Assembly (NCBI RefSeq): GCF_000372745.1 | Contig: NZ_KB889708.1 | Location: 1 to 64,000, forward strand | DNA: 64,000 nucleotides | Direction of reading: 5' to 3' | From: Embleya scabrispora DSM 41855 | GTDB taxonomy: Bacteria > Actinomycetota > Actinomycetes > Streptomycetales > Streptomycetaceae | In this document: positions 1 through 64,000 of the stretch, piece after piece | Position numbering within the stretch: position 1 is the stretch's first letter | How the letters are laid out: the number at the start of each line of letters is the position of its first letter | Position numbers and translations under genes: made by a program | Notes under the pieces: generated by a model | The model's input: only the letters and a program-made list of their open reading frames with translations | Databases searched by the model: none | Told to the model about the DNA's origin: nothing

Positions 1-29
1 CTAGGGCCTGTTTCAGAAGTGGATCTTGG

Positions 30-560
30 TTACAGCCATTCGCCGATGGCTGCGATGGTGATGGTGGCTTCGAATCGGACGGCGAGTTTGTCGTACCTGG
101 TTGCGACGGCACGGTTTCGCTTGAGGCGGTTGATGCCGCATTCGACCGCGTGGCGGGCCTTGTAGTCCTCGCGGTCGAACGCGGGCGGCCGGCCGCCCTT
201 GTGGCCGCGTTTGCGGCGGTTGCGGGCCTGGTCGACCTTCTCCGGGATGGTGCAGGCGATGCGGCGCCTTCGCAGGAGCGCGCGGTTGGCTCGGGAGCTG
301 TAGGCCTTGTCGCCGCGCACCCGGTCGGGCCGGGTGCGCGGGCGGCCCGGCCCGATCCGGGGCACCCGGATCCCGTCCAGGACCGCCGCGAACTGCGGCG
401 AGTCGCCCCGCTGTCCGGCCGTGACCAGCACCGACAAGGGTTTCTGGCCCTGTTCGCAGGCCAGGTGGATCTTCGTCGTCAGCCCGCCGCGCGAGCGCCC
501 GAGCGCGTGGTCGTCGGGCTCGACGGCGACACCACCGGGCGGCTCCCTCTGGAGTGCCCC
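30..560 (-). CDS. IS5-family transposase, C-terminal frame (orfB)
   Basis: This is the second transposase frame, reached from orfA by a -1 frameshift on A-AAG-GGG at 557-563. It has no convincing start of its own. It carries the remaining DDE residues: the second aspartate in [13 protein letters not shown] and the glutamate region [20 protein letters not shown], which is the classic IS5 C-terminal signature. The stop lies 30 bases inside the left end of the element. The fused product would be near 280 residues, normal for the group. No internal stops are seen, so the transposase is probably functional. Confidence 0.85.
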
Positions 561-904
561 TTTTTACGGGCTCCGGCGGCGTGTTGGTGCGCGCGGCAGA
601 TCGTGGAGTCGATGTTGACGTCCCAGGTGATCAGGCCTCGCGCGTCGGCGTCGGCCTGGAGTCGCTCCAGGATGCGTTTCCAGGTGCCGTCGCGCTGCCA
701 CCGACGGAACAGGCCGTAGACCGTCTGCCACGGCCCGTACCGCTCCGGCACGTCACGCCAGGGCACCCCGGCCCGCGTCCGCCACCGGATCCCGTCGATC
801 AGCTGCCGTTTCGTCCATATCGGTGGTCGTCCGGACTTGACGCCGACCGGCAACAGCGGTTCCAGGCGCGCCCATTGACCATCCGTCAGATCTCCCCGTC
901 CCAC
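479..904 (-). CDS. IS5-family transposase, N-terminal frame (orfA)
   Basis: This is the first frame of the split transposase, giving 141 residues from a GTG at 904. That start gives the usual [10 protein letters not shown] opening. A TTG at 929-931 inside the terminal repeat is an alternative. It has the DUF4096-like N-terminal domain ([30 protein letters not shown]) and the first catalytic aspartate in [16 protein letters not shown]. The frame runs on to 479, but the family product is made by shifting to orfB at the A-AAG-GGG heptamer at 557-563, so the last 26 or so residues belong only to the unshifted product. Confidence 0.85.
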
Positions 905-946
905 ACGATGATCATGGCAGATCAAGATCAACTTCTGAAACAGGCC

Positions 947-1360
947 CTAGCTCAGGGTTGAGATGCCGGCGAGGAAGATGTCCACCCCGACGAGGAACTG
1001 CTCGCGATCGTCATGCTCGCCCAACTGAGTCGCCGCCGCATGCACGAACGGGTACCGGCCCGGGTCGATCTGCGCCCATTGTGTGGCGGCGTTCTCCAGG
1101 AAGGTCTCTCAGTCCGTGTCGCCGCCCGCGCGGAGCCGTGCGTTCGCGGCGTTCTGCGCGGCGACGCCGAGGACGTAGTTCACAAGCGTGCCGGCCGCGT
1201 CGAAGCGCGCCTTTTCCGGAACACCGAGGGCGTCCAGCAGGCGACCGACGCCCTCGTAGAAGTCCAGCAGCGCGGGCCGCCACGGCTGGCGGGAGAATTC
1301 CGCCTGGAGCTGTTCGACGGCGGCGTCGAAGTACTTCGCCGCCCAGGTGTCGTCGATGAG
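947..1360 (-). pseudogene. TetR-family regulator, C-terminal remnant
   Basis: The minus strand encodes a helical ligand-binding segment like TetR C-terminal domains (LIDDTWAAKYFDAAVEQL, then LVNYVLGVAAQNAANARL). It is broken by an in-frame TGA after RAGGDTD, and then continues in the same frame to REQFLVGVDIFLAGISTLS. The terminal TAG is formed where the IS begins at 947-950, so the insertion may have trimmed the original 3' end. No HTH domain is present. Upstream the frame runs into unrelated sequence, so the 5' half is deleted. This is non-functional. Confidence 0.7.
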
Positions 1361-1369
1361 GTGGGGTGG

Positions 1370-1638
1370 AGCATCATCGCGCCGAGCATGGCCTGTTCGG
1401 CGGGGATGTCGCCCACCTCGGGCTCGGCCGGGTCGGGCTCGGCCGGGTCGGGGTGTGGAGTGGGCTCGCCGGGTGAGTGCTTCTCGGGCTCGTGTCGGTG
1501 TGTGTCGGCCCGGGGCGTGCTCTGCGCGCGGTGGGTGTAGGCAGGGTACGACGGGGCTTTGCCGATCGCCGACTCGATCCAGGACGCTCCCGCACGCAGG
1601 GCGGGTGTGGACAACCTGCGGACGTCCTCACGAACCAC
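1370..1638 (-). pseudogene. Possible DnaB-helicase N-terminal-like fragment
   Basis: A minus-strand frame has a Pro/Glu/His-rich stretch (repeats of PDPAEP) followed by GDIPAEQAMLGAMMLHP, which resembles the EQAVLGAMLL helix of DnaB-type N-terminal domains. Similarity stops where the TetR remnant begins, so two broken genes appear fused here. The assignment rests on one short motif. The rest of the frame has no recognisable domain, and no convincing start was found. Confidence 0.28.
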
Positions 1639-1955
1639 GACGCGGCGCCGGAGCGGATCCGGGCGCTGGTCGGGGAGTTCCGGAGCGACGTGGACGGCCG
1701 TTGCCGCGGTCTGCGACGCGGCGGGTCACGCGGAGGGACCGACGGTGGGCAACCGGCCGTGTTGGGCGGGCAGGAGGTCGGTGAGTGTGTCGCGAAACGC
1801 TCGTTGGCGATGGCATCCTCCGGCTCCGGGGAACAGCGGCGGTCGTGCCGCCGCGAATCCCCCGCCGGTCATGAGGCTCTCTGCATTTCCCCACCGGATA
1901 CTCACGGTCCGGCCGGAACGGATCGGTGGCGGCGGCTGGTGGGTTCAGGGTGGGT

Positions 1956-2345
1956 TCAGGGGCCGAAGAGGCCGTTGAGGGCGGTGATCTCGCGGGCGCG
2001 GTCGTCCTCCACCAGCTCGGGGCGCAGGTCGCGGTGGGCGGCGTACACGGTGTCCGCGATCGGCAGGGCGTCGTCAAGGCCGGCGGTCTCGAACAGTGCC
2101 TTGGCCGCGAACGTGGCGCCGTCGAAGCGGATGTGTCCGGCGAAAGTCGTCATGTGAAAGCGCGCGTCTCCGGTGAAGGACGCGCCGAGGAAGTCGGTGT
2201 GCTCGGTGAACGTCGCCTTGTCGAAGCAGGCGTCTCCCGTGAACGCGGCGTTGTGGAACCGGGCATCGCGCGCGAATGTGGCACCGTCGAACCGGGCGTC
2301 TGCGGTGAAGCGGGCGTCGTTGAACCAGGCGACAGCCTCGAACAC
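1956..2345 (-). CDS. Pentapeptide-repeat protein, probably 5'-truncated
   Basis: A GTG at 2345 opens a 129-residue protein made almost wholly of five-residue units with central Phe (DARFDGATF, DARFHNAAF, DFLGASF, RFDGATF). These would fold as a right-handed quadrilateral beta-helix. A short charged tail (LVEDDRAREITALNGLFGP) ends the protein. The frame is open upstream to about 2500 and already shows repeat-like FGAASFEGAVF before the GTG, so the true start may lie earlier or the N-terminal part has been lost. Its function is unknown. Such proteins often act as structural or regulatory scaffolds in actinomycetes. Confidence 0.7.
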   Translation of the reverse strand: MFEAVAWFNDARFTADARFDGATFARDARFHNAAFTGDACFDKATFTEHTDFLGASFTGDARFHMTTFAGHIRFDGATFAAKALFETAGLDDALPIADTVYAAHRDLRPELVEDDRAREITALNGLFGP

Positions 2346-2699
2346 GGCGCCCTCGAACGAGGCGGCACCGAAACGGGGTTCTCCCGTGGGCTCGCGTAGA
2401 GCATCGATGAGTCCCCGGGTCAGGACGTCGTCGAACGTCGTGCCGCGGTGGTCGACGTCCGAGCCCGGCGACCCGGTTCGGTGGGAGGGAGCCGCGGTGG
2501 AGTACGAACGTCGCGGTCACGTCACACGCGTCGGCATCCGGACGGCCGCGCATGTCGTTCGTATGGAAACCGGTCCCGTCGACGTGTCGTCGCACCCGTA
2601 CGACGGTCGGACGGGTTCCCTGAAAGGGCGACGCGAGCACATGTCGCTTCAAGGGCTCGGCAGCGGAGCATCCCTCACTCGCGCGGATGGAGGATCGTC

Positions 2700-3626
2700 A
2701 TGACCGGCGACGAAGGACGGCCACCCGTCGTGGTGGGTGTCGACGGAACCCCTGCGGCGCGACTCGCGCTGGTGTGGGCGATCGACGAGGCCGACCGACG
2801 AGGACTGCCGCTGTGTCTGGTGCACGCGTGGAACGGGCAGGCGGAAACGGCGGCCGAGCCCTTCGCGCTCGAGACGCGGCCCTCCGCGCTCGAGACGCGA
2901 CAGACGTCCGACGAAGTCCGGCGATCGGCCGGCCGGCGAATCCTCGACGAGGCCGAGGCCCTGGCGGCGGCACGACACCCCCGCGTCCCCCTCGATCGGG
3001 TCCTCGTGAACGGGTCGCCGACCGCGGCGCTGAGCCGCAGTCGGCCAAACGCCGCGCTCATCGTCGTCGGCTCGCGACATCTGTCGTCGGCGCGGGAGGT
3101 GATGACCACTCGTACCATCGCGGTGCCGATCGTCGCCCACGCTCGTTGCCCCGTGGTCGTCGTTCGAGAACCGGAGCACACCTCCGCCACACCCGCGACG
3201 GTCGTGGTGGGCGTGGACGGGTCCCGGGCCTCGGTGCCGGCGGTGGCGTTCGCCTATGAAGAGGCGTCACTGCGTGGTGCGACGCTGTCGGCCGTCCACG
3301 TGCGCCGCTTCGATCGACTGCCGGCCGTCGCGTCCGACGTGCGGGCCCAACAGACGAAGGAGGGCCGGATCCGCCTGGCCGAGACACTCGCGGGATGGCA
3401 GGAACGATTCCCCGACGTGCCGACGAAGCACGAAGTTCTCTTCGGCCACCCGGTCCCCGCCCTGACCGAAGCCTCCGCGCACGCGCTGTGCCTGGTGGTC
3501 GGGAGCCGTGGCCTCGGCGGATTCCGCGGCATGCTGCTCGGTTCGGCCAGCCACGGCGTCCTGCACCACGCGCGTTGTCCCGTGATCGTGACACCGGACC
3601 ACGAAGACGCCACCGAGCGCGACTGA
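2700..3626 (+). CDS. Tandem universal stress protein (UspA family)
   Basis: The 308-residue protein has two Usp domains. The ATG at 2700 is preceded by GGAGG at 2689-2693. Each domain opens with a VVVGVDG(T/S) strand. Domain 2 (from about residue 165) keeps the nucleotide-binding signature, VVGSRGLGGFRGMLLGSASH, matching G-x2-G-x9-G(S/A). Domain 1 has lost most of those glycines (VVGSRHLSSAREV), so ATP is probably bound by one domain only. Duplicated Usp proteins of about 300 residues are common in actinomycetes and are typically induced by hypoxia, stationary phase or redox stress. It is monocistronic, with nothing recognisable downstream. Confidence 0.92.
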   Translation: MTGDEGRPPVVVGVDGTPAARLALVWAIDEADRRGLPLCLVHAWNGQAETAAEPFALETRPSALETRQTSDEVRRSAGRRILDEAEALAAARHPRVPLDRVLVNGSPTAALSRSRPNAALIVVGSRHLSSAREVMTTRTIAVPIVAHARCPVVVVREPEHTSATPATVVVGVDGSRASVPAVAFAYEEASLRGATLSAVHVRRFDRLPAVASDVRAQQTKEGRIRLAETLAGWQERFPDVPTKHEVLFGHPVPALTEASAHALCLVVGSRGLGGFRGMLLGSASHGVLHHARCPVIVTPDHEDATERD

Positions 3627-4227
3627 CCGGCATCCTCGCGGCGGCGGCCGGAGCGTCGGTCGGGGTCGACGGCGAGCCGCGGTCGTGGCCCCTGGAGGAC
3701 GCCCGCCCGGAGCTCGGTGCCCCCTTCGCCGACGCGCTCGCCCTCGACCGGACCGTGAGCGGGGACGCGGCGCGCGAAAGCCTCGGCCGGCTGCCGCGGC
3801 GCGCGGGAGCGGTCGCCGACGTGCGCGAACTCTCGTACCCGCAGGTGGACACGGGCGGTATCGAGGTGTTGGCCGCCCGATGTACGTCCTCGCCAAGGAC
3901 AACGGCCGCCGGCGGAGCACGACCGCGCGGAACACCCAGGTCTTCTCCGGCTGACGCGCCGAACGCCTGCCCGTGGCGGCCCGACTCCGCCGGCGTCCCC
4001 ATCGCAGTCGGGCCGGCCCGTCGGGTCCGCGATGCTCGCCCAACAGTCCAGGGCGTCCGCTGTAGGGTCACCGTCGACAAGGTCGAGGTTGGTGCGGAGC
4101 CCGGGCGCAGCGGCACCTACGGCGGGCGGCCATACGTGCCGACCTCAAGCCCGGACAGCTCCGGCAGCTCGACGCTCGGCATCGAGCCCGAAGGAGGCGA
4201 CGGCGCAGCGGTCGGTGACGCGGCGAC
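3627..4227. other. Gene-poor stretch after the Usp gene
   Basis: This is about 600 bases without a supportable gene. Plus-strand frames contain ILAAAAGASVG and SWPLEDARPELG, and later EVLAARMYVLAKDNGRR in another frame. These faintly recall Acg-type nitroreductases, which often sit beside Usp genes, but the pieces are in different frames with gaps. I regard this as decayed sequence at best. Confidence 0.3.
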
Positions 4228-4410
4228 CTGGAACGGGTCCTACCCGGCGCGGCCCGGGGCTGGACCGAACTGGTCCTGGACCAGGAGATGGTGGCGCTGC
4301 GCCGGGTGATCGCCACCGAGCAGTGGCGCCACCCCGAACTCGCCGAGGAATGGGCCCGCCCCCGGCCCGGCTTCGAGAATCCCACACGCGGCGTACCGGT
4401 CCCGCTGTCC
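4228..4410 (+). pseudogene. TetR-family regulator, C-terminal fragment
   Basis: The frame reads LERVLPGAARGWTELVLDQE then MVALRRVIATEQWRHPELAE, close to the helix pair of AefR-like TetR C-terminal domains (LRRLVIAEAERFPEL). No HTH or start codon is present, and the frame then runs antisense into the end of the sigma-factor gene without its own stop. The rest of the regulator has been deleted. Confidence 0.5.
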
Positions 4411-4413
4411 AGG

Positions 4414-5745
4414 TCACGACAGCGCGGCCGCCTTGCGCAACAGCACCGACCGCTCACGGGCGTTGCCACACCGTCGCGCGGCCAACTCCAACTCGGCCCG
4501 TGCCTCCGCGGTGCGGCCGAGCCGGACGAGGAGTTCGCCGCGCACGCTCGGCAGCAGGTGCGATCCCGACAGGCGTCCAGAGGCGAGCATCTCGTCGACG
4601 ATGGACAGCGCCTGCCGGGGTCCGTGTGCCATCGCGACCGCGACGGCGCGGTTGAGTTCGACGACGGGTGACGGAGCCACGCGACCGAGGGCCTCGTACA
4701 GGAGTACAACGCGTTCCCAGTCGGTCTCCGACACCGAGGATGCGGACGCGTGGCAGGCGGCGATCGCCGCCTGCAGGCCGTACGGTCCGAGGCCGCGCCC
4801 GACCGCCGCGGAACGGGCGAGCGCGGCCCGACCGCGACGGATCGCCGATCCGTCCCACAGGCGTCGGTCCTGGTCCTCCAGGAGCACCGGATCACCATCG
4901 GCGTCGGTGCGTGCGGGAAAGCGCGCGGCCGTGAGCTCGAACAGGGCGAGCAGCCCGAACACTTCCGGTGTGTCGGGCTGCAACGTTGCCAGCATCCGGG
5001 CCAGTCGGATCGCCTCGTAGGCGAGATCGGGGCGCAGCAGGCGGTCGCCCGCCGTCGCCGTCGAGCCCTCGGTGAAGATCACGTACAACACGCTCAGGAC
5101 GTCGCCGAGTCGTTCGCGCCTTTCTTCGGATGGTGGCAGTTCGAACGGGACTCCCGCCGCGGCGATCGTTTTCTTCGCCCGGGTGATCCGTGCTTGGACA
5201 GTGGGTTGGGGCACGAGGAACGCCCGGGCGATTTCCTCGCTCGACAGGCCGCCGACCGCGCGCAGCGTCAGGGCCACGCGTGCCTCGGGCGACAGCACCG
5301 GATGGCAGGCCACGAACATGAGCGCGAGGATGTCGTCGTCGACCCGGTCGGGGTCCCACGGCAGGTCGTCCGGTTCGTCCCGAGGGGCGGGCGCGCCCGA
5401 GGTCGCCTGCCCTTCGGTGAGTTGCCCGGCGAGCATGCCGTATCGCTCGTCGAGGGCGGAACGGCGGCGAAAGCTGTCGATCGCCCGCCGCCGTGCGGTC
5501 GCCAGGAGCCAGCCCACCGGGTTCGCCGGCGTGCCGTCGCGCGACCAGCTGACGAGTGCCTCCGCCAGCGCCTCCTGTGCGATGTCCTCAGCGAGTGCGA
5601 AGTCGGCGGTGTAACGGGCCAGCGCGCTGACGATCCGCGCGGACTCGATCCGCCAGACGGCCTCGGTGGCCCGCCGCGCCGACTCGGCGCTCGGCGGGCC
5701 ACCGGTTGCCTTGTGTGTCAGAGCTGGCCGGTCCGCTCGCGCCAC
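4414..5745 (-). CDS. ECF RNA polymerase sigma factor, ECF42-type with C-terminal TPR-like extension
   Basis: The 443-residue protein starts at GTG 5745, preceded by AAGGAG (5751-5756). That start overlaps the DGPF gene by 28 bases. Sigma region 2 is ARYTADFALAEDIAQEAL and PVGWLLATARRRAIDSFRR. Region 4 is LSPEARVALTLRAVGGLSSEEIARAFLVPQPT. A roughly 200-residue helical C-terminal extension follows (DUF6596/TPR-like; WERVVLLYEALGRVAPSPVV, VELNRAVAVAMAHGP). This architecture and the adjacent DGPF gene define ECF42, in which the extension is reported to be needed for activity and no anti-sigma factor is encoded nearby. The target promoters cannot be told from here. Confidence 0.92.
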   Translation of the reverse strand: MARADRPALTHKATGGPPSAESARRATEAVWRIESARIVSALARYTADFALAEDIAQEALAEALVSWSRDGTPANPVGWLLATARRRAIDSFRRRSALDERYGMLAGQLTEGQATSGAPAPRDEPDDLPWDPDRVDDDILALMFVACHPVLSPEARVALTLRAVGGLSSEEIARAFLVPQPTVQARITRAKKTIAAAGVPFELPPSEERRERLGDVLSVLYVIFTEGSTATAGDRLLRPDLAYEAIRLARMLATLQPDTPEVFGLLALFELTAARFPARTDADGDPVLLEDQDRRLWDGSAIRRGRAALARSAAVGRGLGPYGLQAAIAACHASASSVSETDWERVVLLYEALGRVAPSPVVELNRAVAVAMAHGPRQALSIVDEMLASGRLSGSHLLPSVRGELLVRLGRTAEARAELELAARRCGNARERSVLLRKAAALS

Positions 5746-6137
5746 GACCGCTCCTTGATGATCCACTCGTTGTTCTGCGGGAATTCGTCGATGTTCGGCA
5801 CACGGCGGATCTCGCACTTGCTGCCCGTGATCGCGGGCAGTCGCATGGCCCATTCGACGGCCTCCTCCTTCGTGGCGACGTCGATCACGTAGAAGCCGCC
5901 GAACAGTTCCTTCGTCTCGCCGTACGGACCATCGGTGACCACCGGCGTCTCGCCACTGAAGTCGACGACCACGCCCTGGGTCGGGTCGTCCAGGCCCTCG
6001 GCCGCCACGAGCACGCCGGCGCGGATCATCTCCTCGTTGAAGCGGCCGACGGTTTCGAGCATCTGCTCGAAGGGCGTCTCCATCATCTTCGCAACGGACT
6101 CGTCGGTGCCTCGCAGGATCAACATGTACTTCGCCAT
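5718..6137 (-). CDS. DGPF-domain (YCII-related) protein
   Basis: The 139-residue protein starts at ATG 6137 with AAGGAG just upstream. It opens MAKYMLILRGTDESV and carries the defining DGPYGETKELFGGFYVID motif, so it is a YCII-related alpha-beta barrel protein of the DGPF subgroup. These genes accompany ECF42 sigma factors across actinobacteria, and this one overlaps and is co-transcribed with the sigma gene. The molecular role is unsettled: a small catalytic or ligand-sensing protein is usual for the fold, and the genes are commonly targets of the sigma factor. Confidence 0.9.
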   Translation of the reverse strand: MAKYMLILRGTDESVAKMMETPFEQMLETVGRFNEEMIRAGVLVAAEGLDDPTQGVVVDFSGETPVVTDGPYGETKELFGGFYVIDVATKEEAVEWAMRLPAITGSKCEIRRVPNIDEFPQNNEWIIKERSWRERTGQL

Positions 6138-6179
6138 CTTCGATCTCCTTGCCCACGGGGTCGCCTCTCGACCTTCTCA

Positions 6180-6547
6180 CCCTCAGGTCGAACGGTGTGA
6201 CCACGGATCGACACGGTTCGCGTCGGGAAACCTCGAAGCGCTCACCCGTCGGGGACCCGGACACGACCGCCCGCAGGCTCGCTCGCCGTGCGTCGACCCG
6301 AGGCCGGTTCCCGGCGCGGTGTCGGGCTCACGCGCCGGCCCGGCCCGTTCGGCTCCCACGGCCTTGTCCAGGACCAGGAGGATCGCGAACGCGGCACCGG
6401 TGTGCTGGTATTCGATGGCATGCGAGACGTAGGCGCGCGGGCCGACCGGGGCGTGAGGCCGAACCCCTCGCTCACGGCTACCCGGCGACCCCACGATGCC
6501 CGGCCGGCTCGAATACAGCGACGAAGAACCGGTGCGCCCGAGCGGCC
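6180..6547. other. Region between DGPF and anti-sigma-like genes
   Basis: No gene is clear here. A minus-strand frame includes RAYVSHAIEYQHTGAAFAIL, which has protein-like composition but no start, no ribosome site and no family I can name. It may be the tail of a deleted gene. Promoter elements for the sigma/DGPF pair presumably lie near 6140-6200, but none is distinctive. Confidence 0.3.
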
Positions 6548-7060
6548 TCAGGTCCCGCTGCCGTGGGAGGGCAGCGCCACGCGCGCCGTGACACGTGTGC
6601 CATGGGGGCTGCGGTCGAATGTCACGCTGTCCGCGTACGCGTCGACGAGCAGGAGTCCGCGTCCGGAGGTCGCGCTCTCGCGCGGTGGATCGGGTGGATC
6701 GGGCCTGGAGCACCACTGTCCGGAATCACTGACGCTCGCCGTGAGTTCCGATTCGTACACGGTGACGACCACGGCCACGTCGCGACTGCCGCTGTGGCGC
6801 ACGGCATTGGCCACGAGCTCGGTCACGATGAGACCGACTGCCTCGTCCACCTCGTCGGGCATCCCCCATTGCCGTGCCACGCCGACGGTGAAGTGCCGCA
6901 TCGTCGACACGGACTCGCAGACGGCGGGCATGAGGCACGCGGCGGTCCTCACCGTCCCCACGGGGGCACCCGGTCGGGCTTCGGTACACGAGTCGACCGT
7001 GGCGATCATCTGATGCTCCGAGATCGCTTGACGGTGCGTGGATGAGACCTGCCGGGTCAT
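6548..7060 (-). CDS. ATP-binding anti-sigma-factor-like protein (HATPase_c_2)
   Basis: The 170-residue protein starts at ATG 7060, which overlaps the stop of the 41-aa leader as ATGA. It has a single GHKL ATPase domain: N box IVTELVANAVRHSG, G1 VSDSGQW and G2 SGRGLLLVDAYADSV. This is the RsbW/SpoIIAB-like layout that is heavily expanded in streptomycetes. It lacks any sensor or membrane segment. The usual role is to bind an anti-anti-sigma partner or sigma factor, or to act as an orphan serine kinase. No STAS-domain partner is adjacent, and the nearby ECF42 sigma factor is not a known client of this type. Confidence 0.85.
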   Translation of the reverse strand: MTRQVSSTHRQAISEHQMIATVDSCTEARPGAPVGTVRTAACLMPAVCESVSTMRHFTVGVARQWGMPDEVDEAVGLIVTELVANAVRHSGSRDVAVVVTVYESELTASVSDSGQWCSRPDPPDPPRESATSGRGLLLVDAYADSVTFDRSPHGTRVTARVALPSHGSGT

Positions 7061-7182
7061 GGCAACCGTCCCGTGGCGTTGGGCTCCGAGCTCCGATGAG
7101 GTACCGATCGCGTGGGCGCGCCTGCGGCCGCGGCGCCCGAGGGCGGAGTCGTGTCGTGCAGAGGGTCGATGACTGTGGTCAT
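7057..7182 (-). CDS. 41-aa leader peptide coupled to the anti-sigma-like gene
   Basis: A short ORF starts at ATG 7182 behind AAGGG and reads MTTVIDPLHDTTPPSGAAAA onward, rich in Pro, Ala and Ser. Its TGA stop overlaps the next gene's ATG by 4 bases, so translation of the ATPase is likely coupled to it. The peptide has no domain and no membrane segment. It could be a genuine small protein or a translated leader that delivers ribosomes to a gene whose own ribosome site is weak. Start and overlap are seen directly; the role is inference. Confidence 0.55.
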   Translation of the reverse strand: MTTVIDPLHDTTPPSGAAAAGAPTRSVPHRSSEPNATGRLP

Positions 7183-7246
7183 GGTCGATTCCAACCCTTC
7201 TTGAGGCGTCCGGGCGGAGCGGCAACCGCTCACTGCCATGAAATAG

Positions 7247-7258
7247 ATAATCGATTAT
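7247..7258. promoter_or_regulatory. AT-rich 12-bp perfect palindrome upstream of the leader/ATPase pair
   Basis: ATAATCGATTAT is a perfect palindrome inside an AT-rich island that stands out in this GC-rich sequence. It lies about 65 bases before the leader ATG (7182), where a promoter or operator is expected. The factor is unknown. Confidence 0.4.
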
Positions 7259-7393
7259 TGAACGTTGCATCCGGCCGCGGTTGGGGGCGCCTGCCGATCA
7301 GCCGTCGGACGTGCGGGCGGCTTTGACGATCTCCGCGCCGTCTGCACGCTCGGAGCGCGCCGCCAGAGCCATCGGCAACAATGAGCGCCCCGC

Positions 7394-8344
7394 CTACGGT
7401 TTCGCGTGGAGCGGCGGGGAGGTCTCCCGCGCGGGCAGGAGATCGTAGGGGATGACGGCGCCGTGGTGCTGGACGACCAGCGAGGCCAGGGCGTGTCCTG
7501 CCGGCACCGCGTCCCACGGACTGTGGCCGGTGAGCCGCGCCGTGAGGTAGGCGGCGTTGAAGGAGTCGCCCGCGGCGGTTGTGTCGACGATGGTCGGCGT
7601 GTGCCGTGGCGGGATGAGGCTGCTTTCCCCGCCGGCGCGGACGTAGGCGGGTCGGCCGCCGTCCTTGACCACGATCTCCGTGACTCCGGCGGCCTCCAGT
7701 CGGTCCGCGCACGAGGCCGGGTCCGGATCGCCGAACAGTGCGGCCTCGTCCGTGAACGAGGGCAGGGCGATGTCGGTGATGCGGGTGACCTCCTCCAGCG
7801 CCGAGCGCGCGGCGTCGGGAGAAGCCCAGGCCACCGCACGGTAGTTGCTGTCGAAGACGATGGTGGCTCCGTGTCCGCGCGCTCGGGCGAGGCATGCGAC
7901 GAGTCGTGATCGTGCGGCGGTGGTCATGATCTGGAGCGTGATACCGCTGAGGTAGATCACGTCGGAGGTGGTGAGCCACTCGTCGATCCGGTCCGGGAAG
8001 TGGGAGCCGAACAGTTCTGTGGCTGCCGAGTGGGCTCGCTGGTAAGTGAAGCTCCGTTCCCCGGCCGCGTCGGTGTGGACCCGGTAGGTTCCGGCGCTTC
8101 GGCCGGGCAGGCGGACGATCTGCTCGGTGTCGATGCCCTCCGCGCGCATGGCCCGCAGGATGGTGTCGCTGCCGGCGTCGTCGCCGAGCGCGGTCACATA
8201 GCTGATGTCGAGGTGGTCCCGGCACGAGGTACGGGCCGCGTACACCGCCGTGTTGTAGGTGTCGCCGGATGCGGCGGGTGGGCGCTCCGGTTGGGCGGCC
8301 AGGTATTCGAGCATGCACTCGCCGACGACGGCCAGCGTTGTCAT
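7394..8344 (-). CDS. kdgK: PfkB-family sugar kinase, probable 2-keto-3-deoxygluconate kinase
   Basis: The 316-residue ribokinase-fold protein starts at ATG 8344 with AGGAGG upstream. It opens with TLAVVGECMLEYLA, and has the substrate segment SGDTYNTAVYAA and the PfkB signature 2 DTTAAGDSFNAAYL with the catalytic Asp. GECMxE and GDTYNTA are typical of KDG kinases, which phosphorylate 2-keto-3-deoxygluconate. It is the last gene of the sugar-acid operon and overlaps the truncated KDPG aldolase as ATGA, which fits the sequence mannonate, KDG, KDPG. The exact sugar acid could differ. Confidence 0.85.
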   Translation of the reverse strand: MTTLAVVGECMLEYLAAQPERPPAASGDTYNTAVYAARTSCRDHLDISYVTALGDDAGSDTILRAMRAEGIDTEQIVRLPGRSAGTYRVHTDAAGERSFTYQRAHSAATELFGSHFPDRIDEWLTTSDVIYLSGITLQIMTTAARSRLVACLARARGHGATIVFDSNYRAVAWASPDAARSALEEVTRITDIALPSFTDEAALFGDPDPASCADRLEAAGVTEIVVKDGGRPAYVRAGGESSLIPPRHTPTIVDTTAAGDSFNAAYLTARLTGHSPWDAVPAGHALASLVVQHHGAVIPYDLLPARETSPPLHAKP

Positions 8345-8634
8345 GACTGCGACCTCCTGCGCAACGCCGCCGGCAGGTCCGCACCCTCCGGATGGTCCGC
8401 GTCCAGCACCGTGCCCACGCCGAGGACGGCGTCGGGGTACTGGGCGCGAAGCCGGGCGAGGCATGTTTGCCAACCCGGGGTGGTGGTGGTCGGTTCGACG
8501 ACGTCGAAGAGCGACGCGAGCAACCGGTCGGCATGTGCGAGCAGCCGGGCCTGGTCCGGTTCACGGAGGACGGGCAGGACGGCCGAGCGGCGTATCGCCC
8601 GCAGAGCGCGGTCTGCGCCTGGGTATGAGGTCAT
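8341..8634 (-). pseudogene. KDPG aldolase (Eda-like), C-terminally truncated
   Basis: The frame starts at ATG 8634 with CAGGAG upstream and reads like the first half of a KDPG/KHG aldolase: IRRSAVLPVLREPDQARLLA, VVEPTTTTPGWQ and VLGVGTVLDADH. It ends at 97 residues, against about 210 for the family. The Schiff-base lysine and the phosphate-binding C-terminal half, which includes the AGAxFxVSP region, are missing. The stop overlaps the kdgK start as ATGA, so the deletion left translational coupling intact. It cannot be an active aldolase as read. Loss seems real unless the sequence has a local error. Confidence 0.75.
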
Positions 8635-8894
8635 CACGTGCTCCTGGTGAGTCGGTGCCATGCGGTTTGATGGGAAAACCGAGGTCCGGCCGGCGGTTCC
8701 GGCTGCCGCGCGCTGCGCCGTCCGGGGTCGGGGCTCCGCATTCGAGGCGGCTTTGCGCGCCCTGCGCGCGGCGGACCGGCGGGTTGCCGTAGGCGACTTC
8801 CACGACCACGGGTGGCCGTCCGGCGGCCGTCGCGAAGGCGACTCCCCACGGCCGTCCCTCTGCCAGGCAGTCGCGGGCAGAGGTCCGGGGTGCT

Positions 8895-9137
8895 TCAGCT
8901 GGTCGTGGACCGTGCTCCGACTCCGGCCGGCCGGCCGCTCTCGATCACGGCTGCTTCGCCGATCCCGGGCCGGATCATCTCCAAGGCGGGCCTGCTCGTC
9001 AGGGCCGTCCGGAATCCGTCCAGCGCGTGGGGGTCGACGTTCTGGGCGAACATGTCGTAGTGCATCGGCATGAGCCGTCGCACGCCCGCGCCGGCGGCCG
9101 GCTCGTCGGCCCAGGCATCCATCCACTCGTGTGGCAA
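8895..9137 (-). pseudogene. UlaG-like metallo-beta-lactamase-fold lactonase, C-terminal remnant
   Basis: The frame contains AGVRRLMPMHYDMFAQNVDP and ALDGFRTALTSRPALEMIRP, matching the last part of L-ascorbate-6-phosphate lactonase-like proteins: the MPMHYDMF strand with its metal-ligand His, then the closing helix. The N-terminal HxHxDH metal site is absent, and upstream sequence to 9226 holds nothing recognisable. It lies within the sugar-acid operon between the SDR and the aldolase remnant, so the operon has lost at least two catalytic genes. Confidence 0.55.
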
Positions 9138-9226
9138 CAGCCCTCACGCGATCCGATCGGCGGGTGACGCTTCGGGAACTCCCGAGCGGTACCGAGCCTT
9201 CGATGTGACGGCCGATCGTCAGGGGA

Positions 9227-10087
9227 TCACGTGTCGGCCCTGGTCGGGGCGACGAGGGGCAGTCCGGCGAGGAGTCCGCCGTCGACGCGCAGTTCGATGC
9301 CGTTCACGTAGCCGGCCTGGTCGCCGGCGAGGAAGGCGATGACCTCGGCGACCTCGCGCGGCTGGGCGACTCTCCCCGGTGGGTGCATCTCGCCCCACTC
9401 GCGCACCACCCGGTCGGCCTGGTCCGGGGTGCCGGCAACCTGAGCGGCGGACGCGCGGAGCATCGGGGTGTCCACGGACGCGGGAAGGACGGCATTCGTC
9501 CTGATCCCGTCCCGTGCGTAGTCGACGGCGAGGCTGCGCATGAGGCCGAGCATCCCCGCCTTGCCGGCGGTGTAGGCGGCCACGTTCTTCTGGGTCGCGT
9601 TCGCCTGGACCGAGGACACCAGCACGATCGACCCGGAGCCGCCCTCCAGCATGTGTCCGATGACGGACTGCGCGGCGAGGAAGGCGCCCTTGAGGTTGAC
9701 CTCCATCACCTCGTCCCAGACGTGTTCGCTGGTCGTCAGTGCCGTGCCGTAGCGCTGGATACCCGCGGAGTAGACCATGATCCCGGGGGTGCCGAACCGC
9801 TTCGTCGCCTGGGCGGTGAAGTCGCCGACCTCTCGGGAGCTCCGCACGTCCACCGCCGCGCCCCACGCTTCGAAGCCTTGCTCGCGCAGTGCCAGTTCGA
9901 AAGATCGTGCCTCCTCTCCCTCCAAACCGGCGAATGCCACCTTGGCGCCGTCACGGCACAGGCTCCGGACCGTGGCCTCGCCGATTCCCCGTGTTCCGCC
10001 GTAGACGAGGGCGACCTTGCCCTCCAGGCGGCGGACCGGCGGCGTGTCGGATCCGGATGGGCCGGGCCGATCCGCGAATTCAGGCAT
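9227..10087 (-). CDS. SDR-family oxidoreductase
   Basis: This is a classical short-chain dehydrogenase of about 286 residues. I chose ATG 10087 because GGGAG sits 6 bases upstream; ATG 10093 and GTG 10102 are alternatives. Motifs are the cofactor loop VYGGTRGIGEATV, YSAGIQRYG for NNAG, VSSVQANATQKN with the catalytic Ser, and YTAGK with Tyr and Lys. The end is GYVNGIELRVDGGLLAG. In the operon it probably interconverts a sugar acid and its keto form, for example a fructuronate/mannonate-type step. The substrate is inferred from context only. Confidence 0.85.
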   Translation of the reverse strand: MPEFADRPGPSGSDTPPVRRLEGKVALVYGGTRGIGEATVRSLCRDGAKVAFAGLEGEEARSFELALREQGFEAWGAAVDVRSSREVGDFTAQATKRFGTPGIMVYSAGIQRYGTALTTSEHVWDEVMEVNLKGAFLAAQSVIGHMLEGGSGSIVLVSSVQANATQKNVAAYTAGKAGMLGLMRSLAVDYARDGIRTNAVLPASVDTPMLRASAAQVAGTPDQADRVVREWGEMHPPGRVAQPREVAEVIAFLAGDQAGYVNGIELRVDGGLLAGLPLVAPTRADT

Positions 10088-10120
10088 CGTCATCTCCCAC
10101 ACTCCGTTGACCGTTGTCTG

Positions 10121-10834
10121 TCACAGAACGCCGTACTCGGCGAAGGCGGCGGTGGCACTCATGCCGTCCTCGATCGCGCGGCGGACCAGGTTCTCCGTCG
10201 AGGCCTTGTGGAGTGCCCGCTCCACGGTTTCGGCTTCGATCTCGCGCGGGACGACGACGATGCCGTCGATGTCGCCGAACACGAGATCACCGGGACGTAC
10301 CGTCACACCGCCGATCTCGACGGGCACGCGATAGTCGACGACCTGTGTTCGGACGGCGGCGTCCTGGGCGTAGGCCCCGCGGCTGAACACCGGCCAGTCC
10401 TGGCTCAGGACCTTGGGTGTGTCGCGGTGGAAGCCGTCGATCACCGCTCCGACGCTGCCCCGGTTCCGCGCCGTCGCGGTGAGGATCTCCCCCCAGGCCG
10501 AGCACGGCAGCCGCGACCCGCGGGCCACGTAGACCTCGCCCGGGCACAGGTCGTCCAGCGCCTCGGTGAGCAGCCCGAACGGTTTGTTCTGGGGTCCGAA
10601 GCAGTCGGCGATGAGGACCGGCATCGCCCGGCCGACCACCACCATGCCGGGGGAGATGCCGTGGATCTCCGGGGGCAGGAACTGGTGGCAGTGGCCCATC
10701 TGGTCCAGGATGTCGCCGACGACCGGCGTGGAGAGCCCGGTTCGGACGGCCTCCAGCAGCTCGTCTTCCTCGGTTCCGGTCGGCGCCGTGCCGGCTCGGT
10801 GTCCGTCGTTGTCGCTCGTCCCGAGCAGCTTCAT
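10121..10834 (-). CDS. RraA-like family protein (possible class II aldolase/decarboxylase)
   Basis: The 237-residue protein starts at ATG 10834, overlapping the upstream epimerase-like gene as ATGA. It has the RraA fold signatures [49 protein letters not shown] and the closing [16 protein letters not shown]. The arrangement GAVxDGxxRD...PG(D/V)xxxGDxDG is that of the HMG/CHA-aldolase-type RraA proteins, which use a divalent metal to cleave or decarboxylate 2-keto acids, rather than that of the RNase E inhibitor. Given the truncated KDPG aldolase in the operon, it may supply a C-C cleavage step. This is inference. Confidence 0.8.
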
Positions 10835-11799
10835 GAAGGGGTCCTCGCAGTTTCGGTGATGGCGATCTCCGCCCAGCCCGACACCGACTGGTCGGGGGAG
10901 ATCCGCAGTTGTGTGCCCGTCTTCTCCGCGACCCGGGCCAGTCCCTGGCTGGGCCAGGACACGAACGGCTCGATACCGATCGCGCGCGCCCGGCCGAACC
11001 ACGGTGGCCCTTGTCCGCCGCCGAGTTCGGTCCAGAACCACACGAAGGGGAAGGTGGTCGACCACCGCACCGCGACCGACAGCCCGATGTGGGGGGCGGT
11101 CAGCGTGATGGGTTGGCCGACGGCCGACAGGTATGCGAGCGCCCCTGATCCTTCGAGGGGCCGACGCAGGTCGACCGGACCGTCGGGGCCGGCCGCGTAC
11201 GGCCACCTGGAACGGGCGCCCGGCGTCAGTGGATTGGACGGCGCACGGTACTCGTCGTCGGCGGTGACCTCGGCGGCCGGGCAGTCGAGCCGCAGCGCGG
11301 GGTCGTCGAGCAGATCGGAACCGAAGCCGATGTGCTCGCCCCACATGAGTTCGACGGGGCGGTCGCCGTCGTTGCGCACCGAGGTGCTCACCCGGAGCAC
11401 ACCGGGGCCCGGCAGGTCCACGGAGCGGACCACCGACAGCGGCAGGTCGCACAGGTCCACGGAGAGTTCGAGCCCGCCGTTCCGGACCCGCCAACTCCAC
11501 GGTGCCAGACCGGCTTCACCGTGGAAGCCGTGACGGACGCCCTGGTGGGTGCACTCCGTCCCGCCGTTCGGCAGCACCAGCTGCCAACCGCCTTCGGTCG
11601 CCCGGAGCCACCGGTCGACGCCGCCGTCTTCGTGCCGACTCGCGCCGACACCGTGCCGGGGGTTGCGCCACAGGAGTTCGGCTCCGGCGCTCCGATGACG
11701 GATCGAGGTGATCGTCGCTCCCACGGCCGGGTCGACCTCGACCCGGAGCAGACCGTCCTCGACCACCAGCCGCCCGCCGGTCGTCCCCGAGACGGTCAC
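10831..11799 (-). CDS. Aldose 1-epimerase-like protein
   Basis: This galactose-mutarotase-like beta-sandwich protein of about 322 residues starts at GTG 11799, which overlaps the uxuA stop as GTGA. Typical features are the N-terminal [20 protein letters not shown] strand pair, [18 protein letters not shown], the His region [15 protein letters not shown], and [14 protein letters not shown] with a second His and Glu. Members mutarotate hexoses, hexose phosphates or uronates. Here it likely prepares the anomer of the transported sugar or sugar acid. It is translationally coupled on both sides. Confidence 0.8.
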
Positions 11800-12797
11800 G
11801 GCTTGCCGCCGGCTCCGTGCTGTAGGCCTCGGATGTAACCGAGGGCGAACAGCCGTCCGAGCGTGGCATATCCGGGCCGCTCGTTGGACTCGCCGTGCAT
11901 CGTCGGAACGTGGTCCGGCCGCATCGGTCCGTCGAATCCCCCTTCCTGGTAGATCCGCATGCATTCGGCCAGGTCGGTCGGCCCGATGTCGTGGAACGTC
12001 TCGGTGAAGTCCTCGGCGGTGCCCTGGACGTCACGCAGATGGACGAACGCGATGTGCGGGAGGAACTCCCTGACGGTGGCCGGCAGGTCGGACGTCATCA
12101 GCCGGAAATTGCCTTGGCAGAACGTGATGCGGTTCGACGGGGACGGGTGCGCGGCCAGGATCCTGCGGTAGCTGTCCAGTGACGAGACGATGCGCGGAAT
12201 CCCCCGAACGGCCGGCAACGGCGGGTCGTCGGGGTGCAGCGAGAGCTTGACGCCCGCCTCCTCCGCCACGGGAAGGGTCGCGTCCAGGAACGTGTGCAGG
12301 CCGTTCCACAACTGCTCCGCGGTGACCTCGCCGGGCGCGACGATCGGCGGCTCGCGGTCGGCGTCGGCGAGCCGAAAGCCGGTGACGAGTGCCCCTCCCC
12401 GGTCGGGGATCGCCGTGTCGGTGCGCGCCCAGCCGCTGAGCGCCATCCAGTTGTAACAGAGCACGCCCACGCCGAGTTCGCCCATGGCGCGGATCTGCTC
12501 GTGGATCCGGTGCAGTTGCTCCTCGCCTTCGGGAAGGCCCAGGCGTACGGCGTCCATCGGCGGCGTGTCCTCGAAGGCGATCACGCGCAGTCCGTGTTCG
12601 GCGAAGCGTGCGATCACCTTCTCCAGGCCGGCCCGGCTCCACGGCTCGGGGCCGCGGGACGCGGGCTGTGCCGGCCAATTCCGCTGCTGTTCGCCGCCTT
12701 CGAGAAGTGCCACGACGTCGTCGACGCCGCACTGCTTGACCAGCTTCCAGAGGTCACTGGAGAGTTGGGGGTCCAAGAGTTCACTGAGGTGGATCAC
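11796..12797 (-). CDS. uxuA: Mannonate dehydratase family protein
   Basis: The 333-residue TIM-barrel protein starts at GTG 12797 with GGAGAA upstream. Family features include VKQCGVDDVVALLEG, IAFEDTPPMDAVRLGLPEGE, LGVGVLCYNWMALSGW, KLSLHPDDPPLPAVRGIPR, FCQGNF and the C-terminal metal-site stretch VHLRDVQGTAEDFTETFHD followed by MRPDHVPTMHGE. UxuA dehydrates D-mannonate to 2-keto-3-deoxygluconate using a divalent metal. It is shorter than the E. coli enzyme, as many non-enteric forms are. It feeds the KDG kinase at the operon end and is the best clue that the operon handles a uronic or aldonic acid. Confidence 0.88.
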   Translation of the reverse strand: MIHLSELLDPQLSSDLWKLVKQCGVDDVVALLEGGEQQRNWPAQPASRGPEPWSRAGLEKVIARFAEHGLRVIAFEDTPPMDAVRLGLPEGEEQLHRIHEQIRAMGELGVGVLCYNWMALSGWARTDTAIPDRGGALVTGFRLADADREPPIVAPGEVTAEQLWNGLHTFLDATLPVAEEAGVKLSLHPDDPPLPAVRGIPRIVSSLDSYRRILAAHPSPSNRITFCQGNFRLMTSDLPATVREFLPHIAFVHLRDVQGTAEDFTETFHDIGPTDLAECMRIYQEGGFDGPMRPDHVPTMHGESNERPGYATLGRLFALGYIRGLQHGAGGKP

Positions 12798-12898
12798 GAC
12801 GGTTCTCCGATCTCCGCTGCACGCGGGCCTTGCGATTCACGCTGTCGTCCCTGTGGGGCGCCGGAACCCGACGCACTCGCACGCCCCGTCCGCGTCAT
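12794..12898 (-). CDS. 34-aa ORF interlocked between permease and uxuA
   Basis: A 34-codon ORF starts at ATG 12898, overlapping the permease stop as ATGA, and ends with TGA overlapping the uxuA GTG as GTGA. Its product begins MTRTGRASASGSG and is basic, Gly/Ser/Arg-rich, with no domain or membrane segment. It may be a coupling ORF that carries ribosomes from the permease to uxuA across the 97-base gap, or a chance frame, since GC-rich DNA gives many. The overlaps are exact; the function is unknown. Confidence 0.35.
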   Translation of the reverse strand: MTRTGRASASGSGAPQGRQRESQGPRAAEIGEPS

Positions 12899-13893
12899 GT
12901 CCTCAACGCCGAGCGCTCGGATCGCAGGACGTTGATGAGCACGGCGAGCAACACCACGCCTCCGCGAACCACGTTCTGCGCATAGGGGTCCACGCCGAGC
13001 AGGACCATGCCGTTCGCGAGCATCGCGACGAAGATCACGCCGAGGAAGGTCCCGACGACGGTGCCCCGTCCTCCCGAGAGGCTGGTCCCGCCGATGATCG
13101 CGGCGGCGATGGCATCGAACTCGAGTCCCACCGCGATGGTGGGAGTTCCGGACGAGAGCTGCGCCGACTGGAGCAGCCCGGTGACGGCGGCGGCGAGGCC
13201 GGTCAGCGCCAGCACGGCGATGCGGATGCGCTGCACCCTGATACCGGACAGGTGGGCCGCCTTCGGGTTGCCGCCGACGGCGTACACCGACCGACCGAAG
13301 ACGCTGAACCGCGCGAGCACGGCGAACACCGCGAACGCGAACAGCATGTAGAGCGCGGCCACCGGGACCTGGCCGAAGATCTTGCCGTCGCCCCAGTAGA
13401 AGAAGCGTCCCGAGTCGATCGGGATGGCGTACGTGTCGGTGATCATCATCGCCAGGCCGCGCAGGGCCATGTAGAGCGCCAGGGTGATGATGAAGCTCGG
13501 CACCTGCCAGCGGGCCCGTATCCAGCCCGCGAGCGCACCCACGAGCACGGCCTGGAGCATGATCGCGAGGCATGCCAACCACATCGGCCACCCGTGGTGG
13601 GCCACCAGCACGCCCAGGAGCGCGGAGGAGAGCGCGGCCTGGGATCCCACCGAGATGTCGATCTCGCCGGCCACGATCACCAGGGTCATGGCGTAGGCGA
13701 TGATCCCGAAGAAGGCCGTCTGCTGAAGGACGTTCAGCAGGTTGGAGGTCGTGAGGAAGTTCGGCGCCGTCAGCGAGAAGCAGACGAACATCACGACGGC
13801 CGCCAGCAGGAGGCCGAGGTTGTCCCAGCCGCCGACCCGGTGCCAGGAAAGGGCGCCGGGGCCGGGACGGTTGGTCGTCGCGGTAGAACTCAT
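12895..13893 (-). CDS. Sugar ABC transporter permease (RbsC-like)
   Basis: The 332-residue membrane protein of the BPD_transp_2 family has about eight to ten hydrophobic segments (LLLAAVVMFVCFSLTAPNF, AYAMTLVIVAGEIDISVGS, ALYMALRGLAMMITDTYAIP). GEIDISVGS is the family hallmark, and GGTSLSGGRGTVVGTFLGV is the cytoplasmic coupling segment. The ATG at 13893 overlaps the ATPase gene's stop as ATGA. It would form the translocation pore as a homodimer with the ATPase at 13890-15419 and the lipoprotein at 15498-16484. Confidence 0.92.
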   Translation of the reverse strand: MSSTATTNRPGPGALSWHRVGGWDNLGLLLAAVVMFVCFSLTAPNFLTTSNLLNVLQQTAFFGIIAYAMTLVIVAGEIDISVGSQAALSSALLGVLVAHHGWPMWLACLAIMLQAVLVGALAGWIRARWQVPSFIITLALYMALRGLAMMITDTYAIPIDSGRFFYWGDGKIFGQVPVAALYMLFAFAVFAVLARFSVFGRSVYAVGGNPKAAHLSGIRVQRIRIAVLALTGLAAAVTGLLQSAQLSSGTPTIAVGLEFDAIAAAIIGGTSLSGGRGTVVGTFLGVIFVAMLANGMVLLGVDPYAQNVVRGGVVLLAVLINVLRSERSALRT

Positions 13894-15419
13894 TTGCTTT
13901 CTCCAGACATGGCGAGGGCGAGCAGCTTCTCCGGCGCCGCGTCCTCACCTGGTACTTCGTCGACGATTCGGCCACCGCGCAGCACGAGGACGCGATCGCA
14001 CACTTCGGGGAGTTCTTCGAGTTCGGAGGAGACGAAGACGATCGCGACTCCCGATCGGGCGAACTCACGGATCAATTCGTACAGTTGCTGCTTGGCATGG
14101 AGGTCCACCCCTCGCGTGGGTTCGTCGAGCAGGAGAACCTTCAGGTTCGAGGCGAGCAGCCTTCCGATGACCACCTTCTGCTGGTTGCCGCCGGACAGGT
14201 TGACGATGGGTTTCTGCGGGGAGGAGGTCGCGATGGCCAGTGTCTCGATCTGCTCCGCCACCATCCGCCGCTCTCGCGCCGGGCGCACCCAGACCTTGGG
14301 CAGGATCCGACCGCGTGCGGACAGCAGCAGGTTCTCGAAGACGCTGAGCATGGGAACGATCCCCGCGTTGCGGCGGTCCTCGGAGCTCATTCCGACACCG
14401 AGCGAGAGCATGCGGCTGGGGTTGCGCCCGGTGATCTTCCGGCCCCTGAAGCTCACCTCGCCCAGCACGTCGCGGCGGGCTCCGAAGATGCTCTCGAGGA
14501 TCTCGCTGCGACCCGAGCCGAGCAGTCCGGCGATGCCGAGCACCTCGCCCTCGTGGATATCGAACGAGACGCCGTTCAGCAGGTGCGGCTTGGTGAGGTC
14601 CCGCACGCTCAGCAGCGGCGGAGACGACGTCGCACGCCGTGCGGCGGACGGGCGCCGTTCCCGATTCGACCGGACGTCGCCGGTGATGAGATCCGCCACC
14701 CGAGAGGGCGATGCCTCCCCGATCGACAGGGTCGCGACCTCGGCGCCGTCCCGCAGCACCGTGACCGAGTCCGCCACCCGCGGGATCTCCTGCATGCGGT
14801 GCGACACGTAGACGATCGCCACGCCCGTGGCCGCGAGCCGCCGGACCAGGGCGAGCAGCGCGTCCGCCTCGTGGGCGTTCAGCGAACTCGTCGGTTCGTC
14901 CAGGATCAGCACCCGCGGGTCGTGAACGACCCCCTTGGCAATCTCCACCAGTTGCTGCTCGGCGAGGCTGAGCCTGCCGGCCTCACGCCACAGCGGAATC
15001 TGTTCGCCGACCAGTCGCAAGGCCCGCAGCGCCGTTCGCTCGACGGCCTTGGCGTCGATGAGCGCGCGTGCCGCGCCCCGCCGCGGCCATCTGCCCAGGC
15101 AGATGTTCTCCGCCACGGACAGTCCCGGGACGAGCGACAGTTCCTGGTGCACCACACTGATGCCACCCTCCTGCGCCGCCGCGGGTCCGCTCCACCGGAC
15201 CTCCTCCCCCGAGACGCGGATCGTGCCGGTGTCCGGCCGCTCCGCGCCCGAGATGAGCTTGACCAGGGTCGACTTGCCGGCCCCGTTCTTGCCGAGCAGG
15301 GCACGGACCTCGCCGCGCTCGAGCCGCAGACCCACGTCCTTCAACGCCCGCACCGGGCCGTACGCCTTGGCCAGGTGCGCCACCTCGAGAACGGGGCGCG
15401 TGTTTTCGGCGTCAGGCAT
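13890..15419 (-). CDS. Sugar ABC transporter ATP-binding protein, tandem domain (RbsA-like)
   Basis: The 509-residue protein has two ABC domains, with ATG 15419 behind GAGGAGGAG. Domain 1 is complete: Walker A GKNGAGKST, signature LSLAEQQLVEIAKG, Walker B VLILDEPTSSL. Domain 2 has a degenerate Walker A (GLLGSGRSE, no Lys), signature NLSGGNQQKVVIGR and Walker B VLLLDEPTRG. This asymmetry is normal for RbsA/MglA/XylG proteins. It energises uptake of the sugar or sugar acid bound by the adjacent lipoprotein. Confidence 0.94.
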   Translation of the reverse strand: MPDAENTRPVLEVAHLAKAYGPVRALKDVGLRLERGEVRALLGKNGAGKSTLVKLISGAERPDTGTIRVSGEEVRWSGPAAAQEGGISVVHQELSLVPGLSVAENICLGRWPRRGAARALIDAKAVERTALRALRLVGEQIPLWREAGRLSLAEQQLVEIAKGVVHDPRVLILDEPTSSLNAHEADALLALVRRLAATGVAIVYVSHRMQEIPRVADSVTVLRDGAEVATLSIGEASPSRVADLITGDVRSNRERRPSAARRATSSPPLLSVRDLTKPHLLNGVSFDIHEGEVLGIAGLLGSGRSEILESIFGARRDVLGEVSFRGRKITGRNPSRMLSLGVGMSSEDRRNAGIVPMLSVFENLLLSARGRILPKVWVRPARERRMVAEQIETLAIATSSPQKPIVNLSGGNQQKVVIGRLLASNLKVLLLDEPTRGVDLHAKQQLYELIREFARSGVAIVFVSSELEELPEVCDRVLVLRGGRIVDEVPGEDAAPEKLLALAMSGESK

Positions 15420-15497
15420 CGGACTCCTCCTCCTCGGGATCGGGCCGGTTCCCGGCCGCACGGGCCGGGCCGACGGGATCACGTCGGGTCACGGGAC

Positions 15498-16484
15498 TCA
15501 CTTTCCGAGGTAGGCGTGGACGGCGTCGGGGTTGGCACGCGTGTACGTGATGCCGGGGACACCCACCGAGAACGGGTCGTTCGGCTGGCCCGCGACGGCC
15601 CGTACCGCCTGCTCGTACGCCTTCGCCGCGGTCGTGTCGGCGTCCTGACCGGTGGTCGCCTGGAGGACGTTGTCGCCGTTCAGCAGGCCCTGGGCGAGCT
15701 GGTCGCTGATGTCGGTTCCGAAGACCGGGACAATGCGGCCGCTGTTCTTGACTGCGGCGATCTCACCCGAAGTCCCGCCCTCGTTCGCCGACCACAGCAG
15801 GTTGATCGACTTGTTCGCCGAGAGCATGTTGGTGGCGGTGGGGGTCGCCTTGTCGGCGAGGTAGCCCTCCTGGTCGGCCGCGTAGGTCACCTCGACCCCG
15901 GCCGCGGTCAGTGCCTCCTTGAATCCGGCCTTGCGCAGCTTGCAGACCTCGAAGGAGTCGCAGTTGAGCAGTCCGACGACGGCCTTGCCGCCCAGCTTCT
16001 CCTTGATGTACTTGGCGGCCTCCTGACCGCTGCCGGTGCCCAGGGCGGTGTTGTTCGACTGGACGATGCCCTTGACGATGTTCGTGCTCACCGCGTCGCC
16101 GGTGCAGTTGCCGAAACAGATCAGTGGGATCTTGGCGGCGGTGACCGACTTCATGGTCGCGATCGATCCGGCCGACGACGTCGCCGGCTGCATGATGATG
16201 GCACTCACCCCACGCTGGATGAGGTTTTGGACCTGAGTCGCCTCCTGGCCGGCGTCGTTGTTCGTGTTGACCACGATGACCGTGTTGCCGTCCTTGTGCG
16301 CCGCGGCCTCGACGCCCTTCTGGATGCCCTGGAAGTACTTGTCACCCTGCGGGAGCACCAGCCCGATCGTTGCGTGCTTGCCGCTCGCACCCGAGTCGGC
16401 CTTGCTGTCGCTCGGCCCGCATGCCGTGGCAGTTGCCGACACGGCCGCCACACAAGCAAGAGCAAGTGTGATCATTCTTCTCAT
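15498..16484 (-). CDS. Sugar-binding lipoprotein of the ABC transporter (RbsB-like)
   Basis: The 328-residue protein starts at ATG 16484 with AGGAGA upstream. Its N-terminus is RRMITLALACVAAVSATATA followed by a lipobox Cys near residue 22, so it is a membrane-anchored lipoprotein. The periplasmic-binding-protein-type I fold is shown by TIGLVLPQGDKYFQGIQKGV, QNLIQRGVSAIIMQPATS, VVGLLNCDSFEVCKLRKAGF and VPVFGTDISDQLAQGL. It is the first gene of the operon, ahead of the ATPase by 78 bases. The ligand is unknown. Clustering with uxuA and kdgK suggests a sugar acid or its precursor. Confidence 0.92.
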   Translation of the reverse strand: MRRMITLALACVAAVSATATACGPSDSKADSGASGKHATIGLVLPQGDKYFQGIQKGVEAAAHKDGNTVIVVNTNNDAGQEATQVQNLIQRGVSAIIMQPATSSAGSIATMKSVTAAKIPLICFGNCTGDAVSTNIVKGIVQSNNTALGTGSGQEAAKYIKEKLGGKAVVGLLNCDSFEVCKLRKAGFKEALTAAGVEVTYAADQEGYLADKATPTATNMLSANKSINLLWSANEGGTSGEIAAVKNSGRIVPVFGTDISDQLAQGLLNGDNVLQATTGQDADTTAAKAYEQAVRAVAGQPNDPFSVGVPGITYTRANPDAVHAYLGK

Positions 16485-16510
16485 CACGGTCTCCTGTACG
16501 GTTAGCCGCT

Positions 16511-16523
16511 TGTCATATAAGTG
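16511..16523. promoter_or_regulatory. Putative operator before the sugar-acid operon
   Basis: CTTGTCATATAAG is an imperfect inverted repeat (CTT...AAG with two further matched pairs) in the leader of the binding-protein gene, 27 bases before its start codon. It shares CT..., C-TATAAG-like spacing and the TATAAG half with a second site at 16728-16743 in the same intergenic region. A FadR-type regulator is encoded next door. Assignment as its operator is inference. Confidence 0.4.
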
Positions 16524-16726
16524 GACCCTAGGGATACGTTTCAGGCTCGTCAAGAGGTCGTTACGAGCTTGCGTCCGGAAACGTGCGTCCGAGGAAACCC
16601 ACCCATAGGAGCAATTGCGCCCGAGCCACGCCGGAGGTCCCACGCCCACCCGGAAGGCGCATCCAGGTCGGCCACATGAGCGGGGTGGGGCGGTGTCGAG
16701 CGCATAGCACCGTGTCACCGAGCAGA

Positions 16727-16743
16727 TATCTACCTATAAGATG
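16727..16743. promoter_or_regulatory. Second putative operator, upstream of the FadR-type regulator
   Basis: This AT-rich patch contains ATCTACCTATAAGAT, with ATCT/AGAT outer arms, about 50 bases before the regulator's ATG. It repeats the CTA-CCTATAAG / CTT-GTCATATAAG pattern of the site at 16511-16523, so the two could be a pair of sites for autoregulation and operon control. Confidence 0.38.
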
Positions 16744-16789
16744 GGCGGATGCACAGGACAGCAACACCGCGCGAAAGGAGGGGTGCCAC

Positions 16790-17515
16790 ATGCCGAAGCC
16801 GATCCAACGGCAGTCGCTGACCGACATGGCCGTCGACGCGCTCATCGACCTGATCGAGGAGCGTGGCCTCTCGGAGGGCGACGCCCTTCCCGCGACCGCC
16901 GAACTGGCCGACGAGCTCTCCGTCTCCCGGCCGGTGATACGCGAGGCCATCGCCGAGCTCGCCGGGCAGGGGCTTCTCGAACGACGGCAGGGGCGGGAGA
17001 CCGTCGTCACCCTGCCGGGCTCCCGCCAACTGGAACGGCTTCTCCGACTGCGGTTCGCCGTCACCGGAACACAGCTCGAAGACATCCAGACCTACCGGGA
17101 GGTGGCCGAGGTCGGCGCCGCGAGGCTCGCCGCGCTGAAGGCCACGGACGCGGACATCGAAGCCATCCAGCAGAAACTGGACGCAATCCGCGCGGCGCGC
17201 AGCGACGAGGAACTGCACGAGGCCGACCAGGCGTTCCACCGCGAGGTGGCACGGGCGGCAGGAAACGGGCTGCTGCTGCTCACCATCGACGGCATCACAC
17301 CCCACCTGCACCAACTGCGCGTCGAGGCATGGCGCGGCTGGACCGAGTCGGGCAAAGGCATCGGGCCCATCGTCGAGGCCCACGCCGTGATCCTCGACCG
17401 GATCCGGCGGCGCGACCCGGAGGCCGCAGCACGGGCGATGCGGGAGCACCTGGGCCAGGCACGCGAAGGACTCGTCCGCCTCCGAGGCCCGCGCCGGCAA
17501 CACCCCGGGGCGTGA
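16790..17515 (+). CDS. FadR/GntR-family transcriptional regulator
   Basis: The 241-residue protein starts at ATG 16790 behind AAAGGAGGGG. The winged HTH occupies residues 5-72 (LSEGDALPATAELADELSVS, RPVIREAIAELAGQGLLERR). The FCD effector domain follows (YREVAEVGAARLAALKATDA, DQAFHREVARAAGNGLLLL with metal-ligand Asp/His, and VEAHAVILDRIRRRDPEAAA). FCD regulators usually respond to sugar acids or other carboxylates. Divergent placement from the sugar-acid operon makes it the likely local repressor. Confidence 0.92.
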   Translation: MPKPIQRQSLTDMAVDALIDLIEERGLSEGDALPATAELADELSVSRPVIREAIAELAGQGLLERRQGRETVVTLPGSRQLERLLRLRFAVTGTQLEDIQTYREVAEVGAARLAALKATDADIEAIQQKLDAIRAARSDEELHEADQAFHREVARAAGNGLLLLTIDGITPHLHQLRVEAWRGWTESGKGIGPIVEAHAVILDRIRRRDPEAAARAMREHLGQAREGLVRLRGPRRQHPGA

Positions 17516-17709
17516 GCACACCCGGTCGAGGGCCCGGCACGACCGCCGTCGACAACCGGCATGGACCCTGCCACCGCGTGTCCCGAAGAACGTTTCCGCG
17601 CGAGTCACGCCGGTAGCCGCGGACGATGCGCGGGAACCGCCGAGGCATCCGAGCGATCCCGAGCCCCTGCCCCGACGGACCACCCCGACCGGCAGCGACG
17701 ACCACGCCG
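17516..17709. other. Start of a gene-poor stretch downstream of the regulator
   Basis: Apart from one weak minus-strand candidate at 17710-18045, the stretch from 17516 to 18352 has no feature I can support. It holds no clear terminator hairpin and no recognisable domain in any frame. Confidence 0.3.
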
Positions 17710-18045
17710 TCACGGCGGCAGCGTGCCCCGCACGCTGCCGCCCTCCACGAACGCGAGCCACGCCTCAGCCGGATCAGCCACGACATCGGCAGTGAGCCCA
17801 AACCCGGAACCGGCCGCCCGGGGGAATACCGCGTCGGGCCCGACGCCGACGATCCGCTCGACCACCGCGCCGTCCTCGACGACGTGCGGGGCGGGGAAGA
17901 CCGGCGACCGGTCGGTGCTCCCGTCCCGACCCCGGCCGCCGACGTCCCGGCCGGCGAGTCCGAACGCACCGGAGGGGCCCGGCGCGACCGTTCCATTGTC
18001 CCGCGACATCCCGGCCACGTGCCACAAGCCCGCCCCGGCAACCAC
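17710..18045 (-). CDS. Hypothetical protein, weak candidate
   Basis: A 111-residue minus-strand frame from 18045 has a protein-like alternation of hydrophobic and charged residues in its second half: SPVFPAPHVVEDGAVVERIV, GVGPDAVFPRAAGSGFGLTA and ADPAEAWLAFVEGGSVRG. I do not recognise the family. No ribosome site is evident, and the N-terminal third is Gly/Arg-rich, so the true gene may be shorter or a remnant. Confidence 0.35.
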   Translation of the reverse strand: MVAGAGLWHVAGMSRDNGTVAPGPSGAFGLAGRDVGGRGRDGSTDRSPVFPAPHVVEDGAVVERIVGVGPDAVFPRAAGSGFGLTADVVADPAEAWLAFVEGGSVRGTLPP

Positions 18046-18352
18046 CAGGAACCCCTCGACAAGCGACCTGGACGCCCTCCTGTGGCCTTTGCACAGCCGA
18101 TCGCCACATGCCCATCACCGGGGTGGCCGGACAACACCACAGAGCCCCATCGACAGACCCGGCGCCCGATCGATAACCCGACCCGAAAGTCGTGAGGAAA
18201 TCCTGACAGGAAAACTCGACAGGAAACCGAGAGGCGCCGCAGGAACCGCCGCGCCTGCGGCGCCGGTTCGGCTCAACTGCGCCAGGACCCGCCGACCGGG
18301 CGTGCCAGGCCTCACCCGCCGGGGTGGCCGTCGGAAAGGACGCGGGTCAGGA

Positions 18353-18757
18353 ATGACACGAACGGCCGCCGAGGACGGTTCCGACGCCAGAACACACACC
18401 ACGGTGCTGCGTCAGGAGATCATCGGGAACCGGGACGCGCGGATCAGGCGGTCCGTGACCGTGACGGCGCGCGAGAATCGAATCGCGCCGGTCTTCCGTG
18501 CTACGGCGGGCAGTTCGTTGGTGCCGTGTGTGCCGAACAAGGTCGTCGAGACCGCGGTGGCCGATCCCGAGGTGAAGCTGAATGCGGAGGGCCCGGACCT
18601 GGTGGCGTTATTGGGCCGCACAAAGTCGTTCGCCTCGATCCGGCTGGAGTACGTCGCGTCGGTGCTGGTGTCCGTCCCCGATGCGCCGGACACGCCGATC
18701 ACGGTCCTCAACGGCGGGCTGGGCAGTTCGCACCTGGTGAACGCCACGGGAACCTGA
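18353..18757 (+). CDS. Hypothetical protein, 134 aa
   Basis: The ATG at 18353 follows AGGA closely, with AAAGGA 14 bases further up. The product has HTTVLRQEIIGNRDARIRRS, VTVTARENRIAPVFRATAGS and ILE/VAL-rich strands (SFASIRLEYVASVLVSVPD), suggesting a small beta-rich soluble protein. No signal peptide or membrane segment is present. I do not recognise the family. It converges on the 218-residue hypothetical gene at 18808-19464. Confidence 0.5.
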   Translation: MTRTAAEDGSDARTHTTVLRQEIIGNRDARIRRSVTVTARENRIAPVFRATAGSSLVPCVPNKVVETAVADPEVKLNAEGPDLVALLGRTKSFASIRLEYVASVLVSVPDAPDTPITVLNGGLGSSHLVNATGT

Positions 18758-18807
18758 CACCGCCGAACGCCCAACGACCCGGCTGTGCGGCGCCACCGGC
18801 TCGGGGG

Positions 18808-19464
18808 TCAATCGGGTGACAGCGGTATCAGGTTCGTGGGTCGCTTCGGCAGGTCCTCGGGATCGCCGTGTCCGGAGATGATGTGCGCGGGGATGCGGGA
18901 GGCGACGAGTTCGTCGGTGAGCAGGCGAAGCATGGTCTCGCCCATGGGAGCGGGCAGGAAGTTCTTGGTGTCGACCCACACGTGGGGCCCCGCGGGGGTG
19001 GGCTCCGGATCGGACACGTAGTTGGGGCTGTGCAGCCACGTGCCTTCCTCGTGGGGGTGGGCGGGGTCGACGTCGTCCTCGATGTTCTCCCGGGACAGGA
19101 CGCACCCGTCGCCGATCACGCGCCCGAACACCGCGGCGGCGCGCCGCAGGGCCTCGGTCGCCCCCTCGGTGTCCGGTGAGACGACGGTGAACGCCGCGGA
19201 GCCCTGCTCGTCGTCCGCGAAGTGGAAGGGATCGGCGAACCTGTGCCGGAAGCCTCCCCAGCCACACCACGCCCACAGATCCGACGCGACGCTCACCAAC
19301 TCCCGGGGATCCTCACGCGGCCCCAGCCGCGCCAACCAGGAACGCGCCAGGTCGTACTCTCGCTTGGCGGCGGCCCGTTCGGCCACCAAGTGGATCGCCG
19401 CCGCCTCGCCCGCCTCGGCCCGCACGTCGACGCCCGCGTCGGCTCCGTGGGTGTTCGTCACCAT
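18808..19464 (-). CDS. Hypothetical protein, 218 aa
   Basis: GTG at 19464 (reading MVTNTHGADAGVDVRAEAGE) opens a protein with an N-terminal helical part (AIHLVAERAAAKREYDLARS, WLARLGPREDPRELVSVASD) and a second part rich in Asp, Trp and Pro (LWAWCGWGGFRHRFADPFHF, HVWVDTKNFLPAPMGETMLR, IPAHIISGHGDPEDLP). It has no signal sequence. I do not recognise the family. Coding character is good through the full length. Confidence 0.6.
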   Translation of the reverse strand: MVTNTHGADAGVDVRAEAGEAAAIHLVAERAAAKREYDLARSWLARLGPREDPRELVSVASDLWAWCGWGGFRHRFADPFHFADDEQGSAAFTVVSPDTEGATEALRRAAAVFGRVIGDGCVLSRENIEDDVDPAHPHEEGTWLHSPNYVSDPEPTPAGPHVWVDTKNFLPAPMGETMLRLLTDELVASRIPAHIISGHGDPEDLPKRPTNLIPLSPD

Positions 19465-19715
19465 TCGACCCTACGCCCGGGTTCGCCGGCAAGGACACAA
19501 TCCGCCGCGACGGGCGCACGCGATCCACACCCCGGCCGCGCGATGATCCGCTCCCGGAGCTTGAGCAGGCGGGTCCGAACTGGGAATTCGGCGCCGACAC
19601 TTAGCGCCCGAGAGGTCAAAACGCCCGAGGCGACGCCCGGTTCGAGGCCGACACCCGCGGACCAGAGCACGTTCCGTGGTTGGAGGTCGTCGTGAATGGG
19701 ACGAGATGGACACCT
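19458..19715 (-). pseudogene. Possible phosphotransferase/kinase-loop fragment
   Basis: The minus strand reads IHDDLQPRNVLWSAG, which resembles the catalytic loop HGDLHPxNVL of aminoglycoside-phosphotransferase-like kinases. The DFD metal loop and N-lobe are not seen, and downstream residues are not diagnostic. It is probably a small relic. The evidence is one motif. Confidence 0.25.
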
Positions 19716-19886
19716 GGACCGGCGTCGAGCGGCGCCTCTTTTGCCTCGCCACGTCACGAGTTGCCGGAGACGGCCGGACGTTCTCGAGGAACTGGTGGTC
19801 GACGCCGTCGACGCGTCGGCTTCGTCGGGGGGGTCGTCCGCGTCGGGGGCGTCGTCCACGGCGCGATGTGAACGACCCCTGGCTCG

Positions 19887-20240
19887 TCAGGACTTGGGCG
19901 GGATGGCCATGGATGAGGCGACGGCGCCCCGGGACGGCAGTTGCGCCACGATCGGATGGTCCCGTGCGATCGGACCGACCTTCGAGCTGCCGCCGGGGGC
20001 GCCGAGGTCGGAGAAGATCTCGGCGTTGACGGTGTTGAAGTCGCGCCATTCGTGCGGGGTGTCGTCCTCGAAGAAGATCGCTTCGACGGGGCACACCGGC
20101 TCGCAGGCGCCGCAGTCGATGCACTCGTCCGGGTGGATGTAGAGCATGCGCTCCCCCTCGTAGATGCACTCGACGGGGCACGCCTCGATGCATGCCTTGT
20201 CCTTGACGTCCACACAGGGCGCAGCGATCACAAACGTCAT
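19887..20240 (-). CDS. fdxA: Seven-iron ferredoxin (3Fe-4S plus 4Fe-4S)
   Basis: The 117-residue protein starts at ATG 20240 with GAGAGGAC upstream. The 3Fe-4S site is C-x7-C-x3-CP (CVDVKDKACIEACP) with the later CP. The 4Fe-4S site is CIDCGACEPVCPVEAIF. The C-terminal part matches FdxA of actinobacteria (EWRDFNTVNAEIF). It transfers low-potential electrons in the cytosol, for example to P450s or reductases. It diverges from soxR across a SoxR-type promoter whose -35/-10 face this gene, so induction by redox-active compounds is likely. Confidence 0.94.
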   Translation of the reverse strand: MTFVIAAPCVDVKDKACIEACPVECIYEGERMLYIHPDECIDCGACEPVCPVEAIFFEDDTPHEWRDFNTVNAEIFSDLGAPGGSSKVGPIARDHPIVAQLPSRGAVASSMAIPPKS

Positions 20241-20291
20241 CGAATTGCCGTCCTCTCCGGGGTGTTCCTGCTTGTCGTTTCGACGCGGCCG

Positions 20292-20322
20292 ACCGTAGGG
20301 CCTCAAGTAATGTTGAGGTCAA
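20292..20322 (-). promoter_or_regulatory. SoxR box within a 19-bp-spacer promoter facing fdxA
   Basis: CCTCAAGTAATGTTGAGG (20301-20318) has perfect CCTCAA/TTGAGG arms, as in the actinomycete SoxR box. On the minus strand it lies inside TTGACC-N19-TACGGT (-35 at 20317-20322, -10 at 20292-20297). A 19-bp spacer is the hallmark of MerR-family-activated promoters. The promoter points to fdxA, about 45 bases from its start codon. Confidence 0.85.
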
Positions 20323-20335
20323 GAGGAGGCTGTGC

Positions 20336-20800
20336 ATGACGAGTTACCGTCCCGGTGAGGTTCGAGCAGGCCCGGACGACTGGCTGAGCATCGGTGAGGT
20401 GAGCGCCCGGACCGGGGCGGCCGTCTCCGCTCTGCGGTTCTACGAGGAGTTCGGCCTGATCGCGTCCGAACGCGACGATCGCAACCAACACCGTTATCCA
20501 CGGCACATGCTTCGCCGAGTCGCATTGATCTCGGTGGCGAAACGCATCGGCATCCCGTTGCTCGACCTCCGCGAGGCGTTCGCCGACGTGCCGCTCGACC
20601 GTCCGCCCAGTCACCAGGAGTGGCAGCGCGCCTCGCGCGGCTGGAGGCGTCGGCTGGAGGAGCGTCGGCAGACCATCGAACGACTCGAGGCCGAGCTCAC
20701 CGGGTGCATCGGCTGCGGATGTCTCTCGATGAAGGCATGCGCTCTGCTGAACCCCGGCGACGCGCTCGCCGGGGATGGTGTCGGCCCCCGACGACTCTGA
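20336..20800 (+). CDS. soxR: Redox-sensitive MerR-family regulator SoxR
   Basis: The 154-residue protein starts at ATG 20336 behind AGGAGG. The N-terminal MerR HTH is LSIGEVSARTGAAVSALRFY and EEFGLIASERDDRNQHRYP. A dimerisation helix follows, then the [2Fe-2S] cluster ligands CIGCGCLSMKAC. All four cysteines are present, in the C-x2-C-x-C-x5-C spacing of SoxR. Actinomycete SoxR responds to redox-active metabolites rather than mainly to superoxide. It is divergent from fdxA and shares the SoxR box. Confidence 0.95.
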   Translation: MTSYRPGEVRAGPDDWLSIGEVSARTGAAVSALRFYEEFGLIASERDDRNQHRYPRHMLRRVALISVAKRIGIPLLDLREAFADVPLDRPPSHQEWQRASRGWRRRLEERRQTIERLEAELTGCIGCGCLSMKACALLNPGDALAGDGVGPRRL

Positions 20801-20884
20801 GTGACGAACTCTCGCAACAGAGGGGCCGTTGCCACCCGGGACCGGGTAGACGCTCGGTCCCGACACGTGGCACGCCTCGGGCAA

Positions 20885-23134
20885 TCACCGACGACGGCGA
20901 CCCACATCCCGTCCGAGGTGGATGTCGGGCCCTGCTGCACGGACTACCTGGTGAATCGAGGTCACTTCGTCGATGTCCCGAGGGCGTCCTCGATGTCGGG
21001 CAGAGCCTCGAGGAGCCGGCGGGTCATCTGCCACCTGCGATGCCAGTAGCCGTCGAGGTCGGCCTGGTGGACCGGGTCGGGGCGTTCGTAGTGCTCGCGG
21101 ACGCCGAAGAACGACTGCATGGCCTGGAGCAGGGCCATGCGGGTCCCAGACACGCACGGTCTGGTCCGCGGACCCCGTAACGGCGACGGGCCGGCCGTCG
21201 AGGACCGTGCAGGCCACCGCAGTCACCGAGTCCTCGTGGCCGAGGAACGGCTCACGGACGAGTCGGGCGGTGCGCAGGTCCCACATCCGTACCGCGGTGT
21301 CCCAGGACCCGCCGACGACCACGACCCGGCCGTCGAGAGTCGTGCAGGCCAACGCGTTCGTGCGGTGGCTTCTCCCGGCGAGGGCCTCGTGTGCGATCGG
21401 GGGCCCGACCGAGCGCCCGGTCGCCAGATCCCGGACTCGTACGCTCTTGTCCCGTGAGGCGGTGACGGCGACGGGTCGGCCGTCGAGGGTCGCGCACACC
21501 ACCGCGTCGACGGAACCGGCCTGTCCGCGGATGGTGTCCAGGGCGGCGGGGGTGACCGAACCCCCGGTGGCCGCCAGCGGCTTCCACGCATCCGGCGCGA
21601 TCCCGGCGACGAGGGCCGCCGCCAGGGGAGCCGCGTCGATGCACAGCGCGTCCAGGGCGAGAATCCGCCGCCGCGTGGTCGAACCGACGGTGCGATGGAC
21701 TCCGATCGACGCGCGGTAGACGGCCGCGGCAACCCGCGCGGCCGGAGTGCGCACGGTGGGCAGATGCGGGTTCAGGGTCGACGGGTGGGCGTGCACGAGG
21801 TACTCCGCGTCGAGCACGATCTCGTCCAGCAGACCCGCGTTCCGGGCGTGTGTGGCGAGGTACCGCAGGGTGTACGGATGGGCTCGGGCCCAGTCCCGGC
21901 CGCCGTCGCTTCGATACGGGACACGGCTCATGAGCGTGCGGACGAAAGCGGTGTGGATCTCCGCGTCGTCGACGTCCTCGTCGCGGTACGCCGGTACGGG
22001 CCCGTCGGAGGCGAGGAAGTCGACCCGATAGTAGGAGCGTTCCACAACCGTCGTCTCGACGATCCGCACGTGCTCGCCCGGGGGCCGGTCGATCAGTTCG
22101 GCGATGTCCGCGTCGGTGTAGCGGTGCCCGGCCAGTCGCGAGGCGAGTTCGGGCCAGACGTCCTCCCAGGGCAGCCCGTGACCCTGTGCGTGCAGTAGCG
22201 GGCGGATCAGGTCGCGGGGCGGATCGGCGCGCTCGACGGACTCGGGCGGGTGCGACCCGGCGCTCGCCGACCCGGGATCGGGCGACTCCGGCTGCGATCC
22301 GACGGGGTCGGCCGACTCGGCCCGGTCGGCACCGATCGACGGAGGCGGGCGGCGATTCGCGTCCGCGGCGCCGCCGGGCGCCCGACGAGGTTCGGATACG
22401 AACGCGGGCAGGCGGCCGGGTCCGCCGGCCCACGCCAGGCACAGGGCGGGCGAACGCCTCGGGTCGGCCTCGATGTGCGCGAGCACCGCACGCAGGTCCA
22501 GCACCGATGGTCGCGTTCCGGTGCGGGACATGGCGCGTACCGCCGCTGCGAACAACTCCGCGAAGCCGGCCCCGGCGGCCATTCCCGTGGGTTGGAGGGC
22601 GCCGATCACCGCGAGCCCGTCCGGGTGGCCCAGGTCACGCGACAAGCGCTCCGTCGCGGCCGACAACGCTGTCGCGTCACAGAAGGACGCGTCGCTTGCG
22701 AACGTGTCCGCCAGGAGCAGCAGTTGCCCGATCCCGGCACCCTCGACGAGCGCGTCGAGAATCCGCGCGGTGGAGATCGCCGGCCGGGGCCGGCCGGGAA
22801 CCTCGTCCGCGGTGAAGAAAACGTGCCGACCCGGGGAGCCGCCCAACAGCCCACCGGGGCCGGCGAGATGGACGGCCACGATGTCGTCCGGGCGGCGATC
22901 CCACCCGCTCGTCGACCGGATCAGCCGCCCCGGCAGCCCCTCCCGGACCGGCGTGGGTTCCGGAACGCGGACGAGGACGTATCCCAACTCGTTCGTGAAC
23001 AGGTCGACGACGAGCGCACGCGCTCGCGCGCCGTCCGGATGACCCGATGAGGAACCCGGTCGATCGGCCGCTTCCGCGTCGACCGCGGGCGCGATCAGAA
23101 AGCGCCGCGGCCCATGGTTTCGCCTCTTGCCCAT
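20885..23134 (-). CDS. Caspase-like/WD40 protein, catalytically degenerate and probably truncated
   Basis: From ATG 23134 the 749-residue frame has an N-terminal caspase-like (peptidase C14 fold) domain: RRFLIAP, ALVVDLFTNELGYVLVRVPE, DDIVAVHLAGPGG and LLLLADTFASD. In active homologues the last two read YYSGHG and DTCYAG, so His and Cys are replaced (residues about 91-95 and 143-147). A helical segment typical of the end of STAND ATPases follows (AHPYTLRYLATHARNAGLLD), but I see no P-loop. The C-terminus has only three WD40 repeats (ending VRMWDLRTAR and VRVWDPHG), after which the frame becomes Pro/Arg-rich. A full propeller needs about seven. It is probably a decayed regulator or defence-type protein. 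Confidence 0.6.
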   Translation of the reverse strand: MGKRRNHGPRRFLIAPAVDAEAADRPGSSSGHPDGARARALVVDLFTNELGYVLVRVPEPTPVREGLPGRLIRSTSGWDRRPDDIVAVHLAGPGGLLGGSPGRHVFFTADEVPGRPRPAISTARILDALVEGAGIGQLLLLADTFASDASFCDATALSAATERLSRDLGHPDGLAVIGALQPTGMAAGAGFAELFAAAVRAMSRTGTRPSVLDLRAVLAHIEADPRRSPALCLAWAGGPGRLPAFVSEPRRAPGGAADANRRPPPSIGADRAESADPVGSQPESPDPGSASAGSHPPESVERADPPRDLIRPLLHAQGHGLPWEDVWPELASRLAGHRYTDADIAELIDRPPGEHVRIVETTVVERSYYRVDFLASDGPVPAYRDEDVDDAEIHTAFVRTLMSRVPYRSDGGRDWARAHPYTLRYLATHARNAGLLDEIVLDAEYLVHAHPSTLNPHLPTVRTPAARVAAAVYRASIGVHRTVGSTTRRRILALDALCIDAAPLAAALVAGIAPDAWKPLAATGGSVTPAALDTIRGQAGSVDAVVCATLDGRPVAVTASRDKSVRVRDLATGRSVGPPIAHEALAGRSHRTNALACTTLDGRVVVVGGSWDTAVRMWDLRTARLVREPFLGHEDSVTAVACTVLDGRPVAVTGSADQTVRVWDPHGPAPGHAVVLRRPRALRTPRPGPPGRPRRLLASQVADDPPAPRGSARHRGRPRDIDEVTSIHQVVRAAGPDIHLGRDVGRRRR
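20962..21153 (-). pseudogene. 63-aa reading frame abutting the WD40 gene, unidentified tail
   Basis: From a GTG at 21153 the frame reads SGTRMALLQAMQSFFGVREH and YWHRRWQMTRRLLEALPDIE before stopping. It overlaps the 3' end of the WD40 gene in a different frame and looks more protein-like than the WD40 frame does after 21150. It may be the end of another gene joined here by deletion, or the true C-terminus reached by a frameshift. I do not recognise the family. Confidence 0.4.
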
Positions 23135-23417
23135 CGCCGGCCCCCATCCGTCGGAGATCAGGGCTCGGGCGCAGTACCCGCCCCCCGTCGTGCCCTTCCC
23201 GGGGGAAGGCCGACCACCATCCGACCCGTCCGGCCGTCCACCTGCCCCGCGCGATACGCAGCCCTCCACCGTCCGCCCCCACGCTCCCCGGCGGCCCCAC
23301 CGGTGACCGCCGAGCGCCCCTCGCCCGCCCCGCATCCACCCTACGCACGCGCGGACCCTCCCCACCCGCGAATCGACCCGACCCACGCGCCCTGTCGTCG
23401 CATCCCATCGGGTCGCG

Positions 23418-23513
23418 GTGCGCTGCCCGGTGTGCGGGCGGCGGTTCATCCTGGGCCACCCGCGCCGGCGGGACGCGGTGTACGACCGGGACGCCTGCAG
23501 GTCCGCCGCGTAG
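23418..23513 (+). CDS. Small CxxC zinc-ribbon-like ORF, possible remnant
   Basis: From GTG 23418 the frame reads RCPVCGRRFILGHPRRRDAV and ends DRDACRSAA. The CPVC knuckle plus a later Cys resembles half of the short zinc-ribbon proteins common in actinomycetes (C-x2-C...C-x3-C). The fourth cysteine is missing and no ribosome site is clear. It lies in the 730-base gap between the divergent WD40 and polymerase genes. Confidence 0.3.
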   Translation: MRCPVCGRRFILGHPRRRDAVYDRDACRSAA

Positions 23514-23799
23514 CGGAAACGGCGCCGACACCGTCGACCGAATCCCTACGCGCACCCGTGACGCGAGACGGCTGCGCGTAGGGGATGCAGCGTCGGAGCC
23601 GAGCACGACCGCGCGGCACGGCGGAACTCGGATGCGGACGCCCATCGTGCGGATCATCCGGACCGTGTCCTCGTCGGCCTGGCGGGCGCTCACTACACGT
23701 GCCTGAACGGTCACCGACCGACCCACGTGGCCAACAACCGCTGCCCATGGCCAACTACCTCTGACCGTCGCAGGCAGGGCGGTTGGCAAAGTCGATCCA

Positions 23800-23817
23800 T
23801 TCGAACTATTGTCCGAA
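23800..23817. promoter_or_regulatory. LexA (SOS) box upstream of the DnaE2-type polymerase
   Basis: TTCGAACTATTGTCCGAA matches the Gram-positive/actinobacterial LexA consensus TCGAAC-N4-GTTCGA at all but one position. The symmetry extends to CATTCG...CGAATG (23798-23819). It lies 49 bases before the GTG start of the polymerase, a good place for repression that is relieved by DNA damage. Confidence 0.85.
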
Positions 23818-23865
23818 TGAGAGGCAGTTTTCAGACATGGGGGTGGACGCGGGCGGAGGTGCGCG

Positions 23866-26800
23866 GTGGACGGTTTTGCGCACCTGCACGTCGCGTCGGG
23901 CTACTCGGCCCGGTACGGCACTTCCCACCCCGAGAACCTGGTGGCGCGGGCCGCCGAGCGCGGCATGACCACGCTGGCGCTGACGGACCGCGACACCGTC
24001 GGCGGCGCGGTGCGCTTCGCGCAGGCCTGCACGGCCCACGGAGTGCGCCCGATCTTCGGCGTGGACCTCGCCGTCGCCCCCGCCGCGCCCGGCACGCCCC
24101 GCGCACAGCGGCGCCGTACACCGGTCCGCGGCGGCGCCCACGTCGAACAACCCCCGCTGCGGGTGACCCTCCTCGCCCGGAACGCGGCCGGTTGGGCGCG
24201 GCTGTGCCGCCTGGTCTCGGCCGCCCACGCCGTCGAAGGGCCGCCCGTGGTGCCGTGGTCGGCGCTGCGCGAGCACGCGGGGCCCGGGCTGACCGTGCTG
24301 CTCGGCCCGACCTCGGAACCGGTGAGGGCGCTGTCGGACGGCCGCCTCGACACCGCCGAGCACCTGCTGGCGCCGTGGCGTGAACTGTTCGGTGACGCGC
24401 TGCGCCTGGAGTGTCTGTACTACGGGTCGTCGGGGACCGGGCCGGGTTCGCTGCGTCTGGCCGCCCGCACCGGGCACCTGGCCGACCGAGTCGGGGTGGC
24501 GGCGGTGTTGACCAACGCCGTGCGCTACGCCGACCCCGACCAGCACAAGATCGCCGACGTCCTGGACGCGGCCCGCCTGCTGCGCCCGATCCGTTTCCAT
24601 CGCCCGGACTTTCTCGATCCGCGCGAGCGCTGGTTGAAGGACCCGTTGGCGATGGCCGCGACCGCGGCACGGATCGCGGACGCCGCCGGGGCCGGACCCG
24701 ACCGCGCCCGAACACTGCTCGCGCGGACCGCGGCCACCGCCGACGAGTGCCGGGTGGATCCGGTGGCGGACCTGGGTCTGGGCGGCATGTTCTTCCCCGA
24801 GCCGGCCGTGGTCGGTGCCACGGCCGAGTCGGCGGCGCGGGTGTTGCGCGAGCGTTGCCAGGCCGGGATGGTCCGCCGCGGCCTGGACCGCGACGAGGCC
24901 GCGATGGAGCGGTTGGCGCGGGAGCTGGAGGTGATCGGACGGCTGCGCGTGGACACGTACTTCCTCACGGTCGGCCAGGTGGTCGCGGATGTGCGGGAGA
25001 TGGGGGTGCGGGTGGCGGCGCGCGGGTCGGGGGCGGGTTCGATGGTGTGCCACGCGCTGGACATCGCCACCGCCAATCCGCTGGACCACGGCCTGCTGTT
25101 CGAACGGTTCCTGTCCGAGCGCCGGTCGTCGCTGCCGGACGTGGACATCGACGTGGAGTCCGCCCGGCGTCTGGACGTCTACCGCAGGATCTTCGAACGG
25201 TTCGGGAGCGAGCGCGTCGCGGTGACGTCGATGCCCGAGACCTACCGAGCCCGCCACGCGCTGCGCGACGTCGGCCTCGCCCTGGGCCTGGCCGCACCCG
25301 ACATCGACCGCATCGCCAAATCCTTCCCCCACATCCGCGCCCGCGGAATCACCACCGCGCTGGCCGAGTTGCCCGAATTGCGATCGCTGGCGGCCGAGGC
25401 GGGGCGATACGGGCCGCTGTTCGAACTGGCCGAGAAATTGGACGCGTTGCCGCGCGGGATGGCGATGCACCCGTGCGGGGTCATCATCACCGACGCCACA
25501 TTGTTGGACCGACTGCCGGTCCAGCCCACGCCCGGCGACGCCTTCCCCATGGTCCAGGCCGCGAAGGAGGAGGTCGAAGCCCTCGGCCTGATCAAGTTGG
25601 ACGTGCTGGGGGTGCGGATGCAGTCCGCGATGACGCACGCCGTCGCCGAGGTCGAACGCACCACCGGCGAACACATCGACCTCGACGACCCGCGCCAGGT
25701 CCCGCTCGACGACTTCTTCGCGTTCAAGCTGATCCAGACCTCCGACACCATCGGCATGTTCCAGCTCGAGAGCCCCGGACAACAGGACCTGCTCAGCCGC
25801 CTGCAACCGCGCGGCGTCCAGGACGTCATCGCCGACATCTCCCTGTTCCGGCCCGGACCGGTCGCGGGCGGCATGCCCGAGCGGTACATCGCCGCCCGCC
25901 ACGGCGCCGCCCCCACCTACCCCCACCCCGACCTCGAACCCGTCCTCGCCGACACCTACGGCGTCACCATCTGGCACGAACAGATCATGGGCCTGCTGTC
26001 CGTCATGACCGGTTGCGACCTGGCGCTGGCCGACGTCGCCCGCCGCGCGCTCGGCGACCGCGACCGCCTGCCCTCGCTCCGGACCTGGTTCCACCAACGC
26101 GCCGCCACCCGCGGCTACAGCCCCGAAGTGCGCGAGGAGGTGTGGCGCATCGTCGAGAGCTTCGGTGCGTACGGCTTCTGCCGCGCGCACGCCGTGGCGT
26201 TCGCGGTGCCGGCGTTGCAGAGCGCGTGGCTCAAGGCCCACCACCCCGCGGCGCTGTACGCGGGGTTGCTCGAGCACGATCCGGGGATGTGGCCGCGTCG
26301 GGTGATCGTCGCCGACGCCCGCCGCCACCGGGTCCCGATCCTGCCCGTCGACGTCAACCACTCCCACCCCGGCCACACCGTCGAGCAGACCGGCGACGGC
26401 ACGTGGGGGGTGCGGCTGGCCCTGTCGGCGGTGCGCGGCATCACCGACGAGGAATGCGCCCGCATCGACGCCGGCCGCCCCTACACCTCCCTGTCCGACC
26501 TGTGGCAACGCGCCCGCCCCGCCCTGCCCACCGCCGAACACCTCGCCCGCATCGGCGCCCTCGACGGCCTCCACAACGGACGCCTCACCCGCCGCGACCT
26601 GCTCCTGCAACTCCCCGAACTCCACCGCCGCACCCGCAGAGTCGGCGACGGCCAACTCCCCCTCGCCGACAGCCGACTCGACGCCACCGCCCCCAGCGGC
26701 CTCCCCGAAATGACCACCCGCGAAGCCGTCGGCGCCGAACTCCACGTCCTGGGCATCGACCTCTCCCGGCACCTGATGGAACACCACCACCGACTGCTCC

Positions 26801-27306
26801 GCGAGATCGGCGCCGTCGACGCCGCCCACCTCGCCGAACAACCACCCGGCCGACAAGTCCTGGTCGCCGGCGTCCGCGCCTCCACCCAGACCCCACCCAT
26901 CGCCTCCGGCAAACGCGTCATCTTCGTCACCCTCGACGACGGCTCCGGCCTCGTCGACCTCGCCTTCTTCGAGGACTCCCACCCCGCCTGCGCCCACACC
27001 GTCTTCCACTCCGGACTGCTCCTGGTACGGGGCAAGATCCAGGTCCGCGGACGCCGGCGCACCGTCGTCGGCACCATGGCCTGGGACCTCGACGAGATCG
27101 CCACCCTCCGCCGCGACCACGGACCCCAAGCAGCCCTCGACCTCCTCGGCGCCCCCACCGCACACCCCACCCCCGCCCAACCACGGCGCATCCTCGTCCA
27201 CGGCACCGGAGCGCTCCAACACCCCTACGCCGACCTCCAACCCCCCGGCCAACGCTCCGCCGACCTCACCCGCTACGGCCACCGCAGCCCCGGTTCCCCA
27301 GGCTGA
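23866..27306 (+). CDS. dnaE2: DNA polymerase III alpha subunit, DnaE2/error-prone type
   Basis: The 1,146-residue protein starts at GTG 23866 behind GGCGGAGG. A PHP domain opens it (FAHLHVASGYSARYG). The polymerase core holds the catalytic aspartates in SLPDVDIDVESARR, plus AARGSGAGSMVCHALDI, SDTIGMFQLESPGQQD, FRPGPVAGGMPERYI and FGAYGFCRAHAVAFA. A helix-hairpin region follows, then an OB domain near the C-terminus (GKRVIFVTLDDGSGLVDLAF). The variant DIDVES rather than DIDFED favours the DnaE2 group used for lesion bypass and mutagenesis. The SOS box upstream agrees. No imuA'/imuB partner genes are adjacent. Confidence 0.9.
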   Translation: MDGFAHLHVASGYSARYGTSHPENLVARAAERGMTTLALTDRDTVGGAVRFAQACTAHGVRPIFGVDLAVAPAAPGTPRAQRRRTPVRGGAHVEQPPLRVTLLARNAAGWARLCRLVSAAHAVEGPPVVPWSALREHAGPGLTVLLGPTSEPVRALSDGRLDTAEHLLAPWRELFGDALRLECLYYGSSGTGPGSLRLAARTGHLADRVGVAAVLTNAVRYADPDQHKIADVLDAARLLRPIRFHRPDFLDPRERWLKDPLAMAATAARIADAAGAGPDRARTLLARTAATADECRVDPVADLGLGGMFFPEPAVVGATAESAARVLRERCQAGMVRRGLDRDEAAMERLARELEVIGRLRVDTYFLTVGQVVADVREMGVRVAARGSGAGSMVCHALDIATANPLDHGLLFERFLSERRSSLPDVDIDVESARRLDVYRRIFERFGSERVAVTSMPETYRARHALRDVGLALGLAAPDIDRIAKSFPHIRARGITTALAELPELRSLAAEAGRYGPLFELAEKLDALPRGMAMHPCGVIITDATLLDRLPVQPTPGDAFPMVQAAKEEVEALGLIKLDVLGVRMQSAMTHAVAEVERTTGEHIDLDDPRQVPLDDFFAFKLIQTSDTIGMFQLESPGQQDLLSRLQPRGVQDVIADISLFRPGPVAGGMPERYIAARHGAAPTYPHPDLEPVLADTYGVTIWHEQIMGLLSVMTGCDLALADVARRALGDRDRLPSLRTWFHQRAATRGYSPEVREEVWRIVESFGAYGFCRAHAVAFAVPALQSAWLKAHHPAALYAGLLEHDPGMWPRRVIVADARRHRVPILPVDVNHSHPGHTVEQTGDGTWGVRLALSAVRGITDEECARIDAGRPYTSLSDLWQRARPALPTAEHLARIGALDGLHNGRLTRRDLLLQLPELHRRTRRVGDGQLPLADSRLDATAPSGLPEMTTREAVGAELHVLGIDLSRHLMEHHHRLLREIGAVDAAHLAEQPPGRQVLVAGVRASTQTPPIASGKRVIFVTLDDGSGLVDLAFFEDSHPACAHTVFHSGLLLVRGKIQVRGRRRTVVGTMAWDLDEIATLRRDHGPQAALDLLGAPTAHPTPAQPRRILVHGTGALQHPYADLQPPGQRSADLTRYGHRSPGSPG

Positions 27307-27449
27307 GTCGGTGCGTGAAGCTGTCGGCACCTGGTGGATGAGGGTTCGACGGGGTCGGCGAAAATCACCGCATGTATGTATGAAGTGTCATCCGGTGCTC
27401 TCGGTGCGGTCCGCGGCTCCTTGTGTTGGGTGGAGTCGACGGGCGGTCC

Positions 27450-27930
27450 GCTGGTCGTGGTCCCCGTCTCGGCGCCGGCGGACCGGGCGGGCTCGTCGCA
27501 GTCGTGGGGTCGCACGGGAGCGCGTGAGGACCACGACCGGCCTTGTCGCCGTGGAGCCCGGCAGGCCTGCGGCGACGTGGTCCGCGGCGGGATCGGATCG
27601 GCGGGATGCCCTCGACCAGGGGGATCAACGCCTGGCTGTCGTGCGTGTTCGCGCCGGAGATCCCGATCGACAGGGGCAGACCGGAGCGTTCGGTCAACAG
27701 ATGGATCTTCGACCCGTACTTGCCCCGATCCACAGGATTCGGACCCGTCAACTCCCCCTTTTCAGGGCCCGCATGTCCACCGAGTCCACCGCGCATCGCG
27801 ACCAGTCCAAGGCACCCCGCGCGCCGAGCTCGTCCAACAGGACACGGTGCAGCTTCGCCCACACCCGTGCGTGGCGACACAACGGAGAGCCCCTTATCGA
27901 CACGGCTTCGCTGCGCCGGTGGGCCGCCAT
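27450..27930 (-). pseudogene. IS5-family transposase remnant
   Basis: Minus-strand frames carry RVWAKLHRVLLDELGARGAL, DWSRCAVDSVDMRALKRG, then in a second frame GPNPVDRGKYGSKIHLLTER, SIGISGANTHDSQALIPLV and IRSRRGPRRRRPAGLHGDKA. These are consecutive blocks of a DDE transposase, with Asp residues at DSVD and DKA. The change of frame near 27760 and the loss of the C-terminal Glu block show decay. No terminal repeats were found. It is not related in sequence to the element at 1-950. Confidence 0.75.
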
Positions 27931-28303
27931 TCAGTCGCCGGCGTGCCTGGGGCAGGACGCGAACCCGATTCCCCGGCTGCGTGCGCTGCGAAATCATACG
28001 GAGACGCCATGTACGGTGCGTACGTCGACGTCACGGCACGTCGAGGCGATCCTGGGCCCCGAACACCGCGTCCTGGGCGACGAGATCGACGGCACAGCGC
28101 GCAGGTCGACGCCGTCGGGAATCGTGATTCACCCCATCCCAACGCTCGCCCCGACACGGGCCGGGACCGTGTCCGACCGCTCGACCAACGTCCCGAATCC
28201 TGCGGCGAACAACCATCGAAGGAGCGAGGCGCTGGAGGACTCGTCCTTCGACGAGTTCGGCTACCGCGTGACGTTCGCGCGGACCAGGTGCATGCGTGCG
28301 CCG

Positions 28304-28588
28304 CTATGCGGACGCCACAACCTCCCCGGCCATGACCCGGGGAGGCGTGGGGAGTACTGACGCGAGGTTGTCCCGCGCGAACTCCGACGCGCTCGAGATC
28401 GACGCCTCGGCACCGGCCCGGTCCTGGAAGACACTCGTCGAGATCATCACTCCGTCCCCGGCATCGATCCAGTAGTAGGCCACGAAGCCGGGAACCCGGC
28501 GCATGAGCGGCACGAACCCCTCTTTCACGACGCGTGCCGCCTCGGCCGCATCGGTCACACCTTCATACCGCCGGACTGCTGCATACAT
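28304..28588 (-). CDS. Antibiotic-biosynthesis-monooxygenase-like small protein (ABM fold)
   Basis: The 94-residue protein starts at ATG 28588 with GAGGAG upstream. It opens MYAAVRRYEGVTDAAEAARV, continues FVPLMRRVPGFVAYYWIDAG and ends ISSASEFARDNLASVLP. This is the dimeric alpha-beta barrel pattern of ABM-like or stress-responsive small proteins. No catalytic role is assignable. A hairpin (CCTCCCCGG...CCGGGGAGG, 28321-28345) lies in its last codons. Confidence 0.7.
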   Translation of the reverse strand: MYAAVRRYEGVTDAAEAARVVKEGFVPLMRRVPGFVAYYWIDAGDGVMISTSVFQDRAGAEASISSASEFARDNLASVLPTPPRVMAGEVVASA

Positions 28589-28599
28589 GCCGATCTCCT

Positions 28600-29240
28600 C
28601 GACGGTTCCGGTTCGCGCATTGCCCAGGCCCCGTACCCCCTGCGACCAGGCTCGCTCACGAAGCGTTCGGCATTCACCGGATGGGCCGCCTTGTGTGACC
28701 CGAACGGCGGCTTCGGCGCCGAACATACGATCACGGCGGATGTCCTCGGAGGATCGGTCGGCGTTGGATGGCCCGACTTGCGGCCGACCACACCCGGATG
28801 CCGGCCGGCAGCGACACCGACGTCGATTCGTGGTGGTGACGGGTCCGGAAGCGCCGATGTACGCGAGCGCCGGCGAGCCGGTGCTCCGGTCGGGTTCTCA
28901 GCGCCACCGCGCCGAAGCGCGGCACGGGCGCGGCTCCGGTCCTGGTCGTGCACCGGCAGTACACGTACACCAGGGACACCGGGCGGGGCAGCGGCGAACG
29001 CAGGAACCGTGCGAGTTCGGCAGCGCGAGCCCGCGACCATGTGAGTGCGCCGTTCGACGTCCATGTGTGGCGGCACGTGAAGGCGAGCGTCGACCGGCGC
29101 GGGGACCGGGAACCACGAGGCCGAACTCGCGGACGCAGGTGCCGAGGATGACCACATCCGAACCGCGCGGACGCGGGGTGCCAAGGGAGAGGAGTCGCGA
29201 CGTCCGGGGCCGTCGTGGGTCCGGGGTCGGCTGTCGTCGG
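28600..29240. other. About 640 bases without a recognisable gene
   Basis: Several long frames exist on both strands, as expected at this GC content, but none shows a domain, a ribosome site or protein-like composition. No repeat or hairpin of note was seen. It separates the ABM-like gene from the respiration island. Confidence 0.4.
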
Positions 29241-29241
29241 C

Positions 29242-31020
29242 CTACTCCGGTGGACGTGTGGCATCTTGCCCGCCTGGGGTCAGCAGGAGGACTGTGTCGT
29301 CCGGCCGGAGGTGTGGGGTGGTGCTGTTGGTGACCGGATCAAGGCTGCCGTCCCGGCGTACCAGGAACAGCAGATCGCAGCCTGGCGGCACGGCATCGCC
29401 GGCGGGCTGCCCCACGACGGCCGCCCCGTGCTGGTATCTGCGCGAGATGGCCGGCCAGGTCAGATCCGCGCCGAACAGGACCTCGCCGCCGATGAACGGC
29501 GCTACCACGCCATGGCTCTCGGGAGGTGCGTTGAGGCGGTGGACGGTCCCTTCCACACTGCCGCGCAGAATTACCGCCGCCAGGGCGTTGAAGTCGTCCT
29601 CGGCGGTGAGGAAGTACACCGCCGTAATGCCCTCCAGTTCGGCGGCACCGCCGGTGGTGGCGGCCAGCAGCTCACCGGGCGCAAGCTCGATGCCGGCCTG
29701 CCCGATCCGTTCGCGCTGCTCCTCCTCCCCTGCCCACATCAGCACTTCCAGACCCGCCGACCGCAGGGCGACACCCAGGTCGACCACCCACGGATCGCCG
29801 CCGACCAGCAGCGGCCGCGAGCGGGAGAGGCGCACGACGCCCAGGCGCCGAGCCACGGGTGAGGCGGTCAGGCCGTAGAGCGTCACGGTCGCGACGATGA
29901 CCACGAACGTGGCGGGGAGGATCTTGTGCGCACCGCCGATCCCCGCGGCCACGAGGCCGGCCGAGAACGTCGACGCGGTTGCGGCCGCGACGATGCCGCG
30001 CGGCGCCATCCATCCGATGAAGCCCCGCTCGCCGCGTGTCAGATCGGTGCCGGCGGTGGACACGGCGGCGACCAGCGGCCTGGCGGCCAGAACCAGAAAG
30101 GCGGCGAGCCCGAGCGCGGGCAGAGCCACATGGCGCAGCGACTCCGGGGTGACTGTGGCTGAGATGGTGACGAACAGCAGACCGAGGATCAGGCTGACCA
30201 GGGTCTCGAAGAACGGCCGGCGCGCCGGGACGTCGATGCCGGGGAGGTCGGCGACCGCCAGGCCCATCATCACGGCGGCGATGAGTCCCGTGTCGTCGCG
30301 CACGACATCGCAGAACGCCGCAACCCCGATCACCGCGGCGAGCTGTGCCGTGGTGCCGAGTACCTCGCCGAGCCGCAGCACCCGGAACAGCCCCCACAGC
30401 AGACCCGCCCCGACCACCCCGCCGGCCACTCCGACGCCCATGCTGACCAGGAAGTCCGCAACCCCGCTGCGGAAGTGGTGCTTCGAACTCGACACGACCG
30501 CATGGAAGACCAGCGCTCCCAGGATGCCTCCGACCGGGTCGATGAGGGAGCCTTCCCAAACCAGGATGTGCTGAAGGCGGTCCTTCGGTCGTACGAAGCC
30601 GAGCAGCGGTCCGACGACCGTCGGACCCGAGACCACGAGGATCGCGCCGAGCATGACGGCACCCCGCCGGGACATGCCCAGCAACGGCGCGGCGAGGATC
30701 GCACCGAGCAGCCAAGTGATCGGAACCCCGATCCAGATCAGCCTGACCACGACACGGCGAGTGTGCCCCCGCAGCCTCGCCAGATCCAGCCCGAGGCCCG
30801 CGTCGTACAGGATCACGGCGACGGCCAGCGACACCAGCGGTGAGAACGCCACTCCCAGCAACCGCTCGGGGTCGACGTCGTCGCTCAGTGCGCCCGCGGC
30901 GAAGCCGATCGGCAGCAGGACGATGAGGGCGGGGATGCGCAGTCGGCTCGCCAGGATCTGTGAACCGACGGCAAGGACCAGGATCAGGCCCACGCCGATG
31001 AGCACCTGGTCTGTCGTCAC
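29242..31020 (-). CDS. Monovalent cation:proton antiporter, CPA1/CPA2 type with C-terminal TrkA-like domain
   Basis: The 592-residue protein starts at GTG 31020. Its first two-thirds hold about 12 membrane segments (VLIGVGLILVLAVGSQILAS, SLAVAVILYDAGLGLDLARL, MLGAILVVSGPTVVGPLLGF). The exchanger core includes the GSLIDPVGGILGALVF helix with the essential Asp. From about residue 395 a soluble Rossmann-like tail (PLLVGGDPWVVDLGVALRSA, AVYFLTAEDDFNALAAVILR) resembles TrkA-N/KefC regulatory domains, followed by a TrkA-C-like end. It exchanges Na+ or K+ for H+ across the membrane. It heads toward the DUF389 gene's 3' end with a spacer of about 290 bases. Confidence 0.88.
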   Translation of the reverse strand: MTTDQVLIGVGLILVLAVGSQILASRLRIPALIVLLPIGFAAGALSDDVDPERLLGVAFSPLVSLAVAVILYDAGLGLDLARLRGHTRRVVVRLIWIGVPITWLLGAILAAPLLGMSRRGAVMLGAILVVSGPTVVGPLLGFVRPKDRLQHILVWEGSLIDPVGGILGALVFHAVVSSSKHHFRSGVADFLVSMGVGVAGGVVGAGLLWGLFRVLRLGEVLGTTAQLAAVIGVAAFCDVVRDDTGLIAAVMMGLAVADLPGIDVPARRPFFETLVSLILGLLFVTISATVTPESLRHVALPALGLAAFLVLAARPLVAAVSTAGTDLTRGERGFIGWMAPRGIVAAATASTFSAGLVAAGIGGAHKILPATFVVIVATVTLYGLTASPVARRLGVVRLSRSRPLLVGGDPWVVDLGVALRSAGLEVLMWAGEEEQRERIGQAGIELAPGELLAATTGGAAELEGITAVYFLTAEDDFNALAAVILRGSVEGTVHRLNAPPESHGVVAPFIGGEVLFGADLTWPAISRRYQHGAAVVGQPAGDAVPPGCDLLFLVRRDGSLDPVTNSTTPHLRPDDTVLLLTPGGQDATRPPE

Positions 31021-31310
31021 AGGCGGCCTCTTCCGACCAACGGCGTCCGAGGATCAGGCAGGGGCCATGAGTGCACCGTCATTGTCGTCCTCGGACGCGG
31101 TCGTCGTGGTGGCATGTGGCTTCGGTCCTCTGGTTGCGAGCGTGCGTGCCCGCACCAACCCGGTCAAGCGCGACACGTTTCCCACGGCCGAAATCACCCG
31201 GTACGTTCGCCCATCCGGGCCGCCGGCGGCAGCCGTCGGAGCGCCCGTGCGCAGTCCTCCTCCGGTCGGTGCCGGGCCGCTTGCGCGGTTTCCCGGTAGC
31301 GATGGCGGCC
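31021..31310. other. Spacer between antiporter and DUF389 genes
   Basis: About 290 bases with no supportable gene and no obvious hairpin. Both neighbours are on the minus strand, so the antiporter may have its own promoter here. Confidence 0.35.
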
Positions 31311-32264
31311 TCACCCTGCGCCCGAACGTTCGCTGCGAAGGCTGATGCGCCGCCAGAGAGCCCGTTGGAACTTGATCATCAGCACGCCCACCACGACCAA
31401 CAGCACGATGTTGAGTAGGAGTTGGACCAGGGATCCGCGTGCTTCGCTCCAGTTGGAGAACGCCCAGGAGACGCCGATGTCGGCGGCGGCGGGGATGGTG
31501 GTGACCGAGATGAACACGCCGAGCAGCGCGCTCGTCCTGGCCTGGGTCAAGGACACGATCCCGACGATGCCGGCCAGCACCGCGACGACGACGGAAAAGA
31601 AGTTGGGTGCGTCGATCAGCGACGAGACCGGCCTGATGCCCAGGGTGAAAAGCTCGGGTTGGAGGTCGAGGCCCCGGACCGCCCACGAGAACAGCAGGGT
31701 CGCCGCGATGGCCAGCAGGAATCCCGCGGTCAGGGCGAACAGGCCCTGCCGGATCCTGGTGCCGTTGCCGCGGTCGATGCCCAGCGCGACGCTGGTGATC
31801 GCGCCGTACTCGGGTCCGACGACCATCGCTGCGACGATCAGGATCTGGGAGTTGGTGATGATTCCCACGGCCCCGATGATGCCTGCGATGACCAGGTAGA
31901 CGTAGAAGCTCGGCAGATAGGTGCCCTCGGCGCGGATGCGTGCTTCGACTTCCTCCCAGACCGGCGCGTGCGAGAGCGCCCCGAGCTGCTGCTGCTCGGC
32001 CTGCGCCGCCGCCCCGGAGAAGGCCATCTCGACTGGCTCGATGACGATGGATCCGCGGCGGTCGAGTTCCAGCTCACGCAGACGACGCAGCACGCCGTTG
32101 GCCGCGCCGGCGAGGATGTCGCATTCGACCGCGTCGCCGTCAGGGTTCCGCGCCTGCTCGGGAAGGACGACCAGGTTGAAGACACAGCGGTCATCAGCCA
32201 GCAGCCCGACCGCCCGAGAGGTGAGTTCGGTGGGGCTCACCAGTCGGAGGTGGATCATGTCCAT
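31311..32264 (-). CDS. DUF389 (TIGR00341-type) membrane protein
   Basis: The 317-residue protein starts at ATG 32264 behind GGAGG. A soluble ferredoxin-like N-terminal part (DMIHLRLVSPTELTSRAVGL, GSIVIEPVEMAFSGAA) precedes six or so membrane segments (YVYLVIAGIIGAVGIITNSQ, ILIVAAMVVGPEYGAITSVA, FSVVVAVLAGIVGIVSLTQA, LLLNIVLLVVVGVLMIKF). The conserved ILIVAAMVVGPE and TTIPAAADIGVSWA stretches define DUF389. The function is unknown; transport or stress signalling is usually suggested. It is divergent from the GH15 gene. Confidence 0.85.
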   Translation of the reverse strand: MDMIHLRLVSPTELTSRAVGLLADDRCVFNLVVLPEQARNPDGDAVECDILAGAANGVLRRLRELELDRRGSIVIEPVEMAFSGAAAQAEQQQLGALSHAPVWEEVEARIRAEGTYLPSFYVYLVIAGIIGAVGIITNSQILIVAAMVVGPEYGAITSVALGIDRGNGTRIRQGLFALTAGFLLAIAATLLFSWAVRGLDLQPELFTLGIRPVSSLIDAPNFFSVVVAVLAGIVGIVSLTQARTSALLGVFISVTTIPAAADIGVSWAFSNWSEARGSLVQLLLNIVLLVVVGVLMIKFQRALWRRISLRSERSGAG

Positions 32265-32592
32265 GCACGACCTCCATCATTGCTCGGCCGACAGGCCGCA
32301 CCCGAGTGCAGCACTGGCGCACCTGTGCCCCGCCGGCCTCGGCCGGTAACGCCCGGAGGGAGGGCAGCGCGCCCGGAGGGAGGGGCAGCACGCCGGGTGA
32401 GACGCGGCTGCCGCGGACCACGGTCGCTTCGGACGCCGGGCCAAGCCCCGGCTGTGGCATTTCAGCCGATCGTCGTTGCGCCGTACGGGTGACGGCCGGG
32501 CGCGGACTGTCGTCGACCTTTGCGACGTGGCGAGGACGACCGGGCTGCCGGAGAGTGGATGCAGGGGCCTCTTCCGAGACTTTGGAGCAGCC
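32265..32592. promoter_or_regulatory. Divergent promoter region between DUF389 and GH15
   Basis: This 328-base intergenic region must drive both genes. It contains a 20-bp tandem duplication at 32351-32390. No canonical -10/-35 is distinctive. Confidence 0.4.
32351..32390. repeat. Tandem 20-bp direct repeat (two copies)
   Basis: GCCCGGAGGGAGGGCAGCGC (32351-32370) is followed directly by GCCCGGAGGGAGGGGCAGCA (32371-32390), with the first 14 bases identical. It lies in the DUF389/GH15 divergent region. It is either a regulatory repeat or slippage. Confidence 0.7.
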
Positions 32593-34413
32593 ATGGACCG
32601 CTACCCCCCCATCGCCGAGCACGGCCTGGTGGGCGACCTGCAGACCGCCGCTCTCGTCTCGTCCAAGGGCGTCGTCGACTGGTTCGCCGCCCCCCGGTTC
32701 GACTCGCCGAGCGTCTTCGCCGCCCTGCTCGACCACGACGGCGGCGGATACATGCGGCTTGCTCCAGAGCACCCCGAAGCGATCTGCAAGCAGCTCTACT
32801 ACCCCGACACAGCCGTTCTGGTGACACGGTTCATGTCGCCGGACGGCGTGGGCGAGGTGCTCGACTTCATGCCTCCGGACCAGACCCGCACGGCCACCGA
32901 CCGTCACACCCTGATCCGCGCGGTGCGTGCGGTGCGCGGCACCGTCGAGTTCACACTCGCGTGCCGGCCGCGCTTCGACTACGGCCGGGCCGAGCACCGG
33001 CTCGACCTCGATGAGAACAGCGGTCTGTTCCGGGCCCCGGGGATCGACGCGCACCTGCAGACCACGTTCCCACTGGAGCGGGACGGTCAGGACGTGCGCG
33101 GCACAGTGACGCTGAGCGCCGGCGAAGTCGGCGGCGCCGTGTTCACCGTCTGCGCGTCCGGCGGCGAGGCGCCTCCGCCCCCCACGGTCGACGGGCTTAT
33201 CGCACAGGTCCGGGATACCAGCCTCTTCTGGCGGCAGTGGCTGCGCCAGTCCCGCTACCGGGGCCGCTGGCCCGAGCTGGTGCACCGCTCGGTCATCACC
33301 CTCAAGCTCCTGACCTACGCCCCCACCGGGGCACTGGTCGCGGCCGCCACCATGGGCCTGCCCGAGCAGGTCGGCGGAGAGCGCAATTGGGACTACCGGT
33401 TCACCTGGGTCCGTGACGGCGCGCTGTCCGTGCGGGCCATGCTGGACCTCGGCTTCGTCGAGGAGGCCACCGCCTTCGTCCACTGGCTCGTGGCCAGGCT
33501 GCGCGAGCGCGAGGGCAAGGAGGACGAGCCGCTGCAGACCATGTACCGGATCGACGGCAACCCCGACCTGCCGGAGCAGACACTCGAACACTTCGAGGGC
33601 TACCGGGGCTCCTTCCCCGTGCGCGTCGGCAACGGTGCCGCCGACCAGCTCCAGCTGGATATCTACGGCGAGGCCGTCTACGCGCTTTCCCAGGGCCGCG
33701 AATTGATGCACCAGGCAACCTACGAGGGATGGCGCGCGCTGACCAGGGCGATGGACTGGTTCGCCGACGCCTGGGACCGCCCGGACGAGGGTATCTGGGA
33801 GACCCGCGGCGGCCGCCAGGACTTCACCTACAGCCGGGTGATGTCCTGGGTCGCCTTCGACCACGGGCTGACGCTGGCCGAGCAGTTCCGCAAGCCCGCC
33901 GACCTGGAGAGGTGGCGCAGGGCCCGGGACGCCGTCTTCGAGCAGGTCATGGAACGCGGCTGGAGCGAGAAGGAGGGCGCCTTCGTCCAGCACTACGGCG
34001 GTGACGTCCTGGACGCTTCGCTGCTGCTCATGCCGAGGGTCGGGTTCATCGCCCCGGAGGATCCGGCCTGGCTGTCCACGCTCGACGCGATGGACCGCAA
34101 GCTCGTCTCCGACAGCCTTGTCTACCGCTACGACCCGGCGGCGTCGCCGGACGGTCTGCGCGGCTCGGAGGGCACCTTCAGTCTGTGTACGTTCCTCTAC
34201 GTGGACGCGCTGGCCCGGGCGGGGCGGCTGGAGCAGGCCCGATACACCTTCGAGAAGATGCGGACGTACGCCAACCACGTCGGGCTGTTCGCCGAGGAGG
34301 TCGGTCCGAGCGGGGAGCAACTGGGCAACTTCCCGCAGGCGTTCACCCATCTGTCGCTCATCATGGCGGCCACCACCCTCGACGAGGCGCTCGACGCCGA
34401 GGATGAGCGCTGA
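32593..34413 (+). CDS. Glycoside hydrolase family 15 protein (glucoamylase/trehalase-like)
   Basis: The 606-residue protein starts at ATG 32593 with GGAG upstream. An N-terminal beta-sandwich (PPIAEHGLVGDLQTAALVSS, DWFAAPRFDSPSVFAALLDH) leads into the (alpha/alpha)6 barrel with GGERNWDYRFTWVRDGALS. The general acid lies in RPDEGIWETRGGRQDFTYSR, and the base Glu region is EEVGPSGEQLGNFPQAFTH. There is no signal peptide, so it is cytosolic. Actinobacterial cytosolic GH15 enzymes hydrolyse trehalose or alpha-glucans to glucose. It overlaps the next gene by 11 bases. A paralogue lies at 60478-62313. Confidence 0.92.
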   Translation: MDRYPPIAEHGLVGDLQTAALVSSKGVVDWFAAPRFDSPSVFAALLDHDGGGYMRLAPEHPEAICKQLYYPDTAVLVTRFMSPDGVGEVLDFMPPDQTRTATDRHTLIRAVRAVRGTVEFTLACRPRFDYGRAEHRLDLDENSGLFRAPGIDAHLQTTFPLERDGQDVRGTVTLSAGEVGGAVFTVCASGGEAPPPPTVDGLIAQVRDTSLFWRQWLRQSRYRGRWPELVHRSVITLKLLTYAPTGALVAAATMGLPEQVGGERNWDYRFTWVRDGALSVRAMLDLGFVEEATAFVHWLVARLREREGKEDEPLQTMYRIDGNPDLPEQTLEHFEGYRGSFPVRVGNGAADQLQLDIYGEAVYALSQGRELMHQATYEGWRALTRAMDWFADAWDRPDEGIWETRGGRQDFTYSRVMSWVAFDHGLTLAEQFRKPADLERWRRARDAVFEQVMERGWSEKEGAFVQHYGGDVLDASLLLMPRVGFIAPEDPAWLSTLDAMDRKLVSDSLVYRYDPAASPDGLRGSEGTFSLCTFLYVDALARAGRLEQARYTFEKMRTYANHVGLFAEEVGPSGEQLGNFPQAFTHLSLIMAATTLDEALDAEDER

Positions 34414-35359
34414 CGTGGTCACGCATGCCGCTCCGGCGGGACCGCCGCAGCTGACCGAGGACGAGTTCGGGGCGCTGTACCGGCGCCTGGTGTCGCGGAC
34501 CGCCTGGGCCGCGGGTGGCCGGGGTGCTCTGGACGCGCTCACTCCCGCCCGGGTGCTGGCCGCCGCCCGCGAGGTGCGGACCGGACGGACGGTCACGCTC
34601 GCAGCGCCGGTGGAAACGCTTCCCGGCCCGGACAACGCAGAGCCCGCACGGCACCGGATGCGCGGGCAGCCGCAGGAGAACGCCGCGCGCGGGCTCCATT
34701 TCGCGATGGACAGCTTTGCGATGAACGTGCACGGCGACGCCGACAGCCACATCGACGCCCTGTGCCATGTGATCTACGACGGCACGCTGCACGGCGGCGT
34801 GGCCGCGAGTAGCGTTTCGGCGGGCGGTGCGACCGCGCTGTCCATCGAGGCGGCTCACGACGGGATCGTCGGACGCGGCGTGCTGCTGGACATCCCACGG
34901 CTGCGTGGCGTGCCGTGGCTCGAACCGGGTGACTGCGTGACCGCCGACGACCTCACCACGGCCGAGAGCGCCCAGCGCGTCCGCGTAGGCGAGGGCGACC
35001 TCCTGTTCGTCCGGGTCGGCCACCGCCGACGCCGCGCCGAACTGGGAGCGTGGCACGCGGCGCGTGCCCGTGCCGGGCTCCATCCGTCCGCGCTGGAGTT
35101 CCTGGCGGACCGGCGGGTCGCCGTGCTCGGCGGCGACGGGAACAACGACACCGCCCCGAGCTTCACCGAGGGCGTCGACTTCCCCGTGCATGTGCTGGCG
35201 ATCCACGCCATGGGCCTTCACCTCCTGGACTACCTGCAGTTCGAGGACCTGGCGCCGGCCTGCGAGGCGGAGGGGCGCTGGTCGTTCCTGTGCGTGATCG
35301 CCCCGCTGAGGCTGCCGAACGCCACCGGCTCGCCGGTCAATCCGATCGCCGTCCTGTGA
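34403..35359 (+). CDS. Cyclase-family hydrolase (kynurenine formamidase-like)
   Basis: The 318-residue protein starts at ATG 34403 inside the end of the GH15 gene. The PF04199 signature is NVHGDADSHIDALCHVIYDG, supplying the metal ligands of the HxGTHxDxxxH motif; here HGDADSHIDALCH substitutes Asp-Ala for Gly-Thr. Later blocks GVLLDIPRLRGVPWLEPGD, LLFVRVGHRRRRAE and FPVHVLAIHAMGLHLLDYLQ fit. Members are metal-dependent amidases or lactone hydrolases. In this operon a role on a sugar lactone, such as opening gluconolactone, is attractive but inferred. Confidence 0.85.
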   Translation: MSADVVTHAAPAGPPQLTEDEFGALYRRLVSRTAWAAGGRGALDALTPARVLAAAREVRTGRTVTLAAPVETLPGPDNAEPARHRMRGQPQENAARGLHFAMDSFAMNVHGDADSHIDALCHVIYDGTLHGGVAASSVSAGGATALSIEAAHDGIVGRGVLLDIPRLRGVPWLEPGDCVTADDLTTAESAQRVRVGEGDLLFVRVGHRRRRAELGAWHAARARAGLHPSALEFLADRRVAVLGGDGNNDTAPSFTEGVDFPVHVLAIHAMGLHLLDYLQFEDLAPACEAEGRWSFLCVIAPLRLPNATGSPVNPIAVL

Positions 35360-35411
35360 GGCCCCGGCCCTACGGACGCCTGGGGGTGTCGCCTCCGAGG
35401 AGTGGAGTGTC

Positions 35412-35936
35412 ATGGCAGGAGCCGCTGCGGCGCCCACGTTCGTGGTGGTCATGGGCGTGTCCGGGGCCGGGAAGTCCACCGTGGCACGGTTGCTCGCGCA
35501 GCGGCTCGGGGTGCCGTTCCTGGAGGCGGACGATGCCCACCCGGCCGCCAACCGCGCCAAGATGGCCGCCGGCCGGCCGCTCGACGACGACGACCGCCGA
35601 CCGTGGTTGCGGACGCTTGCCGGCTGGATCAGGGAGGCGACCGACACCGGCCGGGGCGGGGTGATGGCGTGCTCGGCTCTCAAGCACGAGTACCGGGACG
35701 TTTTCCGCCAGGCCGGCGCAGGCGTGTGGTTCCTGCACTTGGCGCTCGACCAGGAGATCGCCCGTCGGCGTGACGCCGAACGCGTGGGCCACTTCATGCC
35801 GGCGCGGTTGGTCGCCTCCCAGTACGACACCTTGGAGCCCCTGCGGCCGGACGAGGCTGGGCTGACCGTCGACGCGCCGGCCGACCCGCGGGCCATCGTC
35901 GAGCGGGCCGTGAGCGCCGTGCGGGCGATCGGGTGA
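35412..35936 (+). CDS. gntK: Gluconokinase, GntK type
   Basis: The 174-residue P-loop kinase starts at ATG 35412 behind GAGGAGTGG. It has the Walker A GVSGAGKST, then FLEADDAHPAANRAKMAAGR, which is the gluconate-binding D-x-H-x2-xN-x2-KM motif, CSALKHEYRD for CSALK, and HFMPARLVASQYDTLEPL, which corresponds to the lid. It phosphorylates D-gluconate to 6-phosphogluconate in the cytosol. It stands between the hydrolases and the GMC flavoprotein, consistent with a glucan, glucose, gluconate route. Confidence 0.93.
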   Translation: MAGAAAAPTFVVVMGVSGAGKSTVARLLAQRLGVPFLEADDAHPAANRAKMAAGRPLDDDDRRPWLRTLAGWIREATDTGRGGVMACSALKHEYRDVFRQAGAGVWFLHLALDQEIARRRDAERVGHFMPARLVASQYDTLEPLRPDEAGLTVDAPADPRAIVERAVSAVRAIG

Positions 35937-35976
35937 ACGGGCGCCTGTTCGGCGCCTGCCGGGTCGATGCAATCGG

Positions 35977-36016
35977 TATCGCCGGATAACTTCCAATATC
36001 GCCGGATAGTTTCCAA
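35977..36016. promoter_or_regulatory. Tandem 20-bp repeat with TATC-N4-GATA palindromes before the GMC gene
   Basis: TATCGCCGGATAACTTCCAA (35977-35996) and TATCGCCGGATAGTTTCCAA (35997-36016) match at 18 of 20 positions. Each contains TATC-GCCG-GATA, an interrupted palindrome, and the two centres are exactly 20 bp apart, about two helical turns. They end 31 bases before the GMC start codon. This looks like a pair of operator sites bound cooperatively by an unknown regulator. Confidence 0.6.
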
Positions 36017-36047
36017 ACACCGACGACTCCCGGAAGAGGTCCTTCGC

Positions 36048-37628
36048 ATGGCCGACGATCACCACTACGACGTCATCATCATCGGCACCGGGGCCGGCGG
36101 CGGCACGCTCGCCCACCGGCTGGCCCCCACCGGCAAGCGGGTCCTGATCCTGGAGCGCGGCGACTACCTGCCGCGGGAGCGCGACAACTGGGACTCCACC
36201 GCCGTCTTCGTCAAGGGCAAGTACCGTGCCCCCGAGTTCTGGTACGACAAGCACGGCAACGAGTTTCCCCCGGAAGTGAACTACTACGTCGGGGGCAATA
36301 CCAAGTTCTACGGCGCCGCGCTCTTCCGGCTGCGGCCCGAGGACTTCGGAGAGCTGCGCCACCACGACGGGATCTCTCCGGCCTGGCCGATCCGCTACGA
36401 CGACCTGGAGCCGTACTACACCCAGGCCGAACAGCTCTACCTGGTGCACGGCCGACACGGCGAGGACCCCACCGAGGGCCCGGCCGGCGGCCAGTACCCC
36501 CACCCGCCGGTGGAGCACGAGCCGCGCATCCAGCAGCTCAGCGACGACTTGGAGAAGCAGGGACTGCACCCCTTCCACCTCCCCATCGGCGTGAACCTGA
36601 CCCAGGGCGAGAACGGTCTGGCCACCCATGACAGCGTCTGCATCCGATGCGACCGGGTCGACGGTTTTCCTTGTCTGGTGGGCGCCAAATCCGACTCACA
36701 GGTGATCTGCGTCGACCCGGCGCTGAAGTACGACAACGTCACGATGGTGACGAATGCCAACGTGCGGCGCCTGGAGACCGACCCGACCGGACGCACCGTC
36801 ACCAGGGTCGTCGCCGAACTCGGGGACGGAACTACCGAGGGATTCCGCGCCGACATCGTGGTGGTCGCCGCCGGCGCGGTCAACTCCGCGGTCCTGCTGC
36901 TCCGTTCGGCCAACGACAAGCACCCCGGCGGCCTGGCCAACAGCTCGGACGTGGTCGGGCGCCACTACATGCGGCACAACAACCTCGCGCTGATGGCGGT
37001 GTCGAAGGAACCGAACCCCACCAGGTTCCAGAAGACCCTGGCAATGAACGACTGGTACCTGGGCGCGGACGACTGGGACTATCCGCTCGGCGGTATCCAG
37101 ATGCTCGGCAAGTCGGACGGCGACCAGATCCACGGCGAGGCGCCGCGCTGGGCGGGCAAGGTCTCGCCGGACATGCCGTTCGAGGTGCTGGCGCACCACG
37201 CGGTCGACTTCTGGCTGTGCGGGGAGGACCTCCCGCTGTCCGAGAGCCGTGTCACCCTGGACAAGGACGACGCCATCCACCTGGCTCTCGACGAAAGGAA
37301 CAACATCGCCGGGCTGAAGCGCCTCCAGCACAAGCTGCAGGGCATGTTGGGGCACCTGGGCATGCATCCGCACCATCTGCTCCCGCACAGCATCTACCTG
37401 CACAAGGGCATGCCGATCGGCGCCACCGCGCACCAGGCCGGCACCGTGCGGTTCGGCGACGACCCGAAGAGTTCGGCCCTCGACCTCAATTGCAAGGCCC
37501 ACGACCTCGACAACCTCTACGTCGTGGACACCAGCTTCTTCCCGAGCATCGGCGCGGTGAACCCGTCGCTGACCGCCATTGCCAACGCTCTTCGGGTCGG
37601 CGACCACATCGCCGAACGGCTGCGCTGA
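36048..37628 (+). CDS. GMC-family FAD-dependent oxidoreductase
   Basis: The 526-residue protein starts at ATG 36048 after GAGG; an upstream in-frame ATG at 35967 precedes the tandem repeats and is unlikely. Features are the FAD site DVIIIGTGAGGGTLAHRLA, PEVNYYVGGNTKFYGAALFR, and a Cys pair in SVCIRCDRVDGFPCLVGAKS. Also present are the catalytic His region ATAHQAGTVRFGDDP and the closing SIGAVNPSLTAIANALRVGD. No Tat signal is present, so the flavoprotein is cytosolic. Members oxidise sugars, polyols or other alcohols and pass electrons to a quinone or carrier. Substrate specificity is unknown; a sugar or aldonate fits its neighbours. Confidence 0.9.
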   Translation: MADDHHYDVIIIGTGAGGGTLAHRLAPTGKRVLILERGDYLPRERDNWDSTAVFVKGKYRAPEFWYDKHGNEFPPEVNYYVGGNTKFYGAALFRLRPEDFGELRHHDGISPAWPIRYDDLEPYYTQAEQLYLVHGRHGEDPTEGPAGGQYPHPPVEHEPRIQQLSDDLEKQGLHPFHLPIGVNLTQGENGLATHDSVCIRCDRVDGFPCLVGAKSDSQVICVDPALKYDNVTMVTNANVRRLETDPTGRTVTRVVAELGDGTTEGFRADIVVVAAGAVNSAVLLLRSANDKHPGGLANSSDVVGRHYMRHNNLALMAVSKEPNPTRFQKTLAMNDWYLGADDWDYPLGGIQMLGKSDGDQIHGEAPRWAGKVSPDMPFEVLAHHAVDFWLCGEDLPLSESRVTLDKDDAIHLALDERNNIAGLKRLQHKLQGMLGHLGMHPHHLLPHSIYLHKGMPIGATAHQAGTVRFGDDPKSSALDLNCKAHDLDNLYVVDTSFFPSIGAVNPSLTAIANALRVGDHIAERLR

Positions 37629-37648
37629 CGGGGGGTGCCGCACGGGCG

Positions 37649-37690
37649 ACGGAGCCGACGCAGGTGGAGTGCCACCTGCGTCGGCTCCGT
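37649..37690. terminator. Bidirectional hairpin between GMC and cydB
   Basis: There is a perfect 19-bp stem: ACGGAGCCGACGCAGGTGG (37649-37667), loop AGTG (37668-37671), and the exact complement (37672-37690). It lies between convergent genes, 20 bases after the GMC stop and 25 bases after the cydB stop. A T-tract is absent, as is common in actinomycete terminators. Confidence 0.88.
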
Positions 37691-37715
37691 TGCTGCGCGA
37701 ACCAGCGAAGCGCCG

Positions 37716-38756
37716 CTACAGGTTGTCCCCGGGTGTTCTGGCGGCAACGGTCTCGGCATCCGTGAGCTCTTCCAGCTCACCCTGTGTGTCGAGCCGGTAG
37801 AGCAGCACCAGCGCCGGGCCGACCAGGATGATCGCGATGACCGTGACGATCATCAGCCAGCGCAGGGTGTGGGAGGCGCCTGCCGCCTGGGTCACCGTCA
37901 GAGAGGTGGGCAGCACGTAGGGCCGCTGCGCGAAGCCCCAGGCGCCGACGACGAGGGCGACGCTCGCCACCGAGGTGTAGCGGGACCAGCCGTGGGACCG
38001 GCGCAGCAGAAGCAGCACCGTGGCCAGGCCGCAGACTGCGGCGAGGATGACCAGCAGCAGGCCGGCGCCGCCGGTGAGGCCGTCCCAGACGTACCGGGCG
38101 TCGTTGTGGGTGACGGGCAGGGCGATGAGGGCGAGGACGACGACGCCGGCGAATGCGAGCAGCGCGCGCAGGCGGAAGTAGTCGACAAGGTCGCGCGCGC
38201 CGAACCGTCGGGCGTCGGAGCAGAGGAAGACCGCCCCGAGGAACGCGGTGGCGGCGATGGCCAGTAGACCCGCGAGGATGGAGGTCGGGTTGGCCCAGGC
38301 GTCGGCGGAGGCCGTGGTGCCGACCTTGACGCGACCGGAGGCGATGCCGCCGAGCACGGCTCCGAGGAAGAACGGCGTGAGCAGTGATGAGACGGCGAAC
38401 ATCGCGCCGTAGATCCTTCGTTGGGCCAGGCGGCGGGACGGCTTGCGCAGGGCGAATCCGGCGCCGCGGAGCACCAGGCCGACGGCGGCGAGGGCGAGTG
38501 GCAGCCACATCGCGCTGAAGACGGCCTGGAACATCGTGGGGAAGCCGGTCCACATGACGATCAGGACGAAGATCAGCCAGACGTTGTTGGCCTCCCAGAC
38601 CGGTGCCATGGCGTGGTCGATCAGCCCGCGGGGCCGTTTGCCGCGCTCCGCCCCTCCGGCCACCAGGTCCCAGAAGCCCGCGCCGTAGTCGGTGCCCCCG
38701 GCACACGCGTAGGCGGCGATCACAACCACGAGTACCCAGGCGATGAGTTCGGCCAT
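37716..38756 (-). CDS. cydB: Cytochrome bd oxidase subunit II
   Basis: The 346-residue protein starts at ATG 38756, overlapping the cydA stop by one base (TAATG). It has about eight membrane helices (LIAWVLVVVIAAYACAGGTD, DHAMAPVWEANNVWLIFVLI, RWLMIVTVIAIILVGPALVL). The family motif is GTDYGAGFWDLVAGGAERGK followed by PVWEANNVWLIF. It pairs with CydA to reduce oxygen to water with quinol electrons at high oxygen affinity. No cydCD assembly ABC genes are adjacent. Confidence 0.94.
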   Translation of the reverse strand: MAELIAWVLVVVIAAYACAGGTDYGAGFWDLVAGGAERGKRPRGLIDHAMAPVWEANNVWLIFVLIVMWTGFPTMFQAVFSAMWLPLALAAVGLVLRGAGFALRKPSRRLAQRRIYGAMFAVSSLLTPFFLGAVLGGIASGRVKVGTTASADAWANPTSILAGLLAIAATAFLGAVFLCSDARRFGARDLVDYFRLRALLAFAGVVVLALIALPVTHNDARYVWDGLTGGAGLLLVILAAVCGLATVLLLLRRSHGWSRYTSVASVALVVGAWGFAQRPYVLPTSLTVTQAAGASHTLRWLMIVTVIAIILVGPALVLLYRLDTQGELEELTDAETVAARTPGDNL

Positions 38757-40234
38757 TACGACGCACCACCGGAACCGCTGTCGGACCCGCCGCCGGACGC
38801 GGCCCCCGCGGGCTCTGGCTCGCTTCTGGGCCCGTAGGGCGTGTCGGTCTCGGGGGGAAGTGCGGCGCGGGCGGCGGCCGAGCCCTCGTCGGCGATGCGC
38901 CAGCGGGTGCGCATCTTCAGGACGACCGCCAGGAACGCGCCGAAGACGGCGATGTACACGACGATGACGATGCCGAGCATCGTCCACAGCGATGACGCGC
39001 GGGTGTCGGTCACCGCCTCCGAGACCCTCATCCGGTTGTAGACGATCCAGGGCTGGCGGCCGACCTCCGTGGTGATCCAGCCGCACTCCACGGTGACCAG
39101 GCACGCGGCTCCCGCGACGGCGGCGCTGCGGAAGAACCAGCGGGTGCGGGGGAGGTCCCGGTGACGCCACCAGGACCAGGCGTACCAGAGCGCGAGCAGG
39201 ATCAGCAGGCTGCCGACGGTGACCATGATGTCGAAGGCCCAGTGGGCGATGGTGGCCTGGACGATGGTGGGGCGGTCGTCGGCCGGTACCGAGGTCAGCC
39301 CGGTGACCTGGGTGCTGGGCTTGAAACCGGCCAGGATCGAGTCCAGCTGGGGGATCTTCAGTCCGCCGGAGACCGTCCCGTCGCTGTTCAGGCGCCCGAA
39401 CATGTACTCGGGCACGTGGGTGTCGGTGTCCCAGACGAGTTCCATGGCGGCGAACTTGACCGGCTGCTTGTGGAACACGGCCCGGGCGGCGGAGTCGCCG
39501 AGCATGAACTGGATCGGTGTGAGGATGGTGGCGACGGTGAACGGCACGGTGAAGCCGAGCCGGTGGTAGCGGTCGCGGCGCCCGCGCAACCAGCCGACCG
39601 CGTAGACGCCGGCGACCACGTAGCCGGCGGTCATGAACATCGCGACCACGAAGTGCCAGTACTCCGGCCCGAACATCGGGGTGAAGATCGCCTGCTGCAC
39701 GTTGACGTTGATGGGATTTCCGTTGGCGTCGAGGCTGAATCCCCGTGGGGTGTTCATCCAGGAGTTGGCCGCGATGATGCCGAACGCTCCCATGAGGGCG
39801 GCCAGCGGCAGCGGTACGCCCAGCCAGAAGTGCGTCCAGGGCTTGAGCCGGCGCCAGCCGTACAGGTAGATCGCGATCAGGACGGCTTCCAGGAAGAACG
39901 CCCACGCCTCCACACCGAACCCGAGGCCGAAGACATCGCCCCAGCGGCCCATCATGCCGGGCCACAGCAGGCCGAATTCGAAGGACAGCACGGTGCCGGT
40001 GATGATGCCGATGGCGAACTGTACGGCCATCACCGCCGACCAGCGCCGGGCGAGCAGGAGGGCGACGGCGTCGCCTCGGCGCAGCCCGCGGTGGTGCATC
40101 ACCAGGGTGATGAGCGGCAGTGCCACGCCGAACGGGACCAGCAGGATGTGCATGGCCAGGGTGAAGGCCATCTGCTCCCGAGCCGGCAGGAGCTGGGCCG
40201 GGGTGTTCGCGAGAATGGCCGCTGTACTGAGCAT
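38756..40234 (-). CDS. cydA: Cytochrome bd oxidase subunit I
   Basis: The 492-residue protein starts at ATG 40234 behind GAGG. The heme b595-ligand His is in MAFTLAMHILLVPFGVALPL. The conserved Glu pair is in GFGVEAWAFFLEAVLIAIYL, and the heme b558 His is in FGPEYWHFVVAMFMTAG. The quinol-binding loop is the short type (FKPSTQVTGLTSVPADDRPT). The C-terminal tail is Gly/Ser-rich. It is the catalytic quinol:O2 oxidoreductase, transcribed after ndh with a gap of about 80 bases. Confidence 0.95.
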   Translation of the reverse strand: MLSTAAILANTPAQLLPAREQMAFTLAMHILLVPFGVALPLITLVMHHRGLRRGDAVALLLARRWSAVMAVQFAIGIITGTVLSFEFGLLWPGMMGRWGDVFGLGFGVEAWAFFLEAVLIAIYLYGWRRLKPWTHFWLGVPLPLAALMGAFGIIAANSWMNTPRGFSLDANGNPINVNVQQAIFTPMFGPEYWHFVVAMFMTAGYVVAGVYAVGWLRGRRDRYHRLGFTVPFTVATILTPIQFMLGDSAARAVFHKQPVKFAAMELVWDTDTHVPEYMFGRLNSDGTVSGGLKIPQLDSILAGFKPSTQVTGLTSVPADDRPTIVQATIAHWAFDIMVTVGSLLILLALWYAWSWWRHRDLPRTRWFFRSAAVAGAACLVTVECGWITTEVGRQPWIVYNRMRVSEAVTDTRASSLWTMLGIVIVVYIAVFGAFLAVVLKMRTRWRIADEGSAAARAALPPETDTPYGPRSEPEPAGAASGGGSDSGSGGAS

Positions 40235-40317
40235 GTGTGCCTCGATGACTCGCCCGCGGAGGCGGGCCGATGCGGGACGGGATGCGGAGGGGGACGGGGG
40301 CAGCGACAGGGCCGTCG

Positions 40318-41658
40318 TCAGGGAGCCGGCGGGGGCGCCTTCGGCTCGCCCGCCCGCCCGGACGGCGCGTCGGTGTCGGGCAATGTGAAGGCGCGTTCGC
40401 GGCGCGAGCTGGTGGCGAAGGAGACGGACCAGCTGAGCAGCGCCCCGAGCCTGCTGCGGAATCCGGTGAGGGCGGCCAGGTGGATGAAGAGCCAGGCGAA
40501 CCAGCCGGTGACGCCCGACAGGTGCAAGGGGCCCGCTTTGACGACGGCCCGGCCGCGGGAGATGTAGGCGGCGCTGCCGAGGTCCCGGTACTTGAAGGAC
40601 GGCGGCGGCTTCGTCCTGCCTTCCACAAAGTGGCGCACGACCCGGCCCGCGTATGCCCCCGACTGCATGGCGACCTCGGCCAGGCCCGGCAGCCGGTTCA
40701 GGCTCATCACATCGCCCGTGATGCGGATCTCCGGATGGCCGGGGATGGTGAGGTCGGGTTCGACGATGATGCGTCCGGCCCGGTCCTGTTTTGCACCGGT
40801 TGCCCGGGCCAGCGCGCCGGCGATCGGCGGCGCCTCGACGCCCGCCGTCCACAGCACGGTGCGCGCCTCGAAGCGGGTCGTGGCGCCGTCGTGGTCGCGT
40901 ACCGTCAGGCCGTGCGCGTCGATGTCGGTGACCATCGTGCCCAGGTGGAGTTCCACGCCGAGGCCCCGCAGGGTTCGGGCCGCACGGCGGGCCAGCGGCG
41001 GGCCGAACGCGCCCAGCACCTCGTTGGACCCCTCGAAGAGCAACACCCGGGCTTTGGCGGAGTCGATCGTCTGGAACTCGCGGTCGAGCGTGTGGCCGGC
41101 GATCTCCCGGATCTGGCCGGCGAGTTCGACGCCGGTCGGACCGGCGCCGACGAGCGCGAAGGTGAGCCACTGCTGCCGTTCCCGGTCGTCCGCGGCCGAT
41201 TCGGCCATCTCGAAAGCCCGATAGAGCCGTCGACGGATGTCCAGCGCGTCTTCCAGGGTCTTCATGCCGGGGGCGTGCGCGGCGAATTCGTTGTGCCCGA
41301 AGTACGACTGGCGCATGCCGACTCCGACGATCAGATCGTCGTAGGGCAGTTCGACCGCTCCGCCGTCGGGTCGCCGGGCATGTACCACCCGGGCATCGAC
41401 GTCGACATCGGTGGCCTCGGCGAGCAGGCATCTCACGTTGTGGTGGCGCCGCAGGACCGCGCGGAGCGGTTGCGCGATCTGCCCCTCGGACAGGATGCCG
41501 GAGGCGCACTGGTAGAGCAGCGGTTGGAAGAGGTGGTGGGCGCGGCGGTCGACCACGGTCACCGCGACCGGCGACCGCCGGAGGGCGCGGGCGGCGAACA
41601 GCCCGGCGAACCCCCCGCCGAGGATCACCACCCGGCGGGGCGTGACATGGTCCTGCAT
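40318..41658 (-). CDS. ndh: Type II NADH:quinone oxidoreductase
   Basis: The 446-residue protein starts at ATG 41658 with GGAGG upstream. It has two Rossmann folds: FAD at RRVVILGGGFAGLFAARAL and NADH at LTFALVGAGPTGVELAGQI. The central ARTVLWTAGVEAPPIAGAL and the quinone-site stretch IRITGDVMSLNRLPGLAEVA, then AMQSGAYAGRVVRHFVE, are typical. A C-terminal amphipathic region (GVTGWFAWLFIHLAALTGF) anchors it to the membrane. It oxidises NADH without proton pumping and supplies quinol to the bd oxidase encoded downstream. Confidence 0.93.
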   Translation of the reverse strand: MQDHVTPRRVVILGGGFAGLFAARALRRSPVAVTVVDRRAHHLFQPLLYQCASGILSEGQIAQPLRAVLRRHHNVRCLLAEATDVDVDARVVHARRPDGGAVELPYDDLIVGVGMRQSYFGHNEFAAHAPGMKTLEDALDIRRRLYRAFEMAESAADDRERQQWLTFALVGAGPTGVELAGQIREIAGHTLDREFQTIDSAKARVLLFEGSNEVLGAFGPPLARRAARTLRGLGVELHLGTMVTDIDAHGLTVRDHDGATTRFEARTVLWTAGVEAPPIAGALARATGAKQDRAGRIIVEPDLTIPGHPEIRITGDVMSLNRLPGLAEVAMQSGAYAGRVVRHFVEGRTKPPPSFKYRDLGSAAYISRGRAVVKAGPLHLSGVTGWFAWLFIHLAALTGFRSRLGALLSWSVSFATSSRRERAFTLPDTDAPSGRAGEPKAPPPAP

Positions 41659-41664
41659 GGGGGA

Positions 41665-42507
41665 TCAGCCTCCGGTGGCGAAGCCGGGGAAAAGCGTCAT
41701 TCCGCCATCGACGTAGAGGGTGGTGCCGACGACGTAGTCGAGCAGGTCGGACGCCACGGCGACGACGGCGTTGGCGATGTCGTCCGGGTCACCCACACGG
41801 CGGTAGGGGATCAGGCGTAGGAGGTCGGCCTCTGCCTCGGGGGTGGACCAGGCGTCGCGGTTGATCGGCGTACGGATGGCGCCGGGCGCGACCGCGTTGA
41901 CCCGGATCCGCTTGGGGGCCAGCTCCTGGGCGAGGGTCTGCATGAGCATGCCCACACCGCCCTTGGAGGAGGCGTAGTTCACGTGGCCCGACCACGGGAC
42001 GATCTGGTGGACCGAACTCATGCAGATGATCTTTCCCGCCGACCGGGACACCTCTTCCACCACGCCGCGGCGCACGAACTCCTTGGCGGCCTCCCGCGCG
42101 CAGAGGAACTGGCCGGTCAGGTTGACGTCGATCACCTTCTGCCATTGGGCGAGCGTCATCTCCGCCACCGGCGCGTCCCGCTGGAGACCCGCGTTGGCCA
42201 CCATGATGTCGATCGTGCCGAACTCCTCGATCATCCGCGCGACCATCGCGACCACCTGGTCCTCGTCGGACACATCCGCCTCGTGGGCGTATGCGCGGAC
42301 CCCGAAGTCCTTGATCTGCGCCACGACCTTCTCGGCCTCGTCCGCACCGACGACGTAGTTCACCACGACGTCCGCACCCGCCCGGCCCAGGGCAACGGCG
42401 GTCGCCAGACCGATACCCGAGTTGGCACCGGTCACCAGCGCCTTCTGACCCTTCAGAAGCTGCGCGGACATCACCCCGCGGTTCTCGTCGACACTTCCTG
42501 CGACCAC
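41665..42507 (-). CDS. Glucose 1-dehydrogenase-like SDR
   Basis: I chose GTG 42507 because AAGGAG lies 5 bases upstream, giving 280 residues; ATG 42471 is an alternative with a weaker site. It is a classical SDR: ALVTGANSGIGLATAVALGR, MVANAGLQRDAPVAEM, CMSSVHQIVPWSGHVNYASS with catalytic Ser and Tyr then K, and VGTTLYVDGGMTLFPGFATG at the end. SSVHQxxPWxxHxxYxxSK is typical of glucose 1-dehydrogenases. It would produce glucono-lactone and NAD(P)H, which suits the adjacent NDH-2 and the island's gluconokinase. Confidence 0.88.
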   Translation of the reverse strand: MVAGSVDENRGVMSAQLLKGQKALVTGANSGIGLATAVALGRAGADVVVNYVVGADEAEKVVAQIKDFGVRAYAHEADVSDEDQVVAMVARMIEEFGTIDIMVANAGLQRDAPVAEMTLAQWQKVIDVNLTGQFLCAREAAKEFVRRGVVEEVSRSAGKIICMSSVHQIVPWSGHVNYASSKGGVGMLMQTLAQELAPKRIRVNAVAPGAIRTPINRDAWSTPEAEADLLRLIPYRRVGDPDDIANAVVAVASDLLDYVVGTTLYVDGGMTLFPGFATGG

Positions 42508-42846
42508 GATCTCTCCTTCGGCGCTGCGGATGGCACGCCCGCCGGGAGGGGGGCGACGCGCGTAAACAGGGCCGGAAAGACGCAGGTATGCCGGCCCCCT
42601 AGACGAAAGCACGCGCCGCTCGGGCCGGCAGACAGCCACGCCACGCAACCGCATTTCGACCGGACACGTCACACGGTCGGGCTACGAACTGCCCGTCCGC
42701 TACCGGGCTCTTCCTGTGACCGCTCAGGCGCGGTGGCATCTCACCCGTCTCGCCGACGCACTCCGGCACCGGGCCGCGGCTGCCCCGAAGACAGCCCGAG
42801 CCTCACCGAACGACCTCTACTCAGGACCGGTGTTCACTCAGCCTGA

Positions 42847-43197
42847 CGACCGACCGCCGCGGCCCATGAACTGCTCGCACGGTTCCGGCGGCTGTCCACC
42901 AGCGGCACCCTCGCCGCCACCACCGGCGTACCACTGCTCGTGGTGTTCAAGACCCTGCGCCACTCGACCCTGCCGACCACCGCCAACATCTACGGCCACC
43001 TCACCCGCCCGGCCGCGCACGGCGGCGTCACCACGGAAGCAGCCGCCGCGTCCGTCGAACCGGCCGCAGCGGGTGCCCGTCGACGGCGACGAGGGCGGCA
43101 TCGCCCGCGACGGATTTCCTCGGGGCGGCTGGGCACCACGTTTCCGCCGACATTCGGCACCATCGCATCTTCAGTGAGATTTGGGCACCACCCGGCC
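42847..43197 (+). pseudogene. Tyrosine-recombinase (phage integrase) C-terminal remnant
   Basis: After a TGA at 42844 the frame reads HELLARFRRLSTSGTLAATT, then VFKTLRHSTLPTTANIYGHL followed by TRPAAH. KTLRHSTLxTTANIYGHL is the second half of the integrase catalytic domain, with the active Tyr in NIYGHL, and its RHS differs from LGHS only slightly. The N-terminal and first catalytic blocks are gone. After about 43070 the frame is low-complexity. No att-like repeat or tRNA is seen. Confidence 0.65.
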
Positions 43198-43394
43198 TGA
43201 TGGTGTGTGACATGCCGCTTTCGACGCAATCGGGGGAGTTGGGCTGTTCAGCCGTCAAGCTGTGCTTGTTGATCATGTTCCGGGTCGGGGGGACCGCTGC
43301 TGGGACGGTCGCGTGAGGTGTTGTCGGTCGGCCACCACGGCGACGACATCCGGGCCGCCCCAGTCGCCTGGGACCCGTTCGCGGGAGGAAGGTC

Positions 43395-44471
43395 ATGAGC
43401 CGGCTCTCGAAGGTGTTCAAGCTCAACCCCGCGGGGCTCAACTGGCCGCGAGCGGTGATGTTCCTGGACGCCGCGCTGGTGCCGTTGGTCCTCTTCTGGG
43501 CGATCGGGCACGAGCAGTACCTTCTCAGCGCATTGTTCGGCCTGCTGTTTGCGGGGCTGGCCGACCCGGGAGGCGACTACGGGCACCGCGCGTCCCACAT
43601 CGCCGTCTTCGCGCTGATCGGCGCAGGGCTGACCGCGCTGGGATTCGGCATCGGGGCAGACGCCTGGGGCTGGCCGGTGCTTGCCGCTTTCACGGTCACG
43701 CTGGTGGCCGGCCTGGCAGTCGCGTTCGGCGTGCACAGGTTCGTCACCGCCCTGCTTCTCAACGTTTGGTTCATCGTCACCCTCGCGCTCGCGTTCAGCT
43801 TCCATCACGATGCCCGCATCACGAGCCACACCTGGGCTCAGGTGCTTGCCTGGGCCGGGGGAGCGACGCTGTGGATCGTAGTGACGTTCATTGCGTGGCT
43901 GATCCGCGGGCGCGAGGACCAGCCCCAGCCGATCGCGGAGCTCCCCGGTGACACCTCGCACCGGAAGCTGACCCGGCCGCTGATCATGTTCGCGGTGATC
44001 CGCGCCATGGCCATCGCCGCCGCCGTCGCGCTTGCGTTCGGACTGGACCTGTCGCACGGCTACTGGATGCCGATCGCGGCCATGGTGGCGATGCAGCCGA
44101 GCCTGGAGCAGAGCACGCTCGTAGGCACGCAGCGCCTTGCCGGCGCGGTGATCGGCGCCGCCGCGGCTGCGCTGCTGCTGCTGGTGCCCGCCAGTGAACA
44201 CGGACACAAGCTGGTCGCGGCCGAGCGCGGACTCGAAGCGGTCGCGCTCGTCCTGTTGATGCACGGGGCGGCAATTCGCTTCTATAACTACGCGCTCTAC
44301 TGTGCGGCCATCGCTGCGGGAGTGCTCATCCTGGTCGACCTTCCGCAGCCCTCCGACTACGCCGCCGAGGGCTACCGGGTGCTGTGGACGTTGTGCGGGG
44401 TGGGGATCACTCTGCTCGTCATGATGCTTGCGGGCCTGCTCGCCAAGCGCGCCGCCAAAACTTCGGCATAG
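43395..44471 (+). CDS. FUSC-family membrane protein (aromatic-acid-exporter-like)
   Basis: The 358-residue protein starts at ATG 43395 behind GGAGGAAGG. It has two bundles of hydrophobic helices (FLDAALVPLVLFWAIGHEQY, FALIGAGLTALGFGIGADAW, LLNVWFIVTLALAFSF; then FAVIRAMAIAAAVALAFGLD, AVIGAAAAALLLLVPA, GITLLVMMLAGLLAKRA). The motif GYWMPIAAMVAMQPSLEQST is the FUSC hallmark. FUSC proteins export aromatic carboxylates or related acids. No partner membrane-fusion gene is adjacent, as expected for an actinomycete. Confidence 0.85.
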   Translation: MSRLSKVFKLNPAGLNWPRAVMFLDAALVPLVLFWAIGHEQYLLSALFGLLFAGLADPGGDYGHRASHIAVFALIGAGLTALGFGIGADAWGWPVLAAFTVTLVAGLAVAFGVHRFVTALLLNVWFIVTLALAFSFHHDARITSHTWAQVLAWAGGATLWIVVTFIAWLIRGREDQPQPIAELPGDTSHRKLTRPLIMFAVIRAMAIAAAVALAFGLDLSHGYWMPIAAMVAMQPSLEQSTLVGTQRLAGAVIGAAAAALLLLVPASEHGHKLVAAERGLEAVALVLLMHGAAIRFYNYALYCAAIAAGVLILVDLPQPSDYAAEGYRVLWTLCGVGITLLVMMLAGLLAKRAAKTSA

Positions 44472-44624
44472 CCGGTCCGAACGTGTTCCGCTCCGATTCG
44501 GCCGCCGCAGAGCTTCCTCAGCAACGCGGCACGACACCAGCAGGAGGGGGCCACGAACGGCTCAACCCTCGTCCCCTGCCTCGGGCCCGGCCTGACTCGG
44601 CCCTGCAGGGCAAAGGAGTTCGTC

Positions 44625-44740
44625 ATGTCCACGAGAATCCGACCACGGCCGCGCCGCCGATGGCGAACCTGGGCGCCGGCCCTCGTCTGCACCGCAATGC
44701 TGGGCACGCTCGGCCTGTTCACGAGAGGCCGAACAGGCCC
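44625..44740 (+). pseudogene. Start of a truncated secreted-protein gene
   Basis: A strong ribosome site (AAAGGAG) precedes ATG 44625. The product begins with an Arg-rich n-region and a hydrophobic core (WAPALVCTAMLGTLGLF), like a signal peptide. About 35 codons in, the sequence runs into an IstB-like fragment and the frame loses coding character. An exported protein's 5' end seems to be left after a transposon-related rearrangement. Confidence 0.45.
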
Positions 44741-44773
44741 GCCGCCTCTCGTCGGTGATCGCCCGCGGTCGCG

Positions 44774-44977
44774 AGCAACGTGCCCTTCACCGAATGGGAC
44801 CGCACCTTCACCGACCCGAGGCTCTGCGCGGCCATCGCGGACCGGCTCACCTTCAAAGGGATCCTCATCCAAACCGGTTCCGAGTCGTTCCGCCCGCGTG
44901 CCACCGAAGCCGAACACCCCGCCGAAACCGCTCGGAACCAGCGGCTCGGAACCTGCCTCAGCAACTCGAGTACTTGA
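44774..44977 (+). pseudogene. IstB-like (IS21-family helper ATPase) C-terminal fragment
   Basis: The frame reads VASNVPFTEWDRTFTDPRLC and AAIADRLTFKGILIQTGSES, matching the sensor-2 end of IstB/DnaC-like ATPases of IS21 elements (SNxPFxEWxxxFxDxRLxxAxxDRLTxxxxIIxxxGxSYR). Walker motifs are missing, and an upstream stop closes the frame. It is a relic of an IS21-type element. Confidence 0.7.
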
Positions 44978-45476
44978 CCATCGCGTCGCCGGCATCCGCC
45001 GCCGCGCGGTAGAAGTCGGAGAGGTCCGCCAAGTCGTGGACGACCTTCCGGGCCCAGTCGTCGTGCCACGGCGTGGAAAACCCGAACTCCGCCACCATGT
45101 CGGTCATGCGCTGCGGGCTCGCGGAAATCCAGGCTTCATACGGTGCCCCGCCCAGTGCATCGGCGGCCGCGACGACCTCGTCAGGGGGGAGCACCGTGAC
45201 AACTGTGTATTCCTGCACCTCGCCATCGGGGCTGGTCCACAGGTCCTTACGCGGCTCGCCGCCATACACGGCGAGGCCGGCCGCCGCTTGCTCGGGACAG
45301 CATTCCACGAGCACTTGGTCCAGCACCGAAGGGTGGAACTCGACCCCGGTAACCAGGCCCGCATCCCAGACCTCGGGCTGCTGACGCCAGTACGGGACGA
45401 GTTCCAGCAGTTCCTGCGGGGCCAACGACGAGACCGCTTCAGCGGAAGTACGTCGCCAAAAGAAGGACACGCTCAC
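44958..45476 (-). CDS. Hypothetical protein, 172 aa
   Basis: GTG 45476 has GGAG 7 bases upstream and gives MSVSFFWRRTSAEAVSSLAP. The protein continues with QELLELVPYWRQQPEVWDAG, VLDQVLVECCPEQAAAGLAV, VVTVLPPDEVVAAADALGGA and ends AAADAGDAMVKYSSC. It is soluble, with no signal. It resembles the general plan of DUF1877-like small proteins (N-terminal Ser/Pro helix, Leu-rich centre, C-terminal YYxxAAxxGDAMVKY), but I am not certain of the family. Confidence 0.6.
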   Translation of the reverse strand: MSVSFFWRRTSAEAVSSLAPQELLELVPYWRQQPEVWDAGLVTGVEFHPSVLDQVLVECCPEQAAAGLAVYGGEPRKDLWTSPDGEVQEYTVVTVLPPDEVVAAADALGGAPYEAWISASPQRMTDMVAEFGFSTPWHDDWARKVVHDLADLSDFYRAAADAGDAMVKYSSC

Positions 45477-45945
45477 GTTCCCACTCCGATGGTTCATCGA
45501 CCGCACATCCGCGATCACGGCCAACGGAGTTTGGCAGGGTCGGCTGACACCCGTCCTATGCGGGACCAGACACCGATCACGCAGTACGCAGCGATACAGG
45601 CGCTGCCACCTGCGCGCCACCGGGCCCTCGCGCACCACGCCTGTCAGGGACACGGCCCAGCGAGGACCCGGCCCACTCGCGGACCCATGGGTCTCGACAC
45701 CAACCGCGATCCCGGACCGGGGGTCCGGTCGGCGGGTCCCGTAGGGGTGGCGTTCGGTTCGACCTGGGAAGGACGAGACGTTCCGGGGATCGGGAGTGAC
45801 CCCGCGTGGTGTCGGCGGGTTCCGGTTCGGGACGATGCGTGGATGAAGGATCGGTCGCGAGCGTCGTCGTCCGACCGAGGTGCCGTCACCATCGAGACCC
45901 ACTCGCCGGCGCCGGTGGCCGCGTCCACTCGGGATGGTGTGGTCC
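45477..45945. other. Gene-poor stretch before the helicase-associated remnant
   Basis: About 470 bases with no domain, ribosome site or repeat that I can support on either strand. Confidence 0.35.
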
Positions 45946-46062
45946 GTGCACAATCAGGCATGGGAGGACGGTCTCGTTTTGGCGCGTGAATACGCCCGGC
46001 AACACGGCACGTCGGCCGCGCCGGCCGACGCCGTGATCGACGGCTACCCCTTCGGAGCATGA
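45946..46062 (+). pseudogene. Helicase-associated (HA) domain remnant
   Basis: The frame reads VHNQAWEDGLVLAREYARQH followed by GTSAAPADAVIDGYPFGA and a stop. W-x3-L-x4-Y-x2-HG...DGYPxG is the repeat of the HA domain (PF03457) found in large streptomycete helicases. Only one repeat survives and there is no helicase core upstream. Confidence 0.5.
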
Positions 46063-46179
46063 CTCGCGAACGGGACGATGCGCGTCGCGTGCCGACCGCG
46101 GTCACGGACGCCGTGACGTCACGCCGGGGTCTTCGGATCGTGGCGGGGAAGGACGTCGCCGGCCGGGGAATGCACCACC

Positions 46180-46389
46180 ATGGTCGGCGGCGGGCACGTC
46201 GAACCGCCGAACACCCTCGCCGGGATCCGCGTCGCGCCACCCGAGGAACGATGCGCCGGGTTCGACGAGGCGATGGGACACGCGCTGTGGGACACGATCG
46301 AGCAACGGGCGCTACCGGACAGGGCGTTGCCGTCCGAGGTGGACGTCGGGGATGAGAGGATCGCCGCCGACGATCCGCGCCCGGCGTGA
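46180..46389 (+). CDS. Hypothetical ORF, 69 aa, weak
   Basis: From ATG 46180 the frame reads VGGGHVEPPNTLAGIRVAPP and CAGFDEAMGHALWDTIEQRA. Composition is protein-like, but there is no ribosome site and no family match that I recognise. It may be a fragment. Confidence 0.25.
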   Translation: MVGGGHVEPPNTLAGIRVAPPEERCAGFDEAMGHALWDTIEQRALPDRALPSEVDVGDERIAADDPRPA

Positions 46390-46450
46390 TACGCCACGCA
46401 CGACACATGACAGAGCCTCCGCACGACCCCGCCGGTTCGCGCCGGACGCG

Positions 46451-46834
46451 TCAGTGCGTCGTCCATTCGCGGAGTCGGCGTGCGATGCGTCGGACGCCGA
46501 CGACGCCCCGGGCGGCTTCGCGGACGAGGACGACGGCTTCCTTCGGCGGATAGTCGAGACGATGTCCGTACAGGGCCAGGAACGCCTCGGTGGCGTGCCA
46601 GGCGAATGCCTCGTTGGAATGCTCGAGACACGGCAACCGGACCAGCGTGTGAAGGAGCGCCCCCGCCTTGAGGTGGTCCGAACCGTACACGTCCCGGTCC
46701 ATCGCACGGGCCTGTACACGGGACAGGGCGGCGTAGAGCGGGCCGAGGTCGTCGACCTGTGGATCGCCGGGCAACAGTTCGGCGGCGTGGAGCAGGAACG
46801 CCACGTCCACGTGCGGGGGGTGCGGATCGTTCAC
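46451..46834 (-). CDS. Doc/Fic-family toxin-like protein with degenerate active site
   Basis: The 127-residue protein starts at GTG 46834, overlapping the antitoxin stop as GTGA. Layout and blocks match Doc toxins: PHVDVAFLLHAAELLPGDPQ, LKAGALLHTLVRLPCLEHSN, EAFAWHATEAFLALYGHRLD. The Fic/Doc core HPFxDGN(K/G)R appears here as LPCLEHSNEAF, so the leading catalytic His, the Gly and the Lys/Arg are all absent; only Asn is kept. Doc normally phosphorylates EF-Tu. This variant may be inactive or may use a different chemistry. Confidence 0.7.
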   Translation of the reverse strand: MNDPHPPHVDVAFLLHAAELLPGDPQVDDLGPLYAALSRVQARAMDRDVYGSDHLKAGALLHTLVRLPCLEHSNEAFAWHATEAFLALYGHRLDYPPKEAVVLVREAARGVVGVRRIARRLREWTTH

Positions 46835-47127
46835 GCGGCGTGGCCCCGCTCGGGCGCGGCGAGTTCGCGTGCGGCCTCGAGTTCGGCGGCGCGCTGCTCG
46901 GGCGTGGGGTCGACCTCGCCGGCCTCGGCCGCGAACGCGTCGCCGCTGCGGGCCATGGACGCGCGGAACGCGTCGAGGAAACGGTCCTCGAGGGCGGTCG
47001 CGCGCGCGTACGCCGCACCCAGGATGTACTCCTGCATGCTCACGCCCTCGGCCTTGGCCGCGGCCGCGATCGCGGCCCGCTGCCCCGGGTCGGGGAAACG
47101 GAGATTGATGGCCTTCGGATCACTCAT
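46831..47127 (-). CDS. Antitoxin-like protein of the Doc module
   Basis: The 98-residue protein starts at ATG 47127; an in-frame ATG lies 9 bases upstream. The N-terminus KAINLRFPDPGQRAAIAAAA, followed by KAEGVSMQEYILGAAYARAT, is a ribbon-helix-helix-like DNA-binding unit with a hydrophilic Glu/Ala-rich tail (DPTPEQRAAELEAARELAAP) that would wrap a toxin. The GTGA overlap with the Doc-like gene is the usual antitoxin-first arrangement. Autoregulation of the pair is likely. Confidence 0.75.
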   Translation of the reverse strand: MSDPKAINLRFPDPGQRAAIAAAAKAEGVSMQEYILGAAYARATALEDRFLDAFRASMARSGDAFAAEAGEVDPTPEQRAAELEAARELAAPERGHAA

Positions 47128-47443
47128 GGCCCCCATGGTACCAGCAGGGCCATCGATACTCCATGAAGAGGACGTGGTGTCGACGGTCGGGTTGCCGACA
47201 GCCAACTCATCTCCGCGTTCGTCACCCTGCGGCAGTCGATCGGCCGGTGCGTGCCGGCGGGCCCGGGCCGGATCCGGCACTTACTGTATGTAGCCGCGTG
47301 CGCATTTGTTGTGGTGGCGGCCGGGAACCCCGGCCCTTGTGCCGCTGTCACCAAGCCACCGCCGGGTGGACATGTGCCGGGCTGCGGGTCACGTCCCTTC
47401 GAATCGTCCTCCAGCGGCCGCCCTGGTCCGGGATCATCTACCC
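47128..47443. promoter_or_regulatory. Divergent region between the toxin module and the first NTPase-TPR gene
   Basis: About 315 bases that must hold the promoters of both transcription units. I see no distinctive motif and no coding sequence. Confidence 0.35.
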
Positions 47444-50389
47444 ATGGACAGGAGCATGTCGACGAACGGGCCAGGGGTACCTCTCGCATCGCTCACAGAC
47501 CGGTCGGCGTTCGGCTTCGACGTGCACCGGGCGGTCGAGACTCCTGGACCGGATTTCCCGGACCTGCCGACGTATGTCGAACGGGCCCACGACCGGTCGC
47601 TGCGCGCCGTGATCGACCGGGCGGCCGCCGGGGAGAGCGGTCTGGTCACTGTGGTGGGTTCGTCGTCGACGGGGAAGACGCGTGCGTGTTGGGAGGCGAT
47701 CCGGTCCCTGCCGGACGGGTGGAGGTTGTGGCACCCGGTCTACCCGACGCCGTCGCAGGCGTTCCTGGCGGCCGTCGATGCCGTGGTGCCGCGCACGGTG
47801 GTGTGGCTGAACGAGGCGCAGCTTTATCTGCTGGACCGGCCTGCGGGCGGCGAGCGGGTCGCTGCGGCGGTGCGTGTCCTGCTGGCCGATACCCGTCCGG
47901 CCGCGGATGGCGGGCGGGGTCCGGTGCTGGTGGTGGCGACGCTGTGGCCCGAGTACTGGCGTACCTTGACCGCCCGGCCCGAGTCGGGCAGGCCGGATGT
48001 GTTCGCGCAGCAGCGCGCGCTGCTCACCGACGTCGGGCTGCGCGTTTCCGTGCCCGACGCGTTCAGCTGCGAGGACTTGGTCGCCTTGGGGAAGAGTGCG
48101 CGTAGCGATCCGCGGCTCGCGCTGGCGGCCGGGCAGGCAGGGCAGGGGAAGGTGACGCAGTTTCTGGCCGGGGCGCCGCAGTTGCTCGCCCGCTACACGG
48201 ATGCGGCACCGGCTGTGCGGGCGCTGATCCACGCGGCGATGGACGCGCGCCGGCTCGGGCACTCTCCCGCCCTGCCCTTCGCGTTCCTGGCGGACGCGGC
48301 CGAGGGTTACCTCGGCGACGACGAGTTCGACGCGATCGAGGACGACTGGCTCGAACAGGCCCTGGCCGCATGTGCCGAACCGGCGCACGGCACGCCCGGC
48401 CCTCTCACCCGTATCCGGCCGCGGCGCGGTGAACCCGCCTTGCCGGGGCCGGTGTACCGGCTCGCGGACTACCTCGAACAGCACGGACGCGATGAGCGGC
48501 GGTACGTGTGTCCGCCTGCCGCGTTCTGGGAAGCCGCGCTCCGCGGCATCGGCGATCCGGATGCGCTCGGCGCGCTGGCGAACGCGGCGGCGCGCCGAGG
48601 GCTTGTGCGTCTGGCTGTTGCCCTGTACGAAGCGGAGATCCGCCAGGGGCCTGACCGGCACCAGGCCATGGGTGCCGTAGCCCAGATCCTGACGGAATGC
48701 GGACGTGTGGACGACGCCCTCGCGTGGTACGAACGCGCGTCCGTCGCCGGTGACGAGGGGGCGCTGTATCAAGCCGGCCGTGCGCTCGAGGACGCGGGAA
48801 GAGTGGAGGAGGCGATCGCCTGGTACCTCCGAGATGGGCGGCACGGTGACACGCTGGGGCTCCAGCAGGCTGTGCGATTGGCGAACGACCACGGCTTCGT
48901 GGACGAGGTCCTTGCCGGGCTCCGGGACATCGGAAGCACCCACGCGTGGCGGCATGCCGCCGGTCTGCTGTGGACCGTAGGCCGCGTCGACGATGCACTC
49001 GAGGGTTACATCCTGGCGGGCGCCGACTGCCTGAACCGAGATGTCGAACGCGTGGCCTGGTGGCTGCAGACCGAGCGTCCGGGTTCCGTGCTGCCGTGGC
49101 TCACCCGGGTTGCCGCAGCCGGACATCCTCGTGCAATGCACCAGGCGGCGGATCGGATGGTGGAAGCCGGGCACGTCCGTGACGCGATCACGTTCCTGTG
49201 CGCGGTCGCCGACACGGCCGGCCGGGATGGCTGGTTGAAGGCCGGCGATCTGGCCTGGTCGCAGGGGTGTTCCGACGAGGCCGTCGGGTTGTGGCGGCGC
49301 GCCGCGCACGATGCCCAGCCGAGGCTGCTCGCAGCCCTTGGGCGGTCCTGGTGGCATGCGGATCGCCCCGAGGACGCCGTCGCCTGCTGGGACCGCGTCG
49401 CTGCCACCGATAAAACGCGACATCTCCTCGACGAAGCACGTGAGTTACTGAACGAGCACGGCCGCGAAGCGGTGGTTGCGTCCTGGTGGCGGCACCGAGC
49501 CGACACCGGTGAAGCATACGGCTGCTCCGGTCTGGCCGCGCAACTCGCCCGTACGGGCGAGTTGGACGAAGCCGTCCGATGGTGGGAACGCTCCGCCGCC
49601 GCGGGCGACGACGCGGCCCTGGGACAGGCGGCCATCGCGCTGTGGGACGGCGGACGCGAGAACGACGCGCGGGCCTTGTGGTGGCGTGCCGCCCGCACGG
49701 GCCACTTGGAGTCGGTGAACGCGGGCGTGGAGCGGCTGCGCAACGTCGGCCACGGCAACGAGGCGGAACAGCTGTGGTGGTGCACAGCCCGAGCCGGCAC
49801 CTCCTGGAGCCTCAAGCACACGGTCCGCCGGATGGAGGCCGACGGCGAAATCGAGGAACTGGTGGCTCTGCTCCGCGAGCTCACCGAAGCCGGTCATCAC
49901 GAGGCGCTGTGGAAAGCGCGATACGTGATGACGCGCCACGGCCGGGTCGACGAAGCGTTCACCTGGCTCCGCGGGCTCCACGACGCAGGCCACCCGAGCG
50001 CGGCCTGGCACATCGGCCAACTCCTCAGTGACTGCGGCCGCCTGGACCGGGCACTCACCTGGTGGCGCCGAGCCGGCGAGAGCGGCGGCTACTCGTCCGC
50101 CGCACGCGCCCTGGACGAAGCCGGGCGCCTGGACGACTCACTCGAATGGTTCCACCTGGCCGTCGAAGCCGGCGACATCGACCTGGCCTGGACCGCCGCC
50201 AAAAGCTACGCCCAAGCCGGACGCGCAGACGACTTCGTCACCTGGATGCAACAACGCGCCCGGACCGGCGACCGCCTCGCGCTACGCGTCGCCGTCGAAT
50301 GCCTCGACGCCGCAGGACGCTCCGATACCGCAAAGGCCTTGCGCCGCCATGGTTGGGAACCCAACGGCGACATCGCCCCACCCTGGTAG
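47444..50389 (+). CDS. P-loop NTPase (STAND-like) with long TPR array, copy 1
   Basis: The 981-residue protein starts at ATG 47444; ATG 47456 is an alternative. The NTPase part includes LTDRSAFGFDVHRAVE, Walker A VGSSSTGKTRACWEA (residues 71-85) and Walker B RTVVWLNEAQLYLLD (117-131). Next come VLVVATLWPEYWRTLT and GKVTQFLAGAPQLLARYTDA, then a winged-helix-like section ending YVCPPAAFWEAA. From about residue 375 there are some 17 TPR-like helical repeats (VDDALAWYERASVAGDEGAL, LDEAVRWWERSAAAGDDAAL), rich in Trp. The tail is DGDIAPPW. It is cytosolic. The plan is NTPase switch plus repeat sensor, with no obvious effector domain. It is a paralogue of the gene at 51626. Confidence 0.85.
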   Translation: MDRSMSTNGPGVPLASLTDRSAFGFDVHRAVETPGPDFPDLPTYVERAHDRSLRAVIDRAAAGESGLVTVVGSSSTGKTRACWEAIRSLPDGWRLWHPVYPTPSQAFLAAVDAVVPRTVVWLNEAQLYLLDRPAGGERVAAAVRVLLADTRPAADGGRGPVLVVATLWPEYWRTLTARPESGRPDVFAQQRALLTDVGLRVSVPDAFSCEDLVALGKSARSDPRLALAAGQAGQGKVTQFLAGAPQLLARYTDAAPAVRALIHAAMDARRLGHSPALPFAFLADAAEGYLGDDEFDAIEDDWLEQALAACAEPAHGTPGPLTRIRPRRGEPALPGPVYRLADYLEQHGRDERRYVCPPAAFWEAALRGIGDPDALGALANAAARRGLVRLAVALYEAEIRQGPDRHQAMGAVAQILTECGRVDDALAWYERASVAGDEGALYQAGRALEDAGRVEEAIAWYLRDGRHGDTLGLQQAVRLANDHGFVDEVLAGLRDIGSTHAWRHAAGLLWTVGRVDDALEGYILAGADCLNRDVERVAWWLQTERPGSVLPWLTRVAAAGHPRAMHQAADRMVEAGHVRDAITFLCAVADTAGRDGWLKAGDLAWSQGCSDEAVGLWRRAAHDAQPRLLAALGRSWWHADRPEDAVACWDRVAATDKTRHLLDEARELLNEHGREAVVASWWRHRADTGEAYGCSGLAAQLARTGELDEAVRWWERSAAAGDDAALGQAAIALWDGGRENDARALWWRAARTGHLESVNAGVERLRNVGHGNEAEQLWWCTARAGTSWSLKHTVRRMEADGEIEELVALLRELTEAGHHEALWKARYVMTRHGRVDEAFTWLRGLHDAGHPSAAWHIGQLLSDCGRLDRALTWWRRAGESGGYSSAARALDEAGRLDDSLEWFHLAVEAGDIDLAWTAAKSYAQAGRADDFVTWMQQRARTGDRLALRVAVECLDAAGRSDTAKALRRHGWEPNGDIAPPW

Positions 50390-51002
50390 CCGTACACATC
50401 CCGCGGCTCCAGGCGAGTCGGCAGACCGCTGTTCGCAGCCCGCCGCACCGCGAACTCACTTGTGTCAACGGAAACTTTGATCTCCCCGGTCGGGTCGCTC
50501 GCCTCGCCCGATGACTCTCACCGTCCGGAGCCGCGAGCCGGGATTTGCTCCGGTGCGCTTCTCAGCCCACTGTCCATTGCCCGACTTGGCCGAGCCTGCC
50601 GGTCGGATCAAATGGGATCTCGCGGGGTTGGGATTGCCCCGGCAGTTCATGAGTCACGTAGCCCAGCCGCGAACCACCCGGCGGGACCTTCGGCTGACAT
50701 TCACAGCACGGAGGCGCTCCCTCGTCGTGCCCGCGTCACCCTTGTGGCATCGCGGGCGCCTCCATGCTTGCGGACCTCGTGCGCGAGGGCCTCGGCCACC
50801 AACTCACGACACACCGTGAACAGCACGGCGCGGTCGGTACGTACTCGCGCCAAGCGGTCGGCACGTCGAACCGCTCCATCGACCTGCGGAACGCACCCAG
50901 TCACAGGAACACTGGTCGCGGACACCCCAACCGGCGTGATCCGGCACCGAGAACTCGGCACGCGCGCCGCACCGCCGACCGGGAGAAGGACAGGGGGCAG
51001 CC
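50390..51002. other. Gap between the first NTPase-TPR gene and the coiled-coil gene
   Basis: About 610 bases. A minus-strand frame has RTDRAVLFTVCRELVAEALA, which is protein-like, but it has no start site, family or coupling. Nothing else is supportable. Confidence 0.35.
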
Positions 51003-51563
51003 ATCGCCAACGAGACCCTCGCCGCGGTCATCGGCGCAGGCAGCGCACTGATCGTGGCGTTGATCGGCGGGTACTTCGTCATCCGCGGCGCGCAGCGCCA
51101 AGCCGACGCCGCGTTCGCCGCCGCCCAGGCCCAAGCCACCGCCGCCATCACCGCCGCGCGCGAACAAGCCGCCGCCGCCATCGCCGCCGCGCAACGCGGT
51201 GCCGACGCGCAACTCGACGTCATGCGGCAGACATTCCGCGACCAGGCCACCGCCGCCCAACGCGCCGTCCGACGCACCGCCTACACCACCTACCTGGGCG
51301 CCGTCGACCAGGCACGCGCAGCGCAGCTGACGTGGAACGCCAACCCGACCACCGCCACCCGCGACGCCTGGAACACCAGCACGCGTGCCGTGGGCGAAAC
51401 GTTGAACATCGTCCGCCTGGAAGGACCTCCCGCGGTCACCACCGCCGCCGAAGCACTCGCCGCCGCCATCGACCCCGCCACTGCCCCGGCTCTGTCGGTC
51501 GGCGCGTTCGCCACACGCCACACCGACTTCCTCACGGCGGCACGCACCGCGCTGGAGCCTTAG
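51003..51563 (+). CDS. Membrane-anchored Ala-rich coiled-coil protein between the NTPase-TPR paralogues
   Basis: The frame runs from the ribosome-site-like AGGGGGCAGCC. Its first codon is ATC at 51003 (ANETLAAVIGAGSALIVALI), the next likely start being GTG 51054. The ATC start keeps a full N-terminal membrane helix (LAAVIGAGSALIVALIGGYF), while the GTG start would cut it in half. A long helix of Ala/Gln heptads follows (AAREQAAAAIAAAQRGADAQ, LDVMRQTFRDQATAAQRAVR), then a globular end (TTYLGAVDQARAAQLTWNAN). It resembles small membrane-tethered coiled-coil proteins found beside NTPase systems. The start codon is odd: either a rare ATC start or a mutated ATG. Confidence 0.6.
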   Translation: MANETLAAVIGAGSALIVALIGGYFVIRGAQRQADAAFAAAQAQATAAITAAREQAAAAIAAAQRGADAQLDVMRQTFRDQATAAQRAVRRTAYTTYLGAVDQARAAQLTWNANPTTATRDAWNTSTRAVGETLNIVRLEGPPAVTTAAEALAAAIDPATAPALSVGAFATRHTDFLTAARTALEP

Positions 51564-51625
51564 AACATCTCCGGTCATCCAGGATTTCGGGGCGCGTCGG
51601 GTCGCTGATGCGGGACCATGCACAC

Positions 51626-53803
51626 ATGGACAGCGGCACGCAGGCCGACGCGCCGGGAGTGTTGCTCACATCGCTGACGGACCGGTCGGCGTTCGGATTC
51701 GAGATCCACCGGGCTGTCCAGGCCCCGGGCACCGAAAAGCTCCCCGACCTGCCCGCGTATGTCGAGCGCCCCCACGACCGTGAACTTGCTGCGGTGGTGG
51801 ACCGCGCGGCATCCGGCGATAGTGCCCTGGTCACCCTGGTGGGCTCGTCCTCGACCGGGAAAACCCGGGCCTGCTGGGAGGCGGTCCGCCGACTTCCCAC
51901 AGGGTGGCGGCTGTGGCATCCGGTGTACCCCACCTCGCCCGACGGATTCCTTGACACCGTCCACGCCCTCGCGCCGCGCACCGTGGTGTGGCTCAACGAA
52001 GCACAGCTGTACTTGCTGGACCGGCCCACCGATGCCGAGCGGATCGCCGCGGCGCTGCGCCTGCTGGTGGCCGACGGCCGCCCGGACACCGCGGCGGGCA
52101 GGCACGGTCCGGTACTGGTGGTGGCGACTCTGTGGCCGGAGTACTGGCGCATCCTCACCACCCGGCCCGAACCAGGCGCGCGGGACACCTACGCGCAGCA
52201 GCGGACGCTACTCACCGACACCGGGCTGCGCGTGTCCGTGCCCGACGCGTTCAGCGCCGAGGACTTGGAGAACCTGCGCACGAGCGCGCGCCGCGACCCG
52301 CGACTGGCACTCGCCGCCCAGCGGGCCACGCGCGGGAAGGTGACGCAGTTCCTCGCCGGCGCACCGCAGTTGCTCACCCGCTACCACGACGCGGCACCGC
52401 CGATGCGGGCACTGATCAACGCGGCGATGGACGCACGCCGCCTCGGCCACTCCACCGCCCTCCCCCTCGCGTTCCTCGCCGACGCCGCCGAGGGCTATCT
52501 CGACGACGAGTTCGACGCGCTCACCGACGACTGGCTCGAACGCGCTCTGGCTGACTGCGCCGCGTCCTCACACGGCATTCCCGGGCCCCTCACCCGCATC
52601 CGCCCCCGCCGCGGCGAACCGGCCCAAGCGGGACCGGTGTACCGCCTCGCGGACTACCTCGAACAACACGGGCGCGCCGAGCGTCGGTACGTTTGCCCAC
52701 CAGCCTCGTTCTGGGAAGCCGCGCAGCTCACTCCGGCCGCCGGCGATCTCCTTGCGCTTGCCGGGGAAGCCGATGCGCGTGCCCGATTCCGTCAGGCCGC
52801 CTCGTTGTACCGATTGGCAGCTGCGGGAGGACGCGTCGACGCGCTCACGGACTGGGGCCTGATGTTGTGGAATATCGGGGACCGGGAAAGCGCCGAAAGA
52901 CTGTGCCGGCAGGCCGCCGACGCGGGCGACACGAATGCGCGCACGCATCTCGGGTGGATGCGCGGCGAGGCTGACGACGGACGTACCGCGCGATCGAGTC
53001 GCATTGCCCACGACCCCGAAGGCTCCGACACACTCCACGTCCTGACGCTCATGCAGGACGATGCCGACGACTGGGACGGCATCGAGCACCAGTGCGAAAC
53101 CGCCGACACCGAAGGCTCCGGAACGCTCTGGGACTTGGCGATCATGCGCGAGGAGGCGGGCGACCCGCAGGGGGCGGAAGTCCTCGCCCGGCAGGCTGCG
53201 GACGCCGGCGACACCGACGTCTACATGGGCCTGGCGATAGTCCGCGAAACGAACCGGGATCCAGACGGCGCCGAGCGCCTGTACGAGATGGCCGCCGAAG
53301 CCGGTGACAGCATCGCACTCAGGCGCGCAGCGATGAAGTACCGGGACGCCGACGACCGGGCAGGCGCCGAACGGATGTACCGGCGTGCCGCTGACGCCGG
53401 AAGCGTCGACGCGCTGTGGGGCCTGGCGGTATTGCGCGAAGAGGCCGGTGATCACGTCGATGCCGAACGCCTTGCCCGTCAGGCGGCTGACGCCGGAGGC
53501 CCCGAAGCGCTGTGGAGTCTGGCCGTCGCGCGCGAGGAAGCGGGTGACCCACACGGAGCTGAGCGCCTCGCCCGACTGGCTGCCGATGCCGGGTACGACG
53601 CGCTGGCAGGCCTGGCCGAAATTCGCAAGGAAGTTGGGGAATGGTCGGGCGCCGAACGCGTCTACCGGCAAGCTCTCGACGCGGGAGCCACCGATGCGCT
53701 GCAAAGCATCGCCGAGCTGCTCCGCACAGACAGCGAGGGGTTGTCGTCGCAGATCTTGCGGTACGGACTGGACGCCGACGGCAATGCCTCACCGCCTTGG
53801 TAG
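51626..53803 (+). CDS. P-loop NTPase (STAND-like) with Sel1/TPR array, copy 2
   Basis: The 725-residue protein starts at ATG 51626; ATG 51608 is an alternative. Its first 400 residues closely follow copy 1: LTDRSAFGFEIHRAVQ, Walker A VGSSSTGKTRACWEA, Walker B RTVVWLNEAQLYLLD, ATLWPEYWRILT, GKVTQFLAGAPQLL and the same RRYVCPPASFWEAA boundary. The repeat array differs: shorter Sel1-like units such as GAEVLARQAADAGDTDVYMG and AERLARQAADAGGPEALWSL. The end LDADGNASPPW echoes copy 1's DGDIAPPW. The conserved switch with a swapped repeat domain suggests diversification of recognition. Confidence 0.85.
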   Translation: MDSGTQADAPGVLLTSLTDRSAFGFEIHRAVQAPGTEKLPDLPAYVERPHDRELAAVVDRAASGDSALVTLVGSSSTGKTRACWEAVRRLPTGWRLWHPVYPTSPDGFLDTVHALAPRTVVWLNEAQLYLLDRPTDAERIAAALRLLVADGRPDTAAGRHGPVLVVATLWPEYWRILTTRPEPGARDTYAQQRTLLTDTGLRVSVPDAFSAEDLENLRTSARRDPRLALAAQRATRGKVTQFLAGAPQLLTRYHDAAPPMRALINAAMDARRLGHSTALPLAFLADAAEGYLDDEFDALTDDWLERALADCAASSHGIPGPLTRIRPRRGEPAQAGPVYRLADYLEQHGRAERRYVCPPASFWEAAQLTPAAGDLLALAGEADARARFRQAASLYRLAAAGGRVDALTDWGLMLWNIGDRESAERLCRQAADAGDTNARTHLGWMRGEADDGRTARSSRIAHDPEGSDTLHVLTLMQDDADDWDGIEHQCETADTEGSGTLWDLAIMREEAGDPQGAEVLARQAADAGDTDVYMGLAIVRETNRDPDGAERLYEMAAEAGDSIALRRAAMKYRDADDRAGAERMYRRAADAGSVDALWGLAVLREEAGDHVDAERLARQAADAGGPEALWSLAVAREEAGDPHGAERLARLAADAGYDALAGLAEIRKEVGEWSGAERVYRQALDAGATDALQSIAELLRTDSEGLSSQILRYGLDADGNASPPW

Positions 53804-54107
53804 GCCGCGCCTGCCGGACCACGGCCCCACGCACCCCCGGACAAGAACCCCATCGCAACACGGCCGAGGCACCGACGCGCGGCGTCGCGGAAGCGGGGGC
53901 GACAGTGCGCGCGGGGGTGATCCGGGTCGGCATCGCCGGATGGTCGACGTGCCAGGTCGCCCTCGCCACCCTCGCCTCTTCTTGATAGGAGGCCCGCCGG
54001 AAGGGCGTCGGCTGCCCGACCAGGGACAACGATGCGCAAACGCAGCCGGAGGCCCGATCTTGTGTCACCGTTCGCAGTGGACTTCTTCGCGTACCCGCTC
54101 GGATCGG
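53804..54107. other. Spacer after the second NTPase-TPR gene
   Basis: About 300 bases. A short plus-strand piece reads VIRVGIAGWSTCQVALATLA but has no start or family. No hairpin is seen. Confidence 0.3.
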
Positions 54108-54407
54108 TCAACGGCGCACCCGATAGCGCAGGTGAAGCACCCGGTTGCCCTGAATCACCACGTCAGGATCCTCCAACAGGTGCTGCGCGTGGACCGACCC
54201 GAAGTAGCGCTTACCGGACCCGAACACGACGGGTACGACGTCCATGCGCACCTCGTCGATCAGGCCTGCGGCAAGCACCTGGCCACCGACGTCGGCGGCG
54301 ACCTCGACCATGCGGTCACCCGCAAGCTCCTGCGCCTTGGCCACGGCTGCCTCGACGCCGTCGACGAAGTGTCCCAGTACGGCCGGGTGCCCCGAACCGG
54401 CGCCGAA
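54108..54407 (-). pseudogene. RibD-C/dihydrofolate-reductase-like remnant
   Basis: The frame includes GHPAVLGHFVDGVEAAVAKA, then DVGGQVLAAGLIDEVRMDVV and PVVFGSGKRYFGS, ending with GNRVLHLRYRV. This is the second half of the RibD C-terminal/dihydrofolate-reductase-like family (GGxxLxxxLLxAGLVDELxLxxxPVLLGxGxxLF). An in-frame stop at about 54410 and loss of the first 90 or so residues make it a pseudogene. Confidence 0.65.
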
Positions 54408-54618
54408 TCACCACCCATGCCCGACGACGTCGAGATCGCCTACACGCCGACGAATTCCTCATGGCCGAGCCACAGTCGCTTCAGCCGCCACATTCGCCGA
54501 GGGCATCCCCGCGCATCGTCATTGCCGGTGCTGCGTTTCCTGCGTACCGCCTGATCGTCATAGGCCTTGCTCGTGAGGTCGCGTGGGATCGTCGGTGGGG
54601 CCGGCTACCGTGGCGACC

Positions 54619-55131
54619 ATGGTGAAGAAGAGCTTCTACGACCTGGCTTTCGGCGTTGCCCCGGGAGGCGCTCGCAAGGACGCGCACTACATCCTGGACA
54701 GCCTCGACGACGTGAAGGCCGCACTGGCCGACGAGCTTGCCGAGGAGACCAATCTCTATCTGCTGTGTTGGTACGGGGCCGACTTGTCGCTACACGTGTA
54801 CCAGCAAGGGGAGTTGGCGCAGTCGATAGACCTGCATCCCTTTGTCACGATCTCCATCAAGGGCTATCCGGACATCACCTTCAGCGGCCCCGGGGAGCCG
54901 ATCGGGTACGACTTCCGTGCGGACGACGGGGCGGGCGATGAGGAGGAGGGGCTCTCCTCCAAGATGTTCTATGGCAGCCTCGGGGACGCGGTCGGTGTCA
55001 GCGTGGACTGGAGCCGAATAGAAGTACCGCTATTGAGCGGTGAGTTGGTGGCCGACGATGACGAAGACGATGCCTTCGAGTTGGTCGACGGGAACCTCGC
55101 GTCGTATGGCTACCAGGATTTCGAGGAGTGA
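54619..55131 (+). CDS. Hypothetical acidic protein, first gene of an interlocked trio
   Basis: From ATG 54619 the protein has 170 residues: VKKSFYDLAFGVAPGGARKD, then ELAEETNLYLLCWYGADLSL, VTISIKGYPDITFSGPGEP, and an acidic end (ELVADDDEDDAFELVDGN). It is soluble and strongly negatively charged, as immunity or DNA-mimic proteins can be. I do not recognise the family. Its stop overlaps the next small ORF as GTGA. Confidence 0.6.
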   Translation: MVKKSFYDLAFGVAPGGARKDAHYILDSLDDVKAALADELAEETNLYLLCWYGADLSLHVYQQGELAQSIDLHPFVTISIKGYPDITFSGPGEPIGYDFRADDGAGDEEEGLSSKMFYGSLGDAVGVSVDWSRIEVPLLSGELVADDDEDDAFELVDGNLASYGYQDFEE

Positions 55132-55220
55132 CCGAGCCGGCCATTGGTGGCGGCGACGGTGTGGATGTCGGGCGCGCCGACCGCATCGCCGCCGAGAAGG
55201 CCCGGAAGACCCTCGCGTGA
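55128..55220 (+). CDS. 30-aa ORF interlocked between the acidic protein and the PIN protein
   Basis: GTG 55128 overlaps the preceding stop as GTGA, and its own TGA overlaps the PIN start as GTGA. The peptide begins TEPAIGGGDGVDVGRADRIA and ends in a basic/Ala helix (AAEKARKTLA). This could be the stub of an antitoxin, whose C-terminal helix normally occupies the PIN active site, or a coupling ORF. The double overlap is directly seen. Confidence 0.45.
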   Translation: MTEPAIGGGDGVDVGRADRIAAEKARKTLA

Positions 55221-55615
55221 TCGTCCTGGACACCGGCGCGGTCAAGGCCCTCGCCGTCGGGCACAAGACGCTGAACCTCCTCGCGGGCAACATGGCGCGC
55301 ACCCCCGGCGACCACCTCGTGATCCCCGCCTTGTGCCTGACCGTGGCCGAGTCCGACGAGGAGGGTGTGGCCCACCGCGTCCTGGCTCTGTCCAGTGTCG
55401 GCGTCGACCCGCTCGACACGGTGGCGGCCGTCGGGGTCGGCACGATGATCCGCGACGGTCTCGGTGGGCCGGACACCTGCCACGCGCTCTACTGCGCCCT
55501 TCCCCGGGCCGAGTTCACCGGCAGGTCCATCCTGCTCACCAACCGCGAGGACGCATACCCACGCGGAATCGTCACCGTCGACATCGACTCCCCCGGCATG
55601 CTCGGCCACTGGTGA
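55217..55615 (+). CDS. PIN-domain protein (VapC-like)
   Basis: GTG 55217 gives 132 residues with the PIN acidic residues in order: Asp5 in VIVLDTGAVKAL, Glu45 in LCLTVAESDEEG, Asp86 in GGPDTCHALYCA and Asp112 in LLTNREDAYPRG. All four positions are filled, so metal-dependent ribonuclease activity is plausible. It ends GIVTVDIDSPGMLGHW. It is the last gene of a trio joined by 4-base overlaps; a full-length antitoxin is not obvious. Confidence 0.75.
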   Translation: MIVLDTGAVKALAVGHKTLNLLAGNMARTPGDHLVIPALCLTVAESDEEGVAHRVLALSSVGVDPLDTVAAVGVGTMIRDGLGGPDTCHALYCALPRAEFTGRSILLTNREDAYPRGIVTVDIDSPGMLGHW

Positions 55616-55760
55616 GAGGTACGTTCGACCGCCCCGAACCGACACGCGCAGGTCGGAACCCACGACCTCCGCGACCCCGCCAAGCGGGAGAGACCGTCCC
55701 GGTGCGGTGCGACGTCCCGCCCCCGCCCGTTGGTGGTGACCGCAGGGTTGCTCGTCGCCG

Positions 55761-56153
55761 TCACCTGATACGCCGCCCGAACGCAGCTCCGCCGTCGTTC
55801 CGGCGGTACCGGTGGCCGGCGGCGTAGACGTCGTTCGCCGCGCGGCCGCGGACCGCGCTGATCGGTGCGGCGGTCCCCGGGTGGAACTGCGACCAGTGGC
55901 GGCCGTTCCAGTGGTAGAGCACGCCGCCGAAGGTGGCGATGTGTACGTCGTCGTCCGAAGTCCCCCACACGGCCGCGGGGTTGGGCCGGCCGCGGTTGTG
56001 CGCCTGTGCGGGCAGCGCGGTGTGGCGCCACTTCCACTGCTGCTCCGTCGGCGCCGGCCACCGCACGGCGCGCAGCACGCTCAGCGAAGGCAGAGCCACG
56101 ACCGCGCCGATGCCGTGGGACAGGCCCAGGTTCTCGAAAATCTCAATAGCCAC
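55761..56153 (-). CDS. Beta-propeller-like fragment, possible remnant of a secreted protein
   Basis: From GTG 56153 the 130-residue frame has AVVALPSLSVLRAVRWPAPT, then VWGTSDDDVHIATFGGVLYH followed by WNGRHWSQFHPGT and VRGRAANDVYAAG. WGTSxDDVxxATFxGxLxHWNGxxW is a repeat of the kind found in extracellular beta-propellers. Only about two repeats are present. The 5' end lies in the duplicated segment shared with the phospholipase promoter, so it is probably a truncated gene. Confidence 0.5.
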   Translation of the reverse strand: MAIEIFENLGLSHGIGAVVALPSLSVLRAVRWPAPTEQQWKWRHTALPAQAHNRGRPNPAAVWGTSDDDVHIATFGGVLYHWNGRHWSQFHPGTAAPISAVRGRAANDVYAAGHRYRRNDGGAAFGRRIR

Positions 56154-56310
56154 GCCTGGTTCAGGCGACGTTAATGAACTACGGCTACCTTCCTTTCCGA
56201 TAACGGATGTTGTCTGGAGATGGGAGTTGTCAGATGACGAGTACAGGCCGTCGGAACTTACTCGGTATGGCCGGTGCATCGCCGGCCGGTGCCGCGGCAT
56301 CTCAATGCGT
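56137..56310. repeat. Imperfect direct repeat, copy A (decayed phospholipase promoter and signal)
   Basis: This segment matches 56440-56610 along its length: CCTGGTTCAGGCGAC, TGAAC-ACGGCTACC, the ribosome-site region, and ATGACGAGTACAGGCCGTCG against ATGACGGGTACAAGTCGTCG. It carries a second ATG (56234) encoding TSTGRRNLLGMAGASPAG, a decayed Tat signal of the phospholipase type. The reading frame then diverges with no enzyme following. Confidence 0.8.
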
Positions 56311-56349
56311 GGACATCTCGGCGGCCTCGAAACGCAATTGCTCCTGTAG
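56234..56349 (+). pseudogene. Orphan Tat signal peptide of a phospholipase C paralogue
   Basis: ATG 56234 encodes MTSTGRRNLLGMAGASPAGA, parallel to the true signal MTGTSRRNFLGIAGASLAGA 302 bases downstream. The twin arginines are kept (GRRNLL). After about 25 codons the sequence becomes Cys/Arg-rich and unrelated to the enzyme. This is the 5' stub left by a duplication or deletion. Confidence 0.6.
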
Positions 56350-56439
56350 GGCCCGCTGTTTCACGGTCACGGCGTCCCCGTCGGGATTCCGCAGGACACC
56401 TGCATACACCCGACTCCGGCCCCACCGTCACTCCGAGCC

Positions 56440-56610
56440 GAATATCCCGGTAGCCACACCTGGTTCAGGCGACCTCAATGAACCACGGCTACCCGCTTTC
56501 CGATACAGATGTTGTCCTGAGACAGGAGATATCAGATGACGGGTACAAGTCGTCGGAACTTTCTCGGTATCGCCGGCGCATCGCTGGCCGGTGCCGCGGC
56601 AACTCAATTG
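56440..56610. repeat. Imperfect direct repeat, copy B (functional phospholipase promoter and signal)
   Basis: This is the second copy of the duplicated segment, containing the inverted repeat GGTTCA-N11-TGAACC, the ribosome site AGGAG and the start of the phospholipase gene. The inverted repeat is conserved in copy A except for its last base, so it may be an operator or PhoP-like site. Confidence 0.75.
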
Positions 56611-58665
56611 CTTCCGGGTGCGATTGGCAAAGCACTGGCGATCGAACCCGCCCGCAGGACGGGGACTGTCGAGGACGTCGAGCACGTGGTGATCCTGATG
56701 CAGGAGAACCGCTCGTTCGATCACTATTTCGGCACGATGCGGGGTGTGCGCGGGTACGGGGACCCGCGGCCACACATCCTGCCGAATGGCCGGCCCGTGT
56801 GGTACCAGCCGCCGGCCCGTGTACACACCGGAAGGTACAACGGCCGGGGCCTGCCGGCCGATGCGGAGTACGTGCTGCCGTTCCCGGTGGATGCGCTGCG
56901 CACCAGCGAGTTCATCGCCGGGACCGATCATGGCTGGGGCAGTGGGCAACTGCTGTGGAACCAGGGCCGATACGACGGGTGGGTGAACGAGAAGCAGGAC
57001 GTGTTCACCATGGCTCACCTGAAACGGTCGGAGTTGCCATATCACTTCGCCCTGGCGGAGTCGTTCACCGTGTGCGATGCATATCACTGCTCGGTGCCTG
57101 CCGACACCGCCCCGAACCGCATCCTCCTGTGGAGCGGCACGATCGACCCACAAAACCGGCTGGGCAGCAAGCCCAATGGCCCCGGCTTGTGGGAACGCGG
57201 TGGCGTCAACGGCTATACGTGGACCACCTACCCGGAGCGACTGCAGGCCAACGGAGTCAGTTGGAAGCTCTATCAGGGCGGCACCGGGATTCCCGGCCAG
57301 CCGACGGACAACTTCACCGACAACTCACTGGAGTTCTTCTCCCGATACCAGGTCCAGGAGGGCGCATCGGGACCGCTGGTGGAGCAGGGCGTTTCCACCC
57401 ATACGCTGAAGGAATTCCGCAGTGACGTGGCGAGCGGGCAACTGCCGCAGGTGACCTGGATCGTCCCACCGTACAAATACAGCGAACATGCCTCCGCGTC
57501 CCCCGCCGATGGGGCGTACTACATCGACCTCGTCCTGGAAGCACTCGTGGCCAACCCCGAGGTGTGGAGCAAAACCGTCCTGATCCTCAACTACGACGAG
57601 AACGACGGTCTGTTCGACCACGTCGTTCCACCCACGCTGCCCGTGGCCAACAAGGTCGGCACCGACGGGCTCGTATCGCAAAGCCTGGCAGCCGGCCTGG
57701 CCGACGAAATCCTGGACTTCGACGTCTGGCGCGAGGGCGGCTCACCGTCGGGCGACACCGTTCGCGGCAAGCAACCCCTCGGGTTGGGCTCCCGTGTGCC
57801 GATGATCGTCGTGTCGCCGTGGTCGAAGGGTGGCTGGGTCTGCTCCGAGGTGTTCGACCACACCTCGGTGCTGCGGTTCCTCGAGACTCGATTCGGCGTC
57901 GCCGAGCCGAACATCAGCGCCTGGCGGCGCTCCTTGTGCGGCGACCTCACCTCCGCATTCGACTTCACCCGGCCCGACAGCAGGCCCGTCACCCCCGCGG
58001 TACCCCAGCCGATGCAGAGTCAGCACCAGCCGTTCTCCGTCACGCTCCCACAGGCGATGCCTCAGCAGGAGCCCGGTGTCCGGCCGGCCCGGCCGTTGCC
58101 GTACCGGTTCGGCGTCGAACTCGACCGCAACAGGGATGCGCGGTCGATCTCGCTGCAGTTCGTCAACAGCGGAACCGCCGGCACATACTTCTACGTATAC
58201 ACACACAACGACGCGCCGCGCCGCTACACCGTGGCTGCTCACGACACCATCAGCGACGTCTGGGACAGTGCCCTCGCAACCGATGCGCGGGGCCGCTACG
58301 ACCTGCGCGTGACCGGAGCCAACGGATACCTCGGCCAATTCACCGGTACCACCGCGAACACCGCGGAACCGCGGGTATCGGTACGCCTCGACGACACCAA
58401 AACACGTCAGCTGGTCCTTGACGTCCGCAACCCTGGTACTACCCCCCGGACGCTCCACATCCGCAACGACTACAGTCACGCCGCCAAGCGCACCGTCAAC
58501 CTCAAACCGGGCAAAACCACCAAGGTAACGTGGGAAACCGAATCTGCGCACGGTTGGTATGACATCTCGGTGACCGACGAGGCCGACCCGAGCTACCTCC
58601 GTCGGTTCGCCGGCCACCAAGAGAACGGACGTCCCAGCTTCAGTGATCCCGGGCCGATACGTTAA
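56536..58665 (+). CDS. plcC: Tat-exported phosphocholine-type phospholipase C
   Basis: The 709-residue protein starts at ATG 56536 behind AGGAG. The Tat signal is SRRNFLGIAGASLAGAAATQ. The phosphoesterase domain begins VEHVVILMQENRSFDHYFGT, with the metal and nucleophile region, then WSGTIDPQNRLGSKPNGPGL, VLILNYDENDGLFDHVVPPT and the conserved GSRVPMIVVSPWSKGGWVCS followed by VFDHTSVLRFLETRFG. Two C-terminal beta-sandwich DUF756 domains follow (SISLQFVNSGTAGTYFYVYT, TRQLVLDVRNPGTTPRTLHI). It hydrolyses phosphatidylcholine or sphingomyelin outside the cell, probably to scavenge phosphate. Confidence 0.95.
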   Translation: MTGTSRRNFLGIAGASLAGAAATQLLPGAIGKALAIEPARRTGTVEDVEHVVILMQENRSFDHYFGTMRGVRGYGDPRPHILPNGRPVWYQPPARVHTGRYNGRGLPADAEYVLPFPVDALRTSEFIAGTDHGWGSGQLLWNQGRYDGWVNEKQDVFTMAHLKRSELPYHFALAESFTVCDAYHCSVPADTAPNRILLWSGTIDPQNRLGSKPNGPGLWERGGVNGYTWTTYPERLQANGVSWKLYQGGTGIPGQPTDNFTDNSLEFFSRYQVQEGASGPLVEQGVSTHTLKEFRSDVASGQLPQVTWIVPPYKYSEHASASPADGAYYIDLVLEALVANPEVWSKTVLILNYDENDGLFDHVVPPTLPVANKVGTDGLVSQSLAAGLADEILDFDVWREGGSPSGDTVRGKQPLGLGSRVPMIVVSPWSKGGWVCSEVFDHTSVLRFLETRFGVAEPNISAWRRSLCGDLTSAFDFTRPDSRPVTPAVPQPMQSQHQPFSVTLPQAMPQQEPGVRPARPLPYRFGVELDRNRDARSISLQFVNSGTAGTYFYVYTHNDAPRRYTVAAHDTISDVWDSALATDARGRYDLRVTGANGYLGQFTGTTANTAEPRVSVRLDDTKTRQLVLDVRNPGTTPRTLHIRNDYSHAAKRTVNLKPGKTTKVTWETESAHGWYDISVTDEADPSYLRRFAGHQENGRPSFSDPGPIR

Positions 58666-59432
58666 CCGGTCCGAGTAGCCCACAGTGTCTTCCGTTATCG
58701 CATCCGCCACCGTTCGCGCCGGTTCCATCGGCCGACCCCGGGCGCAACGATCGGGCATACGAATGACACCGAACCCACACGAACCGGTGTGATGCGCGCA
58801 TCAGGCAACGTTTGCCCTGGTGTGATGTGACGCGCCGTCCGGGCTACGCCTCGGGCGGCGCGTCGGGCGCGAGGCCGTGTCCGGCGGAACACGTGCCGGG
58901 GCCCGGGGAACCTGGTGCGCGCGGCCGCGGCGGGCACCCCGCAACTGGTCCTGCGCTACCGCCGCGTCATTGCCCAGATCCCCCCCACCCCCACGATCAC
59001 CGGCGGCGGCCCTGCCGCGCCGTCAAGACGGGCGGTGCCCGGACCGGATGCCCACGACGTAGTGCCCCCGGCGCCCGCCGCGCCGGTCGTCCCTGCCGTT
59101 TTCACTGAACCCTCGGCGAGCAGGATCCTGCGGACCTGGGAACGCCGCAGGATCCGGCCGCCCGGCGCGTGACGCGCCCCGGCCGGCTTCCGGATCCTCT
59201 TCTCTCCTCGTCCCCGTCCACGGGTTGACGGGCCACCGTGGCCCTGCACGACGCGACCACCGGCGCCGTCACGCTGAGCGCACAGGTGTCGTCCGCGCAG
59301 ATCCCCGACGCGACATGGCGTTGGGACGGCGGCCCGATCGCCGCCCTGGGACGCAGTCGGCGCCCCGCGATGCTGAGCCCACCCTCTCACCACACAAACT
59401 CCCGTGACAGTGCCCGGCGTTACCGTGCGCCC
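58666..59432. other. About 770 bases with no firm gene
   Basis: A plus-strand frame at about 58915-59172 (TPQLVLRYRRVIAQIPPTPT) and another from 59238 (VALHDATTGAVTLSAQVSSA) are protein-like but have no start signals or recognisable domains. They may be fragments. Confidence 0.3.
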
Positions 59433-59945
59433 ATGACAACTCCCGACGGCGGCGCGCCGTTCCACGACCGATACCAGCGCGACTACATCGTCAGCCCGGG
59501 CCCCGGGTGCACGCCCTCCTTCCAGGAGTCCGTACGACTCGCCCGGCATGGCGAACTGGAGGCCGTGTTCAGCCTCCTCGCCGACAGCGAGGGCAAGGAC
59601 GAAGACCTCGACGAACTGGCCTACAAGCTGTTCTGCGTGGCCTCCGACTTCGGCCACGAAGAAGCCGCGGACCTCATCGACGACCTGTTGGAGGCATCCT
59701 CGCTCCGCTACGACGACGACCGCTTCGTCCAGGGCAACGCCCACTTCGAGCTGGCCTTGGCGTACCTGCGCGGAAGCGACGGCCTCCCGGCGGACCCCGG
59801 GAAGGCCCGCGAGCACCTCGGCACGGCCCGCGACTGCCACTGGCCGTGGGGCGTCGACGACGGCGAGACCCTCCTTGCCGCCGCCCGAGCCATCCTGTCA
59901 CCGCCCCAACGCGTCGTCTTCGACGGGATATACGGCGCGGACTGA
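59433..59945 (+). CDS. Sel1/TPR-like small protein
   Basis: The ATG at 59433 has a possible -10 (TTACCGT) just upstream, so it may be a leaderless gene. The 170-residue product is all helical after an extended N-terminus: FQESVRLARHGELEAVFSLL, ELAYKLFCVASDFGHEEAAD, DRFVQGNAHFELALAYLRG and PGKAREHLGTARDC. These match Sel1-like/TPR units. The function is unknown. Its repeats recall the array of the second NTPase-TPR protein, 6 kb away. Confidence 0.65.
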   Translation: MTTPDGGAPFHDRYQRDYIVSPGPGCTPSFQESVRLARHGELEAVFSLLADSEGKDEDLDELAYKLFCVASDFGHEEAADLIDDLLEASSLRYDDDRFVQGNAHFELALAYLRGSDGLPADPGKAREHLGTARDCHWPWGVDDGETLLAAARAILSPPQRVVFDGIYGAD

Positions 59946-60138
59946 CCCGGCAGCGGCCCACCCGGGCCGAGGTCAGCGGCGTCTGCCACCGTGACCGACA
60001 AGTCCGAGACCACCCCGACCACCAGGGCGGCGGGCGGCGCGGCTTCGCCTGGACCGACCACGGCGACCTGCCGACCGCCGCCCACCATCAGCTCGGCGTG
60101 CTGGTCCGGGACAACCTCCACGTCCACCTGGACCGGCG

Positions 60139-60410
60139 ATTACGCGCGACCTCGTCACGGCCGGCCTGGTCGAGCGTCGGCTCACCCCTGCCGATCGGCG
60201 CCGGCGCAAGATCGTCGCCACCGCCCGGGGCGTCAGCACCCTCCAGGACCTGCGGGAGCGGGTACGGGAAGCCGAAGACCGGCTCCTTGAGGCGCTCGAT
60301 GAGAATGAGCGCCAGGCGTTCCGGACCCTGCTCAGCCGGATCGCCTGCGACGTCCAGGACACGGACCTGTCCACTGCCCCCTGCGACGTCACCCCCCGCC
60401 CCGTGCGACA
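60139..60410 (+). pseudogene. MarR-family regulator, C-terminal half only
   Basis: The frame reads ITRDLVTAGLVERRLTPADR, which is the MarR wing (RDLxxxGLVERRxxxxDRR), then KIVATARGVSTLQDLRERVR and EALDENERQAFRTLLSRIA, the dimerisation helices. No ATG, GTG or TTG exists in this frame upstream, and the N-terminal helices are absent or in other frames. It runs toward the convergent GH15 gene. Confidence 0.6.
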
Positions 60411-60477
60411 TCGCCGACCCCGGGTCCTCTCCCGCCTGACAAACTTCCGGCGCCGCCGTCCCGGCGGTGATGCCGCG

Positions 60478-62313
60478 TCAGCCCAGCGCGCGGTCGAGGT
60501 TGAAGGCGGCGCTGATCAGCGAGAGGTGGGTGAAGGCCTGGGGGAAGTTGCCCAGCTGTTCTCCGGTCGGGCCGATCTCCTCTGCGAACAGACCGAGGTG
60601 GTTGGCATAGGTGAGCATCTTCTCGAAGGCGAGCCGAGCCTCCTCCAACCGGCCGGCGCGGGCCAGCGCCTCCACGTACCAGAAGGAGCAGATCGAGAAG
60701 GTGCCCTCGGGGCCGTGCAGGCCGTCCGGGCTGGCGGTCGGGTCGTAGCGGTATACCAGCGAGTCGGAGACCAGGTCCGTGGTGAGCGCGTCCAGGGTGG
60801 AGAGCCACTTGGGGTCGGTGGGCGAGACGAACTTGGCCATCGGCATCATCAGCAACGAGGCGTCCAGCACGTGGTCGTCCAGCCCCTGGACGAACGCCCC
60901 TCGCTCGGCCGACCAGCCGCGCCGCATGATTTGCCGGTAGATCGCGTCCCGGGACTCCCGCCAGCGGGGCAGGTCCGCCGGCAGACCGCGGCGGTTCGCC
61001 ATGCGCATCGCGCGCTCCAGCGCCACCCAGCACATCAGCCGCGAGTACACGAAGTTCCGCCGGCCCGCCCTGGTCTCCCACACCCCCTCGTCGGGCTGGT
61101 CCCAGTGCTCGCACAGCCAGTCCACCACGGCACCGACCTCGTCCCAGCGGTCACTGCCGATCGGCTGCCCCCACTTGTCGTAGAGGTAGATCGAGTCGAC
61201 CAGCGCACCGTAGATGTCCAGCTGGAGCTGGCCGGTGGCGGCGTTGCCCACCCGGACCGGTGCGGAGCCGAGGTATCCCTCCAGGTGCGGAAGCTCGTAT
61301 TCGGGCAGCTCGACGCGCCCGTCGATGCCGTACATGATCTGCAACGGGCCGCCCTCCCCCGTGCCCCGCAGGATGCCCCGCTCGGAGATGAACCCCATGA
61401 ACGCCTCGGCCTCCGAGGTGAACCCCAGGCGCAGCATCGCGTAGACGCAGAAGGCGGCGTCACGGACCCAGACGTACCGGTAGTCCCAGTTGCGCTCGCC
61501 TCCGATCTGCTCGGGCAGGCTGGTGGTCGGTGCGGCGACGATCGCACCGGTCGGCGCGTAGGTGAGCAGCTTCAGCACCAGCGCGGAGCGGTTCACCATC
61601 TCCCGCCACCGCCCGTGGTAGCGCGAACCGGCCAGCCAGTGGCGCCAGAACCGGACGGTCGCCTCGGCCTGCTCCTGCGCCTCGGCGCGTGGGCACGACC
61701 GGGCCGGGACGCCGTCGCCGATCTGGTCGAGGGCGAACACATTGGACTCGCCCTCGAGGAGTTTGAAGTGCGACCACACGTCCAGGCCGTCGCTCTCCAG
61801 GGGCGCGGTGGCGGTCAGCGCGAGCGTCAGTGACGGGGAGCGGAACACCGCCGTGTGGCCTTCGAGGTGCGTGGTGTGCGCTTCGGCGCCGTAGCCGAAG
61901 CGGGGGGCTATCCGCGCCCTGAACGGGAGGGTTCCGCGGACGCAGATCACCCGCCGGATCAGCCGGTGCCGGGCCGCCTCGCGCGACTCGTCGACCACGG
62001 GCATGAAGTCCTGGATCTCCGCCACCCCGTCCGCGGCGAAGAACCGCGTGATCAGCACGTTCGTGTCGGGGAAGTAGAACTGCCTGGTGCGGGTCGGGAC
62101 CTCGGCGGCCAACTCGAACGACCCGCCCCGGTCGGCGTCGAGGATGGACCCGAAGACGCTGGGCGCGTCGAAGCGCGGGCAGCAGTACCAGTCGATGGTG
62201 CCGTTCGTGCAGACCAGGGCGGTCGTACGAAGATCGCCGATCAGGCCGTGCTCGGAAATCGGGGTGTAACGGGAGCCGTCCGCCTGCTCGAAACCAGTCG
62301 TGTCGAACGCCAT
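60478..62313 (-). CDS. Glycoside hydrolase family 15 protein, second paralogue
   Basis: I chose ATG 62313 because of GGGAGG upstream; an earlier in-frame ATG at 62373 is possible. The 611-residue product shares the plan of the first GH15: PISEHGLIGDLRTTALVCTN, GGERNWDYRYVWVRDAAFCV, the acid-Glu region QPDEGVWETRAGRRNFVYSR and EEIGPTGEQLGNFPQAFTH at the end. It has no signal peptide. It hydrolyses trehalose or an alpha-glucan in the cytosol. It stands alone, flanked by remnants. Confidence 0.92.
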   Translation of the reverse strand: MAFDTTGFEQADGSRYTPISEHGLIGDLRTTALVCTNGTIDWYCCPRFDAPSVFGSILDADRGGSFELAAEVPTRTRQFYFPDTNVLITRFFAADGVAEIQDFMPVVDESREAARHRLIRRVICVRGTLPFRARIAPRFGYGAEAHTTHLEGHTAVFRSPSLTLALTATAPLESDGLDVWSHFKLLEGESNVFALDQIGDGVPARSCPRAEAQEQAEATVRFWRHWLAGSRYHGRWREMVNRSALVLKLLTYAPTGAIVAAPTTSLPEQIGGERNWDYRYVWVRDAAFCVYAMLRLGFTSEAEAFMGFISERGILRGTGEGGPLQIMYGIDGRVELPEYELPHLEGYLGSAPVRVGNAATGQLQLDIYGALVDSIYLYDKWGQPIGSDRWDEVGAVVDWLCEHWDQPDEGVWETRAGRRNFVYSRLMCWVALERAMRMANRRGLPADLPRWRESRDAIYRQIMRRGWSAERGAFVQGLDDHVLDASLLMMPMAKFVSPTDPKWLSTLDALTTDLVSDSLVYRYDPTASPDGLHGPEGTFSICSFWYVEALARAGRLEEARLAFEKMLTYANHLGLFAEEIGPTGEQLGNFPQAFTHLSLISAAFNLDRALG

Positions 62314-62692
62314 ACCGGCCTCCCTGCCATTGTGGCCTGGGCCTGGGCCTGGAGATGAATCCTTGCTTTTCATGCTAGACCGCTACTCGAGGCGGGGGTC
62401 TGACGGAGCCGTGCGGACAGGCTCCCTGCCCGCCTCGTCGAAGGGCGGTGATGCACTCGCCGACGGGCCGCCTGCTGCCGCAGGGCATGCGCGAGCGCGT
62501 CCGGCACCCGCCCGTCCTCCGACGTGGCGGTGAACTCCAGCGCCTTGGTGACCGCCCCCAGCCCGCCGGCCTGCACCGCCTGGGCACTGGCCAGGGCGAA
62601 GACCGCCGAGGAGACTCTGCCCTCCGGTCGCCGCGCGACCTCGTCGGCCGGCGCGTCCGCAGGTCCGCTGGGGCCTGGACGCGGCCGGTGGC
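62314..62692. other. Upstream region of the second GH15 gene
   Basis: About 380 bases. A minus-strand frame includes VSSAVFALASAQAVQAGGLG and TATSEDGRVPDALAHALRQQ, which look protein-like but have no start, stop context or family I can name. It is a possible remnant. Confidence 0.3.
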
Positions 62693-62894
62693 GCGGTCTC
62701 CACACCGGCCTGGCGCAGCAAGCCGTCCTGGTACCTGGTCGCCACCGACGACCGCATGGTCCCGCCGCCCGCCCGGCACGCCATGGCCGAGCGCATCGGC
62801 GCCCGGACCGTCGAGGCCGCCCGGCAGTCACGCGATCCACGTCTCGCAGGCCGCCGCCGTCGCCGACGTGATCAAGCAGGCCGCCGCCGGCTGA
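62693..62894 (+). pseudogene. Alpha/beta-hydrolase C-terminal remnant with frameshift
   Basis: The frame reads TPAWRSKPSWYLVATDDRMV and PPPARHAMAERIGARTVEA, then after one extra base in another frame PGSHAIHVSQAAAVADVI followed by KQAAAG and a stop. This is the end of an alpha/beta hydrolase: the Asp of the triad lies in ATDDRMVPP and the His in SHAIHVSQ. The single-base insertion near 62820 and loss of the N-terminal lobe make it a pseudogene. Confidence 0.7.
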
Positions 62895-63152
62895 ACGCCG
62901 CCGAGGTTCGCAGTACGGAAGCGCCCGCCGAGCGCCCCGCGACAGGGCCGATCGGCGGGCACCGAACGTCCCACTGCGGCCGGGTCCCCCTCAGCGCGCC
63001 ACCCCCGAACCCGTCGGCCTCGTCCCATCTGGCCACGGCCGCCACCGCACATCCGCGTCCGGGCCGGTCGCCGACGACCCCGTCACAAGTCCCGCGGGCC
63101 GGTCCGCAGACATGCGGGCCGGCCGGCGGGTCCGAGGGCAGGACTCAGTGGC
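62895..63152. other. Intergenic region between remnant and chitinase
   Basis: About 260 bases of GC-rich sequence with no recognisable gene or hairpin. Confidence 0.3.
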
Positions 63153-64000
63153 TCAGCCGCCCATTCCCGTTGCCGCGTTCAGCAGGGTGGTCGAGGGGTC
63201 GTCGGCGTCGAGGGAGTAGATCATGACGCCGCCGAGGCCGAGGTTCTTGATGTACTGCCGCTTGTCAGCGAGCGAGTCGGGGGTCTCGATGCTCCAGAAG
63301 TTGGTGCCGTCGTGGATCCAGGTGCTGCGGCTCGCCTGGTCGTAGTAGTAGCTGTTGGTCAGGCCCGCGGCCTTGAGTTCCTTCCAGTCGGCCACGCCCG
63401 GCTGCTGCGAGTAGGGGAACGCGGCCGTCGGCCCGGTGACGGACTGGTAGCGGCCGTGCTGCCCGCCATCGGGCACACCGGTCCAGCCGCGCCCGTAGAA
63501 CGGCACCCCCATGGTCAGCTTGCCGGCCGGGAAGCCGTTGTTCAGGTAGCGGCTGATCGCGTCGTTGGCGGTGAAGGCCGTGCCGTACGCGGGGCTTGCC
63601 GGGGTGTCGTAGAGCGGGGCCTGGAAGTTGGTGGGTCCGTTGGCTTCGAACGCGCCGTGCATGTCGTAGGACATGACGTTGCCCAGGTCGAGGACGTTGG
63701 CGACGCTGGGCACATCGAGGTTGCCGATCTCGGTGGGTCCGGCGGGCAGGGCCGCGGTGAGCGTGTACGGGCGTCCGCCGAGCGCGGTGAGCTCGGCCCG
63801 GAACTCGGCGAGCAGCGCGGTGTAGTTGGCCCCGTCCTGGGGGGAGACGTGGTTGCCGTAGTGGCCGTTGGCGCTGCCGGGGAACTCCCAGTCGATGTCG
63901 AATCCGTCGAACACACCGGCCGCCGCGCCCGAGCCGCCGGCGGGGTCGTCGCCGATCTGTGGGAGGTTGCCGCGGATGTACACGTCGATGCAGGACGCGA
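63153..64000 (-). CDS. Chitinase, glycoside hydrolase family 18, partial at the window edge
   Basis: The minus-strand frame is open to the right edge, so the 5' end lies outside. At least 277 residues are seen. The catalytic motif is FDGFDIDWEFPGS (DxxDxDxE, with Glu as acid). Other GH18 blocks are YTLTAALPAGPTEIGNLDVP, GNVMSYDMHGAFEANGPTNF, KLTMGVPFYGRGWTGVPD and the closing LGGVMIYSLDADDPS. A secretion signal and any chitin-binding module would lie beyond the window. It degrades chitin extracellularly. Confidence 0.93.
   Translation of the reverse strand, partial: ASCIDVYIRGNLPQIGDDPAGGSGAAAGVFDGFDIDWEFPGSANGHYGNHVSPQDGANYTALLAEFRAELTALGGRPYTLTAALPAGPTEIGNLDVPSVANVLDLGNVMSYDMHGAFEANGPTNFQAPLYDTPASPAYGTAFTANDAISRYLNNGFPAGKLTMGVPFYGRGWTGVPDGGQHGRYQSVTGPTAAFPYSQQPGVADWKELKAAGLTNSYYYDQASRSTWIHDGTNFWSIETPDSLADKRQYIKNLGLGGVMIYSLDADDPSTTLLNAATGMGG

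Follow-up and report, generated by a model that had tools for sequence, protein, structure and literature searches.

Background

The nearest published concept to the locus described here is the EACC1 system, a membrane-associated, two-gene system of actinobacteria (Kaur et al. 2020, PMC7159879). The small EACC1 protein has a single transmembrane helix with a patch of small residues and alpha+beta flanks, and the caspase component of the system is sometimes linked to STAND NTPases (PMC7159879). In the SAMD9 family, which is also known in actinomycetes, an NTPase is followed by a TPR array, and its proteins combine a GGT/S P-loop with SIR2-like and AlbA_2 domains and an OB fold (PMC5445408).

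The locus lies in a window of 64,000 nucleotides, the whole stretch of DNA that was analysed, which comes from a 290 kb contig of the 11.4 Mb genome of Embleya scabrispora DSM 41855. Two P-loop NTPases, A and B, flank a small membrane protein, C. We propose, with a probability of roughly one half, that A, C and B are an accessory STAND switch module with a TPR sensor that acts through C, a membrane-anchored protein with a hendecad stalk, instead of through DNA binding.

Layout of the locus

Gene A (47444-50389, +) codes for 981 aa and gene B (51626-53803, +) for 725 aa, and B starts 63 bp downstream of C. The parts of the three genes are given in Table 1.

Table 1. Features of the A-C-B locus, in window coordinates
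Feature	Position	Strand	Basis
A, NTPase domain (residues 1-395)	47444..48628	+	ORF call, motifs, structure model, Foldseek
A, Trp-rich TPR-like repeat array of 586 residues with a period of 32	48629..50389	+	profiles, model, autocorrelation
C, membrane-anchored hendecad-stalk protein	51003..51563	+	homologues, predicted structure
C, small-residue-rich hydrophobic helix, predicted transmembrane	51015..51086	+	sequence, alignments, low-confidence model
C, stalk (3.5 units of 11 residues)	51096..51212	+	repeat analysis
C, conserved C-terminal helical head with LEGP motif	51213..51560	+	alignments, model
B, NTPase domain (residues 1-395)	51626..52810	+	ORF call, alignment to A
B, TPR-like repeat array of 330 residues with a period of 32	52811..53803	+	profiles, autocorrelation

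The earlier note on this DNA had placed the cluster next to a Doc-type module and 1 kb upstream of a PIN-domain trio. Upstream of A are two small overlapping genes (46451-47136, -), one of which has a weak match to an antitoxin/mobilisation-type protein (TacA1), below the cut-off. The other, Doc-like, gene had no match in Pfam or NCBIfam and its sole PDB matches were two Doc proteins with E values of 0.12 and 0.36, a weak resemblance. The PIN trio was not found, as the PIN-like gene at 55217-55615 had no profile or PDB support and its neighbour at 54583-55131 had no match in Pfam or NCBIfam. The Doc/PIN surroundings were thus too weakly supported to be used as functional context. Also near the locus are an apparent gene remnant next to A-C-B, namely, a fragment of a RibD C-terminal domain (54108-54344, -, PF01872, 78 aa), and an ORF of 235 aa (59238-59945, +) that has a weak Sel1 match and no detectable derivation from the arrays of A or B. 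The left flank (36-44 kb), compared with three more genomes from the same genus, gave short scattered matches only, so no clean empty site can be demonstrated.

The two NTPases

A and B are 72.5% identical over residues 1-395, they are sisters with full support on the NTPase tree, and the motifs VGSSSTGKTRACWEA, WLNEAQLYLLD, and LWPEYWR are present in both. The near-identical switch regions that had been claimed for these P-loop proteins are therefore real, and paralogy by chance is excluded. In A, the Walker A motif is G72-SSST-GKT79, a Walker B-like VVWLNE ends at residue 124, and a GAP motif lies near 243-245. GSSSTGKT is found in both A and B, and the P-loop pattern in 57 of 64 homologues. 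Among the 62 homologues scored, the Walker B region WL[N/D]E has Asn in 46 and Asp in 16, and because the Asp is replaced by Asn in so many of them it is uncertain that these proteins hydrolyse nucleotide. The GxP-type motif after the core is LAGAPxLL, with P245 invariant in 38 sequences and the motif scan positive in 43/64, and the region following the core is made of helices and strands in the model of A.

This model (pLDDT 86.7) has a compact NTPase and then about 19 helical pairs. Both arrays have a period of 32 (autocorrelation 0.23 and 0.30) and both match Pfam TPR, while no Pfam match to Sel1 was obtained for either at the thresholds used. A contrast between Trp-rich TPRs in one and Sel1-like units in the other had been proposed; it was dropped, and what distinguishes the two TPR-like arrays is their length and their Trp content (5.6% in A and 2.7% in B). 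An N-terminal HTH or other DNA-binding domain is absent in A and B, even when the in-frame upstream extension is included. Foldseek with the model of A returned mainly TPR proteins, together with the STAND-TPR protein 6mfv (E 3.1e-7) and human SAMD9 (9zjs, E 1.3e-7) over about 800 columns, with low TM-scores (0.19-0.30) to which the repeats contribute; by sequence, no protein of solved structure that is related to the NTPase domain was among the PDB matches listed. The motifs and Foldseek agree with the STAND-type class that had been suggested, and on this basis A and B are assigned to it as a supported prediction.

The membrane protein C

Homologues of C elsewhere are 41-51% identical to it; judged by these, C is a real gene, and the family as a chance product is excluded. 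As described earlier from the letters alone, this small protein between the NTPases has a hydrophobic N-terminal helix followed by an Ala/Gln-rich helix, and the model agrees. Its start is unusual. From the stop at 50937 up to GTG 51054 the frame has no ATG, GTG or TTG, and this GTG, the first canonical start, would truncate the membrane helix. The homologues start at the position equivalent to codon 51003, which is ATC in the window. By homology, therefore, C probably starts at ATC 51003, and the ATC at 51003-51005 may be a rare start or may have arisen from an ATG by a change in the sequence or strain.

The model of C (pLDDT 88.5) has a single long helix from residue 3 to 113 and then three shorter helices; the membrane part is of low confidence, with blocks near 50-64. 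The stalk after the membrane helix consists of 11-residue repeats and has 39 residues in the window. Where a clean measurement was possible in strong homologues, the stalk has 17, 39 or 50 residues, in steps of 11, and most relatives have 1.5 to 4.5 units. The residues beside the membrane helix suggest that the C-terminal part of C would be cytosolic. For C there was no meaningful match in Pfam, NCBIfam, PADLOC or PDB, and Foldseek with the model found generic helix bundles only (best E 0.06). A scan of genome contigs with the single C sequence gave no match, an alignment query over these contigs gave five loci that had all been seen already, and C was not found on plasmids.

Linkage of C to the NTPase

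A strong C homologue was defined by a profile E value below 1e-50. In 299 genomes of the family there were six strong matches, the window included, and each of these loci has an NTPase of the A/B family within about 2 kb. A second search, in which the profile was made from the first six homologues only, covered 394 genomes of the order and added four strong matches, all adjoining an NTPase of the A/B family. Hence 10/10 strong homologues are within about 2 kb of such an NTPase, four of them from an independent search, and the co-occurrence that had been suspected of the coiled-coil gene and the NTPase is borne out. An eleventh C, in L208, is a frame-broken remnant beside a divergent relative of the NTPase. 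A phylum-wide search of 397 genomes gave nothing new, only two known matches (the window's own genome and G047). Five C loci (L110, L111, L194-L196) share one chromosomal context, pgm-C-STAS-NTPase, with a phosphoglucomutase-type gene in at least four, so the number of independent contexts is about six.

The NTPase is present in 125/299 family genomes and in 84 plasmid records, and was absent from phage records. Given this patchy, partly plasmid-borne distribution, it is not housekeeping.

Two further observations were made on these neighbourhoods. In the five loci of common context STAS-type genes separate C from the NTPase or adjoin the latter, and in L078 they are beside the NTPase; this hints at a connection with partner-switching or stressosome-like signalling. 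Separately, a broader family of C-like single-TM proteins with the LEGP motif occurs without an A/B-type NTPase. In seven loci (L116, L120, L124, L200, L206, L207, L209) it is 1-2 genes away from two others, one glycerophosphotransferase-like and one for a different STAND-like NTPase, of the GLGKTEL/GVGKTEL type. The membrane family may thus have a second kind of partner.

Alternative partners of the NTPase family

Most NTPase homologues have an N-terminal HTH (XRE/HTH_31 domains). We classified 66 genes with a custom gene caller, including loci that had been picked for C, a choice that biases the frequency of C and leaves its exclusivity with HTH unbiased. C accompanied none of the 42 HTH-bearing NTPases and 12 of the 24 others, so that every C-paired NTPase found is without HTH. 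A divergent gene for a two-TM protein of 65-70 aa accompanied 18/19 XRE-type NTPases and 0/47 others, and no locus among the 66 had both C and the two-TM gene. The exclusion of C and HTH has p 5e-7 when relatedness is left uncorrected, and tree-independent pairs, about 5:0, give a median p of 0.06; after this correction the rule is suggestive, not decisive. The window genome also has an XRE plus two-TM version, on contig C161.

C forms one clade (support 100/99), whereas the C-paired NTPases without a fused domain are scattered and call for five or more label changes on the NTPase tree. Three C loci (L197, L069, L075) are inside a fully supported clade of otherwise mostly XRE/two-TM genes. C is 60% identical between L110 and L197 and their NTPases are 36% identical, and distance correlation detected no co-evolution of C with the NTPase (r 0.13, with 264/720 permutations as high). 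Taken together, the single clade of C, the scatter of its partners and the uncorrelated identities argue for re-pairing rather than co-inheritance. Probably the same C family has been re-paired repeatedly with NTPases that lost their HTH, and output modules have been exchanged. The same NTPase is also found fused to a caspase (L069, PF00656, 41.5 bits), to an alpha/beta hydrolase (L164) and to a BTAD (SARP) activator (L073), which indicates that its outputs are executioner-like in some cases and regulatory in others.

Other NTPase relatives pair with further small hydrophobic genes, a tentative lead. In four loci without HTH and C (L146, L149, L151, L168) a gene of about 150 aa lies upstream in the same direction, of the MTGIEIAVGYLFAWLVRKARRV type in three and with another N-terminus in L149, which is perhaps a further partner family. 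L157, L161 and L163 have an NTPase of another HTH class, with a divergent single-TM gene of the LPALLVLPFLPGGDRRAERLMRQL type upstream of it.

Function of A, C and B

Since C is found only beside NTPases without HTH, A, B and C are probably one accessory module for signalling or self-defence, and since A and B do not have the DNA-binding domain of most relatives, we propose that they act at the membrane through C. The TPR-like arrays would sense a cue or serve as a scaffold. By analogy with the STAND class, nucleotide exchange in the GSSSTGKT/WLNE domain would convert a resting into an oligomeric state, and the activated NTPase may then cluster or release the cytosolic stalk and helical head of C. 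The Gly/Ala-rich membrane helix of C would carry the output, although C may instead be an anchor, a sensor or an inhibitor. What happens after a trigger is the weakest step: the cells would most likely stop growing, die or mount a membrane stress response, and with modest confidence, we consider arrest or death a likelier output than pure signalling. A role in conflict or cell death is plausible by analogy with relatives that carry caspase or hydrolase domains. Of the first reading of this locus as a candidate undescribed system, the linkage and the STAND class stood while the Doc/PIN context and the Sel1 contrast did not.

It is possible, although we hold it only tentatively, that C instead anchors the NTPase or is a receptor and relays an envelope or stress signal with no death involved, the HTH relatives being MalT/AfsR-like STAND regulators of the divergent membrane gene. 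XRE/HTH_31 domains in most relatives, the divergent gene order, the SARP/BTAD fusion in L073 and the STAS genes described above fit such signalling, and in their shared five-locus context the STAS neighbours hint at ordinary stress signalling. The lack of a defence-island signal fits it too: no enrichment of defence models was seen among neighbours of these NTPases within 3 kb, where PADLOC found 6 families for 75 near neighbours and 49 for 75 far ones, the far count being inflated by single proteins that match many models. This result, like the PADLOC searches with A, B and C given below, counts against a role in defence. On the other hand, HTH is missing exactly where C is present, and fusions to caspase and hydrolase suit an executioner better than a sensor.

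If C and the small two-TM proteins were membrane toxins that the NTPase merely restrains, directly or by repressing their genes, the locus would be toxin-antitoxin-like. We regard this as improbable. Small hydrophobic genes do adjoin the HTH proteins in 18 loci and the NTPase is patchy and plasmid-borne; however, C is longer and structured in the model and was not found on plasmids, and to our knowledge antitoxins are seldom NTPases of 700-1100 aa with long sensor arrays. That C is a common Streptomyces small membrane protein which lies near an abundant NTPase family by accident is already disfavoured and very improbable. The C-like LEGP proteins without an A/B-type NTPase would suit such an accident, but the NTPase adjoins every one of the ten strong homologues, across about six contexts that are unrelated to one another, and seven of the broader C-like genes themselves sit 1-2 genes from another STAND-like NTPase.

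The proposed membrane module of A, C and B gives an uncharacterised family of small membrane proteins a strong, testable partner, and it implies that the wiring of one switch domain changed several times between DNA-binding and membrane outputs. A bolder version, which we offer as a conjecture, is an undescribed actinobacterial family of STAND switches with exchangeable outputs, namely, HTH with the divergent two-TM gene, fusion to a caspase or hydrolase, or, without HTH, C as an executioner, so that the module would be NLR-like and act directly on the membrane. If C is the executioner, TPR-sensor STAND proteins of multicellular bacteria would have a membrane effector with a gene of its own; in these bacteria such genes often carry no annotation other than regulator or hypothetical protein. 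No description of the NTPase-C pairing was found in the literature, which is weak evidence of novelty as subscription journals were mostly uncovered.

Comparison with known systems

Transcription regulators of the SARP/AfsR and MalT type resemble most relatives, which combine STAND and TPR with an N-terminal DNA-binding domain and in one case BTAD. This domain is absent from A and B, which were therefore rejected as STAND transcription regulators. Avs and other NLR-type anti-phage proteins of bacteria share the logic of a STAND protein with sensor repeats; unlike in these, there is no fused effector in A-C-B, and a defence-island signal was not seen. Because the PADLOC models gave no match for A or C and two very weak ones for B (E 0.04), A-C-B was not taken as Avs or another catalogued anti-phage system.

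SAMD9 is like A in having an NTPase and then a TPR array, and it had the top query TM-score (0.30) among the PDB matches listed. However, its P-loop is GGT/S instead of GKT, and Pfam did not find the SIR2-like, AlbA_2 and OB-fold domains in A or B; membership in the SAMD9 family was rejected on the P-loop and the absent SIR2-like and AlbA_2 domains. STAND NTPases such as 6mfv, which matches the model of A over 789 columns (E 3e-7), share with A and B the P-loop, a GxP-like motif and the C-terminal TPR array, and A and B have a Walker B-like region. They differ in the Walker B Asp, which is usually Asn in the A/B family, and those with a fused effector differ from A and B in that the latter have a separate gene for a membrane partner.

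As for EACC1, no Pfam family came near threshold for an EACC1 domain in C or its relatives, and a caspase is absent from A, B and the window (by Pfam on A and B), being found only in the relative L069. C is all-helical with a hendecad stalk in the model, in contrast to the alpha+beta flanks of EACC1. What EACC1 and A-C-B have in common is a two-gene layout, a small single-TM protein with a small-residue patch in its helix, and an actinobacterial host.
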